NCBI RefSeq assembly: GCF_910592395.1
Contig: NC_088308.1
Coordinates: 19,669,501-19,733,500 of the forward strand
Length of the DNA: 64,000 bases
Source of the DNA: Lineus longissimus
Taxonomy: Eukaryota; Nemertea; Pilidiophora; Heteronemertea; Lineidae
Reading direction: 5' to 3'
Positions 1-64,000 of the stretch are shown in pieces. The position numbers and the translations under genes were made by a program. The notes beneath the pieces are model-generated. The model searched no databases. It had not been told where the DNA came from and saw only the letters and a list, made by a program, of their open reading frames with translations. The stretch's first letter is position 1; every line of letters begins with the position of its first letter.

Positions 1-449
1 ACTGCCCGGTTCGAACATTATCAAGTATGATAAAAGCCCACTTAATTGCTTTTCATAAGTCAATGACTAGCTTAACAAATATGTGAAGCCTCCAAATTTT
101 AAAAATATTTCTACACTTTTATGAAAATACCGAAAAAACTAAAATACGAATCGTGCTGTTGATTTCAACAGACCAGCTTGCGGCGCCATCTACAAAAAAG
201 CTAAATTCTTGCGCAAAATCACCAAGTATTTGCACTGCTTTCGACTTTCGTTGCTAAAAATAGTAAAAACCTCGTTTTCAGCTACACACGGAAGTATTTG
301 CTGGGAAAATCTACACTATAATGCACTACGACAATTCTAACTGCTTGCTGGGTTGAAAATATTCGACCTTGACATTAAAATTGCTGACGCTGAACTGAGT
401 CATCAAAAATTTTGGGTGGCTTTCACTCAAAAAACGAAGTAAACTCTTC
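1..449. other. 5' flank of small Maf gene, no gene seen
   Basis: AT-rich sequence upstream of the first coding exon of the small Maf gene. I see no exon of another gene and no convincing TATA box. The promoter or a 5' UTR exon may lie here or to the left of the window. Confidence 0.4.
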
Positions 450-1495
450 ATGGTTAGACGTGATTCTTTTTTTGAGAAGGTGGAGATTTCTATGAAGTAT
501 AATAGAAAGATGAATCTAAGGGACAATGATGATGGTCCAATGCCTATCAAAATGAAAATCAAACAAGAAATGAGTCGTGACCGAGTAAGTTTTTTTCTGT
601 TTCTTCATGCTGTGATGCTGTGTCTGTTGTTGAATTGAAAACTGTTTGTCGGTCATTCGTCTTGTTTCTATTTTACTATGTTTTATTGTATCTCATTATA
701 CCCCTCCCCTGCCAATACCACCCTGCGGTTGCAATTGCAGGCCCAGCCACGTGCAACACGCTAGTTCATGGTCGTCACTGTCGACACTGACCACCGCAGT
801 CTGGGCGGAGGGGCACTAGTCCTGAGACTACTTTCAATCATTGCCATTGGCTGCTCTCATTTTAATAAAACGACACTTCTTAAGAATATGAAGTTGGCCC
901 GGAAATTTACGGCAGTACGCTTTGAGTATTGTCTCATGCGTACCGGATATGACCTGTAAGTGTAAAGCATATCTCCTTCAAAGAAAACACTGTGTTGTGC
1001 CGCAACTTTTGTCATAATCTCATATTGTCAGTAGGCTTTTTTTTAAAGAGGAGTTTATGTAATAACACATGTCCAGAATGAAATAATTGGACTTCGTCTT
1101 TTCAATTTCAGTCAAACAGAGCCAGAGAATTGTGGAATCAGAACAAGGGAAAACTCTCTGATGATGAACTGATGAATCTGTCTGTCAAAGAATTGAATCG
1201 ACTGCTGAATGGGCTACCTCCATCTGATGTAAAGAGGTTGAAACATCGACGACGTACTCTGAAAAACAGAGGGTATGCTGCAAACTGCAGAGTGCGGAGA
1301 TTGACTCAGAAAGAAGTTTTACAGAATGAAAAACAAGACCTAATCGATGAGAATGATCGATTGCGGCAAGAAAACGATGACATGAGACAGGAACTTGACA
1401 CAATGAAGAAGACATATGAAGCTTTAATGAACTTTAAAAACTCTCAGGCAAAGGTTAAGGAAGTGATTATTGTGAAACAGGAACCAAAGGTGTAA
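450..1495 (+). CDS. Small Maf bZIP transcription factor (MafF/G/K type), two coding exons
   Basis: Small Maf proteins bind Maf recognition elements in the nucleus as homodimers or with CNC partners such as Nrf. They lack an activation domain. Coding exons are 450-584 (donor GTAAGT) and 1112-1495 (acceptor TTTCAG), joined in phase 0 to give 172 aa. Residues about 55-85 are the extended homology region (LSDDELMNLSVKELN). The basic region follows with the Maf signature RRRTLKNRGYAANCRVRR, then a leucine zipper to about residue 150. The length and lack of an N-terminal acidic domain fit small rather than large Maf. Sumoylation-type motifs lie before the basic region (IKQE, about residues 37-40) and near the C-terminus (VKQE). 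The start is uncertain: ATGs at 492 and 510 are also in frame. Family assignment is firm; the paralogue is not resolved. Confidence 0.93.
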
Positions 1496-4400
1496 ACGCA
1501 GATCCCATCAGGGATATCTTTTCAACGAAAGATCTAACAATTCACCTCATCTGGAAAAAAGTATTTGAATTGAAAAGTGCGAACTCGTCATTCTAATTCT
1601 AAATAAGTCCTGATTGGATATTTTTGACCACATCCAAATGAACAGTCCTAGCGTTATTGAATGCCCAGGAAGTTCTGATACTAGCTCTCCATTTTACTTT
1701 AACCTTGTGGATCTATAAGTATAAGTAAGTCTATCTAGTGTACCACAATGCATCAATGACCGTACAAATATAGTTGACCTTTTTTCTCTGTGCTTATCAA
1801 AATATTGGTGGTTTTGAATTTACTTGATGATAATCGATTCATCAATAATTTCAAGTTTGGTGTTGCGCAGTCAAAATGAAAAAAAAAGGAACACATCAGG
1901 GAAATACCTCAACTTAAAATTCCATTCTTATTTTGAGAAGAAAGTATAAGTCAACATCTTGTACAATTTTGGATTCACATAGTTTTCTTTTTCATAGGCC
2001 AATTTTTCTCAACCACCTGGAGGTCAAATATTACTTCAGATATTATTAGGAAACAAAATATTCATAAAAAGGAAAAAAAAATTTCGATACAGTTGTATCG
2101 GGGGTACTCTACAAGTTTAATGGGCTTCTCACTGATGATGCTGTCTTGATTAGATCATAAAAAATGTGTTAATATTTTATGTTTTGTGGTATATATGTAT
2201 TTTCAGATATCATTGTATACAGTGTACCTCTATGGAGATTCAGGGATTCTTCATTCACTATTCAGGGAATTTCATGTCATTTTTTTATGTAAACTAATTA
2301 CTAAATTACTGCAATTAGCGATATGTTCTTATTGAAATGTGGCCAATTTCACCAATGTTGATCAGTTGAAAGAACCAGTAAGCCGAGGTAAAACGTAGGG
2401 ATTTTAAAATGATTCTTTTAAAAAAAATCTTGAACATAATTTAACATTTCATTTCTTGTTATGAATTTCCCTTGAACACTTTTTTCTTTGAATAATTTCT
2501 TTATCCAATAATTTCTCAAGTAAATGAGTCACTGCCAAACGCAATATATGTATTATTTAGTTTTAAAGTGGCTTGGCCTGAATTTATGAAATTCTGCAAC
2601 CTTAATCAACATTTGACCATCAAGTTAGTTGGTTTATTTAAGCCAGCGAATGTACTAAAAACAGTGTAATAAAAGTAATTTTTTTAAGGCGTTTATCAAA
2701 TGTTCATAAATTCAGACAAGGCTCTTTTATCTTTAAGTATGTGCTATTCTTCGAGCTACATTTGGCTTGTTGCATTATTAGAAATATCTGTTGAAGTTTT
2801 ATGTTAAACTATGGAGGAGTCTGGCCAGGAGGTTCAAAAAGCCTGACATACATGTATGTCTGAGAGTATGAGAATGAATTGTTTGCCCATTCTTAAAAAT
2901 TGGAGCTCAAATTATAAATATATAAAATCAAGTAGCATAGTTCACGACTATGATAGGTGACCAGTGGTGATGGCTGTCATTGCAACGGAATTTAAAAACA
3001 AAATTGTATGGGGGAATATGAGATACCAAGGTGAAAAACATGGTTTGGGAATAGGAAAATATTATCTTCTTTAGAGATTGTGGAAGTAATGCTACTTAAA
3101 AGTCACGGTTTTGGAACTTAAAAACTGCTGGTTTTGGCCACTTTCAGAAATGACTATCGCTTCAACCAACTGAGCATGTGACTAAACGGCATCTTATCTT
3201 GGTTGTTGGAGCCACAGTTATATTTTGATGTGGCCTCTGTTTAGTTTATATATGTTTATGAGTGAGGCAATGTGTAGGTTGAGATGGTACAATTATTTCA
3301 ATACGTTAGAAATGGCATTGATTTAGGATTGCACTTGTTAAAATGTTTTGTCACTCAAAAGACCTTTTGATATGTTTGACTACTTTTCTGTGAGTGTGAA
3401 GGCTGTGGGGGGGAGGTCTTGGAGCAAATTTATTGTTTATTATTTATGATTTTCTATGCATTTGAAATCATGATAACTTCATTGGCAGAGTTGTTTTGTT
3501 ATTTTTTTCTCAGAAATAGAAACTTGAGTTCAATTCCTGAACAGATGAGTAGTCCAGCATCTTAAAAAGTTGTTACGTCTAATCACATTCACCATTTGAA
3601 CAAATTATATCTTGTTTCCCTTTATAATGTAAAAATAACCATGGTGATTTGTTTTTGTTACGGGGTTAAGGTTGTTACCTAGTGTCAGTGTAAGTAGTGT
3701 AAATTATGATGTACAGAGTGAGTAGGAATACAAATTATCCAAACCTAGACTGAGGTCATTCATGTTATTTCTTAAATCTATCGAAAATTCAGAGACGGAA
3801 GTTTTATCAGTATCTACAATCATTATTATTAATTTTTTTTTAAGAAAGAGTCACAAGTATTTTTAATTGCTTCTCAACCCTTTAGATCCTACAGGTGGTG
3901 ATAGATATTCACCCAAATCCAAATCTTTAAGTCAGTGAATCACTGAATCAGAGTGTGCAATGCCTAATCTTGATTCAGCATAAATATGTTACAATCATTT
4001 GTCAAGCTGTGAGTTAAAAAGGTCAAAGTTTGTCTTTTATAAAGCGCTTTTCCAAGTCAACCGTATTAAAAGTGCTTCTGCATTCCAGAATGCTTTTAGG
4101 GATGTTTGAAAGGAGCAGTTAATAAACGCATTACTGAACCTTCGAACTCAATGTGGTGAGATAAAAGTGGTTCAGAAGGGATGTTTACCGACAGCATCTT
4201 ATTAAGAAACTTCTTACACTCGAATACTCTTTAACAACAAGTCCACTGCTGTCCGAGGTTTACAGTTTGGGCCGCTTTGAATGTAGGGGGGTAAAGATGC
4301 CGTATTTACATATGTTTATATTCAGTTCTCTGATTTAAAACATTAATTACCTCAGTTTAGAGTGGGTAATATGTTGGAGCAGCCACCTCATGTAATGTTG

Positions 4401-7400
4401 TGTAAATAATATATCTCATAATTATTATAGTTACAATAGAACGTACAGTCTTCTGTAACAGTCTATAATGTACATCTCGTGCCCCAGTTTGGCATATTGG
4501 TATAAAATGATTAAGTGACAGGAGACAGTCAGAAACATGTAAGGCTCGCTTATAAATTTTGGTAATATAAATGAACATTTTATGTAATGTACTTTTATAT
4601 TATGGAAATTAAAAAATAAGAGTGGGAAATTTTTTAATGAGGAATGTCTCTGAATAATGCTGGGCTGGCAGTTTTTGATAATTACAGAGCTTGTGTATAG
4701 ACAGTGCGACAAATTCAATGTACATGTACATCTGAAAATGCACACTGACATTATGTGGAGCATTTGTGTACATTTTCCGATAAACCCCAATACTACCGTC
4801 TATGCAGGAAACCTGTAAACCAGATAAGTGCTGACTGTGCATTATTTTATGATATGCCTAGCCGTCTTTAAAAGTCTGTTCCAGAAGGCTGTGTAAACAC
4901 TGGATGCCAACAAAGAGAAGACATCTATCACATTCAAAATCAGTTTCATGTTCGCCTCTTTCTTGATAGTTTATGCAAATTTTGTTTTAATATCTTAATT
5001 TTCAGTTTCGGTAATCTTTCCTCCTTCAAGTGAAAGCTGAAATGAATTCTGAAAACCATTAACAACAATGATTGTGAGAGGTGTCTTAATTTTTGGTAAC
5101 CAGTGTCAGATAAATGTTTAAACTTTTATCTCAGGATAACTCATCAAGTGATTTATTGTCACAGGCAGCTTTTTGCACTTTTGTATGTGTAGTTTCTCTG
5201 ACCTCTTGATGTCAAAGAGTCAACTCGCCTCAAGGAGGAATGGGGAAATTTGTCACGAAGGAGTTCTTTATTTACTTCAGGGAAAACATGTGAGGTGAGC
5301 ACTGCTCCCTAATATATTTTTGACTTAATACTTCAATGAAACACTAAGACCCCAAGAATGCCTCAAAACGCAGTCAAGTGATCAAATTTACCTGTCATGT
5401 TCAATAAAATGAAATAGAATGCCTGCAAAAACAGAGAAAATAAGACATCATCTCAGCGAGTCAAGAACTCTGGTAAACTGTGACACACTTTCTCATCCTC
5501 CTTATGGCTAGTTTACTCATTCAACCCAACAGTGGCCATTTTGAATTTTTAGCACTCTCATCTGTAAACTACTTTTTGTCAAAAGTTCTTAGTTTTTATT
5601 AAAGGGAAATATCTGCAGGTGGTGTTGTTCGCATGCAAGGGGTTGAATAAATCAAATGTCTTGTGCTACCGAGCTGGGGATGGGGGTATACTGGTCATTT
5701 AATTGGGATGGATTAAGTAGAAAACAATTTGAAGACTGCATTTGGGAGAGTACTGTTCCGTAAATTTCATGCCATTCTTGATAAAGAACATCTTGGTGAA
5801 GGGGTTTGAAGAGAAATTCATAGGATTGTCACTGGTGTGTGGCGATTTCAGCTCGGTGTAGAAAATCAGTTCTGTCTGGAAAAATATAATCCGGCTGTGT
5901 ATGCTATTGGTCATTGTAGAATTACTGTCTGGGTAATAGTCTATGAGGCTAATAGGCTTATAGCCTCTTCAGCTTTCAACAACTGGGTAACTAGTACTAT
6001 TTAAAGGTCGCCAGCATCTAACCTGGTATATATTTTGCAAGTAAAATTGGGTACACATCTTGACTAGAATGTGCACCGGCCAAATATAGGACGGGTTAGA
6101 AAGTGGCGCCGCCTGTCTGTTAAGGACAAACAATTTCAAAATACTTTCCTATCCGGACATCAATTTCGGTTTACATGTTTCCCCTCATAAGGACATAACA
6201 TGTGGTCAGCATGCTCATACAAAAGTAGTTTGTTTTCACCAAACATTATGTTACAGTAAATCCTGGGTTCAGTTGTGGTAAAATCTGTCATTTTCTCTTG
6301 AGGTCATGAACAATTGTTATTACTAAATAAAATTATTTTGTATTGACATCGAATTGCTTTCAATTCTGTCATGTTTCACTATCATGATATTGTCAACATG
6401 AACATGGTGAATTCTGCACTCGAATGGCTGTGATAATAATTCTGTTTTGAATAGGACATTCAACTCTTTGTGTGTTCGGCTGTAGCTGATTGTGACATTG
6501 TCACATGCATGTCTAGGTTGATTGGGACAGTATCACCTATGCATCTGGTACTGGACAGCAATTCACACGTCATGAACTCAATTTGCAGGCGTAAGCTTCT
6601 GGTGTCCGGTCACGTGTTTCTCAAGAAAGTTGGGCAACCTCAAGCCAGGAATACCACTGCATCCACTGCATTCACGGCTCACCTCGGGTAAATCAACAAA
6701 GCCTCCTTGACAAAAAGCCAGCTTGTAACTACTATTTAGATCTGGGACATTGTAGCAGCTACTGCCATCAGATTGGTTGTGACATAGTCTCGACAGGGAG
6801 ACATACAAGACATGTACCTTCCCATAGCAAGTAATGGCCCGATATGAATTTAAAGTTTTGGTAAATCGCTCGCTGATAGACGAGTTAATTGTAAGCTAGT
6901 GTTTATAATAGTAGAAATAAAAACCTCAGAGTATCCTTCAATAAAAGATTGATTGCATCCAGGGAGAAAGGGAACAAGCAACCCTCCCTCCCAAAATCCC
7001 CTGCAGTGGAAAATTTATACAACAGGTGGCAACATAGGTGGTCTCATAGCTGGGACGTCACAATCTGCATGAAAGGCTTCACTGCTGGAGTACCATCACT
7101 GGTTGTTACACTGCCTCAGGTAATATAGATAAGGGGTTGGTGTAGACACTCATGGCTAACAAAACATTTGGCTGATTTTTTGAAAGGTCAAACATCTTGG
7201 CAGACCACTGAAATTATCAGGCCTATGGCAAAGCCATAAAAACACCTATTCATAACCAATTCAGGAGTGGAGCATACACTTTTTGGGCATTCTACATCCA
7301 AACTCACAGTATTCTTAAGGAGAGCTCTCTGGATTGCCAGCCAGTCAAAGAATTTATTTCTTGGGACTGTGGACTCAAACAGGGATGCAGACAATGCTGT

Positions 7401-8590
7401 CCTAATGAAAAGCAGTTGGCTTGAAATGAGGCCTTATAATTTTATTTCTTTTGCAACTCCAATCCTGCAATGTTATGCCATACACTTAAGGAAAACCAAA
7501 TGACAATAAATTGTACGATTCTTATTCTAATAAATACAAGTAATGAATAAAAAGCACTAATTTTTTAAATCACATCCAGGGCTGAAACTACAAAGTTGAC
7601 ACTAGGATGATACAATCTCACCTACATTTGCCAAGGACAAAAGGGGCAACACAAATTACAACAAATTTCACAATCTACAATTAGTAATCAGTGCTTTATC
7701 GCACAGCTTTAAATCTTTCTATGGACAAAAGGCCCAACAAGCAATCATAATTTACAAATGGAATGAAAAAGTTAACACATTGGGGGAACTCCACATAACT
7801 GTCAGGTAATCACTCTCTGAACTGATGACAATCAGACTGGCCTGAAATTATCATTATTGACCACTCCTCAGTGAAAATGAATCCAACAAAAAATGGGGTC
7901 ATTGTATACAGTGGTACTGAGAAGCTCAACGTCCATCACTAGCAGCCAAGGACTAGCAGCCAAGATATTTGTGCGTACTGGTTTGACTACAGGCTGAAGT
8001 TGACGATGTGCTCCCGACGGAGCCATTGGGTGCTTCGTCTGCTCATTGACCGAGGCATGGTGACCAAGGAGACAGTGACCGGGTTGGCACTAGCTGATCA
8101 ACAACCTGCCCACCACCAAATTTCTCTTATACTTATGGTGGCGAGTCTTCATCTGACCAGCTGTCACTTTCTCACTAGGTCCTAGAATCTTAATCACTCC
8201 CCCTACTGGCTCAGATCACAGCCAAATGGAATCATCCCAACAGCAGAGCATATTTGTTAGGAAACAAACTATCATGCCACTTTTTAATTGCCAAGGTAGG
8301 AAGTGAATGAGGACCCTCCTTGGCATCAACCACGGTCATGTCTCTGTCGGCAGCCTTGCAAAGCCTCTGTGACAACATATTCTAGTTGAACTTTCGCCCA
8401 ATTCCAAGTAAATTTGAAAAAATTTACACAAAATGCTATTATGTTTCTCAAGCTCTGCTGTTCATGCAGCAGGCAACAGGGCGGGAATTACTAATCGTTA
8501 GCTTGGTGCGGCCCTCAGCTACTGTTCACAGCATGCGTTCTCGATTTGAGGTTTGAGGCGTCTCCGAGCATCCTGGGATGGTTTCTCTGG
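1496..8590. other. Small Maf 3' UTR and gene-poor intergenic DNA
   Basis: No conserved protein segment or RNA gene was recognised. The first part is presumably the Maf 3' UTR; candidate AATAAA signals occur at 4121-4126 and 5403-5408, and the true one cannot be chosen. Open frames here are short and have no recognisable motif. The rest is AT-rich with ordinary low-complexity runs. Confidence 0.4.
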
Positions 8591-10418
8591 GGCTATGTGA
8601 CTGATGCAGCACCAATCTTGGACCTCAGCTGAAAAAGAAACCAAACTACATGTATTATAACTGGCATAAATTCTAGCAGTCTTCTTTTACTGTACGGGTC
8701 TCCCTTGGACAGCCTCGGTGACATCCACTCTTGCTGAACTAACCCAGGCTTTCTACTGTAGTGGTTCTGGTTCTCTCCAATGATCTTGAAACCAGGCTGA
8801 AAAAGAACTCATACCATTAGATTTGTGTAGGATATAACAGTAACACAAAGAGATTCTTAATTTCTTCAATATTCTGAAGCGTTCATCATCTAGCTGACTG
8901 GTTCACAATTTCTTATTGTAAGGTAGTCTAGTTGAAATGGTCACCTTGTAGCTATGCGGCACAGCAAGTTGCCATCACCCCTGTTCACAGATCATTATCC
9001 TCTGTCGTTGTCGTCATCATCAATTATTACTGGTCTCTCTATTACTAATGAATGTCATTGTGGTGTGTGACTGCTGTCGTCACGGTCTTCTGGCTCTTGG
9101 CACAACCTCAGACCGTTAGCTGTAGGCCCCTATTTGACTGATGCTCTCTAAACGCTGCAAATTTGCAGCGGACCACATCTTCATCGGTAACAAGCTAACT
9201 TTTACTGCATACTACCGCAGCTATGTCCTGACAAAGTCCCTCAGATGCAGTGGCCGGGATGGATTACGATAGACAATGGATTCTTCACTAGACCAGTAAG
9301 ATGGAGAATGAAGGTGATGGGTTGCCGAACTACCTTATGAACGGCTGAAAAAGAAGGCAAACAGTTAAAGATAATGTATCATAATTTTCAACCGCAGGAG
9401 TCGGTTCCTATTGAGTTCTAGCAAGGCAATGTTAGGTGCCCCTGCACAAATGGTCTAAAATTACATCTTGTATACCAGTTGTGTCAAAAGAGCTTGTTTT
9501 CTCTTGGTTTGTTTGGTAATACATCTCCCTCTTAATTTGTTAAGATTTCATCAAGTACTTTCACAATCTCAGATTTTTCAATCTGGAGTAGGACTAGGAG
9601 ACATCACGGATTTAATGTCCATTTCATGCACAACCTTGGAATCTGTCCCAAAGACCTCAACCTTGTATGCGTCGATCTTTGACTGCACAAGGATGGTCCA
9701 CAAAAGCTCTTAAATTTGTATAGAAAACTTGTCCCATAACATCATCATGGTTGTGACTTTGTCTTTAAAAGCAACAGGAATCTCATGTCCTTGGCTTGCC
9801 TGGCAGGCACAACCATTGAACCAAGGAATTGTAAAGTTGTACGAGGAATATATTTAGTGCTGAATCTGACATGAGATGACCCAGGGCCCTTGCTGTGTAT
9901 ATTATTAGTCACCTGCCAATAGTCCCCCTTTAATCCCTCTTCTGAACTCGACATCCAGTCCAATGCACGCACAATGTACATTGCATAGCACATGGTCAGC
10001 AAACTTTGTACTCCGTTCTCGCCTATCATTTTTTGGTGTACGTTCTTCAATCGAAAAAATGGTCAAATTATTTATAAAATCTAGTTCATCAGACGCAGAA
10101 ATACGAATAGAACACAAATATCTGAATCAGGCAACTCGACTAGTATGGTTGAACTCCCTATCGACATTTTTTTGGGAGGAGATGAACGCCCATTTGTCAA
10201 AAATATGGGCGCCATGAAAATATTTTGCGCACTGCACAAAAATCATGAAATACTGCATCAATCAAAAGTGAAAACAACGTGTCAAAATCTATGTATGTTT
10301 GAGCTATGATATCTTAGCTATCGACTTAGCGCCCAAAAAAGTCTTTACTTGCGAAAAGAAACGTAAAATCGAATTTTTTTGAGAAGAAATTTTGAAGCTC
10401 CCGCTCAGTGAACTTACC
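8590..10418 (-). other. Unresolved minus-strand locus with splice-like signals (possible spliced ncRNA or decayed gene)
   Basis: On the minus strand three near-identical 3' splice-site-like strings (TTCTTTTTCAG) end at 8629, 8797 and 9345, and a strong GGTAAGT donor lies at 10417-10412. The sequence before that donor has no ATG back to about 10600, so a non-coding first exon divergent from the CDP-diacylglycerol synthase gene is possible. One minus frame at about 9800-9570 looks protein-like (VQSKIDAYKVEVFGTDSK) but is broken by an in-frame TAA near 9712. No protein family was recognised. It could be a spliced non-coding RNA, a pseudogene, or chance. Confidence is low. Confidence 0.2.
9153..9170. 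repeat. Perfect 18-bp palindrome
   Basis: CGCTGCAAATTTGCAGCG equals its own reverse complement. It lies inside the unresolved minus-strand locus. It could be a dimeric protein-binding site or chance; nothing nearby assigns a function. Confidence 0.5.
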
Positions 10419-10473
10419 ACCTGGCAGACGATTAGATAATTGTGTGATGACGTCGGACAGGATGGTGCTGCCA

Positions 10474-10533
10474 CCGTTGGACAGTAGACAAACTAACCCA
10501 ATTTGTATCGTTCTCGTACAACCTGTCCAACGG
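10474..10533. repeat. 11-bp inverted repeat upstream of CDP-diacylglycerol synthase start
   Basis: CCGTTGGACAG at 10474-10484 is matched by its exact reverse complement at 10523-10533, with a 38-nt spacer. It lies 113-172 bp before the ATG at 10646, so it falls in the 5' UTR or promoter region and could form a stem-loop in a transcript of either strand. Confidence 0.5.
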
Positions 10534-10645
10534 GATTTGCCACGAGATCACAACAAATCTACTCGAGCAGAAATATTTCTAATCTATCTAATTTTTGCCA
10601 ATATAATACATTCCCTTTCCCCGATTTCCCGGTTTAGAGCTTGAT

Positions 10646-13600
10646 ATGTCGGAGGTTAGGAGAAGGCATCCCGAGGAGGACGCTGAATCGAAATCAGTTG
10701 CGGATAGTGAGGTAATCATCATGATTTATGCGATTGAAAATGTCACTTGTCCACTTTCCATGTACTGTAGGCTAGGCTACATGATGATCATGATGCAGTG
10801 CAGTGAGTGCTAGTGGTAGTGTATGCTTTGAGTGCAAGTGAGTGAGTGTGCCAGCACTTCCATTCCCACTCCAACTCCGCCATAGTAGTGACTTGCCTTC
10901 AATTCTCCTTTGAGGCCTTTTTGATCAATACCAGGCGGCACAAGATGAAGATTTTGCTTCTGACGTCATGAGCATTCAGATAGATGCCGCCATTCAATCA
11001 TTACAATTTACATGCATCAAATATTAGGCCTTTTGTTTCGTGTGAATGACCAAGACAACTTAATTGACAGGCACATGACCTATAAGGCCTATCGCCATGG
11101 TCGTATGTATTATCGCCAAAATTCAGGACTTTAATGTAGAACAGTTCAGTTTGGCTCCTAGTGAGGCTAGTCCTCAGTGCTTCACATAAGCAGGAGCGCA
11201 GTGCGCTCGCGCCCCTCAGCGCTCCTCAATTTTCTGTCAGGCACGTGATTGACCGCGCTCCTCGCGATTTCCGAGAAATTGCACCTTTCAAGCTGCTTGA
11301 GGAGCAGGAGTGCAACTGCATTCCTCAGCAAGGTGGGGAGCTTAACTGATTGAGCTCCTGCAAATTTCTTACATGAAGCACTGAGTCCTAGTTCATTAGT
11401 TGTTATTTTCAAACAAGGAAGTTCATTCAAAACAACATTCAAGGTACTTCTTGTTAGTATACTAAAGTGTGGATGAATATTGTCATTGAATTTCTTTTCT
11501 GAATATCATAAGTTTGGGCTAATTAATAATAAATACTTGTGTTACTGTTGATTATATGCTGTCTGTCAGACCATGCTTTGCTAAATTTCAGTCTGGTCAT
11601 CAGGCGATTAATTTATCACCAAATGAACACTCAGATGGTACATAACAACATATCTAACTTGGGCAAGGTCAGAAAAAAACTATATTTGTGTCACCTTTTG
11701 ACTTTTGAACATTTTCCTCTCAAAGCAATTGTTGGAAAGGTATAACTTATCACTAGTTATCCATTAAAACGCTCTTCCCCTTCATGTATATTTGGATTCT
11801 CTCTCATGATTACACTCATCAAAGTCAGGCGACGGAGCTGCTACAGAGCTGTAACGTCTAAAGTGGATCAATGCTATCGAGGCAAATTTGCTCCGACAGG
11901 TTTCCATGGTTATTTGTATGTAAATGTCAGGGGGAGAGAGTATGGTGGTTGGGGTGAATCTGCTGAGGCTATAAATTGATAATGCATGACGAAGATAGAG
12001 ATGAATATTCCCTTAATTTCTTGAAGAGAAAGTGAGAAGAATTCATAAAGAGATACTTAATTGAACAAACACCCGACCCAAGACCCCATCGTTGCATCAG
12101 TCATGAATGTGGTGTCTGTTGATGTTTCCTGTTCTCAATCTCATTGCTGCTAAGGGAGGATTATAATTGAATGACTATTCAGTAGTGGATCAGTGAATTA
12201 TGAATTATATGCGCTGCTAAGTGCATTGCACCAGCCATGAAAGGAGATTGTCAACCTTGCCATTATCACCATGACTGCATGTGGTAAAAATCAATATAGA
12301 TGGCTATCTCTGTGTGGGTGTGGTCACATTCTTGAATGTCACAGTTTCTGTGTGTTAGTTTTAACCCCTAGACAAATGAATTGATTAACTTACATGTCTT
12401 ATATATCACTTGATTGTTGCATAACAAGGAGGTTGTGGGTTCAACTCTTTGGAGTATCGCCACTGATTCATTTTAGTGTTTTTTCTTAACTTTTAGATGG
12501 CCATAAGAAAATTTCACTCATATTGTCACATGAATTATTAAAAAGGTTTATTGGGAAGTGTATAATCCTGTTAAATCTGAGACTTTCTCTGAATCTCACC
12601 AAAATTTATCTTCCAGAAAAGGGAATCTAATTGCCCTTGGTCACATACAGACAATACATGCAGTCTCAATTAGAAACTCTTACTAGTCAGAAACCTTATG
12701 TGTCCTTCTTCCAGGTATCTGCTGCTGAGGCAGCTGAAGAAAAGGATAAAGATGGTGATGCCAATCCTGCTGAGCTAGGACAAGATGGGGCGCCCCCTAA
12801 CGTAGGTCAGGGAACTGATTCCACACCTGAGGTACTGGAGGCGAGCTTGAAAGGATTGCCACCACGGTGAGATTTTTTTCCGTCTGACTTAAGAGGACAA
12901 AAAATTGGGTAGTAAGTGTTTGCTATACAAGGATGTTATAAACTTGGGCAAGAAAGAAAATTATTTCATTTATTCTGAGAAAAGGGGTATCTGGCATCAT
13001 TCAATTCTGGGCTTAATATGCTAGAAGCCGGACTGTGGTCGTGAAAATATCTTTTTTATGCCTCAAAACTTTTACTTTTTCTTTCAGATGGAGAAATTAT
13101 ATAATTCGGGGAATCTTCTCGTGGGTTATGATCGGAGGCTTTGCATTTGTTATTTATCTCGGACCACTAGCCATGGTGGCTTTAGTAAGTACTTCCTCCT
13201 GCTATAGAACTCGTCTAGAGCAATGGAGGGTACTGTCTTTCAAATCATAGGTTTCTTCCGGGTGCAATGTAAGTTTACAAATATTGTCCTACTTCTAGGT
13301 AGGAGCTCCATGTAATAATGAGCCAAATAAGAATGTCCCTTGCTCTTGTCTCATTTTTTTGGACAAAAAAGTGTCACCCTCAGATAATATTTTATTATTG
13401 AGAGATGTGTTTTCATAGATTGTGGCCTAAGATAGTAAAAATCCTTGCTTCCTGGTGACTCGAATAAAGTATCCAAAAATCCAAACATTTACATCCCTTG
13501 TAATGTCATGCTCTCTTTGCAGGTACTTGCAATCCAAGTAAAGTGTTTCCATGAAATTATCACAATTGGTTATGTCGTGTACAAGTCACATGATCTGCCA

Positions 13601-16600
13601 TGGTTCCGAACACTAAGTTGGTACTTCTTATTGACGTCAAATTATTTCTTTTACGGAGAAAGCTTCTTTGACATCTTTGGAGTAATAATGTCAAAACAGG
13701 TAACGCATTCTTACCAAAAACTTGGAAATATTGCCGACAATTTTTTCGCAGTTTTGGGACATAGCCAATTTTTAGTACTTGTGAGATCGCATTGCTTGAT
13801 ATAACCAATTTACACCACCTGCTTTTGATTCACGCGATATGCCGCAATTTTGAAAAAATCAATAGACTTATTAAATTTATCGCGTATCTTTGATTGATTC
13901 ATGAGTTCATCTGAGCTAAAATTAGACTGTCGGGTCGCTATGTCATTATGCAGTTATATAATGAGTGTGCCATATGCAGCAGAACAAACGACAAAGAATG
14001 GAATGTCCCCATGTACTGTTCGATCAAAGAAAACATACTATCATAGTTTCTGTCAGATTTACAACAAATTACATGATCAATTGTGAATTTCTGTTTCAGG
14101 CTATCCTGTCACCCTTTGTGACGTACCATCGGTTCATCTCATTCTGCCTCTACTGCGGTGGTGTGGTTGGCTTTGTTCTCAGTCTAGTGAAGAAACATTA
14201 CCTCAAGCAATTCACCCTGGTAAGTCATTTTAAAGGCCGATGTTGTTCGTTAAAAAATTTGAAATTTTGTACTTGAATTAGAAAATATCCAATTACATAA
14301 TACATGATATAAATTTCAGCATTGCCATTTTGTAGACAGATATTCAAATACTATTTAGAAATCCCAAGTTTCGGATCATAAAAATCTATGTACAGGATAT
14401 GTGGATGATATAAGGTGATTACAAGAGGTGATTGGTCTAGTTTGCCCTGCTGTCCACAGATGGCATGACTGTTCCCACAAGATGGCCATTATGCCACATT
14501 TATTAGAATTACAAGACTCATCTAGTTCTAATACACAAATAAATTGTTTCTGATTTACATTGTACAAAAACAGCTTTACTAAAAAACTCAATAATTTGTG
14601 AGCATTTTTTACGTGTACGGATAATCATATTGTTGGGTAAGGTTTGGCAGCAGTACATGAAGGAAAAAAATCAGCTTGTCTATTTACTAAACCAATCAAT
14701 TGATCAAAGGCTTGTTGATATGGTCTCCCTCTGCACAGATCTCTCTAAGATCATACTTTTAGGGATCATTTCTATAGTATGTATCGCCAGGACATCAGGT
14801 AAAACTGATCCTGGACAACAAACCACGATGATGAGTCAAAGTGGTCTCTCCTGAGCGTGAAGCAGGCTTTGGGTGCCGCCTTCGGGTGGCTGCCCTTGGT
14901 CATTGAGGATCGTTCCTTCTCCCTTATGGGGGAGTTGGAGGGAGAGATCACATTCAGAGTGGTTTGCCAACTTTTTAAGTAACAAAGAATAGAACTATCT
15001 AACTGCCAATACTCCTTTCACATTGTCCCTTAGACAACTCCTACCAAAGGATGTTTTGATGAGTGAGGATACTGAAAAGTATAATTGGATTGTCTTTGAT
15101 ACCCTTTCCTACTTTTTATGGCTTTTCTTGTTGCCCCTACTATACACCAATTTTGCTTTTGAATAAAGGTTGGGACACATCAAATTCTTTGGGCTGTCTC
15201 AGGCATTATTTAAAACCATGACTTGCCAATACTGATTTACCTTTTGTGTGATTTAATAGTTGTTGTTTTTTTTCAGTTCGGATGGACTCATGTGACGCTG
15301 TTGATTGTGGTCACCCAGTCGCATCTCATCATGGCAAATATTTTCACTGGACTCATATGGTAAGAAGAGATCAATGATAAACACTGGCCTGGCAGGGTTG
15401 TGAAAAGTTGGCAACAAAATGGCCTCAGATATTTCCCAGTTTACTGGATTGTTGTCCTGGCCTCCTAAAATATGTTTGTAATACCTAATTCTTTCAGGCG
15501 GTACCACCTTTTCAGCATGGGTGTCTCCAGGACCTTTGTGTCATCGAGTTTCTCTTAATCTTCATTGTGCAGGAACATTTTGACTCAAAGGGTTCCTCCC
15601 TCGTATTATGCCAGGGCTTGCAATGTCAAAGTCTTGGGGGTCAAAATGGGGGGTTGTCTCCCACAAATAATTTCATGTTGTACTTTAGATGGCCAGTTGT
15701 GTCCATCTTCTGCATTGTGTGATCTGTTCAATCATTCATTTCAGGTTCCTGGTGCCAGTTTCCATGATTATCTGCAATGACATCATGGCGTACCTGTTTG
15801 GCTTCTTCTTCGGAAAGACGCCTCTCATCAAACTCTCACCCAAGAAGACGTGGGAAGGATTCATCGGGGGAGCATTTTCGACTGTGTTATTTGGCATTGG
15901 AGTAAGTGAAATGCTTCTCAATATTCATGGAATCAACTTAACTATTCACTCCCATTCCTCAAAAACAGGTCCCAAATTTCTGATATGATGAAATGAAATT
16001 AATACATTTACTGTCCGATTCTACTCTGTGTGATCTTTTTCATTTCCAGCTGTCCTACTTCCTGGTACAGTTTGACTTCTTCATATGTCCCATTGAATAC
16101 TCTGAAAAGCTCGGCGAGCTCACCCTGGAGTGTGAGAGAAATCCAGTTTTCAAACTTGCAGCATACAAAGTTCCAGACGTCTTAGTAAGTATGCTGGTAC
16201 ACAACATTTCATGATTTAATCTTTTGTTTGTTTTGATTTAAGTTTATGTTTCTTTTATTCATTAACACTTGGCTTTTTCATTCAGTGATTTTGAGCCATA
16301 TTTCTGTTGCTGTAGCCCTTGGTGAAAGTAAGCTTATCAAAAAGCTTGACCCATTGCTCAACTGCCAAACCTTATACAATGTCCTGGACTAGAGGTATAT
16401 TTACCTATAATATCAGTGAGATTTTTAAGGAAACTGCCTAATTTGCATATTAGTGTGATCTGATAAATCACTTCAAATTCATTTTGAAGGCATAAGCTTC
16501 TGGCGTAAGATAAGTTCCCACCATCCATGCCACATGTACTCGTACCAACTAACTATATCATGTATAAAGTTGCATTTTGGTAGTTTTTTGTATTTTTTAA

Positions 16601-19592
16601 ATATTTCTAAGTAGAAAATGCTTGAATGTTGTGTGTGATTCCCAATTGCAGTCTTCTAATTTGGTTATATCGGTATGTTAACTGCTTCTTTAGGATTGAA
16701 ATCTTTTATTGGTAGCTAGTATCTCTTCATAGGTTAGAAGGGACTATTGTCATTTCTTACCTATTTGAACAAGCTGGCAACTACGTAACTATGTTTTTGT
16801 GTTGAGTTTCTTGTTTTTATGATTGTGAGATAAAACTTTAAGGTGGGAGGTGTTTTTGAAAATAATAGTACCCCATAGCTGGCACAGATGCTTGAGGTCG
16901 GAAAAGTGGAAGGGGTGTTGTGCCCAGAATAGCCTAAATTTTAGTTAGAAAAGAACTCAAAATATGATAAGCACCGGAGCAGTGTTTCAGTTTGAACAGG
17001 GAAGCAAAATTCCCAAAACCATTGAAAAAGCATTATAAAAGTGATATTTTCATTAGTTATCATTTAGAAAACAACACAGTCGTCAGCTTGGTCTAGTTTC
17101 ATACCTCTTCTTTGAAAAGAGTACTAACTTCTTCCTTCTTCATCTAGACTAATTTATCAACATCCTTTTCAGTCTCTAATTTCCAGCTTTGTAATTTAAA
17201 GCCATAAAGACTTTCATAATAATGTTTTAGTTTGAAAGAACCTTTGAATTGAAATACAAGTAATCACTTTAATTTTAATTTACAAGTAATCACTCTAGTT
17301 TTTGGAACAAGATCATTAGCATGATTAGCCATAATGAATGAACGAGCTTGCTTGATCTAATATTTTGCATTAATTATCAACAGGCATTTATCAGGCCTCA
17401 CTGGTCAAGTGTCCTAGAATATAGCTCACCAAGCAACCGCCTGTATTACTTTCTGTATCAACCCGGGACGTAAAATTGCTACTTTAATTCCCAATGAAAC
17501 TTCCCTTTAAAGATAGCTTTGGGGTATAGCATGTGATTCCAGTACAGACCTTTGTCTGAAACAAACAGAAACGACTGGTCTCTTCATACTTGGAGTCTGC
17601 TGGCACGTCGGGTGTTGTCCTTTTATGCACTCATGGCTATTTTCACTTCCTATGCTGGTTTATTAGCATAGTCAAAATGCAGTCATCAGAATGCCTTGTT
17701 TATTTAATCAGGAAAATACTTCATGCCTGTTTCTATTCTTACCATGTATTCTATTCTTTCACATTAAGTCTCATGAATGACAAATTCTTCTTGACACAAT
17801 CGTATTAGGTGTAAGCATTTTGCCCTTCGACATGAGTTAATTCTAGATTCATGTTCAAATTGCATGGCAACACACTGTATATGATCCAAATTACTTTTGT
17901 GAGGGGGGTAGATCTGGTGTAAATTTATACTGGTGTCTATATTGCCAAGTAGGTTACTAATAAAAAATGTCCGTACCTATACAAAAAGCTTCTAATTCAT
18001 ACCACCTATCTTTCCCCAAACAAGGCTAACTATCCAAATAACTGGTGATCTCCCTCTCCTGTATGTGAATCTTGAAAAATCTTTCTGTTCTGATATGTTG
18101 ATAACCTGTTGTGTTTTAAAGTGGTGATGGTGTTGATAACAAAATTGATAGAATAACTTTGTGAAACCGTAAAGTAAGTGGAACCCATGAGACCATTTGT
18201 ACTGACCATCGCTGCATCTTTATTGACTTTAAGAGCTATGAAATTGAATGGAAATTGCCAATTTGACAGTGTTCAATGACCTTCTTGGCACATCGTAGAA
18301 GTTGCCAGTAAGCAGGTTTCAATTCTGAAGGACATAACCAAAAAATGTTGTAGCTATACTGTTGTGCTTCCATGGCACATTGACCTTTCATAAAACTCTC
18401 AATATCAGACACTGATATGAACATTATATTATTTGATAAATTGTAACAAATTTTTCACACAAGTAGAGCCTATATATTCATCTTCGTTTTAGGTGCTATT
18501 CCCCTTCAGGACAATAATGATGTACCCTTTCATGCTGCACACCATTTCAATGTCTCTATTCGCCTCCATCATCGGACCGTTTGGGGGATTCTTTGCAAGT
18601 GGATTCAAAAGGGCATTTAAAATCAAGGTACATAGCTTGAGTTCCAGGCAGAAGTTGAAGCCTAAATGGGAACCAAAGTCAGTAAGGAATAATTTCTAGC
18701 ATCAAAAGCTGTTGCATCAACATTTGGAGTGAATGACCTGATAGATACCCACTATCTGATATTAAAATGATCTTACCCCTGCATTTTGGTTGTGACTTTG
18801 TCCTCAATAGACCAATTTGTGATGAATGGGAACTATAGTTAATCACCAGTATGATTCACATCTCTGTATCGATGATTTTATCACAATTGTTTCTTTTCCA
18901 GGATTTTGGCGATACCATTCCAGGCCATGGTGGTCTCATGGACAGATTTGACTGCCAGTTGCTAATGGCCACGTTTGTCAATGTTTACTACTCAAGCTTT
19001 ATCAGGTAATCATTTCATCTGTATCACATTATTGATTGCAATGCATGATTCTACCATATATGCTCCCAAGAACTTGAGAATCAGATGGGCAGGGACTGAG
19101 TGGTCCGGAGTGGTCTTATGATCTTGACATTTTTCTTTTTTATACTGAGCACAGACATGTCTACTGTATTTCAGCAAGTCACTTGACTTTGATTTATCTC
19201 TGAGTCTGAGCGTGCCCAGCAGAGAAACATGAGAAGAATGTTTTGATGGACTCTTTCTCCCAGCTCCAAGTCATGGTCACTCGGCCAATAATTTCAATAG
19301 ATTATAGCAAGAATTGAAAAATACTAGTCTTTCTTAATTCCTGGTTATAACCATCCAAGGAGCTAGCGCTGATTTTTACTGGGATTGACTTATCTTGGCT
19401 GTCCTGGTATCTGTTGTTCATCATAATCTTCAAATTTTTATCATCTTTGTTTCAAGAGCGGCTAGCCCGAGCAAGTTACTACAGCACGTCTTAGCAATGA
19501 AGCCGGACGAACAGCTACACTTCTACGAGATGCTGACAGAAACACTGCAGCGACGCGGCCTAGTCCCGTTGATGAATTCGACAACGATGTGA
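10646..19592 (+). CDS. Phosphatidate cytidylyltransferase (CDP-diacylglycerol synthase, CDS1/CDS2 family)
   Basis: An ER integral membrane enzyme that makes CDP-diacylglycerol from phosphatidic acid and CTP, feeding phosphatidylinositol and cardiolipin synthesis. Coding exons: 10646-10711, 12715-12866, 13088-13184, 13523-13699, 14100-14219, 15277-15359, 15745-15901, 16050-16184, 18493-18627, 18902-19005 and 19457-19592. All joins keep frame and give about 453 aa, the usual animal length. A charged N-terminus of about 75 residues precedes a multi-pass membrane core. [12 protein letters not shown] lies near residue 240. The family signature spans the exon 9-10 junction (about residues 365-390): [11 protein letters not shown], then [11 protein letters not shown] with the catalytic aspartates. 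The C-terminus is the usual short cytoplasmic tail. A 78-codon upstream frame ends at 10644, just before the start. The gene is convergent with PCNA. Confidence 0.96.
11175..11383. mobile_element. hAT-like non-autonomous inverted-repeat element in CDS intron 1
   Basis: Termini CAGTGCTTCACATAAG and, inverted at the other end, CAGTGCTTCATGTAAG frame 209 bp. The 6-bp sequence AGTCCT directly flanks both ends (11169-11174 and 11384-11389). CAGTG-type ends suggest hAT, though 8-bp duplications are more usual for that group. The interior is unusually GC- and CpG-rich for this window and has no transposase frame. Confidence 0.65.
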
Positions 19593-22500
19593 ATCTCATG
19601 TCAGGATTGATACTCGCTATTCAACATCCCATCCTCATCTACATGTGTATTACATTGTTTCAAAGTTAATTTGATTACATTGTTTCAGAGTCATTTGATG
19701 TAAATAAATTACTTAAATAAAAAGTTGTATATTGATGTTCAGTGCCCTGTGTAAAATGTACACAATTGACCATGCCAACTTGAGATGAACATTTACGACA
19801 AAAGTCATGGCTCTCATGACACCCGTTTTTCTTGAAAGAAGTTGTTGATTTAAAATGTTAAAATTGTACATAGGTCTACTGTACGTCAATGTAGGGAGGA
19901 AAAGGACATGGTTAGGATGAACTGAACAGGAGATCTCTTACCTTAGTGTACCATGTCTGTGTAGAGAACCATGGTGTCTTGCCATTGAAGCAGATTGTTC
20001 AAAATCAAGTTTTTTTTCCAAAGTGAAGAAATTGGCACTAACCGTGATACTGTAAATTACCAGATTTTCCAGCTGTTTTTTCTAAAATATTTGGCAAGAT
20101 GAATTCAGCCTTATCTCCTCCATTGCTATTAAAGTTGATATTGTAATAGTTATATTCAAATAATATGTAGATTTCGCCTGCTTCACTCACATGTCAAGAA
20201 ATCAACATCACAACTTTTTGTATTCGATTATGAGATATTATATTTGTGGTTTAGATTTCACAATCATCATTTACTTCTTGTCACGTGGTATGTATGTGTT
20301 TAAAAGTAAACTAGTTTCACTTTATTCTAACTAAATGTGTAAGCAGGTAACTTCTTTTTCTTCTATTCAATCTGGTTGCTGTGCAATACTTGTATGTTAA
20401 TCAATAAAGTTCCATCATTTATCTTTGATGGGAAAAAGATCATGAACAATTACAAAGAAAGTGAGTCAGTGATTTGGTTTTGCCTAATTATCTTCGGTAT
20501 TTAGCTGATAGCTGCAAACCGACCATATACATTATAAAATTTACTGTTTCACGGGCAATACTGGGAAAAGAGTTTGTGCGATTGAGGAGGAAACCATGCT
20601 GTTCTCCACATGGAAAGTTTTCTCTCCAAGCTGCTGGCTATCGTTTCTTTGTTTTGTTACCGGTATAAACCGCCGGCAGATGTGTTCTGTCAGGAAACAT
20701 GCTGTTACTGTGTTGCGGTCATTAGGCCGGTTGAGGTGCATCATAGGCCTATAACAGGTAAAAAATAACCTGTTTTTACGTGCCCCTAAACTGGCTTAAA
20801 CACGTAAGCACAGTGTCTAAATATTTATATAGTACAATAGTTAACTTTCATAGTGTGGATGCATTCCAAGTTGCTTTGTCATAAAACAAGGTTTGACTGG
20901 CCCCATGACGTTTCATAATGAGTCAGTCAGTTTTGATGGTGTAATTATTGATTTCCTTAAGGATGTAGAATGAATGCCTGTGTATTTCCAATCGAAATGT
21001 TCAAATTTGCCAGCTCTTAGCGAAAACTTCACAGTTTACAGTAACCTTGTTTCTGACAAAGTAGCTCAGTCTCTTTGCCTTTATATAAATGCTGTGAGTG
21101 TACATTGCATAAGACATTTTGTGATCTTAATTTATAATGATTTTAAATTTGTACGATTTTATTCTATTTTTGGCTGATTATTAGATTATTGTTTTAGCCA
21201 CTGTAACACTGATTCAGGTTGTTATTTTCATTTCTTCAATACTAAGTGCATAGAGGAGAAGAATTTGCAAAACATCAAGTAAATTGACTCTATCAAACAC
21301 TGGTGATATACGATGCAAGAGATGGAAGTGCATTTGTACATAGTAAACAACTTGGGTTTTTTAGGTCTAAAAGTTTACTTGAATATGGCAAATACCCAAT
21401 GAACTAAGTGGGTTGTATTTACTCAACAAGAGTAGTTACAGAGACAAAAGGGGTTTCTAAACCAAGTACATATGTATCACCTTTATTCAAGTTGAAAACA
21501 AACGTAGCTGATACTAAGTAGTGATGGCATGATGAACATCGGCATCTACTTAACTAGGCTGGAAAAGCCTGGAGTAAACTGTGCCTCTTCTCTTGATAAA
21601 ATATTCAGATTATGAAAGGGATGTTGGAGTAATTGGGACGTCCTTGTGTATATTCAGTGTAACTGACCATAGCGTGTTGACATAAATGTGGCTGTGCTTT
21701 TGTTGTGTTATGAATTGTAAACATATTCTATTGAAGTAGTTTTAGAATAGCCAGTCCAGTTATTACTTCTTGTATTTCAGGAATAGATAGTCTTCAAATT
21801 TAGCTGCTTCCAACGGAAACAATAGTTTTATTACAGTGTTGTAAATTATCACCATTTGGGCATTTAAAGTAAAACTGTGTCAAATTGACTTATTTACTTC
21901 CAGACAAAATTGATTAAAACCCAAATCCAGATAATGTTATCAAGGCTAAGCAAAGCAAAGCAAAAGGGTGTCTCAATTTGAATGAAACTACTTGTGGATT
22001 TTCCTTGACATGTTACACAGTTTACTACAATATGTGCTGCTGTAAACTTACACATGTATAATATCAGTTGGTGAATCAGTTAAAAACCTTTTAGGCTCAT
22101 CTTGTGTAAGTCACCTCTTCGCTGTGTCTGCATGTATCTTTGTTCTATTTCTTGTGTACATTTCACTCTGCTGGTCAGACTATCAAGTGTAAAATAATAT
22201 TGTTATTAGCCTGGCCTTAGTTCAGCACCAGTGTGGATAAAGGCCGATTCCACCAAAGCAGCCAGTGTGGGAAACCACACAGTATTAATGGGTTTCTGTG
22301 GCATCATTTCTGCCAATGATGTCATGCAGCATGAGGCGACTAACCTCAGTTTGTCTTTAGTCCACTCTTGCAAAGTGCCCCAGTGTGTTGACCTTTCGCT
22401 AGAACTTGCTGTTTCTTATATTAGAAATATATGTAGTGATGCATTTAAATAATGTACACAAGAGGTAGGTTTCCACTTAAGCAAGGAGGAGGTCTATGTC

Positions 22501-22861
22501 CGAAGGCAACTGTTATCTGGCTCTAACTGTTATAAAGGGTGGTTCAAAATACATGTTTCAGTATTGGTTCACAGGCAGGTGTTGCCATTTTGATCCAATG
22601 TTGAAAAGCCCTTCTGTTGTACATGTATAGTGTAAGGTATAAACTTTGAGACTGCACTTGCATTGTGATACTTGTTGAAACAGGCAAGTTGGTGATTGTT
22701 CAAGAAAAGGGGTTAGGTTATAATCAGTGTAGGTTACAGGTACAATGTTCTTCTCAAATATGCCTACTAGTATAGGCTACTTATTTATTGTGTACATTTG
22801 TCTGGTGCTTCACAGTCCAGTGTTTGTAAAGTGACGCCATGTGTTGTGGGATCAAAATAAA
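19593..22861 (+). other. 3' UTR region of CDP-diacylglycerol synthase
   Basis: AT-rich sequence after the stop with no other gene recognised. Two polyadenylation signals stand out: AATAAA at 20403-20408 and at 22856-22861. The second is followed by a T-rich stretch. Alternative short and long 3' UTRs are therefore possible (inference). Confidence 0.5.
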
Positions 22862-23110
22862 GTGGATAATTAAAGATAATTGTACAGCATTTTTTTGTTT
22901 CATCTATTGTAAAGCCTTCTTTCACATCCTTCTCCAACTCTCAAGAGTGAGTGATCAGAGTGGTTCCATCAAAGGTCACAGGACTCCTTTTCCCATCTGT
23001 TGACTGCTATGAGGTGAGAAGCAAAAATGAGTATCACTTTTAGCAGTGGTAAAGATGTCATGGACGTTCTCATCCAACCCATTCAAGGCTCTAAGTCAAA
23101 CCCATCTCAT

Positions 23111-23230
23111 TGGGTGATATGAATAAAGACTAGCAAATGCTTTTATCTAAAACTCCATGTACATTTACACTGGGCCTTTCTGTACAAAACTGAAGTAAAA
23201 GCAATTGCTAGACTTTATTCATATCACCCA
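23111..23230. mobile_element. Hairpin-type MITE, 36-bp inverted arms
   Basis: The arm 23111-23146 (starting TGGGTGATATGAATAAAG) is repeated inverted at 23195-23230 with three mismatches and a 48-nt spacer. It has no coding capacity and no clear target duplication. It lies between the convergent CDP-diacylglycerol synthase and PCNA genes. Confidence 0.6.
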
Positions 23231-23360
23231 GTATTTTACCACAAAGACGATCATCCTTAGCCAACTATTATTATCCTTATCCATTGTGATGGTCAAAGAC
23301 CAAATTGTGCGAGTCTGGACCCAAGAGATTGTACATAATATGATTGAAACCTAAGGACTA

Positions 23361-23600
23361 CCATGCCGATCCACCGTTGTGCATATGTCCATCCTACACC
23401 TTGAAAGGAGGATACTTGAGGACTGATATTCACATGAAGGACTACATTTATGTGGTTTTTACTATAAGACTTGACTAAGGGGGGGAAGTCTATTAAAATG
23501 CAAGGACTCCTTATACTCTCACAGCGAGTGTCAAACTGGTTGGTGGTCAACAACCTGTGATGGGTAAAGTGGTGGACAGTATCCAATCAACAGATTTGAA
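23361..23600. repeat. Decayed repeat related to sequence next to the Penelope-like remnant at 38 kb
   Basis: CATGCCGATCCACCGT at 23362-23377 also occurs at 38158-38173. The GAGGACTGATATTCAC that follows here resembles a segment at 38530-38550. The two loci look like differently deleted copies of one repeat family, probably the retroelement remnant near 38 kb. Confidence 0.4.
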
Positions 23601-23875
23601 ACGCCATATGGGCTGATATTATGTTCTACATTGAGCAGAGCACTGTTCCATGGAATGAGAAATCCTTCCTGGCAAGATGTTTTAAGGTAATTCTTTTCAA
23701 AATCAGAAGGGCTTGGGTACCCAAAGAACTAAAGAGATTGCTCAGAGGAATCCAATCACTTCAAGTGAATCAGGTAATTCAGCAAAATGAACCTGCTTAC
23801 ATCTGAGGGAACCACTACAGCTCTTTCAGCATCAACAGATGGAGAAGACAACAAAAATATCCAATCTCGAAAAAC

Positions 23876-23881
23876 TTTATT
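23876..23881 (-). terminator. Candidate PCNA polyadenylation signal
   Basis: AATAAA on the minus strand, about 600 nt beyond the PCNA stop codon. It is the nearest clear signal seen and would give a short 3' UTR. Confidence 0.35.
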
Positions 23882-24484
23882 TCAGAGAAACAAAACATCA
23901 TACTTTACAAATGTAGATAGAGCCATTCTAAATGTCATTATTTTGTGTAATATTGCAGATTACTTATCCCCTGTTTCAGTTGCCAGGCTTTTAACGTTAT
24001 TTCGCAGGTCTGTTCCTTGCGGAGGTTGATATATTTATCAGTTCACAACAACAAAGCGTTGGGATTCACAACAGAGATACTACTCTCAAACTTATACAAT
24101 TAAGTACAACATATATTTACATACCATTTACTAGCTTTTCCTTATACAATTGAAATGATATCAGAAATTGAAGCTACGTATGGTACTGCTTGAAGCACAT
24201 AAATGCAAGATCATACAATCAACATCAGATCTGGGTGTGCATCGAAGAGCACACTGCGACTTGCAGCTGTACAGGAACAAATATTTGTTGAAGTGATAAG
24301 AATGTTGGTGTCAGATTCAATATCCTAACAAGTCAATGGTGCCCATGTCTGACAGAAACAAGGAACAGGTTCACGTTGTACACACAACATGAACAGTCCA
24401 GTCCAATCCATTACAGAACAATGAATTTGTTGCTGATATTCTTTCATTAATTCTTTATAGTCCAGAGATATATTCACGAAGTGT

Positions 24485-26986
24485 TTAAGATTCTTCATCA
24501 TCCAATTTGGGCGCCAGGTAGTATCGGATCTTGCCAAGGTGTTCGATATCCTCGATTTCGTATTCAGCAACTGAAAACGAAAAAATCTTGGAAAATTACT
24601 TATCAGTCAATTTTTTTGGCTGCAAGCTTTGATCTGCCAGTATGTTGGATCAACCATATCTGAAAAACATACATTAGTGTAATTGCTCAGACAAGATTAG
24701 CGTTGGAACAAGTTTTCTTCATCGCTCACTGAGCTCAAAGCGAGCTGGGTCTGTTGTCATCACTGCAACTACATCACAAGAATCATTTCACAAGACACTG
24801 AGGAAAACAAGTTCAGGGCATTTGACAACATCTCTGTTGAAACTTATCTTTCGGCGTTATCTCTCTCTAAGAGTGGGCAATGAATCAGGAAATCAACCTG
24901 ACGACACAGACAACAGAAATATACCTACCCAAAGGAATAGCTGGGGCCAAATTGAGCTTCACGCGAGATGAGAGTGGAGCAGCCTTGGAAAACATGGTGA
25001 GGAAGCGCAGGGAGAAGTTGAGGTTGACGGCCTCCTTCATGACAATTTCAACTGCGTCTTTCTCCTTTACATCCATATTGGCCGTCTGCTGGAGGGTGAC
25101 TTGTCCTGAAATCAAAATGATGTATTTGCTTAGTTCTCAATACCTTTTTACAATTGAATATTCAACTGGATATTATCACAAGAGCTGCAGGAAAAGTTTG
25201 TTGCTCAGAAGAAGGTTAGCGTTGGAACAAGTTTTCTTCATCACTCACTGAGCTCAAAGCGAGCTGGGTGTTTGTCATCACTGCAACTAACTTGACCATC
25301 AGTTTTTATCCTTGAATCATTCAAGCAATCCAGGAGTTCTTCATCCACTGGCTAGGGTGATCATTGTTCTCAAAGACAATGACTGTGCTATTACCTGTTC
25401 CAAGGTCTCCACTGCACGAAAATGTGATTCCATCCTTGGCACATGTGACGATGACGGTGTCCCCAATTTGTGACAGATCTCTGCAGATTCGTCCAAACTC
25501 GCCTGATGGCATTTTCACCGTACAGCTGTAGTCTTGATCCTGGAAATTAGATATAGAGTCAGTCTTGGGGGTTTCCCAGTGAGACATGCATCAAAAATCT
25601 TTAAAAGCTGCATATGACTGGCCATGTTTATGCTTTATTGTAGGTTTTCATTCACTACTTACTGGAATCCCTAAATGTTCCTGATCCAAATCGATCAATT
25701 TCATCTCATACTTGGAAATTTTGGTAATAACTGACTTGTCATCTGAAAATATGAAAATAAACATGTATCAACTCGATCAGTTTGAGATACAACAACAGCA
25801 TTGTTTGCGAAAGTAAATTACTGGGGCCAAGCACTAAACCCACTTGACTTGCACTTGCAGATACAAAAAATATGGATATCAACCTTTTACAAATGCCGCC
25901 CTGTGCACCGGACCAAGTTGACAGCAGCAAATACAGTGAACAAGTTCAAAACACTTCTCATGGTAGGAAAACCTAGATTTTACGAGTTTGTTTGGGCCTA
26001 GACCAGTCATGATTATCACCTGGAACAAAGGGTTGTCCTTACCGTCATTTGGTGAAGGAGATTCGAATATCAACATCAACGTGTCGCCACCATTTTCGTC
26101 TGCTCTGAATGTGATGGCGTCGTTTGCTCCGGCACATTTCAGAAGTTTTAATAAACTGAAAAGAACATCACAGAAGTTAGTAGATGGTTAGTAATTTGTC
26201 CCTACGCTTCTGCTTCATTGCTTGAATGAAGAAGTGTCTTTGTCAAGTTACAACGGTATGGGCGAACTTGCGGATTCCGCCTCTCCTCTAAAAAATAGGG
26301 ATTTGTCGCTATGAATTGTTAGGCTATACATAAGTAGTGAAACTGAAAAGCTACAAAATCCTTTTACAAATCACCCATCCGCTCGAACTGCACTGGTGCA
26401 GCGATCAAATAGATTATTTTGACGAACATTACATTCTTTGGCAGACTAGTCATACGTTACACGCGGAACAATGGGTTGTCACAGTGGCTTCTGCCGTTCA
26501 GGCACTATTCGTTGGTTTCGGCCTTCTAACGAGAAATGAGTTTCGACCACCAGGCATATGACAATCCGACACTGCGCATTTTGTTTGTTAGCGCTCTGGT
26601 TCGTCGTCGAAACGGTCCAGACCAGATGTTGTATGGCCGATGGGATCAGGTAATCGTGCGAATCAAATTTAAATAGGCTACATAAGAACATGATATTACA
26701 GGACGAATCACCCACTACCCCCACCAAGCAAGGCCTGCCGGGCAACGAAAACTTACTTCTCAACTTTTACGCCGAGGGCAATATTTCTATCACATCTGTA
26801 GCTGTTGTCTGCAAAACCCTCTTTGTGGAGTTCAAGGTGCACTAAGCAGATATGCGAACTATCCATACCCTGGAGTTTGATTCCATTGGAACTACAGTCA
26901 AATATGGCATTTTCTATAATGTCTTTGTTGACTGCCTCAACAATTTTCCTCCACATACTTCCATTCTCTAATTTTGCCTCAAACAT
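24485..26986 (-). CDS. PCNA: Proliferating cell nuclear antigen (PCNA), divergent copy
   Basis: The homotrimeric sliding clamp for DNA polymerases delta and epsilon and many repair partners. Six minus-strand exons: 26986-26757, 26155-26043, 25742-25663, 25539-25395, 25105-24929 and 24570-24485. All phases fit and give 276 aa, versus 261 in most animals. It starts [10 protein letters not shown] and has MDSSH and YRCDR. The interdomain connecting loop is [12 protein letters not shown] (about residues 128-140), followed by [16 protein letters not shown] and the CAKDG motif holding the conserved ubiquitin/SUMO lysine. It ends [12 protein letters not shown]. Oddities are a longer loop before the connecting loop ([11 protein letters not shown]), two extra residues before YRCDR, an [10 protein letters not shown] insertion near the C-terminus, and many changes at usually conserved sites. 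It may be a fast-evolving sole PCNA or a second paralogue. Introns 4 and 5 each hold a snoRNA-like sequence. An E2F site lies upstream. Confidence 0.95.
24683..24768 (-). ncRNA. Box C/D snoRNA-like RNA, copy A, in PCNA intron 5
   Basis: Read on the minus strand (PCNA sense): box C GTGATGA (24763-24757), a C'-like GCGATGA, and box D CTGA (24690-24687). TTGC before box C pairs with GCAA after box D. With flanking bases the stem is 8 bp (GUAGUUGC/GCAAUUAC, one G-U pair). It is 86 nt long with a near-identical copy in the next intron upstream. A segment with ACCCAGCTCGC followed by TTTGA looks like a guide next to a weak D' box. It complements GAGCTGGGT, which I recall from a conserved 3' region of large-subunit rRNA (from memory). 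Intronic, sense-oriented placement is typical of animal C/D snoRNAs. A target-based name cannot be given. Confidence 0.8.
25201..25286 (-). ncRNA. Box C/D snoRNA-like RNA, copy B, in PCNA intron 4
   Basis: A paralogue of copy A, about 520 bp away in the adjacent intron and in the same orientation. Minus strand: box C GTGATGA (25281-25275), a perfect C' box GTGATGA, box D CTGA (25208-25205), and terminal stem GTTGC/GCAAC. The ACCCAGCTCGC guide-like segment and the C and D boxes are identical to copy A. Bases just after box C and just before box D differ, as expected if the D'-side guide is the one under selection. Confidence 0.8.
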
Positions 26987-27150
26987 GTTTGCAGGTGAAT
27001 GTCAGCGAGAAATCAATAAACACAGACAAAGAATATTTATCACAGAATCTGACTGATTAATTCGGATGAATATATCGGGTTCGTGAAGGAGGATGATGAT
27101 AGATAAACAAGAGAAATCGGCACTCGTAATTTTCTGCTGTTGTCAGCTGC

Positions 27151-27159
27151 TTTCCCGCC
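27151..27159 (+). promoter_or_regulatory. E2F-type site upstream of PCNA
   Basis: TTTCCCGCC matches the E2F consensus TTTSSCGC exactly and lies 165 nt upstream of the PCNA start codon. E2F control of PCNA at G1/S is well established in animals. That this particular site is used is inferred. Confidence 0.6.
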
Positions 27160-27670
27160 AATTGAGTCGCAATAGCGCCAGTTTTGCCAATTAGCCAAAC
27201 TCGCCCCGGTCCCTAAATTAAAAACGAGCGAAATCAGCGCCTCTAATGTCAAGATGTTCAATTAGCACGTCGGGAAAGTTCGGAGATTTCCGTGACTCCA
27301 CAAAGTTGAGAGTTCCAACAAATTTAGTCTCATAAAACCCCTTTATTCCACTGTCGTTGTGTACGGAGACAGCGTTTTGTCGCTGTCAGAGTGATATTCA
27401 AGTACTGAACCACCTTTCTATTTCTTCCTTTTTACTATTCCTTACCCTGAATTCTTATTTTGGGGCGATTGATTTTGTGATGGATGGGCTGTCTGCAGTC
27501 CTGATGATGTAGTAACTACACACTTCGACACTACACTACTAGATCATGATGAGATAGATTAGAGTCAGTGCACATACAATATACATGTAGATGCATAGCC
27601 ATGGCATAGGCCTACACAATGTCACAAGACAGACCATCTTCCAGTAAACAGACAGTCAGTGCCTAATGAC

Positions 27671-27788
27671 AACGTTGCACAATTATTGTACCGCCACTTC
27701 AGTTTTATATGATATCGCCGTTGGCATTTATCGGAATTTACGAACGCACAATCGTCTCACGGCTACCGATACAATATCGTGCAACGTT
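27671..27788. repeat. Short inverted-repeat element (MITE-like)
   Basis: AACGTTGCAC at 27671-27680 is matched inverted at 27779-27788. The imperfect arms extend over ATTGTACCG on the left and CGATACAATAT on the right. A similar sequence lies at 46532-46620, so this looks like a dispersed family. No clear target duplication was found. Confidence 0.45.
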
Positions 27789-28139
27789 ACACAACTAGAA
27801 CAGCACTTCTGCAGCACATGGCCTTATTCCAAATTGAAATATGAGGGCCTGGGAGGGGGAACAATGCAGCCTGCTCAGTCTGTCAGTGTCATTGATGATT
27901 GTAAATCAAAACACTGTCATTGATCTTGTATCATTAGTGACATCATCTAAGATTGAGTAAGAAAGAAGCCTAGAGTTCAAGAATACCGACCGTAAAGTCA
28001 AAAATCTGCATTGACTGTTTGAAGACTGGACATCATCCCATCTAATCACTTCAATTCAAGCTGTATCATCCAATTGGACATTTACAGTGTTATGTGTATA
28101 CCTTACTTTTTACACTCTTGTCTTAATTTCAGTCTGACA

Positions 28140-31100
28140 ATGGCTTTAGTGCGAGCTGCCATCCGGGGTCTGATAAATAAAGTCCCTCCATCAGGCCCAC
28201 TGAGAGTTATGAGTCTTCGTACTGGCCAGCCATCAGTGATGCGGCCATTGTTGCAGATCTCTGGGACACAGCTTTACGTCAATAAAGAGGTCATAGATAA
28301 ACAGCAAAGAAGGTGGAGAAATCGTTATGCAGGATTTGGTCATCGAACAAGACCAGCTTCAAGGAATGCGATTTATTATTTATGTTTTCTAAGTGGTGGG
28401 CTTGTTATAACCTATCTCACCAACATGTATGTATTTTTCCTAATTTGTTATCTCCACAAAAATATTAACTTCACTGTGTGTAGGATTTTATCGTACTACA
28501 CCATGAAACCTTTCATTAGTCTTTTGCGTGAGGCAAATCTGGCTTGATCTTTAGAGATAACACTGTAATAAAAAACGTTATAGCAATCTGGAGTCTATTG
28601 GAATTTGCTCATGTTTTGGAATGTGTGTCTATGTTCTCCCCTTGTGTTAACTCATGTCCGTGAATTTATTGATTATGTTTTGCAGCCCACAGTGGCTGGG
28701 GAAAAAACTGGAACCCAAAATCAGTAAAGTTGATGCAGCAACTCCTCCTGAGGCCGTGGAAAGTGAGGAAGGAACTGGAGCTGAGGAAGAAAAGAAAAAG
28801 AAGCGGAAACGCCCTGGATTCAGAGACAGACGGGTAATAGTGATTTTCAATTACCCATCCCTTTATAAAAAGAACTCTTAAAAGGACTTGTTTAATCTTG
28901 GAGAAAGTATAATTCACCCCAAAGAAACGTCTGTACTTAATATATTGACCTCGCTGTGTTCACAGGGTGCAAGGTTTTTAAAATGTATTTTTCCTTCCAG
29001 ATTATTGAATACGAAAACCGCATCAGATCTTACTCAACCCCTGACAAAATATTCCGGTATTTTGCTACACTCCAAACCAAGATTGGAGGAGAGTGGGAGG
29101 TGTTCATGACACCTGAAGATTTTGTACGTTCAATCACTCCCAGTTTGAAACAACCTGAAGGTACGTTTTATAACTTTGTTAAATAGTCCTCGACATGTGT
29201 TTCTTCTAGACAGAAATCAAATGGTACAGCAACCCTGTATTTTTTCAGGACAGCTTTTACATTTTCTAATCAGTCCAGATGACGTTACATTCTTATAATT
29301 ATGTTTAAAAACCTTTTGATTCAAATTGAGAATGTTTCTTTTCTCTCACCAATTTTAGGTCTTGGTCTCGATCAATTCAAGAAGTTTGACCCAAAGGTTA
29401 GTCTGCCTTCATTCGAACGTTTCAGAAGTTAGTGAGAAAAAACATTTTCACATTTGTTGAAAGCAATTTTGCTGAATGTAAAGGGTAGCCATAGAAGTGA
29501 AAAATAATACGCTCCGTCTCACAGCATGGATAGATGTCTTAAGTTTGCAATAGATATGAGTGTGCCTGGCTGGCTATTTTGATTTTATTTGGAAATTTAG
29601 CTGAAGCATGAATGTGATCATGATATCGCAATTAACATCCTCCGGTATGCCATTGGTCATGTATGCTGGCATCATCTATTTTTCTGCGTCTTGAAACTCT
29701 TCCCCCCAAAAGCTGCACTTGTCAGCGCAAGTCTTTACAAATCTATGATTTCAAACCTGGATATTTATTCTCACCATTCATCTGGAGTGGCACTATGGGA
29801 AAAAGAATTGAGTATGTAGTGCAGGTTCTTATCCTCTTTGCATGACATATGCTGCGTTTTTACAATTCAGGCCATCACGCCCTAATGTCTGTTCTTTCCC
29901 TGTGTAATACACGACATATACCTAAAAATCACACAATTTGAGTTCAGAGCTTGAGCCAGCTAACTACCACAACCAGTGTGACTAGTTGGCAAGAGAGTCT
30001 TTTGATTGCCCTATTATAAATAAATCCCCATCTGCTGATATCTATCTGGTAAATGGTTCATTCTGTCAACTCTATCCCTGTGTTTAGGATATCATGACGC
30101 AGGTAAGAACTAGTTCACAAGTACTAACCCAACTTACAATGTTTGCTTTTGGTTTTAGAATATAATTTTCCTAACAGTTTTAAAAGATTCAAATGCTCTT
30201 AGTCTTAACAGACATTTTAGGTTGTTTTGAATTCAATTGGTGTAAGTTTTTTTAAATGTGACAATTTAATACTCGCTGTTGTATTCTAGAAAGTACCTTC
30301 AGGTACCTACTTTTTGGCTCTTTTCTCTTTTTGGTGTGCAACTTATTCACTTTATACAGGGTGCAAAAAAATACAAGTGCTTTGTAAACCCAATATTTAC
30401 AAACTTTGCTAACAAGCCTTCTGGGAGTCCATCATCTAAGATAAAAGTTGACAGGTATTTTTTACACCCTGTACACTGCTGTAGTAGAATTAGGACTGTA
30501 GTTCATTCTGCTCTCAGAAAATTACTTGTTTGATGAGCATCTAGGCCTAGCAAGTTAGCTTGGTGGTCTTGATGCCTGGCTGACGCATGAAGGCTTGCGC
30601 TGCTTGTTATGTTCATAATGTACATAGTGGTGCATGTCGAAATAGCCTCAAGTGTGTTCATTTGGGCATTCTGGTTGGTCGATTTATACCCATCTGTTCT
30701 TTTAAAAGGAGACCCACTGGTAACTTCTTTTTTGTGATGGACTGGACTGTCTGTGGCAGGGTAACGATATTACAAGCATGCACAGTCAATTTTGCCAGAC
30801 ATCCATTCTGTGGGCTGCGGATGTCCATTTAATGTCCACTGCTTGATGTACACTGTACATGTATGTCTGGAATCTACCTCAGTCTGGGATTATGCCTCAG
30901 CCAGAACGTATATTATTTGCTAATGCTTGCCTACGTACCTGAAACTTTTTTGGGTTTCTCCAAGAAGTATTCTCACATTCTGATAAAGATGTTTTCTTGC
31001 AACTATCTCACTGATGTTCACTCTTATCTACTGGGTTTGGTGAATGTAGTTTAAAGCCGGAAATGTTTGTAGCTGTATTTGTTGCGTTTACAGTTACCCG

Positions 31101-34100
31101 TTAACATATATGGCCATGAAAAGCTAATTCTACATGTAATTTAAGTTACTATTACATGATTGTCAAAACATGTACCAAAAGATGTGCAAAAGTTAAAAAT
31201 ATTTCCGGTTTTACAATTTATCTTAGTTTTATTAAATCGCTGATGTTAACTCGCTATCTAGGTCTCACCTAATCCTGTCTCATTGCTCACTTAATTGCTG
31301 TCTACCTCACTCGGTTAAAAAAACTAATGATGTACATTTGGTTGCTCATTTGTCTATATTGAAATTACATGTAATAGTTCTTGTAAGAAAAACTTGTGTG
31401 TTGAATGTAAGGAAATATGGAGAAGGACTCTGGAGTCACTGCCAAAGGCTGCTAATTTACTGAATAACTATGTCAGTAGGGATGGATCAGTTATGGGAAA
31501 ATAGTCGGTTCTCCCTCGTAAGAGTTCAGCACTTGACAGAGTTGAGCAACATCACGAATATGACATCACACAAACTCAGTCATGACGTCTGACGTAAAAC
31601 GAAGAAATGTTGATTGTTTCCTGCATCTTGATGCAATGATTTCATGATGTCATGCGCCATTGACCATCGTCCAAGACATTTTGCATTGTGAACTTTTAAT
31701 TCATTACCAGTTTTGTGATGTAAATTTTATTTTATGACAGTTAATTTTATGTTATTTATTTTCGTTGTCCAAGGATGAACTTGATGATTGGGTAGGTTAT
31801 CTTACACTTTGCAATTTAGATAGAAAAGTAAGACTTTGGTAGGAATCACCCAAACTCCTGCTAATTGTTAAAGTTTGAACCAATGTGCTTTATGTAATCA
31901 TTAACATTCCAGCATTCTCCACAACCATTGAAAAGAGGCTTCCCACCCATTTATCCTCTGCCAGAAAAATTTCCCCTGGGACAAGTGGTTGAGTGTGTAA
32001 AGCATGACACAGAATTTTGTAATGATACCTTTATCAGATGCCTTTGTACAAAATCTCTTCAATTCGACCTGTAAAGACATATCCAGACAAAACCAATGTG
32101 CGGTTTCTTTCTGAAATTTGTGCATGAAACTTTAAAGTTTGCATGTTACTTGGTTTGAGAAGATTCTTTCAAGGGGTGGCATTTTTAACTTTGAATTGTT
32201 TGTTTGTAGACTGGGAGTCCATGGAGTAAATTTCCAGCACTGAATACCTGTGTTGGCTTCTCACAACCTATTTGATGTAGTTCACTAATGTCGGAATAGG
32301 TTTCAATCTTATAATTTTATCTTATGTCACTTCCCCCAACAATTACATGTATGATTTTAAAATAATTGGCTGAGAAATATATTTCAACCAATAGCTAATA
32401 CCAATTTTTGCTTGCCAACTAAAAAGGAACAGCAGTGGTATCATCTCTTCTCAAAGATTTTGTGTTCAGCTTTGAGGCATGGAACTGCACTCATTTATAT
32501 TGTACAAATACCCAGCACAATATTTGATGGGTATGAATATTGTTCAGCTGCCTTGGAGTCCTTTTATCATGCTTTCTATTTTGATTTTCACCTGGTAAAG
32601 CTCTCAGGTTCCTATTGGTTAGACAACCCTAAATAGATAGGTAATTCTAACGAATATCCACGTTTAACCAGTAACCACTACCATCTTGGCCTTGGGGATT
32701 ATTTCCTAACACTTCTATTTTTTGTGTACTTTCAGAAGGAGAAGCTGAGGTGTAAGAATGCTGCAGAAGACAGCATCTTCAACAAATTAGGACAGAGTGG
32801 ACTGATTTCCTTTTCTGATTACATATTTCTCTTAACGATCCTGTCAAGTAAGTTCCTTGATCAGTTTCATTGCATCTCCCGGCAAGATCATTTTGTAAAA
32901 ATCTGCTTCCTCCTGATCATATGAAAGAAATCTGAAGCTATCACAATAGCCACATTTCATCCTAAAGTACTGCAGCATAATTTGTTTGGAGTCACCAATA
33001 TAATTTTGACTACTGCATCTGAATGGCCGAATAGCCACTGGTATAATTAATCAGTGGCACTTTTGGTTGGATTGCCTTTGTGGGACAAAATAGAGTGAAA
33101 TTTCCTCAATTCGTGTTTCAGCTCCACAGCGGCAGTTTCAGATTGCATTCCGTATGTTCGACTTCAACGGAGATGGCGAGGTAGATCATGAGGAATTTGA
33201 GAAGGTGCAAATGATAATTCGATCACAGACCAGTGTGGGTCTACGCCACAGAGACCACTCTACGACAGGAAGTGTTGTGAAAGGTTTCAACTCAGCTCTC
33301 ACCACCTACTTCTTTGGCACTGATTCGTCAGGAAAACTGACGATTGATAAGTTCCTCGAGTTTCAGGCACAGCTGCAGAAGGATGTCTTGAAGTTAGAGG
33401 TAAGTTGAGTGCAACATCATTGAATGGCTTGGATCATACTATCTTCTCCTGGGTTGTGAATGCACCGGACTGCCCCTTGGCTGCAAGGAATTAACTCCAT
33501 TTCACGTTCTTATGAGTCAACGCTAAATCTATTCAGCCCCAAGGAGCCAAGTCTGGCGAAAAGGTGTGGAAGTGCAATCTGATACCGTCGGCTTTCAATT
33601 CATGCTGCTTGATTTGAAAACTGATCTTCAAATTTCTTTCCAGTTTGATCGCTTCGAGCCTGAGGATGGCAAAATCAAAGAGACTGAGTTGGCCGAGGCA
33701 CTGATCACGTATTCTGGTTTCACTGATGTCAAGAGGACCAAGATGTTGAAGAGAGTCAAGAGAAAGTTTAAGGAAGATCCAAAGGTAACTGCCTCCAGGT
33801 CTAAATATTATTTGTTATTTGCATAAGGTTATACTGCCTTTCATCAAAATTTCTACTTGGTTACAGGTATGGCCCTGCAGTTAACCAGGATATCTCTTTG
33901 TGTGAAATTCTCGGAGTTTTGATATGGTTGTTTATGGTTAAAATTGACATGGTCTACCATAGAGCAGCGGAGATGATGCATCAATACGTTTGGATATATA
34001 ACTTCATTTGTATGTTTCTTGGAACTTTCCTAAGTAAATGATGATTATTGTGTTTTCAGGGACTTGACTTTGAGGAGTATCTGAACTTCTTCCGCTTCTT

Positions 34101-34817
34101 GAAGCACATCAATGATGTGGACACGGCCCTTACTTTCTATCACGTGGCTGGAGCTTCTATCGACCAGGGTAAATATCCAGTGATTCCAACTTCACCCCTC
34201 AGAAAAGTTGTCTATGAAATTGGATGCAAATGTACATTTAAATGGTCTGAAAAATGAATGTATGATACCAATTGCAGTCTGCAGTTTATTAAACCCTTTG
34301 TAATCTTATTTTTCAGCCACACTAAAACATGTAGCGAAGACCGTGGCTCACATCACGTTGAGTGACCATGTTGTTGATGTTGTCTTCACTCTCTTTGATG
34401 AAAATGGTAAGTCATACATTTGTAATTTGATTCGACATCATATAAATATTGCATATATATTACATGCCAAATGTGGCCCCAATGGGATGCAATGTCATCC
34501 GAAGCTTTGCAAGTGTTTCATTTTCACAAATTTCGTATTTGGGTTCATCATTAGAATATCAACCGCTTCACTGCCTTCTAACATCCCAGTAATTGCCCGT
34601 GCCAAATGCATTACGAGATAATTGAAAGTGTCTGAAATGCCCTAATCACTTTACCATTACAGAGGACGGTGAGCTGAGTAACAAGGAGTTTGTTTCGGTG
34701 ATGAAGCACAGATTGATGCGAGGCCTGGAGAAACCAAAGGACACTGGTTTGTGGAAGCTTGTCGGTGCAATGTGGAAGTGTGCAAAATCTCAGACTCCAA
34801 CATTTTCGGAATCGTAG
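28140..34817 (+). CDS. MICU1: Calcium uptake protein 1, mitochondrial (MICU1), EF-hand gatekeeper of the MCU uniporter
   Basis: A calcium-sensing regulator of the mitochondrial calcium uniporter, facing the intermembrane space. Coding exons: 28140-28426, 28686-28833, 29001-29160, 29359-29396, microexons 30088-30102 and 31774-31791, then 32736-32847, 33122-33399, 33644-33784, 34060-34168, 34317-34406 and 34663-34817. Without microexons it encodes 505 aa; with both, 516. The N-terminus is basic and acid-poor, like a mitochondrial presequence, followed by a hydrophobic segment (about residues 77-95) and a polybasic [43 protein letters not shown] and INDVDTA are family hallmarks. Two canonical EF-hands remain: [12 protein letters not shown] and, across the last intron, [12 protein letters not shown]. 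The C-terminal cysteine (AMWKCA) used for MICU dimer disulfides is kept. The gene diverges from PCNA. Confidence 0.95.
30088..30102 (+). other. MICU1 candidate microexon 1 (15 nt, DIMTQ)
   Basis: TTTAG, then 15 nt, then a GTAAGA donor. Both neighbouring junctions are phase 0, so inclusion adds exactly DIMTQ between FDPK and KEKLR. No stop is introduced. It is probably alternative, because flanking exons also join cleanly without it. Confidence 0.55.
30357..30471. mobile_element. Tc1/mariner-type MITE in a MICU1 intron
   Basis: The ends CAGGGTGCAAAAAAATAC and, inverted, CAGGGTGTAAAAAATACC are flanked on both sides by the dinucleotide TA (30355-30356 and 30472-30473). That target and the CAGGGTG termini are typical of Tc1/mariner non-autonomous elements. 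It is 115 bp long with no coding capacity. Confidence 0.75.
31774..31791 (+). other. MICU1 candidate microexon 2 (18 nt, DELDDW)
   Basis: CCAAG, then 18 nt, then a GTAGGT donor. It is phase 0 on both sides, adding DELDDW at the same protein position as microexon 1. A T-rich tract precedes the acceptor. It may be mutually exclusive with microexon 1 or combined with it. Confidence 0.5.
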
Positions 34818-37047
34818 TCTCATTGGCAGTGTTACAAAACATAACTGAAAATCAAATTTAATATAGTGCACGGTATTGGATGGTGAATACATGTTCCACA
34901 ATAATGAATTTGATTAAAATTATTCCTAAGAAAGGTACATAGACTAAAAAGTTGCATTGAATCTGAGCAGCTTGGGGAATCTATTTTCATTCAACTAATG
35001 CCTGTATCTGAATACTCGAGGTGTCTTTTCAAACTATGACATTTCTAGTTCTTGGTTGGTGCCGTTTATATATGTTCTAGGCAAATCAAAATGGTCATGG
35101 GGTTTTATTATTGAATAACCAATTTACAGTGAACCTGTGTTATATTCAGGTACACAATGATGGATTAGGGGACTTATTTTGACTTCATACCACTCATATT
35201 GACTTACAATACATGTAAGTACCATTTAACATATCAAAATTTAAAATGCCTATCGGTGTCAGACAGAAAATCTATGATCTAACAGAATAATCTAATGTGG
35301 GTAAAATATACTTATGGTATTTAGAAATTTCTTTAGAAATTTAATAAACGGACTTGAATTATTTCTGTGTATGATTATGTTACCAGTACAAGAAGTAAAT
35401 GAAAACTGATCCAAACACTAGCAAATAAGTTCGACTCTTTCATACTCGCTTCAGATGAAATTATGGTAGGTCGAATCATTATGTAAAACCTTCCTTTTGT
35501 GATATGAGTAGAAATGTACACTATTATGTATAGATATTATGACTGTGATCACAATCATGCTTTAAGCTACTTTAGACTAGTACTTGCTTGAGGAAGATGC
35601 GAAGCATAATTACCTTATTTCAGGTGTGGGGGTTCTGATACTCCTCCTACAATTGTTTGGATTGAAGGCAGTCAAACTCTAGGGTAGTGAGTCCATAAGA
35701 TGCTTTGCCATGGTCTTGTTCCCTACTTATCTGATGGTCCAGTGAGTTTTGATTTTCTCCTCGATTCTGTTCTCTCGATTTATATCTATTTTTTGTATGA
35801 TGTCAGTCATATAATTTATTGTAAGTTGGGTGATGAAAATGCAGATCAGCTGAGGAATTTGAAGTTGATTTGGATATAGTGATACTAATGCTGATCATTG
35901 TAAATACTTGTATAGCTGACAAATATGTCCTATGCTTTACACTTTTGAGATAAAGTGTGTTGTTGTGTACAGTATGTACAGTACAGTAGTGAGGGTAGCG
36001 AAAAGGTTGTGAAGGTGTTAACAAATTGATAAAAATTCCATAAGCTTCAGTTAAAATTTTCCCAATTTCGGTGTTGTGATATTGAGAGAATGTTTAGGTT
36101 ATCATATTTCTAAGAGTAAGACTTTCGCTTTGAAAAATGTAACATGTACTGGTAGGTGGTAAAATTCTTTTGTATAACATTCAGTATATTAGTATAACAC
36201 GTTTCAGGCAGTTTACTTGTGTCATGACCTGGGTGAATGGTGAACCAGAGCTGAAGCAATGTTCAATTTTGCATGATTGCATGCATCACTTGACCTTGTA
36301 TGTTAAGATGTGTTGAGAAAACTGTGGAGTATCACATAGTTGTAAGGATTGCTGTAAATAGGCCTATGTATAGCTTATTATCTTTTCTATGAGTTAAGTC
36401 TATTTTGTCTGTTGTTAATATTGTTCCCCTTGGTCAAATTATGAAGTAGTAACTGGATGAGCCAGTGCCACATTTTTATATCTATCCCAATATATATGAT
36501 TTGTTGCTTCGAGAGATGATATAGTTTATGTCCCATGGAAGTGCATAAAAAATCTCTCAATTGTTAAGTAGAGTAGAGTAGGCTTCTTTTTCTCTTATAA
36601 TTTCGATATGTCCTCTATACCTACTGCAATAATCTCCATTTGCAAACTGCGAAGTATATAACTTTGTGGGTTAGCAAATGACCTGTAATAATCCTTTCGT
36701 TGCACTTACATAACAATTTCAGCAAAAATGTATAAGAACCTACTACATTACTCCCTGATTTTCGAATATGAGATGCAGTGCACGTTTTTCGATATGAAGT
36801 GTTGTTATACTTCAGATTTTCACGTGTATTTGCCAAGATAATTTGTGGTAGGTGGGAAGGTCATGCTCACATGAAAACAGTACAAAATGAGGTGAGATGT
36901 TGTAAGAGCACTGTATTAAAAAAGTAACATTTTCATGGAAAATCTCTTATTTTGCTTGTTATTTATAAGAGTAAATCGACAATATCAAGGCTTCTAGGAT
37001 TTTTGATAGTCTTCTTCATGAGCAATGTACTTAAATAGTTAAATAAA
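34818..37047 (+). other. MICU1 3' UTR region
   Basis: AT-rich sequence after the MICU1 stop with no recognisable gene. A strong candidate polyadenylation signal, AATAAA at 37042-37047, sits just before the retroelement remnant. Earlier AT-rich signals could also be used. Confidence 0.5.
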
Positions 37048-37479
37048 AGTAATTTATTATTGAATTTGAGTGTTTCCTGATTTGTTTCTTTAGTTTTCTT
37101 GCAAATTCTTCTCGGCATTGAACGGAGTGATCAACCACTTGAATATCACGAGATCTTGCAGTGAGGTGCGTGGTTTACTCGGCTGGTGTGGTGGAATTGT
37201 GGTGAAATTGTGCTGCCCCACACCTTATACAGAATCTACACTTTTTTGCTTTGGTTTGATTGTTGACAGTGTACTTGTGTATACAGTCCCCCCTCGTGAC
37301 CGAGTATGGCATAGAGTTCTTCCATGGTATTCACTCAAGCCGTCAAGTGTCTACATGCACAAGGTGAAAATAATTTGGCAGATGTCTATAAAGTGGACAG
37401 CATTTCTCTTCAAATGGCCTAAATGGTGAACAATGCTGAGCGTTCTAAAACAGTGATGTCACCTTTGTAACGGCGAACA

Positions 37480-38560
37480 ACCCTCCATTTGGCCGAATCC
37501 CCCATTACTCAAGGCTATAGACATACCCCGAACCAGAAAGATTTGCTGGTCATAGCCAAACTGAACCCTGGCACCAGGACCATCACAAATTGGGAGACAA
37601 ACTCATTACATCATCTCTCCAAATACGTGTCGCTATTACCCACGTCTGGACGTCTCAGGAAGGATCACCAGCCTAACACAGGAAGGTCATACAACATCTG
37701 TTGTCAAAGTAACAATGTCATTTATTGCATCCAATGTAAAAAAATGTAACAGACAGTATGTGAAAAAAACAAAATTTGTCTACAACATCACCAAGGGCAA
37801 TCAAGCTGAGATCATTGGTCATCACTTTGGGACCTACCAGATCACAATGGACTACAGGATGTACTCATCTTCGTCCTTGAATTCATCCATTCCGCCCTAG
37901 ATGCAGATAACTCAAAGAACATAAGATCGCGAAAGAGTCCACATGGGTCCATCGACTGCGCACTATGTCACTGCTCAGTCTCAACATCAAGGACAACAAG
38001 TCCTGGTATGCACAGTGTTGTCATATTGGAACAACTGATTTTGTGTATCAGTTACAGACTGGATTACAGGCTTTATAGAACCATCTTTACATCTGGAGAG
38101 GTGATAGGCACTCTGCATTCTTCAGGCAAAAAACACTTGCACGTCCCGAAGGTGTACATGCCGATCCACCGTCATTGTTCATATAAACATCCATCACCGA
38201 CGATGATCCGCTGTCAGAAGAGCTGTTACTTTATCGGTAGTCTCCCTGCAATCCCTTCCTTTCCCACTAACATTACACTCGTGGTTGTCGCACGAGACAC
38301 GGACCGAAAGCCATCATATTGAAGACCAGGTGTTCAATGAGTTACGGTTCCAGGGATGCTGACCTGACCCAAAAGCACAGTGCATGTTGTATACAAGAAG
38401 GGTAACCTGATCCTGAGGTTGGCCTGTCATTCAATTACTTTGTGCCGAGCAATTTGATTGGCCACCCGTTTATGATGGTGCGTCAAACAGATTTCCTGGC
38501 CCTTTGCATCGGCGGTGAAAAGAGGAGACTTTAGGACCGATATTCACTGCCGATAAGTTG
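37480..38560 (+). mobile_element. Decayed Penelope-like retroelement, GIY-YIG endonuclease end
   Basis: At about 37490-37900 fragments in shifting frames resemble the C-terminal part of Penelope-like polyproteins: YRHTPNQKDLLVIAKLNPGT, then SYNICCQSNNVIYCIQCKK and CNRQYV, the start of the GIY-YIG nuclease region. A later fragment resembles the usual WVHRLRTM tail near 37950. Frameshifts and stops show it is dead. No intact reverse transcriptase is present. Sequence beyond 38000 has no frame but shares segments with 23361-23600. Confidence 0.65.
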
Positions 38561-38607
38561 GCTCGACAAAAGACTTAAGAAATAAACGAATTTCACATAA
38601 AAATGAC

Positions 38608-39544
38608 TTTATTTGATGACAACGCCTTACAACGCATTGAATGACATGGGATGAAAAAATTTAATGACATCTTTTAAAGAAGTGATAAATTCTACCAAAT
38701 GACTTGATGTGCAGCAACTCAACAGAGGTTATTAACTCAGTGGTTTTCTAGAATCCACTTGGATTCAAACCTGGTTTCACGAATGAACAGTTATAGTGTT
38801 ATTCGACAAGGAATGGACATAAATGCACAGATGACAACATTTGTGAAGAACATTTTCCAGATCAATTCATGAAAAGTTCACTGACAGCTTAGCGCATGTA
38901 CATTTAGTTTCTGTACATAACAAATACTCGAGCTGACAAATGAGAAAATTTGTCAGTTTAATCTATGTACACGTAACAAATCTGACCTATTTCCCACAGT
39001 ATTAAACCAAATGTTGCTCACAACATAACTACATTTTCTAAGGATAAACTAGTGGAAATGAGTTTCTTAATTTGTTTCAAAGATGACAACATAAGCACAA
39101 AACAATATGCAATAGGTGCATTTGAAATCATTTCCAGTGACAGTTTTGTCACAAAATTACAAAACTATAAGAAGTCACAAAAGTTTGAATGAAATCATGG
39201 GCTATATACATAAGGGAAAAGTCTATGTGCGAGATATTCCTTCAGTCAAAACTGAGAGACACGCAAATCCTTCTCTGAAGGTGTGTTTCTTTGTAACTAC
39301 TTGACATCCAGATATAATGTGAAGGGAAAATCGCTGATCAACTCAAACAATCTCATTAAAATGATATCATGGATTTATATGATATGGCAGATTTACAGTT
39401 TCTGAAATACTGTACACATCGGCAACGAGTAAGATGCCAAAAATGCACTAGCGAAGGCAATTGAGAGACCAACGAGATAGTCCATAAACAGTTACAACCA
39501 AACACAACCTTGTACATCAATTATTAAAGCCGATAGGTGTTTTC
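38608..39544 (-). other. hnRNP H/F 3' UTR with polyadenylation signal
   Basis: Minus-strand sequence after the hnRNP H/F stop codon. AATAAA on the minus strand lies at 38613-38608, giving a 3' UTR of about 0.93 kb. No other gene was seen. Confidence 0.55.
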
Positions 39545-42500
39545 CTACGAGAACGGCGTATAGTTGTTTCCTCCCATGTTCATGCTGCTACCTCCACTTC
39601 CAAATCCCAATCTGCTGCTGCTCATACTGCCCATGCCCCCCATACCACTGCCTCCTGACATGCCACTACCGAAGTAATTGCCTGAAAAGAAAGTTAGGAA
39701 AATATAAACAAAGCTGTAAATATTACCACAGCAATGACTGTCATAGACAAAGGAACAAACCACTCCTGAAATCTTATAGGGAAAGACAAATTTAGGCACA
39801 TATTCATACATGAATATCGGTGACTTTAAAATGATGTCGTCAACTACATATGTAGGCACTGCCGAACTGGATTTTAAGACAATGTGTGAAAGTGAAAGTC
39901 TTTGATTATAAGAACACAAGACAGGACCAAATTAGATTATATGTTCACCCATCACAGCAAACAAAAGAGTCATGATGACCTACCAGAGTTTCCATAGCCA
40001 CTGCCACTGCCACCACTTCCCATACTGTTGTTGCCGTATCCACCGCCACCTCCACTGCCCATCATGTCACTGTCCATGTTACCACCACTGAAGTCGCAGC
40101 CCGGTTGTGAATGCAGGAAAAGCTCAATGTAACGATCACCTGAAAAATATAGTGTCATTGTTTTGTAGAAGAAAATTATGTCCCATTTAAATAAAGCTTG
40201 AGGCGTTTTAGAATGGAAATTGCACTGTCCATGTTGGTTTTCTCACCAAAGAGCACCAGCCTTCTCAGCGCGAGAAAGGCCAATGACGAAAGAAGTGTGG
40301 CCTTTTTTACAGTAAGCTCCATGTCCAGGCCGGTTTAAGACCATGGAACAGTATTAAACAGGGGCAACGTTACTGGAGTGCACTTGTCTACTCACTCATC
40401 ATTTGTCTGTCTCGTGTGAAAGCCATCTTGGCATCTTCATGACAACTGAACTCGACATCAGCTTCTCCTGTGGCTTGTCGGTTGGGCTTCAAGTGAATCT
40501 CAACATGCACTGGTTGAACACCGCTGAAAAACTGCAATGGAAGACCAAATCAAGATATCAATTTCAGTCCTATTGGGCAGACAATGCAGCATGAAGTTGA
40601 TTAAGTATCCACACGACAGATGTGCACACATATTTCTCTCTATGAGGCCACTGCCAAATTTCAATAGTCTATTTCAGATCATTTGTGCAAAGCAACACAA
40701 TACTGACATCACATCACTTCCACTTACATCATGAATATCCTTTTCAGTTGCTGTGTATGGTAGACCTCTCATGTGTACATGGTGACCTGTACAGCTCTGG
40801 TACTGCCATCCTGGTGAACCACGGTTGACTGATCCACCACCACCACTTCCACTGCCTGAACGGCCCATACCCATTCCCATTCCCATACGACTTTGGTTAC
40901 CATATCCACTACTACGGTTCATCATGCCACCACTGTATCCACCGCCTCCGCCACCACCACGGCGGGATCCCATACCATAGCTGCCATCGCCCATTCCATA
41001 CCCATCATAGTCATATTCGTCGTCATAGTAACCTGAAACATTTGAAATGCAAGAATTGGGAGGCTACTTCAGGTTGGAGATGCTTGAACTTTAAAATAGC
41101 TGTAGAGCTGTAAGTGAAAGGTCCACATTCTTAAAATATTATTGCAAGCAATCAGACGGCACTTAACCTAATGTGCAGTTTCGAAAGCAAAATGGACATC
41201 ACGATACCTGTACCTTTTATTTTTCATTGCTCAACATATGGCTGAAGGGCATGACACCAAGGTTCCGCACTATGATACAGAACTTGGATAAACATGATAT
41301 TTCCACTCAGGCTATGGAGATCAACCAGGGGAAAGCATAAAACTACAGTTCTTAAAATTTACCATTGTCAGAGAAGTCTCTATAGGGCTTCATTCCCATT
41401 CGCCCTCCTCTTCCAGGTCTCCCCATCATGCCACCGCCCATTCTCATATCCATACGATCATAAGGACCAGGTCGATTAGGGAAAGGTCTCATGCCCTGCA
41501 TTCTCTGCTGCTGAGTCACCTGTGCCAACTCTTCCTCAGAGCTCTTGAATACCTCAACGTACCTAAAACAAACATCAGCAGGTCATACGAGGTATCTTCC
41601 ATCTGAAATATGTGGCAACTTTTCAAGGAGTATACAACAAGAAGTAATCCATACATGGATGACCCTTCATTCATGATGGATTCAATCATGCACGTTGTAA
41701 ACCATGAGAAGAGTTGGACACATATTTCAAACATATTTAACAGCTGGACAATGCACAAAATTCACTGGTGCTGATCATATCACCCACAGTCACAAAAATA
41801 CATTTTGTGTACCTGCAACTGCTGTTATAGTATTTGTTAACTACGTTCTGCACAGAACATACACAGGCACTTCTTTTATCTGAGGGGAGATGTATTGAAT
41901 TTGTAACCAGCTAGACATTATTCGAAGAACATTTTTGAACTGCAGGGCAATGCATTTTATCCAAAAATTGAACAATTATAAAAAATGTAAGTCTCTCGTA
42001 AAGATTCCCAGGTAACTAAAACTGATGAAATACAAGTAACAAATGGTGACATGGCAAGCTGTTCTCGGAATAAACCCCCAGGTGGCCGATAACTGCATTT
42101 CACAATCGATTTAACATGATTGGTAAACCACAAATTTATTCCTTTTGGTTGTGTTGTTTCCAGGAATTTAGAAGCCGATTTATCCACACCTGGCCGAATA
42201 AGAAAACAGATAGGATAGAAAAAGGAGAAATCTAGGACCAGAGCTGAATTTTTGTAAATTAATGTTGTAAATGATCTTGAACTCTTTATCTGGAATAAAA
42301 ATAACCCCCATGCCCTCAATTAATGGGATTTGCAACTGTCCTGTATGTAACGTGGGTGAGCTCTGGCCAGACAGGTTTTATTGAAAAGGGTCCCAATTGA
42401 AAAAGCATGCATCCTGAACCATGGAGCCTGGATCTAGGTCTATGAATGATAGCGAGGAATTTCTTAGGATAAAACCTCCCACCCTTGGCATTATTACAAG

Positions 42501-44237
42501 AACAGAACCACATCAAGTTATCAATGGAACTGAAACATCTCTGGGAACATTCCCACCTAGCGCTAACTTTTTGTGCTACAAGCTGGTCTAGACACCCTTC
42601 CGAGATGGAAAATAAACAGCACTGTTTATTGAGAAGGCATCTGATCAGTCAAAATATAACAGACAAATGCGTGATACTGGTCCCAATTTGACCTTTTCTG
42701 TAACCAGCTGACAATACGATACAATATGCAAAGGAGCAGCACAAAAAGTTACTGAAGAGCAAAGTATCATAATGTAAAGGAGAAATGCAGCAAACCAGTC
42801 CCGCTGGCCCAGTCCTCAGTCCCACCTTGGCCCCATATAAGCCCTGTCCTTCTTCAATGCCTGTTCTGCGATTTCAGGTGATTTAAACTGTACAAAGGCC
42901 GACCCACTGTGACGCCCCTTTTGGTCAAACTTCCCTCCGTCCCGCCGATCATCTAACTTTTTTACGAAAGTTATCCCTTTAGGTTTGATCTCCAACCCTA
43001 TAAACCCAAGCCAATAAGAAAAAACATCAATACAAGTCATCAATGAACAATTTCTGAAAATGAAAACATTCATCATCATCATGTTACATACCTAATTTTG
43101 AAAAAATATAGATCATACGGAAAATAGATATCTCGTTGTATTTGTATACAAGTGACCACAAAGGTTCAACTTCATGGAAAATGGACGATTCCTAGTATAG
43201 ACATGAAAAGGAAGTAGATAAGTGTTGCAGATTTGCTCATTGTAAAACTGACAATCTATCTTTACAAATGCGCACAAAGTCCTTGAGATCTCAATATTCG
43301 ATTGTGTTTGAAAAATTATCCACCAGAATTCTTTAATGACAGTTACCCGAGAAGAAGTGAGCAACTTCCTCCTTGGTGGCTTCAAATGGCAACCCTCGTA
43401 ACCTGACAACAGCATCGCCATCGTTACAGGCAGGAGCACCAGAGCGCTTCATTACCCAATCCATCTCATGTGTAGTGGCGGGGAATACTGAAAGGGAACA
43501 ATAAAGCTTATATTGATAGAAAGATCATTCGGATTTTCAACTGAATCAAATACAACTGATTAGATCTATTCGGGTAGAAACTTTTTTTTGGTTATCATGA
43601 GTGTTATTTTAAATGCGACATCTTTTTAGGTCTCCTTTGCACTTCAGACCATTTCTTTCTACAAAATGGCTAGACACTGTGTTCAGCCAAACTGCTAATC
43701 TTTGTCAGGGGCCAAAGCAAACTTGTTGAAAGTCTTGCATATATCGTACCTTCAATATATCTTTTTCCCATGTGTTTGTTGTGTTTTTCTTTGGCCTTCG
43801 TCAAATCATCAGGTGATGACATGTTAACGTAAGCCTCACCACTAGGTCGACCCTCACGATTAGTCATCAAATGGATACCGTCTTCACCTCCCTCAATCTC
43901 ACAGTCTGAAAGGATAAATGATTATGCTTACACCAAGTCAGTACAAACTACGAGAACAATGCATTCTTCATTGTATTTATTCAAGGATTGAGAACCAAGT
44001 TTTCACGTTATAACATGGAAAATTTGGGCATTTTCATCAAGATTTTGTTCACAGAAACAAACTCATTAATTTGTTTGTCATTCACTTTCACCTCATGCCA
44101 AAGACTTCATGCAATATCCTATTCCTACCTGGGAAAAATTCAATGATGTCAGCTTTTGAAGCGTTCCACGGTAACCCTCTGAGCCTGACGATGGTTGGGC
44201 TATCAGAGTCCATTCCTTCTTCTTTCATGTCAGACAT
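39545..44237 (-). CDS. Heterogeneous nuclear ribonucleoprotein H/F family protein, three qRRMs
   Basis: A nuclear RNA-binding protein that binds G-tracts and regulates splicing. Exons (minus): 44237-44129, 43905-43750, 43487-43347, 42997-42826, 41562-41363, 41032-40728, 40531-40396, 40139-39984 and 39681-39545. All phases fit and give 503 aa. qRRM1 (about residues 15-90) has [11 protein letters not shown] and GRPSGEAYV. qRRM2 (about 110-195) has [11 protein letters not shown] and [10 protein letters not shown] Gly/Met/Tyr-rich linker (about 215-340) precedes qRRM3 (about 345-420) with [11 protein letters not shown] and ATGEADVEF. The tail is Gly/Ser/Met-rich and ends NNYTPFS. The start at 44237 ([13 protein letters not shown]) follows an acceptor at 44261, so a 5' UTR exon lies upstream. 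qRRM2 has an extended loop, [13 protein letters not shown], absent from vertebrate hnRNP H. Confidence 0.93.
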
Positions 44238-45207
44238 CTCGTTATTGGTGCTGCAAAAACCTGTAAGAGAAAATATCATGATTACAATGGATACAACAGC
44301 ACCCACAAAGAAAAGGTATATACAACTGACTGTCAGTCAAAAAACTATTAAATTACCTCCAGTGACTTGTCAACTAATTTCAACCATTGTTTTAATGTGA
44401 TTTCTTAACACCCGATTGCAAAAAAGACATTTATCAATACCATTACAAAACCGCTTACAACAGCCATTGAAATTCTTCCAAAGGTTTCAACCTGGATTTA
44501 TTTTTAGGGGGAGGGAGAAAACAAAACTTCCAAATTTGCTCACAGTTACCTCGTAAAAAGAGCTGGCAACAGCAATTTCTGCTGGCAAGAGAAGAAGAAT
44601 CTACTAGAAGCAAGCTGAACTGGCGATTTCCAGATGTTCCTCAAGGACAGCCGCAGCAGAGCAGCAACAACCATAGATGTTTGTTTAGAAGACTAGCCTA
44701 GAAAACCAAATAAGCAAATTTTTAATTTGTCAAGCCAGGAGGAGGCACTCATCCACTTCGTATACATGTATGCCTAGGGGAAGGGCATAGTTCCTTCTAT
44801 CTAACAATACCAACTTGCATTTCATATTGATCAAAACTAGGCCTACGGCATCTTTCAGACTATCTTGACCCTCAAGCCTTGGATCCACTCCGCCGACCCG
44901 GACTCCATTGAGGGAAGGTAACGGACTGATTAACTCATCACAGTCAGTCATGGACAGTTTTCCGCATCTTCTCTCGTCTCAAAACTCCTTCGATTTAAGT
45001 TTTCACTCCCTCCAGCCCTACAACATAACAGTATCACTACCCTGCCTACTGCAGACTGGCTGCAGTACGAGAACCCACACGGCGAAGCCGAAGCGGAGCT
45101 CCACAGGCAAAAACTCTGTGGCCGACCAAGACCCAAATCAACAGGCTCGGAAAACCCTTACTTCATACACACTCTCTTCATTCAAATGTTCATCAAATTA
45201 TTGCTTG

Positions 45208-45348
45208 GGCTAAACTTTAGAATCCCCGATCAGAAATGACGTAGTTTGATCGCATTCAACTATAAATCCATTGAACAGTACAGTGGTGCTTGGTTAGTCA
45301 ACCGATGACCTTTTTTTGGGGTGTGATCGGGGATTCTAAACTCGTTCC
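45208..45348 (+). mobile_element. Mutator-like MITE, left copy, 9-bp target duplication
   Basis: 141 bp from GGCTAAACTTTAGAATCCCC to CTCGTTCC. The 24-bp ends share GG and TTTAGAATCCCCGATC when inverted. TATTGCTTG flanks both sides exactly (45199-45207 and 45349-45357). A 9-bp duplication with imperfect terminal repeats points to the Mutator-like superfamily. No coding capacity. Confidence 0.85.
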
Positions 45349-45910
45349 TATTGCTTGAACAGTCCCTCACTCCAAAGGGTCTACATAGATGCCTATTATC
45401 TGCAAAAAGGTTATGGTAAGTACTGCACATGCGCAGAACCGGAAAAGTTAGCCACGGGTGAAAATCACAAAAAACACAAGACAATAATACAGGATTTTAC
45501 ACTTTATTATTATTTATTCCATGAGATGTACACAATATGCAATGTCTTTAGGGTTTGTTTGATGTAGAAAATGCAATAAAGTACTCACTAGGTTGGTGGA
45601 TTTGCCACAAAAAATGCTTTTATTCGTACAGTACGTCGAAAATTATGAGAAATGGCGTCTCGTGCACAAAGGATTCGGCATTGATCGGCTTTTTCCGGAA
45701 TGCAGTAAAAGAAAAAAACAAGAATATTGAGAGCTGTGAACTAAAAAAACCAAACGATCTTTAAAAGAAAGACATGGTTTGTATTATTTTCACAATTAAT
45801 ATTGGTTTTGTAAACCAACATTTCTCACCTTCGTGAACGATCGGAATCGAAACGGAAAATATCGAATGGTCGAAGTAAACATTTCCGGGTTTATGGAAGT
45901 AAAAACAACA

Positions 45911-45920
45911 CAGCCATCTT
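45911..45920 (-). promoter_or_regulatory. YY1-like motif in the hnRNP H/MOB1 promoter region
   Basis: AAGATGGCTG on the minus strand resembles the YY1 core. It lies about 150 bp upstream of the MOB1 start codon, where housekeeping promoters often carry this motif. Use is inferred only. Confidence 0.35.
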
Positions 45921-46072
45921 AGTCTGCTGTTTGTTATTTACAATACATTTATCCTCTGATTACTCTGCCATCCTGTATTTCTATCTATCCATTTATGTTG
46001 TAGGATAATACAACAATTCACATTACCCAATAATCCTGTTATTTCTTAGTAAACCGGGATACATCATCTAAG

Positions 46073-49000
46073 ATGAGCTTTCTTTTGTAAGTTGTCATTT
46101 TCTGAAGTACTGAAATAATTCCTTGTCTGGCACAGGAAAAAGGTGACTCACAAGTCATGTTTGTCTGCTCAGTCTCTGTCTGACTGACTGTCTGTGGCAA
46201 ATATGATGAGGAATCCAGAATTTACTGCATCACCTTTTATTATTATGCAATGATGATGATGCTTCCATGATGATGATGATGATGATGATTGATTGATCAT
46301 CCCATCACAACAGTTTCTTTCTTGTCATCCATCCATGTCGGAACGAGTTTACAATCCCCGATCACACCCCAAAAAAAGGTCATCGGTTGACTAACCCAGC
46401 ACCACTGTTCAATGGTTTTATAGTTGAATGCGATCAAACTACGTCATTTCCGATCGGGGATTCTAAAGTTTAGCCATCCATGTCATCATCGTTCATGTCA
46501 TGATCATGTATAACTTTATACTAATGTCTAATGTTGCGCGATATTGTATCACCACTTCTGTGTTGTATCGCCATTTACGTCGTGACGTTATTCCAATTAC
46601 AAAGTGGCGATACAACGCAGACTCTTCTCACGACATGGGTATGGCGATTGGATCATCTTTTTTTACAAACAATAGCCAATAGGCCTTTTCGATAAAGATG
46701 AATCAGGGCCAAAACAAATCAAATGCGCACACTCGGGACACGTTAAAAGGCCTAAGCTGACTTTGGACAATTCCAAAGCCACTGTAACCCTTTGTTTTAG
46801 GTGAAAGGCACAGCTGGTCAGCACCCAAACAAACTTCTTTGAAAAGGTTGATTGATACAAGGGAGTTTTTCTTGCCAACACATTTGAACTCGGTCTTGAA
46901 GAAGACAAAGGTCAAAGCGATGACTGTAGGCATTATTGGCCAGGGTGAAACCTATGTCCCTTTGACCTCTTAAAGTCCAGTTGTTTGGCAAAGGCATAAT
47001 TAGATGAGTAAGGTTATTTGGGCCAATTACACTAGATCTTGTAGCAGAGGTGTTAAACTAGTAAACAGGGATACATTTATGGAAATATTGTCTTCTTTTT
47101 CAGTGGAAGTCGAAATAACAAGACATTCAAGCCAAAGAAGAACATTCCTGAGGGTACTCACCAGTATGACTTGATGAAGCATGCCGCTGCCACTTTAGGC
47201 AGTGGCAATTTGCGGCTGGCAGTCCTGTTGCCAGAAGGGGAAGATCTAAATGAATGGGTTGCAGTCAACAGTAAGTGCTATTTTTGCTCCAATGTTATGT
47301 TCTCAGCATGGGGTGATGGAGGGCTGTCACCAAACCCTAAACTTCTGTCCATCCAGAGGAGAGTTTCAGGTAGTTGAGTCGCCTGAGAGCCAAAGGTAAG
47401 GAAGCAGGGAGATCTGAAGACGGAAGCCTTGTAGTGTGAAGACTGCAGCAACTATGATAGTGGTTAAAACCGCCTGGTTCATAACTCCCCACAGGAGTAT
47501 TCTTCAGGTTGTACAGTTCATTGTGGTAAAGAGAGTGGTTTAGTTCTCCCAAGTCGAGCTCATGGGAGTGAATTAATACAACTCTCGGGCTATTCAAATG
47601 TGAAGGCCTGGGGTCACCACACCACTGTAAATCTGTGTGTCCTTGAGCAAATCACGTGACCTGATTTGCTTCTCATCACTCATCTGAAGAGTAAATGGGT
47701 ACCTACATGAACTGGCATAGATGGCAAAATATGAATCCACATCATAAACTAACAGCAACACCATGCAATATTGGTCTAAAATGCACTTGCTGCTGATAGT
47801 GATATCATCACTTTTAGTAGTTTTAATACAGTGCACATGTTAGATAAACTTCATGGTGCATGTGATCTTGACTATTGATTAAACTATTGACATTTTGTCG
47901 TGTTTCTGCTCAGCACACTGGATGTATATGAGCTTTCGGTATTTTATTTGCAGTTCTTGAGTTCTTGGCCGACTGTAACCGGTAATATTAGCACTGTTAT
48001 TCATTTGACACCCACAGATAAAATCTGTCTGGGAAAGTTGCCAAGCAATGAATTGATATTCCCACTCCTAAACCTGGAGCCAGTTGAGTAAGTGGTGGGT
48101 TTTTATAAAATATTCAAACCAGCGTGCAATCAATATTCATAAATTATACTACCGGTTTAAGTCTGGTATACGAATACATGCATTTGTACCATTACCATAA
48201 ACCTTACATGGTTTTCTGGAATCTGAGCTTGGTTGAAAACTTCCGCAATGACTAAATCGAATGTACCGGTACCATGATGAGCATTTATAACGTAGTCAAC
48301 AGCTGAAGTTTAAACAAAATGTCCAGATTTGTACATGTATCCAGTTGCATCCTGACGATTAAAGTAACTTTGCTTGTCAACTTCTGTTATTTATCAAGGG
48401 CACTTAAACTGTCCCTGTGATTGAGATTGTGTGCCATTAAATCTGTGGTGTACTCCCACATGCTCAATTCCGAGCCTGGTTTATGTATCGGGTGCATTAT
48501 AACACTGTAGTACAATAATCAATATTTTGATATTGGTATTCGCTGCCACACGCCAGCCTCTGGGGCTTCTCTGATGGAAATTGATAGAGGATGATGTCAT
48601 TGCTGTAAAGAGACTGTGCAGTACAAGTGCACCGGTGGCCTAAGTTATGACCACAGGTTACTTTTCGCCTGTAAATAATGTTTCTTCTGATGTCACAAAA
48701 TAGCAGTACCCCGAATGCTCCTTCGAGGACTGTGAGATGATCACACGTATCTACTTTGAAGAAGTGTCCTGGAAATGAAAATTCTGCGATAAAAATATTA
48801 CTCTGTGTAGCATTTCAGATGTGAAAAATCCGTACTATCAGTATATCACTGATCCAGCTCCTGGTTCGGAAAAATGAAAGTTCCTGCCCAACTTCTCTGC
48901 TAAAACATACTTGCTCATTGTGTGTTCACGTTGTCTTTTCAGCTGTCGACTTCTTCAATCAAATCAACATGCTTTATGGGACAATTACCGAATTTTGTAC

Positions 49001-49616
49001 ATCAGAAAAATGTCAAGTCATGTCAGCTGGACCAAAATACGAATACCATTGGGCAGATGGTACAACAATCAAGAAACCGATTAAATGTTCAGCGCCAATT
49101 TATATTGATTATTTGATGACCTGGGTGCAGGATCAGTTGGATGATGAAACATTATTCCCATCGAAAATAGGTGAGAGACCCAGTCTTTGTTTATCTTTTA
49201 AGAGATCTGATCCTGAAGTTTGTTTTAAAAGCATGCCTCATGGATGTTGAAATGGCTATGAAAATGTTTCAACCTTGATTCCCAATGAATTAACATTGAA
49301 AGATTGGTGAGAAAAGAGAACAGTTTGTAACATAAATTTAAAACTTTAATGTAAATTTCTTTTATTTCTTACAGGTGTACCATTTCCAAGAAATTTCCTA
49401 ACACAAGCCAAGCAGATTCTGAAGCGATTGTTCCGAGTCTATGCACACATCTATCATTCACACTTCCCCGAAGTCGTTCAACTTGGAGAGGAGGCCCATC
49501 TGAATACATCATTCAAGCATTTTATATTCTTTGTCCAAGAGTTTAATCTAATAGAAAAAAGGGAACTTGCACCCCTTCAGGAACTGATCGAAAAGTTGAC
49601 ATCGAAGGAGAGGTGA
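46073..49616 (+). CDS. MOB1: MOB kinase activator 1 (MOB1A/B orthologue)
   Basis: A Hippo-pathway scaffold that binds and activates LATS/NDR kinases downstream of MST. Exons: 46073-46086, 47104-47270, 48943-49170 and 49375-49616. Phases fit and give 216 aa, exactly the family length. The first exon encodes only MSFL plus two bases. The N-terminal KTFKPKKNIPEG, GSGNLRLAV and LPEGEDLNEW match metazoan MOB1. Zinc ligands are present: CTSEKC (two cysteines) and HIYHSH (two histidines). The acidic kinase-binding surface is kept, as are DFFNQINMLYG and TWVQDQLDDETLFPSKIG. The threonine equivalent to MST-phosphorylated Thr35 is preserved in HAAATLGSGN; a Thr12 equivalent is also present (SRNNKTFKP). 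Intron 1 holds a MITE and other small repeats. Confidence 0.97.
46251..46296. repeat. (GAT)n microsatellite
   Basis: Two runs of TGATGATGAT, interrupted once by GCTTCC, in MOB1 intron 1. It is ordinary slippage-prone sequence. Confidence 0.8.
46340..46475 (-). mobile_element. Mutator-like MITE, right copy, inverted relative to left copy
   Basis: 136 bp, aligning along its full length to the reverse complement of the copy at 45208-45348. Differences are four substitutions and one 5-bp indel in a short ACAGT repeat. ATCCATGTC flanks both ends exactly (46331-46339 and 46476-46484). The different duplications prove two separate insertions. This copy lies in MOB1 intron 1. Confidence 0.85.
46532..46620. 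repeat. Inverted-repeat element related to 27671-27788
   Basis: Left end TGTTGCGCGATATTGTATC and the following CACCACTT are echoed inverted at the right end (AAGTGGCGATACAACGCA). The same arm sequence, with changes, occurs at 27671-27788. It is probably a small dispersed non-autonomous element in MOB1 intron 1. Confidence 0.45.
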
Positions 49617-52600
49617 GCAGTTTGCCATGGAGATTTGAGGACAGAATATTATAAAAGTTTCTAGTTGTTCTCTGACTGTTGGATTATTCTCAATGACTGC
49701 ATTTCTTCTTGACAGTTTGTTCTTGCAAAAGGACATCTGTTTTTTTCATTTGAGTTTAAGAACTCTGGCTTGTGCTGTCCTGATCAAAAGTAACAGTGGA
49801 TTCTTACTTTAGTCATACTCTTGTTGGTGGCTGATCTTGCAGGATAATCATATTGGTTTATCAAATTAAACATGCCAGTTGTGGTTGCACACATGAAGGA
49901 TGAATGGAGAGGAAGGAAGGGCTTTGTGCCGGAGACCAGGCTTTGGCACCAGACAATAAACCTCAACTGGGTTTTTTTCACATTGATTGTAATTTGTGTT
50001 TGGTCTGAGTTACTCTTGAACAGGGCTGTGAACCTACTGTGTAGCCAAGAATCTAGAGCGTTGTCATTTACTGCCTCAATTTATTTGCAGAACTGTATTC
50101 AAGTACAATGCATATCGCTTCATTGATAGATTGTCTGTACATATAGCCAGGCTTATTTTAGGTCTTTATCTTTGTTCACTCATGTTGCGATTGATCCTGT
50201 TCAAAGAGTGAGGTCAATTATTCTGACCTAGCAAATATTCTAGGCATCATGAGTTAAGCCAGAAAGACTTCCTCAGATATGCTGAAAATGTAATGAGCTG
50301 GGGTTCAGGTTTTGGCGACGCAGCAAATCACCATCTATCGCTTTCCATAGAGTATCCTGTTTGCGACTTAAAACCATAATCAAATCAGAGTGAGTGATAT
50401 GTGGATGTTTTAACATGTACCTTAGTGTAGTTGAATGCCTAGTGGAAGAATGACAGAAAGTCCATTAGTCATTGTTTCACTGGGACATTCTACCCTTGAC
50501 TATCTTCAGTCCATACTGCTTCCTTTAGAGTGGAGCAGTGATCTCATTCATCATTCATGTCTGTGGTGGGGGGGGGGTTACGAAATGGTATATATGGGTC
50601 TTTGCTGCCCAAGGCGGATGTATGAAAGTGCTTGTACCTTGTAATGCATGTATTGTGGCCCATTCGAGCACATTTGAATTGTGAATTGTGAAATTTATTT
50701 ATTTAAAATGTAACTTCTCATTTGTTTATTTTTTGTTTCATGTGCTTTCTTTTGAAGAAATACGTTCTGTATACCAATCCTAAGATTATAATCCCAAAAA
50801 ACTGTTGAAATGCGGCAAGGCTTTTCTGGATAAATAGGTGAAGTTCAAATGACATGAACAAGACTTCTGTGGAAACTAGAGTTCATTTCCGCTGTGTATT
50901 ACATAACAATTGACAGTGAAGGTGCTTATGTGTGTCCTGCCACATGTCACTTGATTCATTCTGCCATGCCTCAGTCACTGATTTTGGAAAATAAAGAAGT
51001 CAGCTTCAGAGTTTTTTTATCCTTTTAATGAAAGTGGAATTTGTCCATCAAGTCCAAAAATACTTGTATTAGCATGTAAGTGAGGAGCTGAAGAATTGCT
51101 GGGGAAAGTGGAAATCATTGAAATTTATTTTCTTGCCAGTTTGGTTGAACATATTCCAAACTCCAAATTGCAATCATATGCTTGGGTCATCTTAGGCAAT
51201 TAGTTTGTATTGGACTTATTTGGCCTCTTGTGTATACTGTACATGCATCCTGACAATATCACTAATTATCAGGCCTTTTCAATTTCACTTGAAACGTACT
51301 TACATACTTACATGTGTATAAAGGAGAAGTTGTGTTGCAGGCCCTGTTTGCAACAGGATGCTGTACGTGTTCATTCAGTGTGAGAGTCCTACATGTACCT
51401 GTCAATATTTGCTTCTCTTCAAAGTGTAATTCCAGAAAAAGTGTGATTTGAAAAGAAATTGTATTGTCAGGAAAGGCGTGTCTATCATGTATATATTCTT
51501 TTAGTATTATAGTTGTATATATGTAGGTCTTATAGTCATAAGTATATGTGTCATAATACTGCTAATAGGACCAACTTAGCATGTGTTTCTGGAGTAAAGA
51601 TGTCGTGTTAAAAAGGACAGCGTATTCTTTTGCACTAGTTTTCATTGGTCATAGAAAAGAACAAGGAACATTTGCTTAGCATGTAGTAAAGAACTAGAAA
51701 CTTTCCCTTGTAGTAGTACCCAGAAATCCAGACTACTTGGTGATGTACTGTGCAGTAGATCACCCTTTCTTTCTAAGCAATGTTTCCACCAAAGGCCATT
51801 TTGGATTAACTGTTGTACATTTCCCCACCCCAATTGTTCTTGTCTCATGGTGTTTTCTCTCACCAGTTGCAAGCTTTAAAAAAATAAGAATAATATCTGG
51901 TGTGCCATTCATTGTCGAGAACTGTATATTTGAGAGTTCATGATAGTACTTCGTTGTGCACCTCAAGTTCATTCCAGCTGGCCATTAGAAGAAAAATTAG
52001 ATACGCTAGGCTTTTGATGGCCCTCACATTATTGTTACATTCATTAATCCATTTATTATCATAGTCAACTAATTAAAAGTGCTTTATCACAGTATTTAGT
52101 TGGTAAGCAGTTCATTATATACAATATAATGGTAGTAAAATTCTTCATTTAACCATGTCTTTGAGTTTATTGCTTTGAAATGGATCATAACGTCCCCACT
52201 GCTGTGTTATTTTCTATCTTCCTGCATTATATGCTGATCATTTTAATGTTGACTGTGTCAAATCTGTCAATCAAGTGTCACCTGTGGTAATTTGTGTGTT
52301 AAACCTGAAAGTTGCCGCTGAACCATGTTCCGTCAGTTATCGTGGAAAAAAGATGTGTACAGTAGTTCATTGAATTGAACCTCCTTTGTATCAGTAGTGG
52401 GCACCACCTTCCGATCCTTGCACAAAATCTAGGGGAATTTGTTCATGGCGAAAGTGGTGATAGAACAAGCTTGCACTGCCTAGCATTAGTTTCAGTTAGA
52501 TTTTGGGGAAGATGAAGAACTGAGTATGATGAATTCTTGCTTTCTGTTTGTACGTGCGTCATAAACCAGCTTGTGATTGTGTGTATGTTATTCATAATCC

Positions 52601-53165
52601 CTCTCTTATAATAGTAGATGTCATATGGAAGTGCATGTACCCTCCGTTTATTTGTGTAATGTAGCTCTCACAATGAATTTATTGATGTATATAAAATGTA
52701 CATTGTAAATAGGCTATATGGTTGTACAGCTTGAATTTTAATATTGCTGGTCAATTTTCTGCTGATTAGTTCATACTTTGAATGCAGCATGGAAAACTAC
52801 CTTTAAGGTTAGCTTTAAGAACATGCCGAGGGAGTGGGAAATAGGGTAAGAGTTGTGGGGACTTCGAAGACCTTGCTCCACATACACGATTTCCTGCTCT
52901 AGCCTCTGCTCACTTGCATTTTACGCTTTCATACCAACTACTGGTATGATGACACAGCTGAAATATTGGCTGAAGTCCTATACATGTGGAATACTTTTTT
53001 TTAAACAGGGCATAAATTGCAGTTGTGGAGCAAAGGCCTTTATGATGTCCCTAGTTGAGCATTGGGATGAACTTTTCTTCATTTCATGACAATCTTCTGT
53101 ACTAACAGTTATTAACAGAAGTAAACTTATTTTGTCATCCGTTTATTGATAATAATGCAAATAAA
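49617..53165 (+). other. MOB1 3' UTR region
   Basis: AT-rich sequence after the MOB1 stop without another recognised gene. A candidate AATAAA lies at 53160-53165, just before the tandem-repeat block. A 3.5-kb 3' UTR would be long but typical of MOB1 genes. Confidence 0.45.
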
Positions 53166-53267
53166 TTGCTATTGTCAAATTTTGTTTTTGTCTGTTTTAA
53201 TATTGGTGCTTGTCCTGCCACAGATTCCCCTGTAGGGGTCTTCTTCTACAAACAATGATCTTCTCTC

Positions 53268-53945
53268 TGTTACACAAGACTTCCCCCCGTTGGTGCCATG
53301 GCCGACCACACATTCTTTAAGATGTGTTTACTGATACTTCTCTATTAGATATCATCACCTCACACTGAAGGAAAAACTAATGTTTCATCAGTTCCACAAG
53401 ACTGTCCCCTTATTGGCGCTTTGTCCTAACACATTCTCCTTGATGTGTTCACTCCTACATCAGATGATGTCATCCTGACACTGGGGGATAAACTAGGGAT
53501 GTTACATCAGTTACAAGAGGCTGCCCCCTCCCCCCAATTGGTGCCTTGTCCTACAACTAATTTTCTTGGATGTCTCAATAGTCATTCTATATTATGATAT
53601 CATCCCACATTGGAGGACGATACAGTAAGACTGCCCCCTTATTGGCACCCTGGCCGACTCCTACATACGATGATGTCATTCATCACACAAAAGACGGCTC
53701 CTGATGTTTTGTCTTTCCACACTCTCCTGGATATCCACACTTATTCTTTCTTGGATGACTTCATCACCTCAACATCGGAAGACAAAACAACAATGTGGCA
53801 TCAGTAACACAGGAATGCCTCCTTATTGTTGCTTTGTCTTACAACACGTTCTCCTGGACGTCCATTATCGTTTTATGTTAGACGGCTTCATCATCCCCAC
53901 CTTGGAGGACAAAAAGATGTTACATCTGTTCCTTGGCCCCTGCAA
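53268..53945. repeat. Degenerate tandem repeat, about 120-bp unit, five to six copies
   Basis: A unit built around CATCAGTT, ACAAGACTGCCCCCTTATTG, a gene-like TTGTCCTACAACA, CTCCTTGATGT, ATGATGTCATC and ACTGGAGGACAAAACTA recurs, with the phase starting near 53268, 53384, 53501, 53622, 53707 (partial) and 53796. Copies differ by many substitutions and deletions, so the array is old. It lies between the MOB1 3' UTR and the RBM22 3' end. Confidence 0.75.
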
Positions 53946-54175
53946 TCTATTGCTTGCAGACCAGTAAGACTTGGATTGACCGATTTTTTTGCTTGCATCC
54001 ACATGGAAAACAAAGTTATTTTCTTGAGATAAACGGGTTTACTGTTGTGAAGAGTTACCGTCCTTAGTATCCAACTCCTGAGGTTTCATTCTGATTGTAG
54101 GCAATGGGATGGGAATTTCCATATACATGAATCAAGAAAAACATGAAAAAACAGCAATGGGTTTTAAAATATTTC

Positions 54176-54181
54176 TTTATT
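54176..54181 (-). terminator. Candidate RBM22 polyadenylation signal
   Basis: AATAAA on the minus strand, about 570 nt beyond the RBM22 stop codon, in AT-rich sequence. Confidence 0.5.
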
Positions 54182-54748
54182 AAATGCATCCCTCAGAGTC
54201 GTGTGAGAATTCCACATTTGTTTCATTTTCTGTACATTTCAAATATGCATTTACGCTTGCAACAACCCACAACACTGAACATTATGAGCTGGTAATTTCA
54301 CAAAAATTGTGAACACCTGGGAATCATACATTCCAAATACTGTGGTCTTATGGGCAACCAATCTCCCTGTCCTCTGAGGCCAATGCAGGGACTCGGAGAT
54401 CTGCCACATTATCATGTACCACCTACAATTTCCAAAAAACCTCTTTTGCAGGGGTTAAAGGAGTGCAACAGTTGAGTTGGGTAAAATGACCATCAAGATA
54501 AAACCAAACATTTTTAGAATCTAAAAGTTACTATGAGTCAATAAAAATTTAACACAAAGACAGAGGACTATTACCAGCTCATTTTGAAGGCCTTGTTAAG
54601 TTGTTTGAGGATTATCTGTATTCGGTTTCCCCAGGCTTGAATAAAACTGATGAAAATCCAAAATTCTGATAGATCAACATGATTAAAGTCTGTCAAGCTT
54701 AGCTTCCATTTGTAAATCATTGTAAACATCAAGGTCATATCGAATTTA

Positions 54749-57700
54749 TCATGATGTCGACACTGGTCCTCCTACAAGCGTTAATCCTGGTGCTCCCATA
54801 CGTGAAGGATCCTGAGATGGGTAGTGGACCGGCATCAGTCCCCTCTGAAGTGGTACCGGTGGCCGCATGGGGGGTGGCCTCATGGGCATCATGCCCGGGG
54901 GTGGGGGAGGAAGACGCATACCTGAAAGCACACAATAGTTGTTCAAAGAATTTCATAAGCAAAAAGCACACACCAGAATATGGAAATTATTTTGAGTGAT
55001 AAATCATGTCCCTTCTATCCTTGTGTTTTTCACAGGTTATATCGTTACAGTGTAGTGTCATAATACAGAAAAACTGATTTAAAAGTGTGCAATACAAATG
55101 TGGAATATTAATATTATCATTTATTATTCCAACAAGCCACAACTGACCAAGCTAGCAAAGTGGTCGTTTTGCCTCAAATGGGAAGGAGTCAAATGACACC
55201 TCGGGAGTCACTGACATCTTGGAAAATATTAGTTGAATACATCTTGGTCTGAAAAGTAATGAAAGCCCTGTTCTTTTTCAAAACTAGCAAAATGGGTCAC
55301 AATTTACCTGGAGGTGGTCCATAGTGAGGTGGACGATGCATGAAACCCATTGGCGGTGGACCTCTCATCATAGGCGGACCCATACCAGGATGAAGTGGCA
55401 TCATGTGTGGGGGTCCTGCCAAACCAAAGAAGTTACTTCCCATATCACCCATCTCTTCTGGAGGTGGCGGTAATGCTGTAGGAAAGATGAAAGTATTAGC
55501 AAGCGTTGGCTTAAGGCACTTTCACCACGTCACATTTTCTGGTGTACACTCTAGGACAGCTGCTTTTACCAGATTGCCCATCAGTCAAGAGAAAACTGGA
55601 TGTGAAAGTTAAGAACTGCTATGGTCTTTCACTTCCCTGTCTAACACATAAAGATCATCAAGAGGCACCAAACCACAAACTAATACCATGACCATAACAG
55701 ACACTGACACTGATGTTCATTTTGCTACCATATCTTCAGCATCATTCAAACACAAAAATTGGATTCAAAATCTCAACTCACCCCCAGGTAATCCAGGTAC
55801 TGGTTCGAAAGGCTTTTCATTGTCACTACCGTCTTGTTTCGGTGCCGGTAGAGCAGCCTGGGATCGGCCCCACTTGATATTCAACCGGCGCCCACCAATG
55901 ATCAACCGATTGAATGACTTCTCACAGGCTCCTTCTGCTGCCTGCCGCTGTGTGAACTGTACGAATGCACATTGTTGTTTCGTTACCATGGTGACTGAAC
56001 GGATTTCACCAAACTGATAGAAATGATCCCTGAAAATTAACATAACACATTAGTCTCAACAATTTGCAATTTAAAATGCATTTTTTTCTGCATTACTACG
56101 CTTATACACAAACAGGATAGATCAGGAAATCCAAGGTAAAACCAACATTAACAGAAGCTATGACTTAGAGGGGCATAAACAATCTACAAGCAACGTAATT
56201 TGTCACAGGGCACAACCCCAACAATAGTTACAATTTTATATGATAATGCAAAAGAATCAAGAGTTCGAGCTAGAGCTAAAAAGATTTTATTCATGCTCTT
56301 GTTCATCAAATCCTACCTAAGGTCCTTTTCTGTCAGTTTATCCCCCAAGTTTCCCACATACAGTGTGGTTATAGTCTTGTCTTCTGGAGGCTCTAATGTT
56401 GGCATACTTGTGTAGCGTTTCATCAGTTTATCTGCGACAGGATCGTTTATACCATAGTATCTGTCTTTGATGTTCTGATCGGCAAGAGGGTCATCTGGAT
56501 CTGTGGGCTTCTCGTGTCTGTATAGAAAATAGTTAATTACTGAAAGTGGCTTTCAGAACTATTTTACAAATTTCAGGTCAACCGTTAATGAGTAAAAGGT
56601 GGCTGCCATGTCACATAAAAGAGACAGTTGGGGAAAGATGGCCGTCAAGAGCAATGTTTTACAAATATGAACCTTGAACTAACCTGTATGGGCACTCCTC
56701 CCCTCTTTTACACTCTCCCTTCACCCAGAAAGAGCAAATGTGTGGTCGATTACGTTTGTAATATGGCGTGGTCCTAGCAAGCTTAAGGAGCATATCACTG
56801 GTAGCTTGGGCTTTCCCAGCAAGTGCACCGACTGGGCTGACACCATCTGAATTTGTTATCTGCGAAAAACATAAGTAACAGTGGCATAAAATGAATGGTC
56901 CCAATCAAAATGAAACAAACAAGATATAACTGGAAGTATTCACAGCCATTGACAATGATGATCACATCAAGTCATGCATTTTACTGGTCACTGTGATTCT
57001 CCCCAGGGAGCTGAGCTTAAATCCGGAATGTACAGGCCTATAGCTAGTGTCATACATGTATTAAATGCGAAGCACTTTGATACAAGATATAGCGCTACAG
57101 TATAGGAGTATCACATAGAAGATGATTACATTATCATTGATACTCAACATCAGTATTCGACTTAAATTTTTTAAGAAGAAACTTAAACTTACAGCTGTTT
57201 CCATATTCTGTGTGTAATATTCTTTGTTGACATCAGACTTAGGCATCTCGTCCTGAATCTTAAGTGCTGCATCCCGAACTTGAATTGGTAAACCTGCAAA
57301 TGGAAACAACAAATATCAGGCACATGTTTCATTATTCAGTTATTATACTGTAAAAAGACCCACAACAGAGCCAGATCATACCTGACCTCTTCTTGGGTTT
57401 ATTTTCCATCAAACTTGGTTTAATCTCTATAAGATTTCATTCACCACGTTTATCAAGTGCAATATTATATTATACCCCAGAGGCAAAGAACAGTGACATA
57501 AAACTGATTACATGATCATGCTCGGCTGACCAAAGCATAAGACATTGTAAGTGTTCACTGACACAGAATCTGTCTGATAAAAACAGTTGCTATAAACATG
57601 GAGAATGTACCTTTGATGCCTGTGTCTTCAAATGACAAAGTAGCCATTCTGACAACTACTCACCATATTCTAAATCTAAGAGGCAGGTCTGGCAAACATT

Positions 57701-58693
57701 CTTTATTTTTGAACATGTCTGGCAGACTTCTGTCTTCTTAAACCTCATGCGTGCTCCAGGGCACCACCTGAATACTGTGAAGGGTCGCACGCAGATCTTA
57801 CATTCTCGTCCATATTTCTCTTTGGTCTGAAAATAACCATTACTGAATAGATTATAAAATTATTTAATAACAATAATAATGAGTCTTTTATAACAATTAG
57901 TCTTCCTCATAACGACAGTGGAGATTGCACTAGGGATCTCTGGAATGCCAGTCACTATACCGCAATGGCTCCTTTAATTTTGCCGTTCCATAGTCAAGAA
58001 AGAAGAGTACCAAACCACAATATATGGATCAGGATCATGCTTACCATTCTGATGTAAGGATTATCTCCCAAACATGTCTGACACAAAGTTGGGAACTCCT
58101 GCAATGGAAGAAGAAAACTACAGTTAATATAAATTACAATAATTTGTGATCAATTAATCACACTGGCTCATATAATCTTCATTTAATTCTTTGGTCTCTG
58201 TTTTATCAATACATATCATGTGTTGAATGATTCACCTGACATTTGAATGAATTTGGTCCCATCGATTGATGCGGGCTTGGATTCATTTGTTAGTTCACAC
58301 GAGTAAATTATATCCTGCCGCCCTTGCAATCGCCATCGAGCTATGTTGTGTGACTCTGTAGTGTAGTTGACGACAGGCGTTGTTGTCATGATGATCACAC
58401 AGGCTTTGGAAAGGTACATGCCTGTCTTGCTCCCCTTGCATGCCATGGCTATGCAAGAAGCCGCAGAAGCACTAGCGCGCCACCTATCAGCAGTTCTCGA
58501 AGGCGATCGACGTCAACTTCCAAGCCATTTCACTCATTGTTGTAGATCCTTCTGCCAATTATCTAAACCTATTTCGAATCTACAAGTATGTGAGTATAAA
58601 ATGAAGCTAAATCAAGCAAGAAAATCTATATATACTAACCGAATCTTCCCAATTTTGTCGATTATACGTATTTGCTCCTTTTGAGGTCGCCAT
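54749..58693 (-). CDS. RBM22: Pre-mRNA-splicing factor RBM22 (Cwc2-type)
   Basis: A nuclear component of the activated spliceosome that contacts U6 snRNA and the intron near the catalytic core. Exons (minus): 58693-58640, 58098-58045, 57826-57664, 57293-57193, 56859-56684, 56517-56317, 56029-55782, 55475-55308 and 54921-54749. Phases fit and give 445 aa, versus about 420 in vertebrates. The N-terminus [11 protein letters not shown] leads to cysteine-rich zinc motifs ([50 protein letters not shown]). The CCCH finger at about residues 165-184 reads [19 protein letters not shown], split by an intron before the histidine. The RRM (about 232-305) has TLYVGNLG and CAFVQF. A Pro/Met/Gly-rich tail includes [12 protein letters not shown]. 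The start codon sits in AAAGATGGCGAC, close to the TISU/YY1 motif. Confidence 0.97.
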
Positions 58694-58697
58694 CTTT
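58685..58697 (-). promoter_or_regulatory. YY1/TISU-like start-codon context of RBM22
   Basis: AAAGATGGCGACC around the start codon is two bases off the TISU consensus SAASATGGCGGC. Such motifs direct both transcription through YY1 and initiation on very short 5' UTRs. Function here is inferred. Confidence 0.45.
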
Positions 58698-59517
58698 GAA
58701 ATTGGGCAATTCCGTATTCCGAAGAGAACTATTCGTACTTATTTATATATTATTACTCATCAATAAAATACTTCACATAAAATAACATGTACTATTTAGA
58801 TACAGTTGTTAGTTTTTTAGAGATTAATTTTATCTATTTACTGAATAGTGTGGGCCTGCATTGTCGGCTGTGAATATCTGCTATTATTGTCAGAAAATAA
58901 ACAAGGAGATTGCAGGAGAAGATACCAACTAATTTACTGTTTACTCAATAACGGTATTACTGACACTTCTTAACTCACCTTCTACAGTTAGATCAGTACT
59001 CTGCGTTCAAAGGTATATCGTTAAATGTAAAAGTTTTGGTACGGTTTTTCTTATTTTTGCATTATGAAAATGTTCAATTTCACCAACAAAATCCACACAT
59101 ACATCTGACATGACATATCCATCATTATCATATCTATATCATAATACTATAAGGCGGCTCGCTAAAGTGCCATTTGGGGGTCGTGTTTCGTCTCGAAATT
59201 TTGCACGTTTGCAGGTGATATGTTATCCTGATGCAACGTCATGTTTATTTTCGGAAATTTACTTCAGCGGAGCAGTAATGAGGGATTTTTAATCGGACAC
59301 GGTCAATTCTCCTTATCACTCACGGAAGCCAAGCCATTGCTGTTCAGTTATGCAGGGGATTAATGAATCACCTGCACTCCCTGTGGGGTGACTAACACTA
59401 CCTGTTGAACGGCTGGCTGTAGGGGGATGATTGGAACAGCCTGTACACGTGTTGACCTGCTGAACCAAGGTTAATGTTATTTTCAATCCACGATTGTAGG
59501 TCACCTGATCTTCGAGA

Positions 59518-59529
59518 TTTCGCGGGAAA
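59518..59529. promoter_or_regulatory. E2F-like palindromic site
   Basis: TTTCGCGGGAAA contains the E2F core on the reverse strand (TTTCCCGC). It lies in the shared upstream region of RBM22 and stomatin-like protein 1. Which gene it serves, if any, is unknown. Confidence 0.4.
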
Positions 59530-59974
59530 GAAATTGTAAACAAACGCATGTGTGCAGTTCAAATGTAAACAAAAATGTATTTTGATACTTTTGGTTGCTG
59601 GACTTGGGTTTTCCCGCAGTAAGGAGCTGGGGTCAAATTGATGGTCTATCGTATATTGGTACTGTATTAGCCAGAGCTAGCCCTTGATTATGAAGGGATT
59701 TTCAAATTAAGGTTACAATGGTATGTTTATGTGCTCACCACAGCTTTCAAAACTTGATGTATCTGAAGAGGCACTCTGAACTTGGCATGGCCTTATCGAG
59801 GAGCTGCTCACGGTGCTGAACTTCTAGCTTGCCTGTCGACTAAGTGCCTTGCCCGAGATCATGCTACATGTAGGAGGAGCACGCATTTTAAAGTTTTAGT
59901 AGTGATAGTGCAATTGGTCCGAGCCATTTGGAGGCCGACATGTGAAGGCCTATCTGGGTTCTCCTTCATCTCCG

Positions 59975-59983
59975 TATAAAAAG
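59975..59983 (+). promoter_or_regulatory. TATA-like box upstream of stomatin-like protein 1
   Basis: TATAAAAAG matches a TATA box and would place transcription start near 60005, before the acceptor at 60420. No donor for a short 5' UTR exon was confirmed. Confidence 0.3.
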
Positions 59984-60459
59984 GGGCATATTGCTGACTA
60001 AGGAACGAGGTATATTCACATTGCCTCATCATCTCATTCGGACCAATTGATTTACTTTTATATGCACGCATACAGCACGCCACAGGGTCCGAGTCTGTGG
60101 ACAAATGGTTGGTTTAATTTGTCTCTTCGATATTGCTCCTTTGATATTGCATTATATTTTCATTGCAATTCAATCTATTCAAGGTATAGCCCATTTGAAC
60201 CTGCCTGCGCCACGGGTACAATGCTAGTTATCAATCATCATCAAGACCATCATCACTACAGTTTGCTCCAAGATGTTGTGAAATTTTTCATATCACTCTT
60301 ATTTACTCAATTCTCCTACCTCATAGAGTCGTCATGTCACTGTGACAGATGCCCTGCTCCAGAAAATGATATCATGACCTCATTCATAGCTTTTATCAAT
60401 GTCTTTTTCTAAATTTTCAGGTGTTCTACTAGCTGGGGATGCTTTAGCTGTCATCAATT

Positions 60460-63400
60460 ATGTCCAAGTTTGTGAAATATAGTAAACTACCGGGTGCTGA
60501 GAGTGCTGCCGAATTTGACTTCAGCTCTCCTTTCACATATGGAATAGAAGATGAAGATAAAACCAGACATGGGAAGAAATACAAATCAGCTTTTACTTTC
60601 ACCAACTTGAATCATAAGAAATTGAGAAGAGAACCTGGCAAGTATTCAAATTAAAAGTTGGCGTTGATTAAGTCATGGTGCCACTCCTAATGACACAATG
60701 CTTGAAAACAAAGAGATATTTAAAGAGGAAATTTTTGGACAGATCAAAAATGTGTAGTGGCTGTATTTTCTGTGGTCAACAGTGTGAAGTAACATAATCT
60801 AACCATCATTATTACCATAAGCTATTGCGACTAGTAAAGTTCCATTGCTGATTGCTTGCTGTGTCAAAGCAAAAACCCATCAAGTTTTTGGTCAGTCTAA
60901 TGGCTTAATGGATGTGGGACTCTGCCCAAGTTTCAATCAGTCAAGTATTTGCTGAAAAAATTATGATACGTTTTCTTTTACTTTCAGACCCTTCTAGTTC
61001 AGTCTTCTCCATTTGCTGTCATGTTATGGTTGTTGGACTTTGCTACCTATTAGCCATCTGTACACTGCCATTTTCTCTTATATTTTGCATTAAGGCAAGT
61101 AAAGATATTCCACATAACGGAAGTCTGCATTGTATATTATCTTAAAGCCCTGCATCACATTTTGTAGATGACTGTGAGCCTATATGATCATTGTCTTTGG
61201 CCTGGTGCAGCAGCAGACCATTTGTTCAACCCCTGCGAAATCTTCTGTGAAATGTGAATGATTCACTTGTCATGAACAATGTGCATGTATGTGGTGTTGG
61301 AGAATCTGCATTCAAAAGAAAATAAGAAAGCACATTCTTTATGTAAATTTTTTCCCATTGTTCCTTTGTAGTTCATTGGACAAAGTGAGAAGATAGTCAT
61401 ATTCAGAATAGGGAAGCTGATTGCTCCAAGGGGACCAGGTAAGATGAAGACTTGCTTAGTAAGGATATATATCTAGGGAGTCTATGAGATAATACACCAT
61501 TGCATTTTCTTTTGCTTTAGCCTAGCATTAAACCTACTGGTACATTATCTAACAGTTGACCTTGGATAATATTGACTGACAATTTTCCTTTCTTTGCTGT
61601 CTTCAGGAGGAATGACTTTTGTCTTGCCCTGTGTGGACCGAATTGTGCGTGTGAATATAGCTGGGAAAGCATTCAATGTACCACCGCAAAAGGTAAGAAT
61701 CAAAAATGGCAACACATCCGTACTCGTGGAAATGTGGATCAGGATATACCATGGATCATCAACAACTTGATGGAAAATTATTCTCGCTTTCAGTTGAATT
61801 TGGTAATAATTGACTGTCTTCAAGAATCCATTGTGGCAGTGGCACCATACTTAGCACCTGAGAGGTGTGCAGCAAAATGATCTGTCTCATTCAAATTATG
61901 GAAGTAAGACCTGCTGATGGAATGGAAACTACACATGCTTTCCCTATATTCTTGATTCTCACTGCATCAAAGTGTGAGGAAATGCTTTCACACATCAATC
62001 TCGTTAACCTTGTCTTGTTTCAGATCTTCACATCAGATAATTGTGTCATAGAAGTTGGAGCCGATGTGTTCTACAGAGTCGTCAACGCGATTGTCTCAAT
62101 CACCCATATAGAGAACCTTAACCACTCCCTACGGGTTCTTGCGCAGATAGCACTCATGAATCAACTGAGCAAACGAACACTGGCAGAAATAGAGGCAGAG
62201 AAAAATATCATAAATGCTGCTATACAGGTGGGTGCAGTTTGTTCCCTACTCGGAATTGGTGTCTTTGACCTCTATGGTGTCTTTGAAGAGACATGTCTCG
62301 AGTCTCATGCTGGAGCTGGCGATCAAACCAGGGATCCTATGACTGCTTGTCAGAAACACGACCACAGCTCCTCTGTCCAACCCTTTGGTAATGCATTATC
62401 TCTGTCATTTCCAGGAAGATCTGTGTAAGGTGACCATGAATTGGGGGGTGGAAGTTGGGCACATAGATATGTAAGTATATTCTGTCACTATAAAAGCAAG
62501 TGTTGGTGCATGTAACACACGACTTGTCCCTAGTGTGGAATGTCCAGTTATAACAGTGTCATTCTTAGCATTTGCTAGAATTTATAACAGTCAAAAAAGA
62601 TAACATTACTGAGGAATGCAATGGATGTAATCATCTTGATCTATTTCAAAAGCTAATTTCCACCAGTAGCATGCTCAATTTGATAGACTGACTGACCAAC
62701 TCAAAGCTACATTATGAGAAAGTTGCATTTTTTGAGACTGATGTCTGATCAATAAAATCACTGCTCAGGATTTTTATTCAGGATGTTTCCTTTCAGTTCA
62801 CACGTGACCTTAATTCATCGAGCTCCAGAGACCTCAAATCCTAGCTCGTTGTTATTTCCACCAGGCCTTGGTGTTCCACCGCAGCATCAGTCCATTCTCA
62901 ATATGCTGGCAGGTAGGTTCATATCTTCACCATTATTGTCTTTTTATCTGATGTTTAATTGATATCAATACGAATTGCCAATATTTATGATTTATACAAC
63001 TTAAAAAGTATTATTAGATTTGACGTCAACAGTTTTATGCAAGAGTACATTGTATTCTGAAAAATTCTATAGCGCTAAATCAAATAAGGTTTCTCCCACA
63101 AACCACTTCTCATTATTACCCTAGCTAGTTGCCTGTATACCGTAGCAAGTGCTTTCGGTTCTCTTAGCTACGTGATTGCTGTAGACAGTCACTCTGTGGA
63201 ACAGGTTAATGACAAGGCTTTGTGGTCACTTACAATTTTTGAGCTAATAATTTTCATGAAATTAATCCAAGGCCAGTGTAAGAGCCCTGCTGTTTCCCCC
63301 ACTAGCAGCTGTAGTGGAAATTGACCTTTAGTTATGGAGCATTCTTATATAACCAAACACTTTCCAAGTTCTGATATATTTCATCAGTGTCATCTGTGCC

Positions 63401-64000
63401 TCGTGAAGAAGGTCCCTGCTGTACTTTTTTGCCTTTCACTTTCAGGTACCATTCAGCAAGCAGCAGCACCAAAACCACCAACCAGTACAGTCACAGTAGT
63501 AAACATGGAGGACGAACCCAAAGCATCACCAACAAGCTTGAAAGAAATTACATATCCTACTCCAGAAGTTTCTTATCCTACGCCTAAAAAATTGATAAAT
63601 TTATTGCGACCACAGCTGAACGAATACCTAGTTCGGGATTTCCAATCTGTGTACCAGTTTATCGTGCAGGGAGAGGATGGTGGAATGTTCTTTTTGGATC
63701 TGAAGCATGGTAAGTCTTCATGCTTCCATTCATCTCCTGTTGTTAAAGTTGGAATTTGGGGTCAAAGACAGACATTGAGTATTTGCATGGACTGATTGTG
63801 GAGTTCCAGTTAAAATTAAATACACTGTTCATCTACTTGAGGCGGGGATTTCTCACTTCTGCTTCTGTTTTGAATGTAGATAATTTAGTAAATAATTTCA
63901 TGATGTGATTCACCTCCAGGGCAAGGTTCAGTTGGCGAGGGTCACCCATCCTCAGAACCCGATGTCACCCTCACTCTCTCTACGGAAGATATGCAACGCT
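60460..64000 (+). CDS. STOML1: Stomatin-like protein 1 (SPFH plus SCP2 domains; UNC-24/SLP-1 type), truncated at window edge
   Basis: A late-endosomal/lysosomal membrane protein combining a stomatin domain with a sterol-carrier-protein-2 domain. Exons: 60460-60637, 60988-61094, 61372-61438, 61607-61692, 62024-62227, 62415-62470, 62797-62912, 63446-63709 and 63920 to the edge. Phases fit throughout. A tyrosine sorting motif YSKL (residues 7-10) corresponds to the GYxxO signal of the human protein. A hydrophobic hairpin (about residues 69-95: VMVVGLCYLLAICTLPFSLI) precedes the SPFH domain (KIVIFRIGKL, GPGGMTFVLPCVD, FNVPPQ, VEVGADV-like VIEVGADVF). The SCP2-like part begins near LINLLRPQLNEYLV and includes FFLDLKHGQGSVG. 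The first two introns both use GC donors. The C-terminus lies outside the window. Confidence 0.9.
60638..60643 (+). other. GC donor of STOML1 intron 1
   Basis: The donor is G|GCAAGT. Only this site joins exon 1 (phase 1) to the next exon in frame; the nearby GT at 60642 would shift frame into a stop. It matches the rest of the strong donor consensus, as GC-AG introns usually do. Confidence 0.8.
61095..61100 (+). other. GC donor of STOML1 intron 2
   Basis: AAG|GCAAGT joins in phase 0 to the next exon, giving the family-typical FCIK-FIGQSEKIVIFR. The alternative GT four bases on would bring a stop. It is the second GC donor in succession, with the same GCAAGT hexamer. Confidence 0.8.

Follow-up and report, generated by a model that had tools for sequence, protein, structure and literature searches.

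Putative SNORD29/snR71-like box C/D snoRNA genes in consecutive PCNA introns of Lineus longissimus, part of a seven-copy set on one contig

Introduction

Two near-identical 86-nt units lie one per intron on the sense strand of the PCNA gene of the nemertean Lineus longissimus, and they raise the question of what RNA they might encode, what that RNA would act on, and how the same unit came to occupy more than one intron. A first-pass annotation, made from the letters alone, had read them as a pair of box C/D snoRNA genes. This reading stands as far as the boxes, the intron position and the guide are concerned, and it has grown in scope, the pair having turned out to be part of a seven-copy set with a guide to the SNORD29/snR71 site. 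We consider it very probable that the two units, here called copy A (PCNA_A) and copy B (PCNA_B), are SNORD29/snR71-like intronic C/D guides and that they belong to a set copied or converted between introns. The RNA would be of a known kind, while its hosts (PCNA, a nucleolin-like gene and eIF4E) and its local spread are apparently new; no report of PCNA-hosted snoRNAs was found in the open-access literature, which is weak evidence of absence. Throughout, the window means the whole 64-kb stretch of DNA that was analysed.

The host gene and the anatomy of the two copies

PCNA is encoded on the minus strand of the window by six coding exons separated by GT-AG introns, and the gene model, without inner stops, gives a protein of 276 aa in which Pfam recognises PCNA_N (2.4e-40) and PCNA_C (2e-46). 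Among 120 listed of 3146 PCNA matches, the nemertean Tubulanus polymorphus (61%) is the first animal entry to carry a name, and it ranks after matches of 97, 92, 85 and 61-64% and a longer entry from Arabidopsis arenosa (50%). Both copies are placed on the PCNA sense strand inside such introns (Table 1), copy A at 112 nt and copy B at 95 nt from the 3' splice site, and coordinates and gene model agree with the first-pass description of one 86-nt unit per intron. Elsewhere in the window, a full-length U3 snoRNA gene (14747-14963, plus strand; 174.2 bits) is located ~10 kb from PCNA, and Maf bZIP and Mob1, among other genes recognised there, are without a copy of the unit.

Table 1. Positions in the window of the host gene, the two snoRNA-like copies and their elements
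Feature	Position	Strand	Basis or remark
Host gene PCNA	24485..26986	-	GT-AG gene model and Pfam
PCNA coding exons, first three in transcript order	26986-26757, 26155-26043, 25742-25663	-	gene model
PCNA coding exons, last three in transcript order	25539-25395, 25105-24929, 24570-24485	-	gene model
Copy A (PCNA_A), putative SNORD29-type box C/D snoRNA gene	24683..24768	-	PCNA intron 5 (24571-24928)
Copy A box C GTGATGA	24757..24763	-	sequence, C/D scan
Copy A guide ACCCAGCTCGC	24740..24750	-	28S duplex; two further pairs 5' of guide
Copy A box D' TTGA	24735..24738	-	28S pairing analysis
Copy A box C' GCGATGA	24719..24725	-	sequence
Copy A second element TCCAACGCT	24699..24707	-	possible accessory pairing to 28S AGCGUUGGA
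Copy A box D CTGA	24687..24690	-	C/D scan
Copy B (PCNA_B), putative SNORD29-type box C/D snoRNA gene	25201..25286	-	PCNA intron 4 (25106-25394)
Copy B box C GTGATGA	25275..25281	-	sequence, C/D scan
Copy B guide ACCCAGCTCGC	25259..25269	-	28S duplex
Copy B box D' TTGA	25254..25257	-	sequence
Copy B box C' GTGATGA	25238..25244	-	sequence
Copy B second element TCCAACGCT	25218..25226	-	pattern search, 28S pairing
Copy B box D CTGA	25205..25208	-	C/D scan

Copies A and B are identical in 81 of 87 aligned columns and have in common a 58-nt core, repeated at a spacing of 519. Two of the six differences stand just before the guide, one falls in C' and three lie in the last ten columns before box D; those near box C and box D had been noticed at first pass, and the C/T difference inside C', which the alignment brings out, had been missed. 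Both copies display the features of the box C/D class, namely boxes C and D joined by a terminal stem, together with internal C' and D' boxes, of which D' (TTGA) is weak. In copy B the stem has 5 bp (one pair past TTGC/GCAA), as previously given, and in copy A the stem search gives 9 bp with one G-U (five pairs past TTGC/GCAA) in place of the 8 bp with one G-U counted before.

A strict scan of both strands of the 64 kb (a perfect box C, CTGA as box D, 4 or more Watson-Crick terminal pairs, internal C'/D') picks out A and B and no others, and yields 0 matches in each of 10 first-order Markov resamples; scan and sequence together confirm the earlier assignment of boxes C, C' and D and of a terminal stem to each copy, and support the C/D snoRNA prediction itself. 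Looser criteria give 7 matches in the window, and the five additional ones mean little because the resamples give 0-5. A weak C/D candidate with one mismatch in box C and a 4-bp stem is seen near a Mob1 exon (48588-48690, plus strand), and similar candidates arise in the resamples. The 35-base pattern derived from the copies, with up to 3 mismatches allowed, is met twice in the window and 0 times in 100 shuffles.

The guide and its predicted target in 28S rRNA

The guide ACCCAGCUCGC of A and B is complementary to 28S GUGAGCUGGGU, the conserved segment toward which the first-pass annotation had pointed. On a 209-nt piece of human 28S printed in an excerpt of PMC12477938, which stands here for the animal's own 28S, copy A is predicted to form a 13-bp duplex (two G-U) with GUGAGCUGGGUUU at -23.2 kcal/mol and copy B an 11-bp duplex at -21.1 kcal/mol, and the proposed guide is thereby upheld. 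When only Watson-Crick pairs are counted, the guide (9) and a second element (9) are the sole runs of 8 or more between this 209-nt piece and A, B or NCL_1, a copy in the nucleolin-like gene; once G-U pairs are admitted as well, further runs of 11 and 12 bp link the copies to the piece.

The fifth base upstream of D' UUGA sits opposite the A of GUGAG in human 28S, and the A of GUGAGCUGGG is most likely the base whose 2'-O-methylation would be directed. A D' guide that pairs with 28S GUGAGCUGG and selects its A is a feature of SNORD29, and on human 28S it is found in both copies. The SNORD29 consensus guide falls on the same place in 28S as the guide of A and B, and we take the A of GUGAG, with this position of the consensus guide in support, to be the human Am4493/yeast Am2943 site. 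An excerpt of a published list assigns human Am4493 and Arabidopsis Am2936 to U29/RF00070 and yeast Am2943 to snR71 (PMC3511168). The same AGCGTTGGATTG is carried by an avian 28S probe that appears in an excerpt of PMC10864109, and the same GUGAGCUGGGUUU by an rDNA-like stretch at a contig start in the viral sequence collection.

The genome search for 28S did not find the animal's own gene and returned two degenerate 28S-like fragments, L035 (C16) and L036 (C1:5.718 Mb), the former of which has GCGAGCTGGGTT, matching the snoRNA guide perfectly. A single match, without the full upstream part, came from pattern scans for eukaryotic 28S, and the search for 5.8S gave none among the 39 of 9973 first-look candidates that were scored; the rDNA may be absent from the assembly, masked or skipped by the search.

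Relation to the SNORD29 family

For both copies the best Rfam model is SNORD29 (RF00070), with 31.8 bits for A and 29.3 bits for B, so that the family comes out on top in the Rfam comparison proposed at first pass and the gathering cut-off of 48 bits is not reached. Across the whole window, Rfam gives five matches at E <=2, in which A (E 0.024) and B (E 0.11) rank directly after the U3 gene. Second in rank for both copies are SNORD103/SNORD85 (23.5 and 23.4 bits; cut-off 45), and snoU30 scores 20.3 and 19.6 bits (cut-off 45); these families were set aside for their lower scores and for the lack of a shared guide by eye, the guide of SNORD103 being a different one.

A genome search with RF00070 at E <=10 returned 16 matches, in which six of the seven copies, including the best match, stand at E 0.035-0.20 and the copy EIF4E_2 is absent; 62 of 152596 first-look candidates were scored, and a diverged copy could be missed. 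Four of the 16 (L045-L048) were read in search of a separate SNORD29 elsewhere and show no complete guide plus boxes, and four others came without a locus. Two C/D RNAs on C11 with a different guide, AACTAGGACGGTC, also among the 16, score 30.8 and 29.8 bits with the SNORD29 model, as high as the PCNA copies, and in prokaryotic controls the model finds matches at E <=10 in 12 of 14 genomes, with 0 above the cut-off. The SNORD29 score alone therefore proves nothing, and membership is not claimed from it. It is the guide that carries the argument, and it argues strongly that A and B would function like SNORD29.

On C11 itself, four sub-threshold SNORD29-model matches lie close together (L038 and L042, about 11.406-11.410 Mb); both of the two that were read have the guide AACTAGGACGGTC, one of them also matches snoZ118, and they are probably a small C/D cluster.

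A seven-copy set in three clustered genes

A search of the genome (391,118,348 bases, 30 contigs) with copy A, in which all 7 of the 7 first-look candidates were scored, locates the unit in seven places, all on the minus strand of contig C1 between 19,694,179 and 19,887,042 (193 kb), a count to be taken as a lower bound, very common words having been skipped. PCNA hosts two copies, a nucleolin-like gene three (NCL_1-3) and eIF4E two (EIF4E_1 and EIF4E_2), and all seven are intronic and on the sense strand, at distances of 95-218 nt from the 3' splice site. A placement that is always sense and intronic would be the outcome of selection on a snoRNA that depends on splicing. The nucleolin-like gene is so named from its domain order of acidic stretches, three RRM stretches and a GAR-like repeat, of which Pfam shows the RRMs only, and the eIF4E gene carries the Pfam IF4E domain (7.7e-60). 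A profile built from the seven copies finds A and B and no others in the window, and gives 0 matches up to E 5 in 190.5 kb of additional C1 sequence, taken as 20 stretches from between the genes and from outside them; at gathering thresholds, below which the copies themselves fall, Rfam reports no RNA in the 134.1 kb that separate the window from the nucleolin piece. A SNOR75/SNORD15-like C/D snoRNA (L008:4502-4580, minus strand, C1; SNOR75 50.9 bits, cut-off 50) sits in a different intron of the nucleolin-like gene.

Five of the copies (PCNA_A, NCL_1-3 and EIF4E_1) agree with one another in 82-85 of 86 bases, PCNA_B agrees with these main five in 77-81 of 87, and EIF4E_2 with the other six in 73-76 of 87. 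Six of the seven carry the D' guide ACCCAGCTCGC unchanged. EIF4E_2 (L009:4957-5041, minus strand, C1), with its box D lost (TGGA) and changes in C' and the guide, looks like a decayed copy. PCNA_B and EIF4E_2 both lack one base and have C for G upstream of the guide, which suggests a second subfamily, and in PCNA and eIF4E alike this type occupies the upstream intron and the main type the downstream one.

Outside the unit, identity among the copies is about chance, at 0.21-0.34 per ten-base bin (0.30 and 0.34 in the bins adjoining the unit), and since the unit is alike in five copies and the flanks are near chance, its boundaries fit those of a mature RNA. Over the five flank positions nearest the unit, left and right flanks of one copy can pair in 25 of 35 cases, as against 20.3 on average when sides are permuted among copies; 201 of 10000 permutations reach the observed count, a weak sign that the terminal stem may be under selection; past the core, the stem extends without a break by one pair in PCNA_B and by none in NCL_3.

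Boundaries of this kind are also what could be expected if most copies were retroposed snoRNA pseudogenes and function had stayed with one or a few, possibly a nucleolin copy, and the state of EIF4E_2 fits such an origin too. Against it, no target-site duplication was found at the seven copies, both PCNA copies retain boxes, guide and stem, and confinement to 193 kb is unlike genome-wide retroposition. The longest direct repeat within 25 nt of the seven copies is 5 nt and no 3' A-tail is visible by eye, although six consecutive A stand ~15 nt downstream of NCL_1; both marks could have vanished from an old retroposed copy. We regard this explanation as improbable. As to mechanism, retroposition would account well for the sharp mature-RNA boundaries, and a local DNA process, or conversion among older copies, for the 193-kb extent and single strand.

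A possible second contact with 28S

Between C' and D, both PCNA copies have ~20 bases more than the SNORD29 consensus, and in the five other copies this length is the same within a base. The added stretch includes TCCAACGCT, which is predicted to form 9 Watson-Crick pairs with AGCGUUGGA of human 28S at -15.5 kcal/mol, at a site that lies 5' of the guide duplex at a distance of 23 nt. The element is kept in all copies but the decayed EIF4E_2, which has one change in it, an agreement that is not counted as conservation because the copies are too alike. When the 29-nt stretch is shuffled, 9 Watson-Crick pairs are reached in 50 of 5000 cases on the 209-nt piece and in 24 of 5000 on the 97 nt near the target, figures whose true significance is weaker, as both the stretch and the 28S piece were picked after the match had been noticed. 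Outside its guide, the SNORD29 consensus has Watson-Crick runs of at most 7 with the same 28S piece and no such 9-bp match. The complementarity of TCCAACGCT and AGCGUUGGA may, as a faint suggestion, represent an accessory pairing.

The insertion before box D, its length kept in all seven copies, could instead mean that the main target is some other RNA matched by the D-side sequence and not the SNORD29 site of 28S, for which the scan covered the 209-nt 28S piece. A guide next to box D was set aside because A and B do not share the final bases ahead of that box, and the D' guide with its long duplex is identical in six of seven copies; another main target appears quite improbable.

Origin and meaning of the set

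That the unit is a small transposable element or SINE with C/D-like boxes arising by chance is scarcely credible: near-identical copies with sharp ends and unlike flanks would be in keeping with it, but a dispersed, genome-wide family, the finding that the first-pass annotation had named as fatal to its own reading, did not emerge from the genome search, which gave seven places (a lower bound) in one 193-kb stretch, all intronic and sense to the host, with no profile match in the 190.5 kb of further C1 sequence and no direct repeat above 5 nt beside any copy.

We therefore return to intron-encoded box C/D snoRNA genes doing the work of SNORD29/snR71. Expressed and processed as we infer, each spliced-out PCNA intron would be trimmed to a snoRNP of ~86 nt, its D' guide would pair with 28S GUGAGCUGGGU, and the A of GUGAG would be 2'-O-methylated. 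The unit would have been copied, or kept alike by conversion, among the introns of PCNA, the nucleolin-like gene and eIF4E. A bolder version, in which short-range copying or conversion of the mature segment multiplied the guide in the introns of growth genes, tying 28S methylation capacity to proliferation, with the 9-bp match as an accessory clamp, is tentative and on the whole unlikely; the link to proliferation, the clamp and the copying mechanism are put forward as proposals.

If the preferred reading of the copies as SNORD29/snR71-like guides holds, PCNA and eIF4E would join the hosts of a deeply conserved snoRNA. The set would also be a clear-cut example of snoRNA mobility with readable copies, flanks, strand and hosts, and the sharp 86-nt ends in unlike introns within 193 kb mean that the rival routes from intron to intron, be they retroposition, conversion or local copying, can be tested in related species.

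Comparison with known systems

The closest known relative is SNORD29/U29 (RF00070, clan CL00051), with snR71. The copies resemble it in the D' guide to the same 28S segment with the same predicted A, in the TTGC...GCA(A) stem and in the order of the boxes, and they differ from it in being ~20 nt longer from C' to D, in staying below the Rfam cut-off and in their hosts, which in Lineus are PCNA, the nucleolin-like gene and eIF4E. In human, the host gene of U29 is UHG/SNHG1. The guide segment and, after C', a stretch containing AAAAC recur in the sn3060 (RF01153) and TtnuCD4 (RF02281, Tetrahymena) families, and the displayed portion of the sn3060 consensus can form 11 Watson-Crick pairs with the same 28S stretch. 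Both families have a shorter 3' half, and their best scores, 21.9 bits for sn3060 and 19.3 bits for TtnuCD4, stay below the respective cut-offs of 45 and 60.

For the second element, a parallel exists in the extra base-pairing of yeast C/D snoRNAs, which an excerpt of PMC5389607 describes for snR13, for example, while U18 showed no effect in the same paper's test; the likeness to snR13 lies in a second complementarity near the guide target, and the difference in that the Lineus element is known as a sequence match alone. The set as a whole can be compared to the intron-hopping snoRNAs, exemplified in an excerpt of PMC3511168 by primate SNORA58. What they have in common is a single snoRNA that occurs in the introns of several unrelated genes with broad expression; in Lineus, by contrast, a 193-kb part of a single contig holds all the hosts, and none of them carries fewer than two copies.
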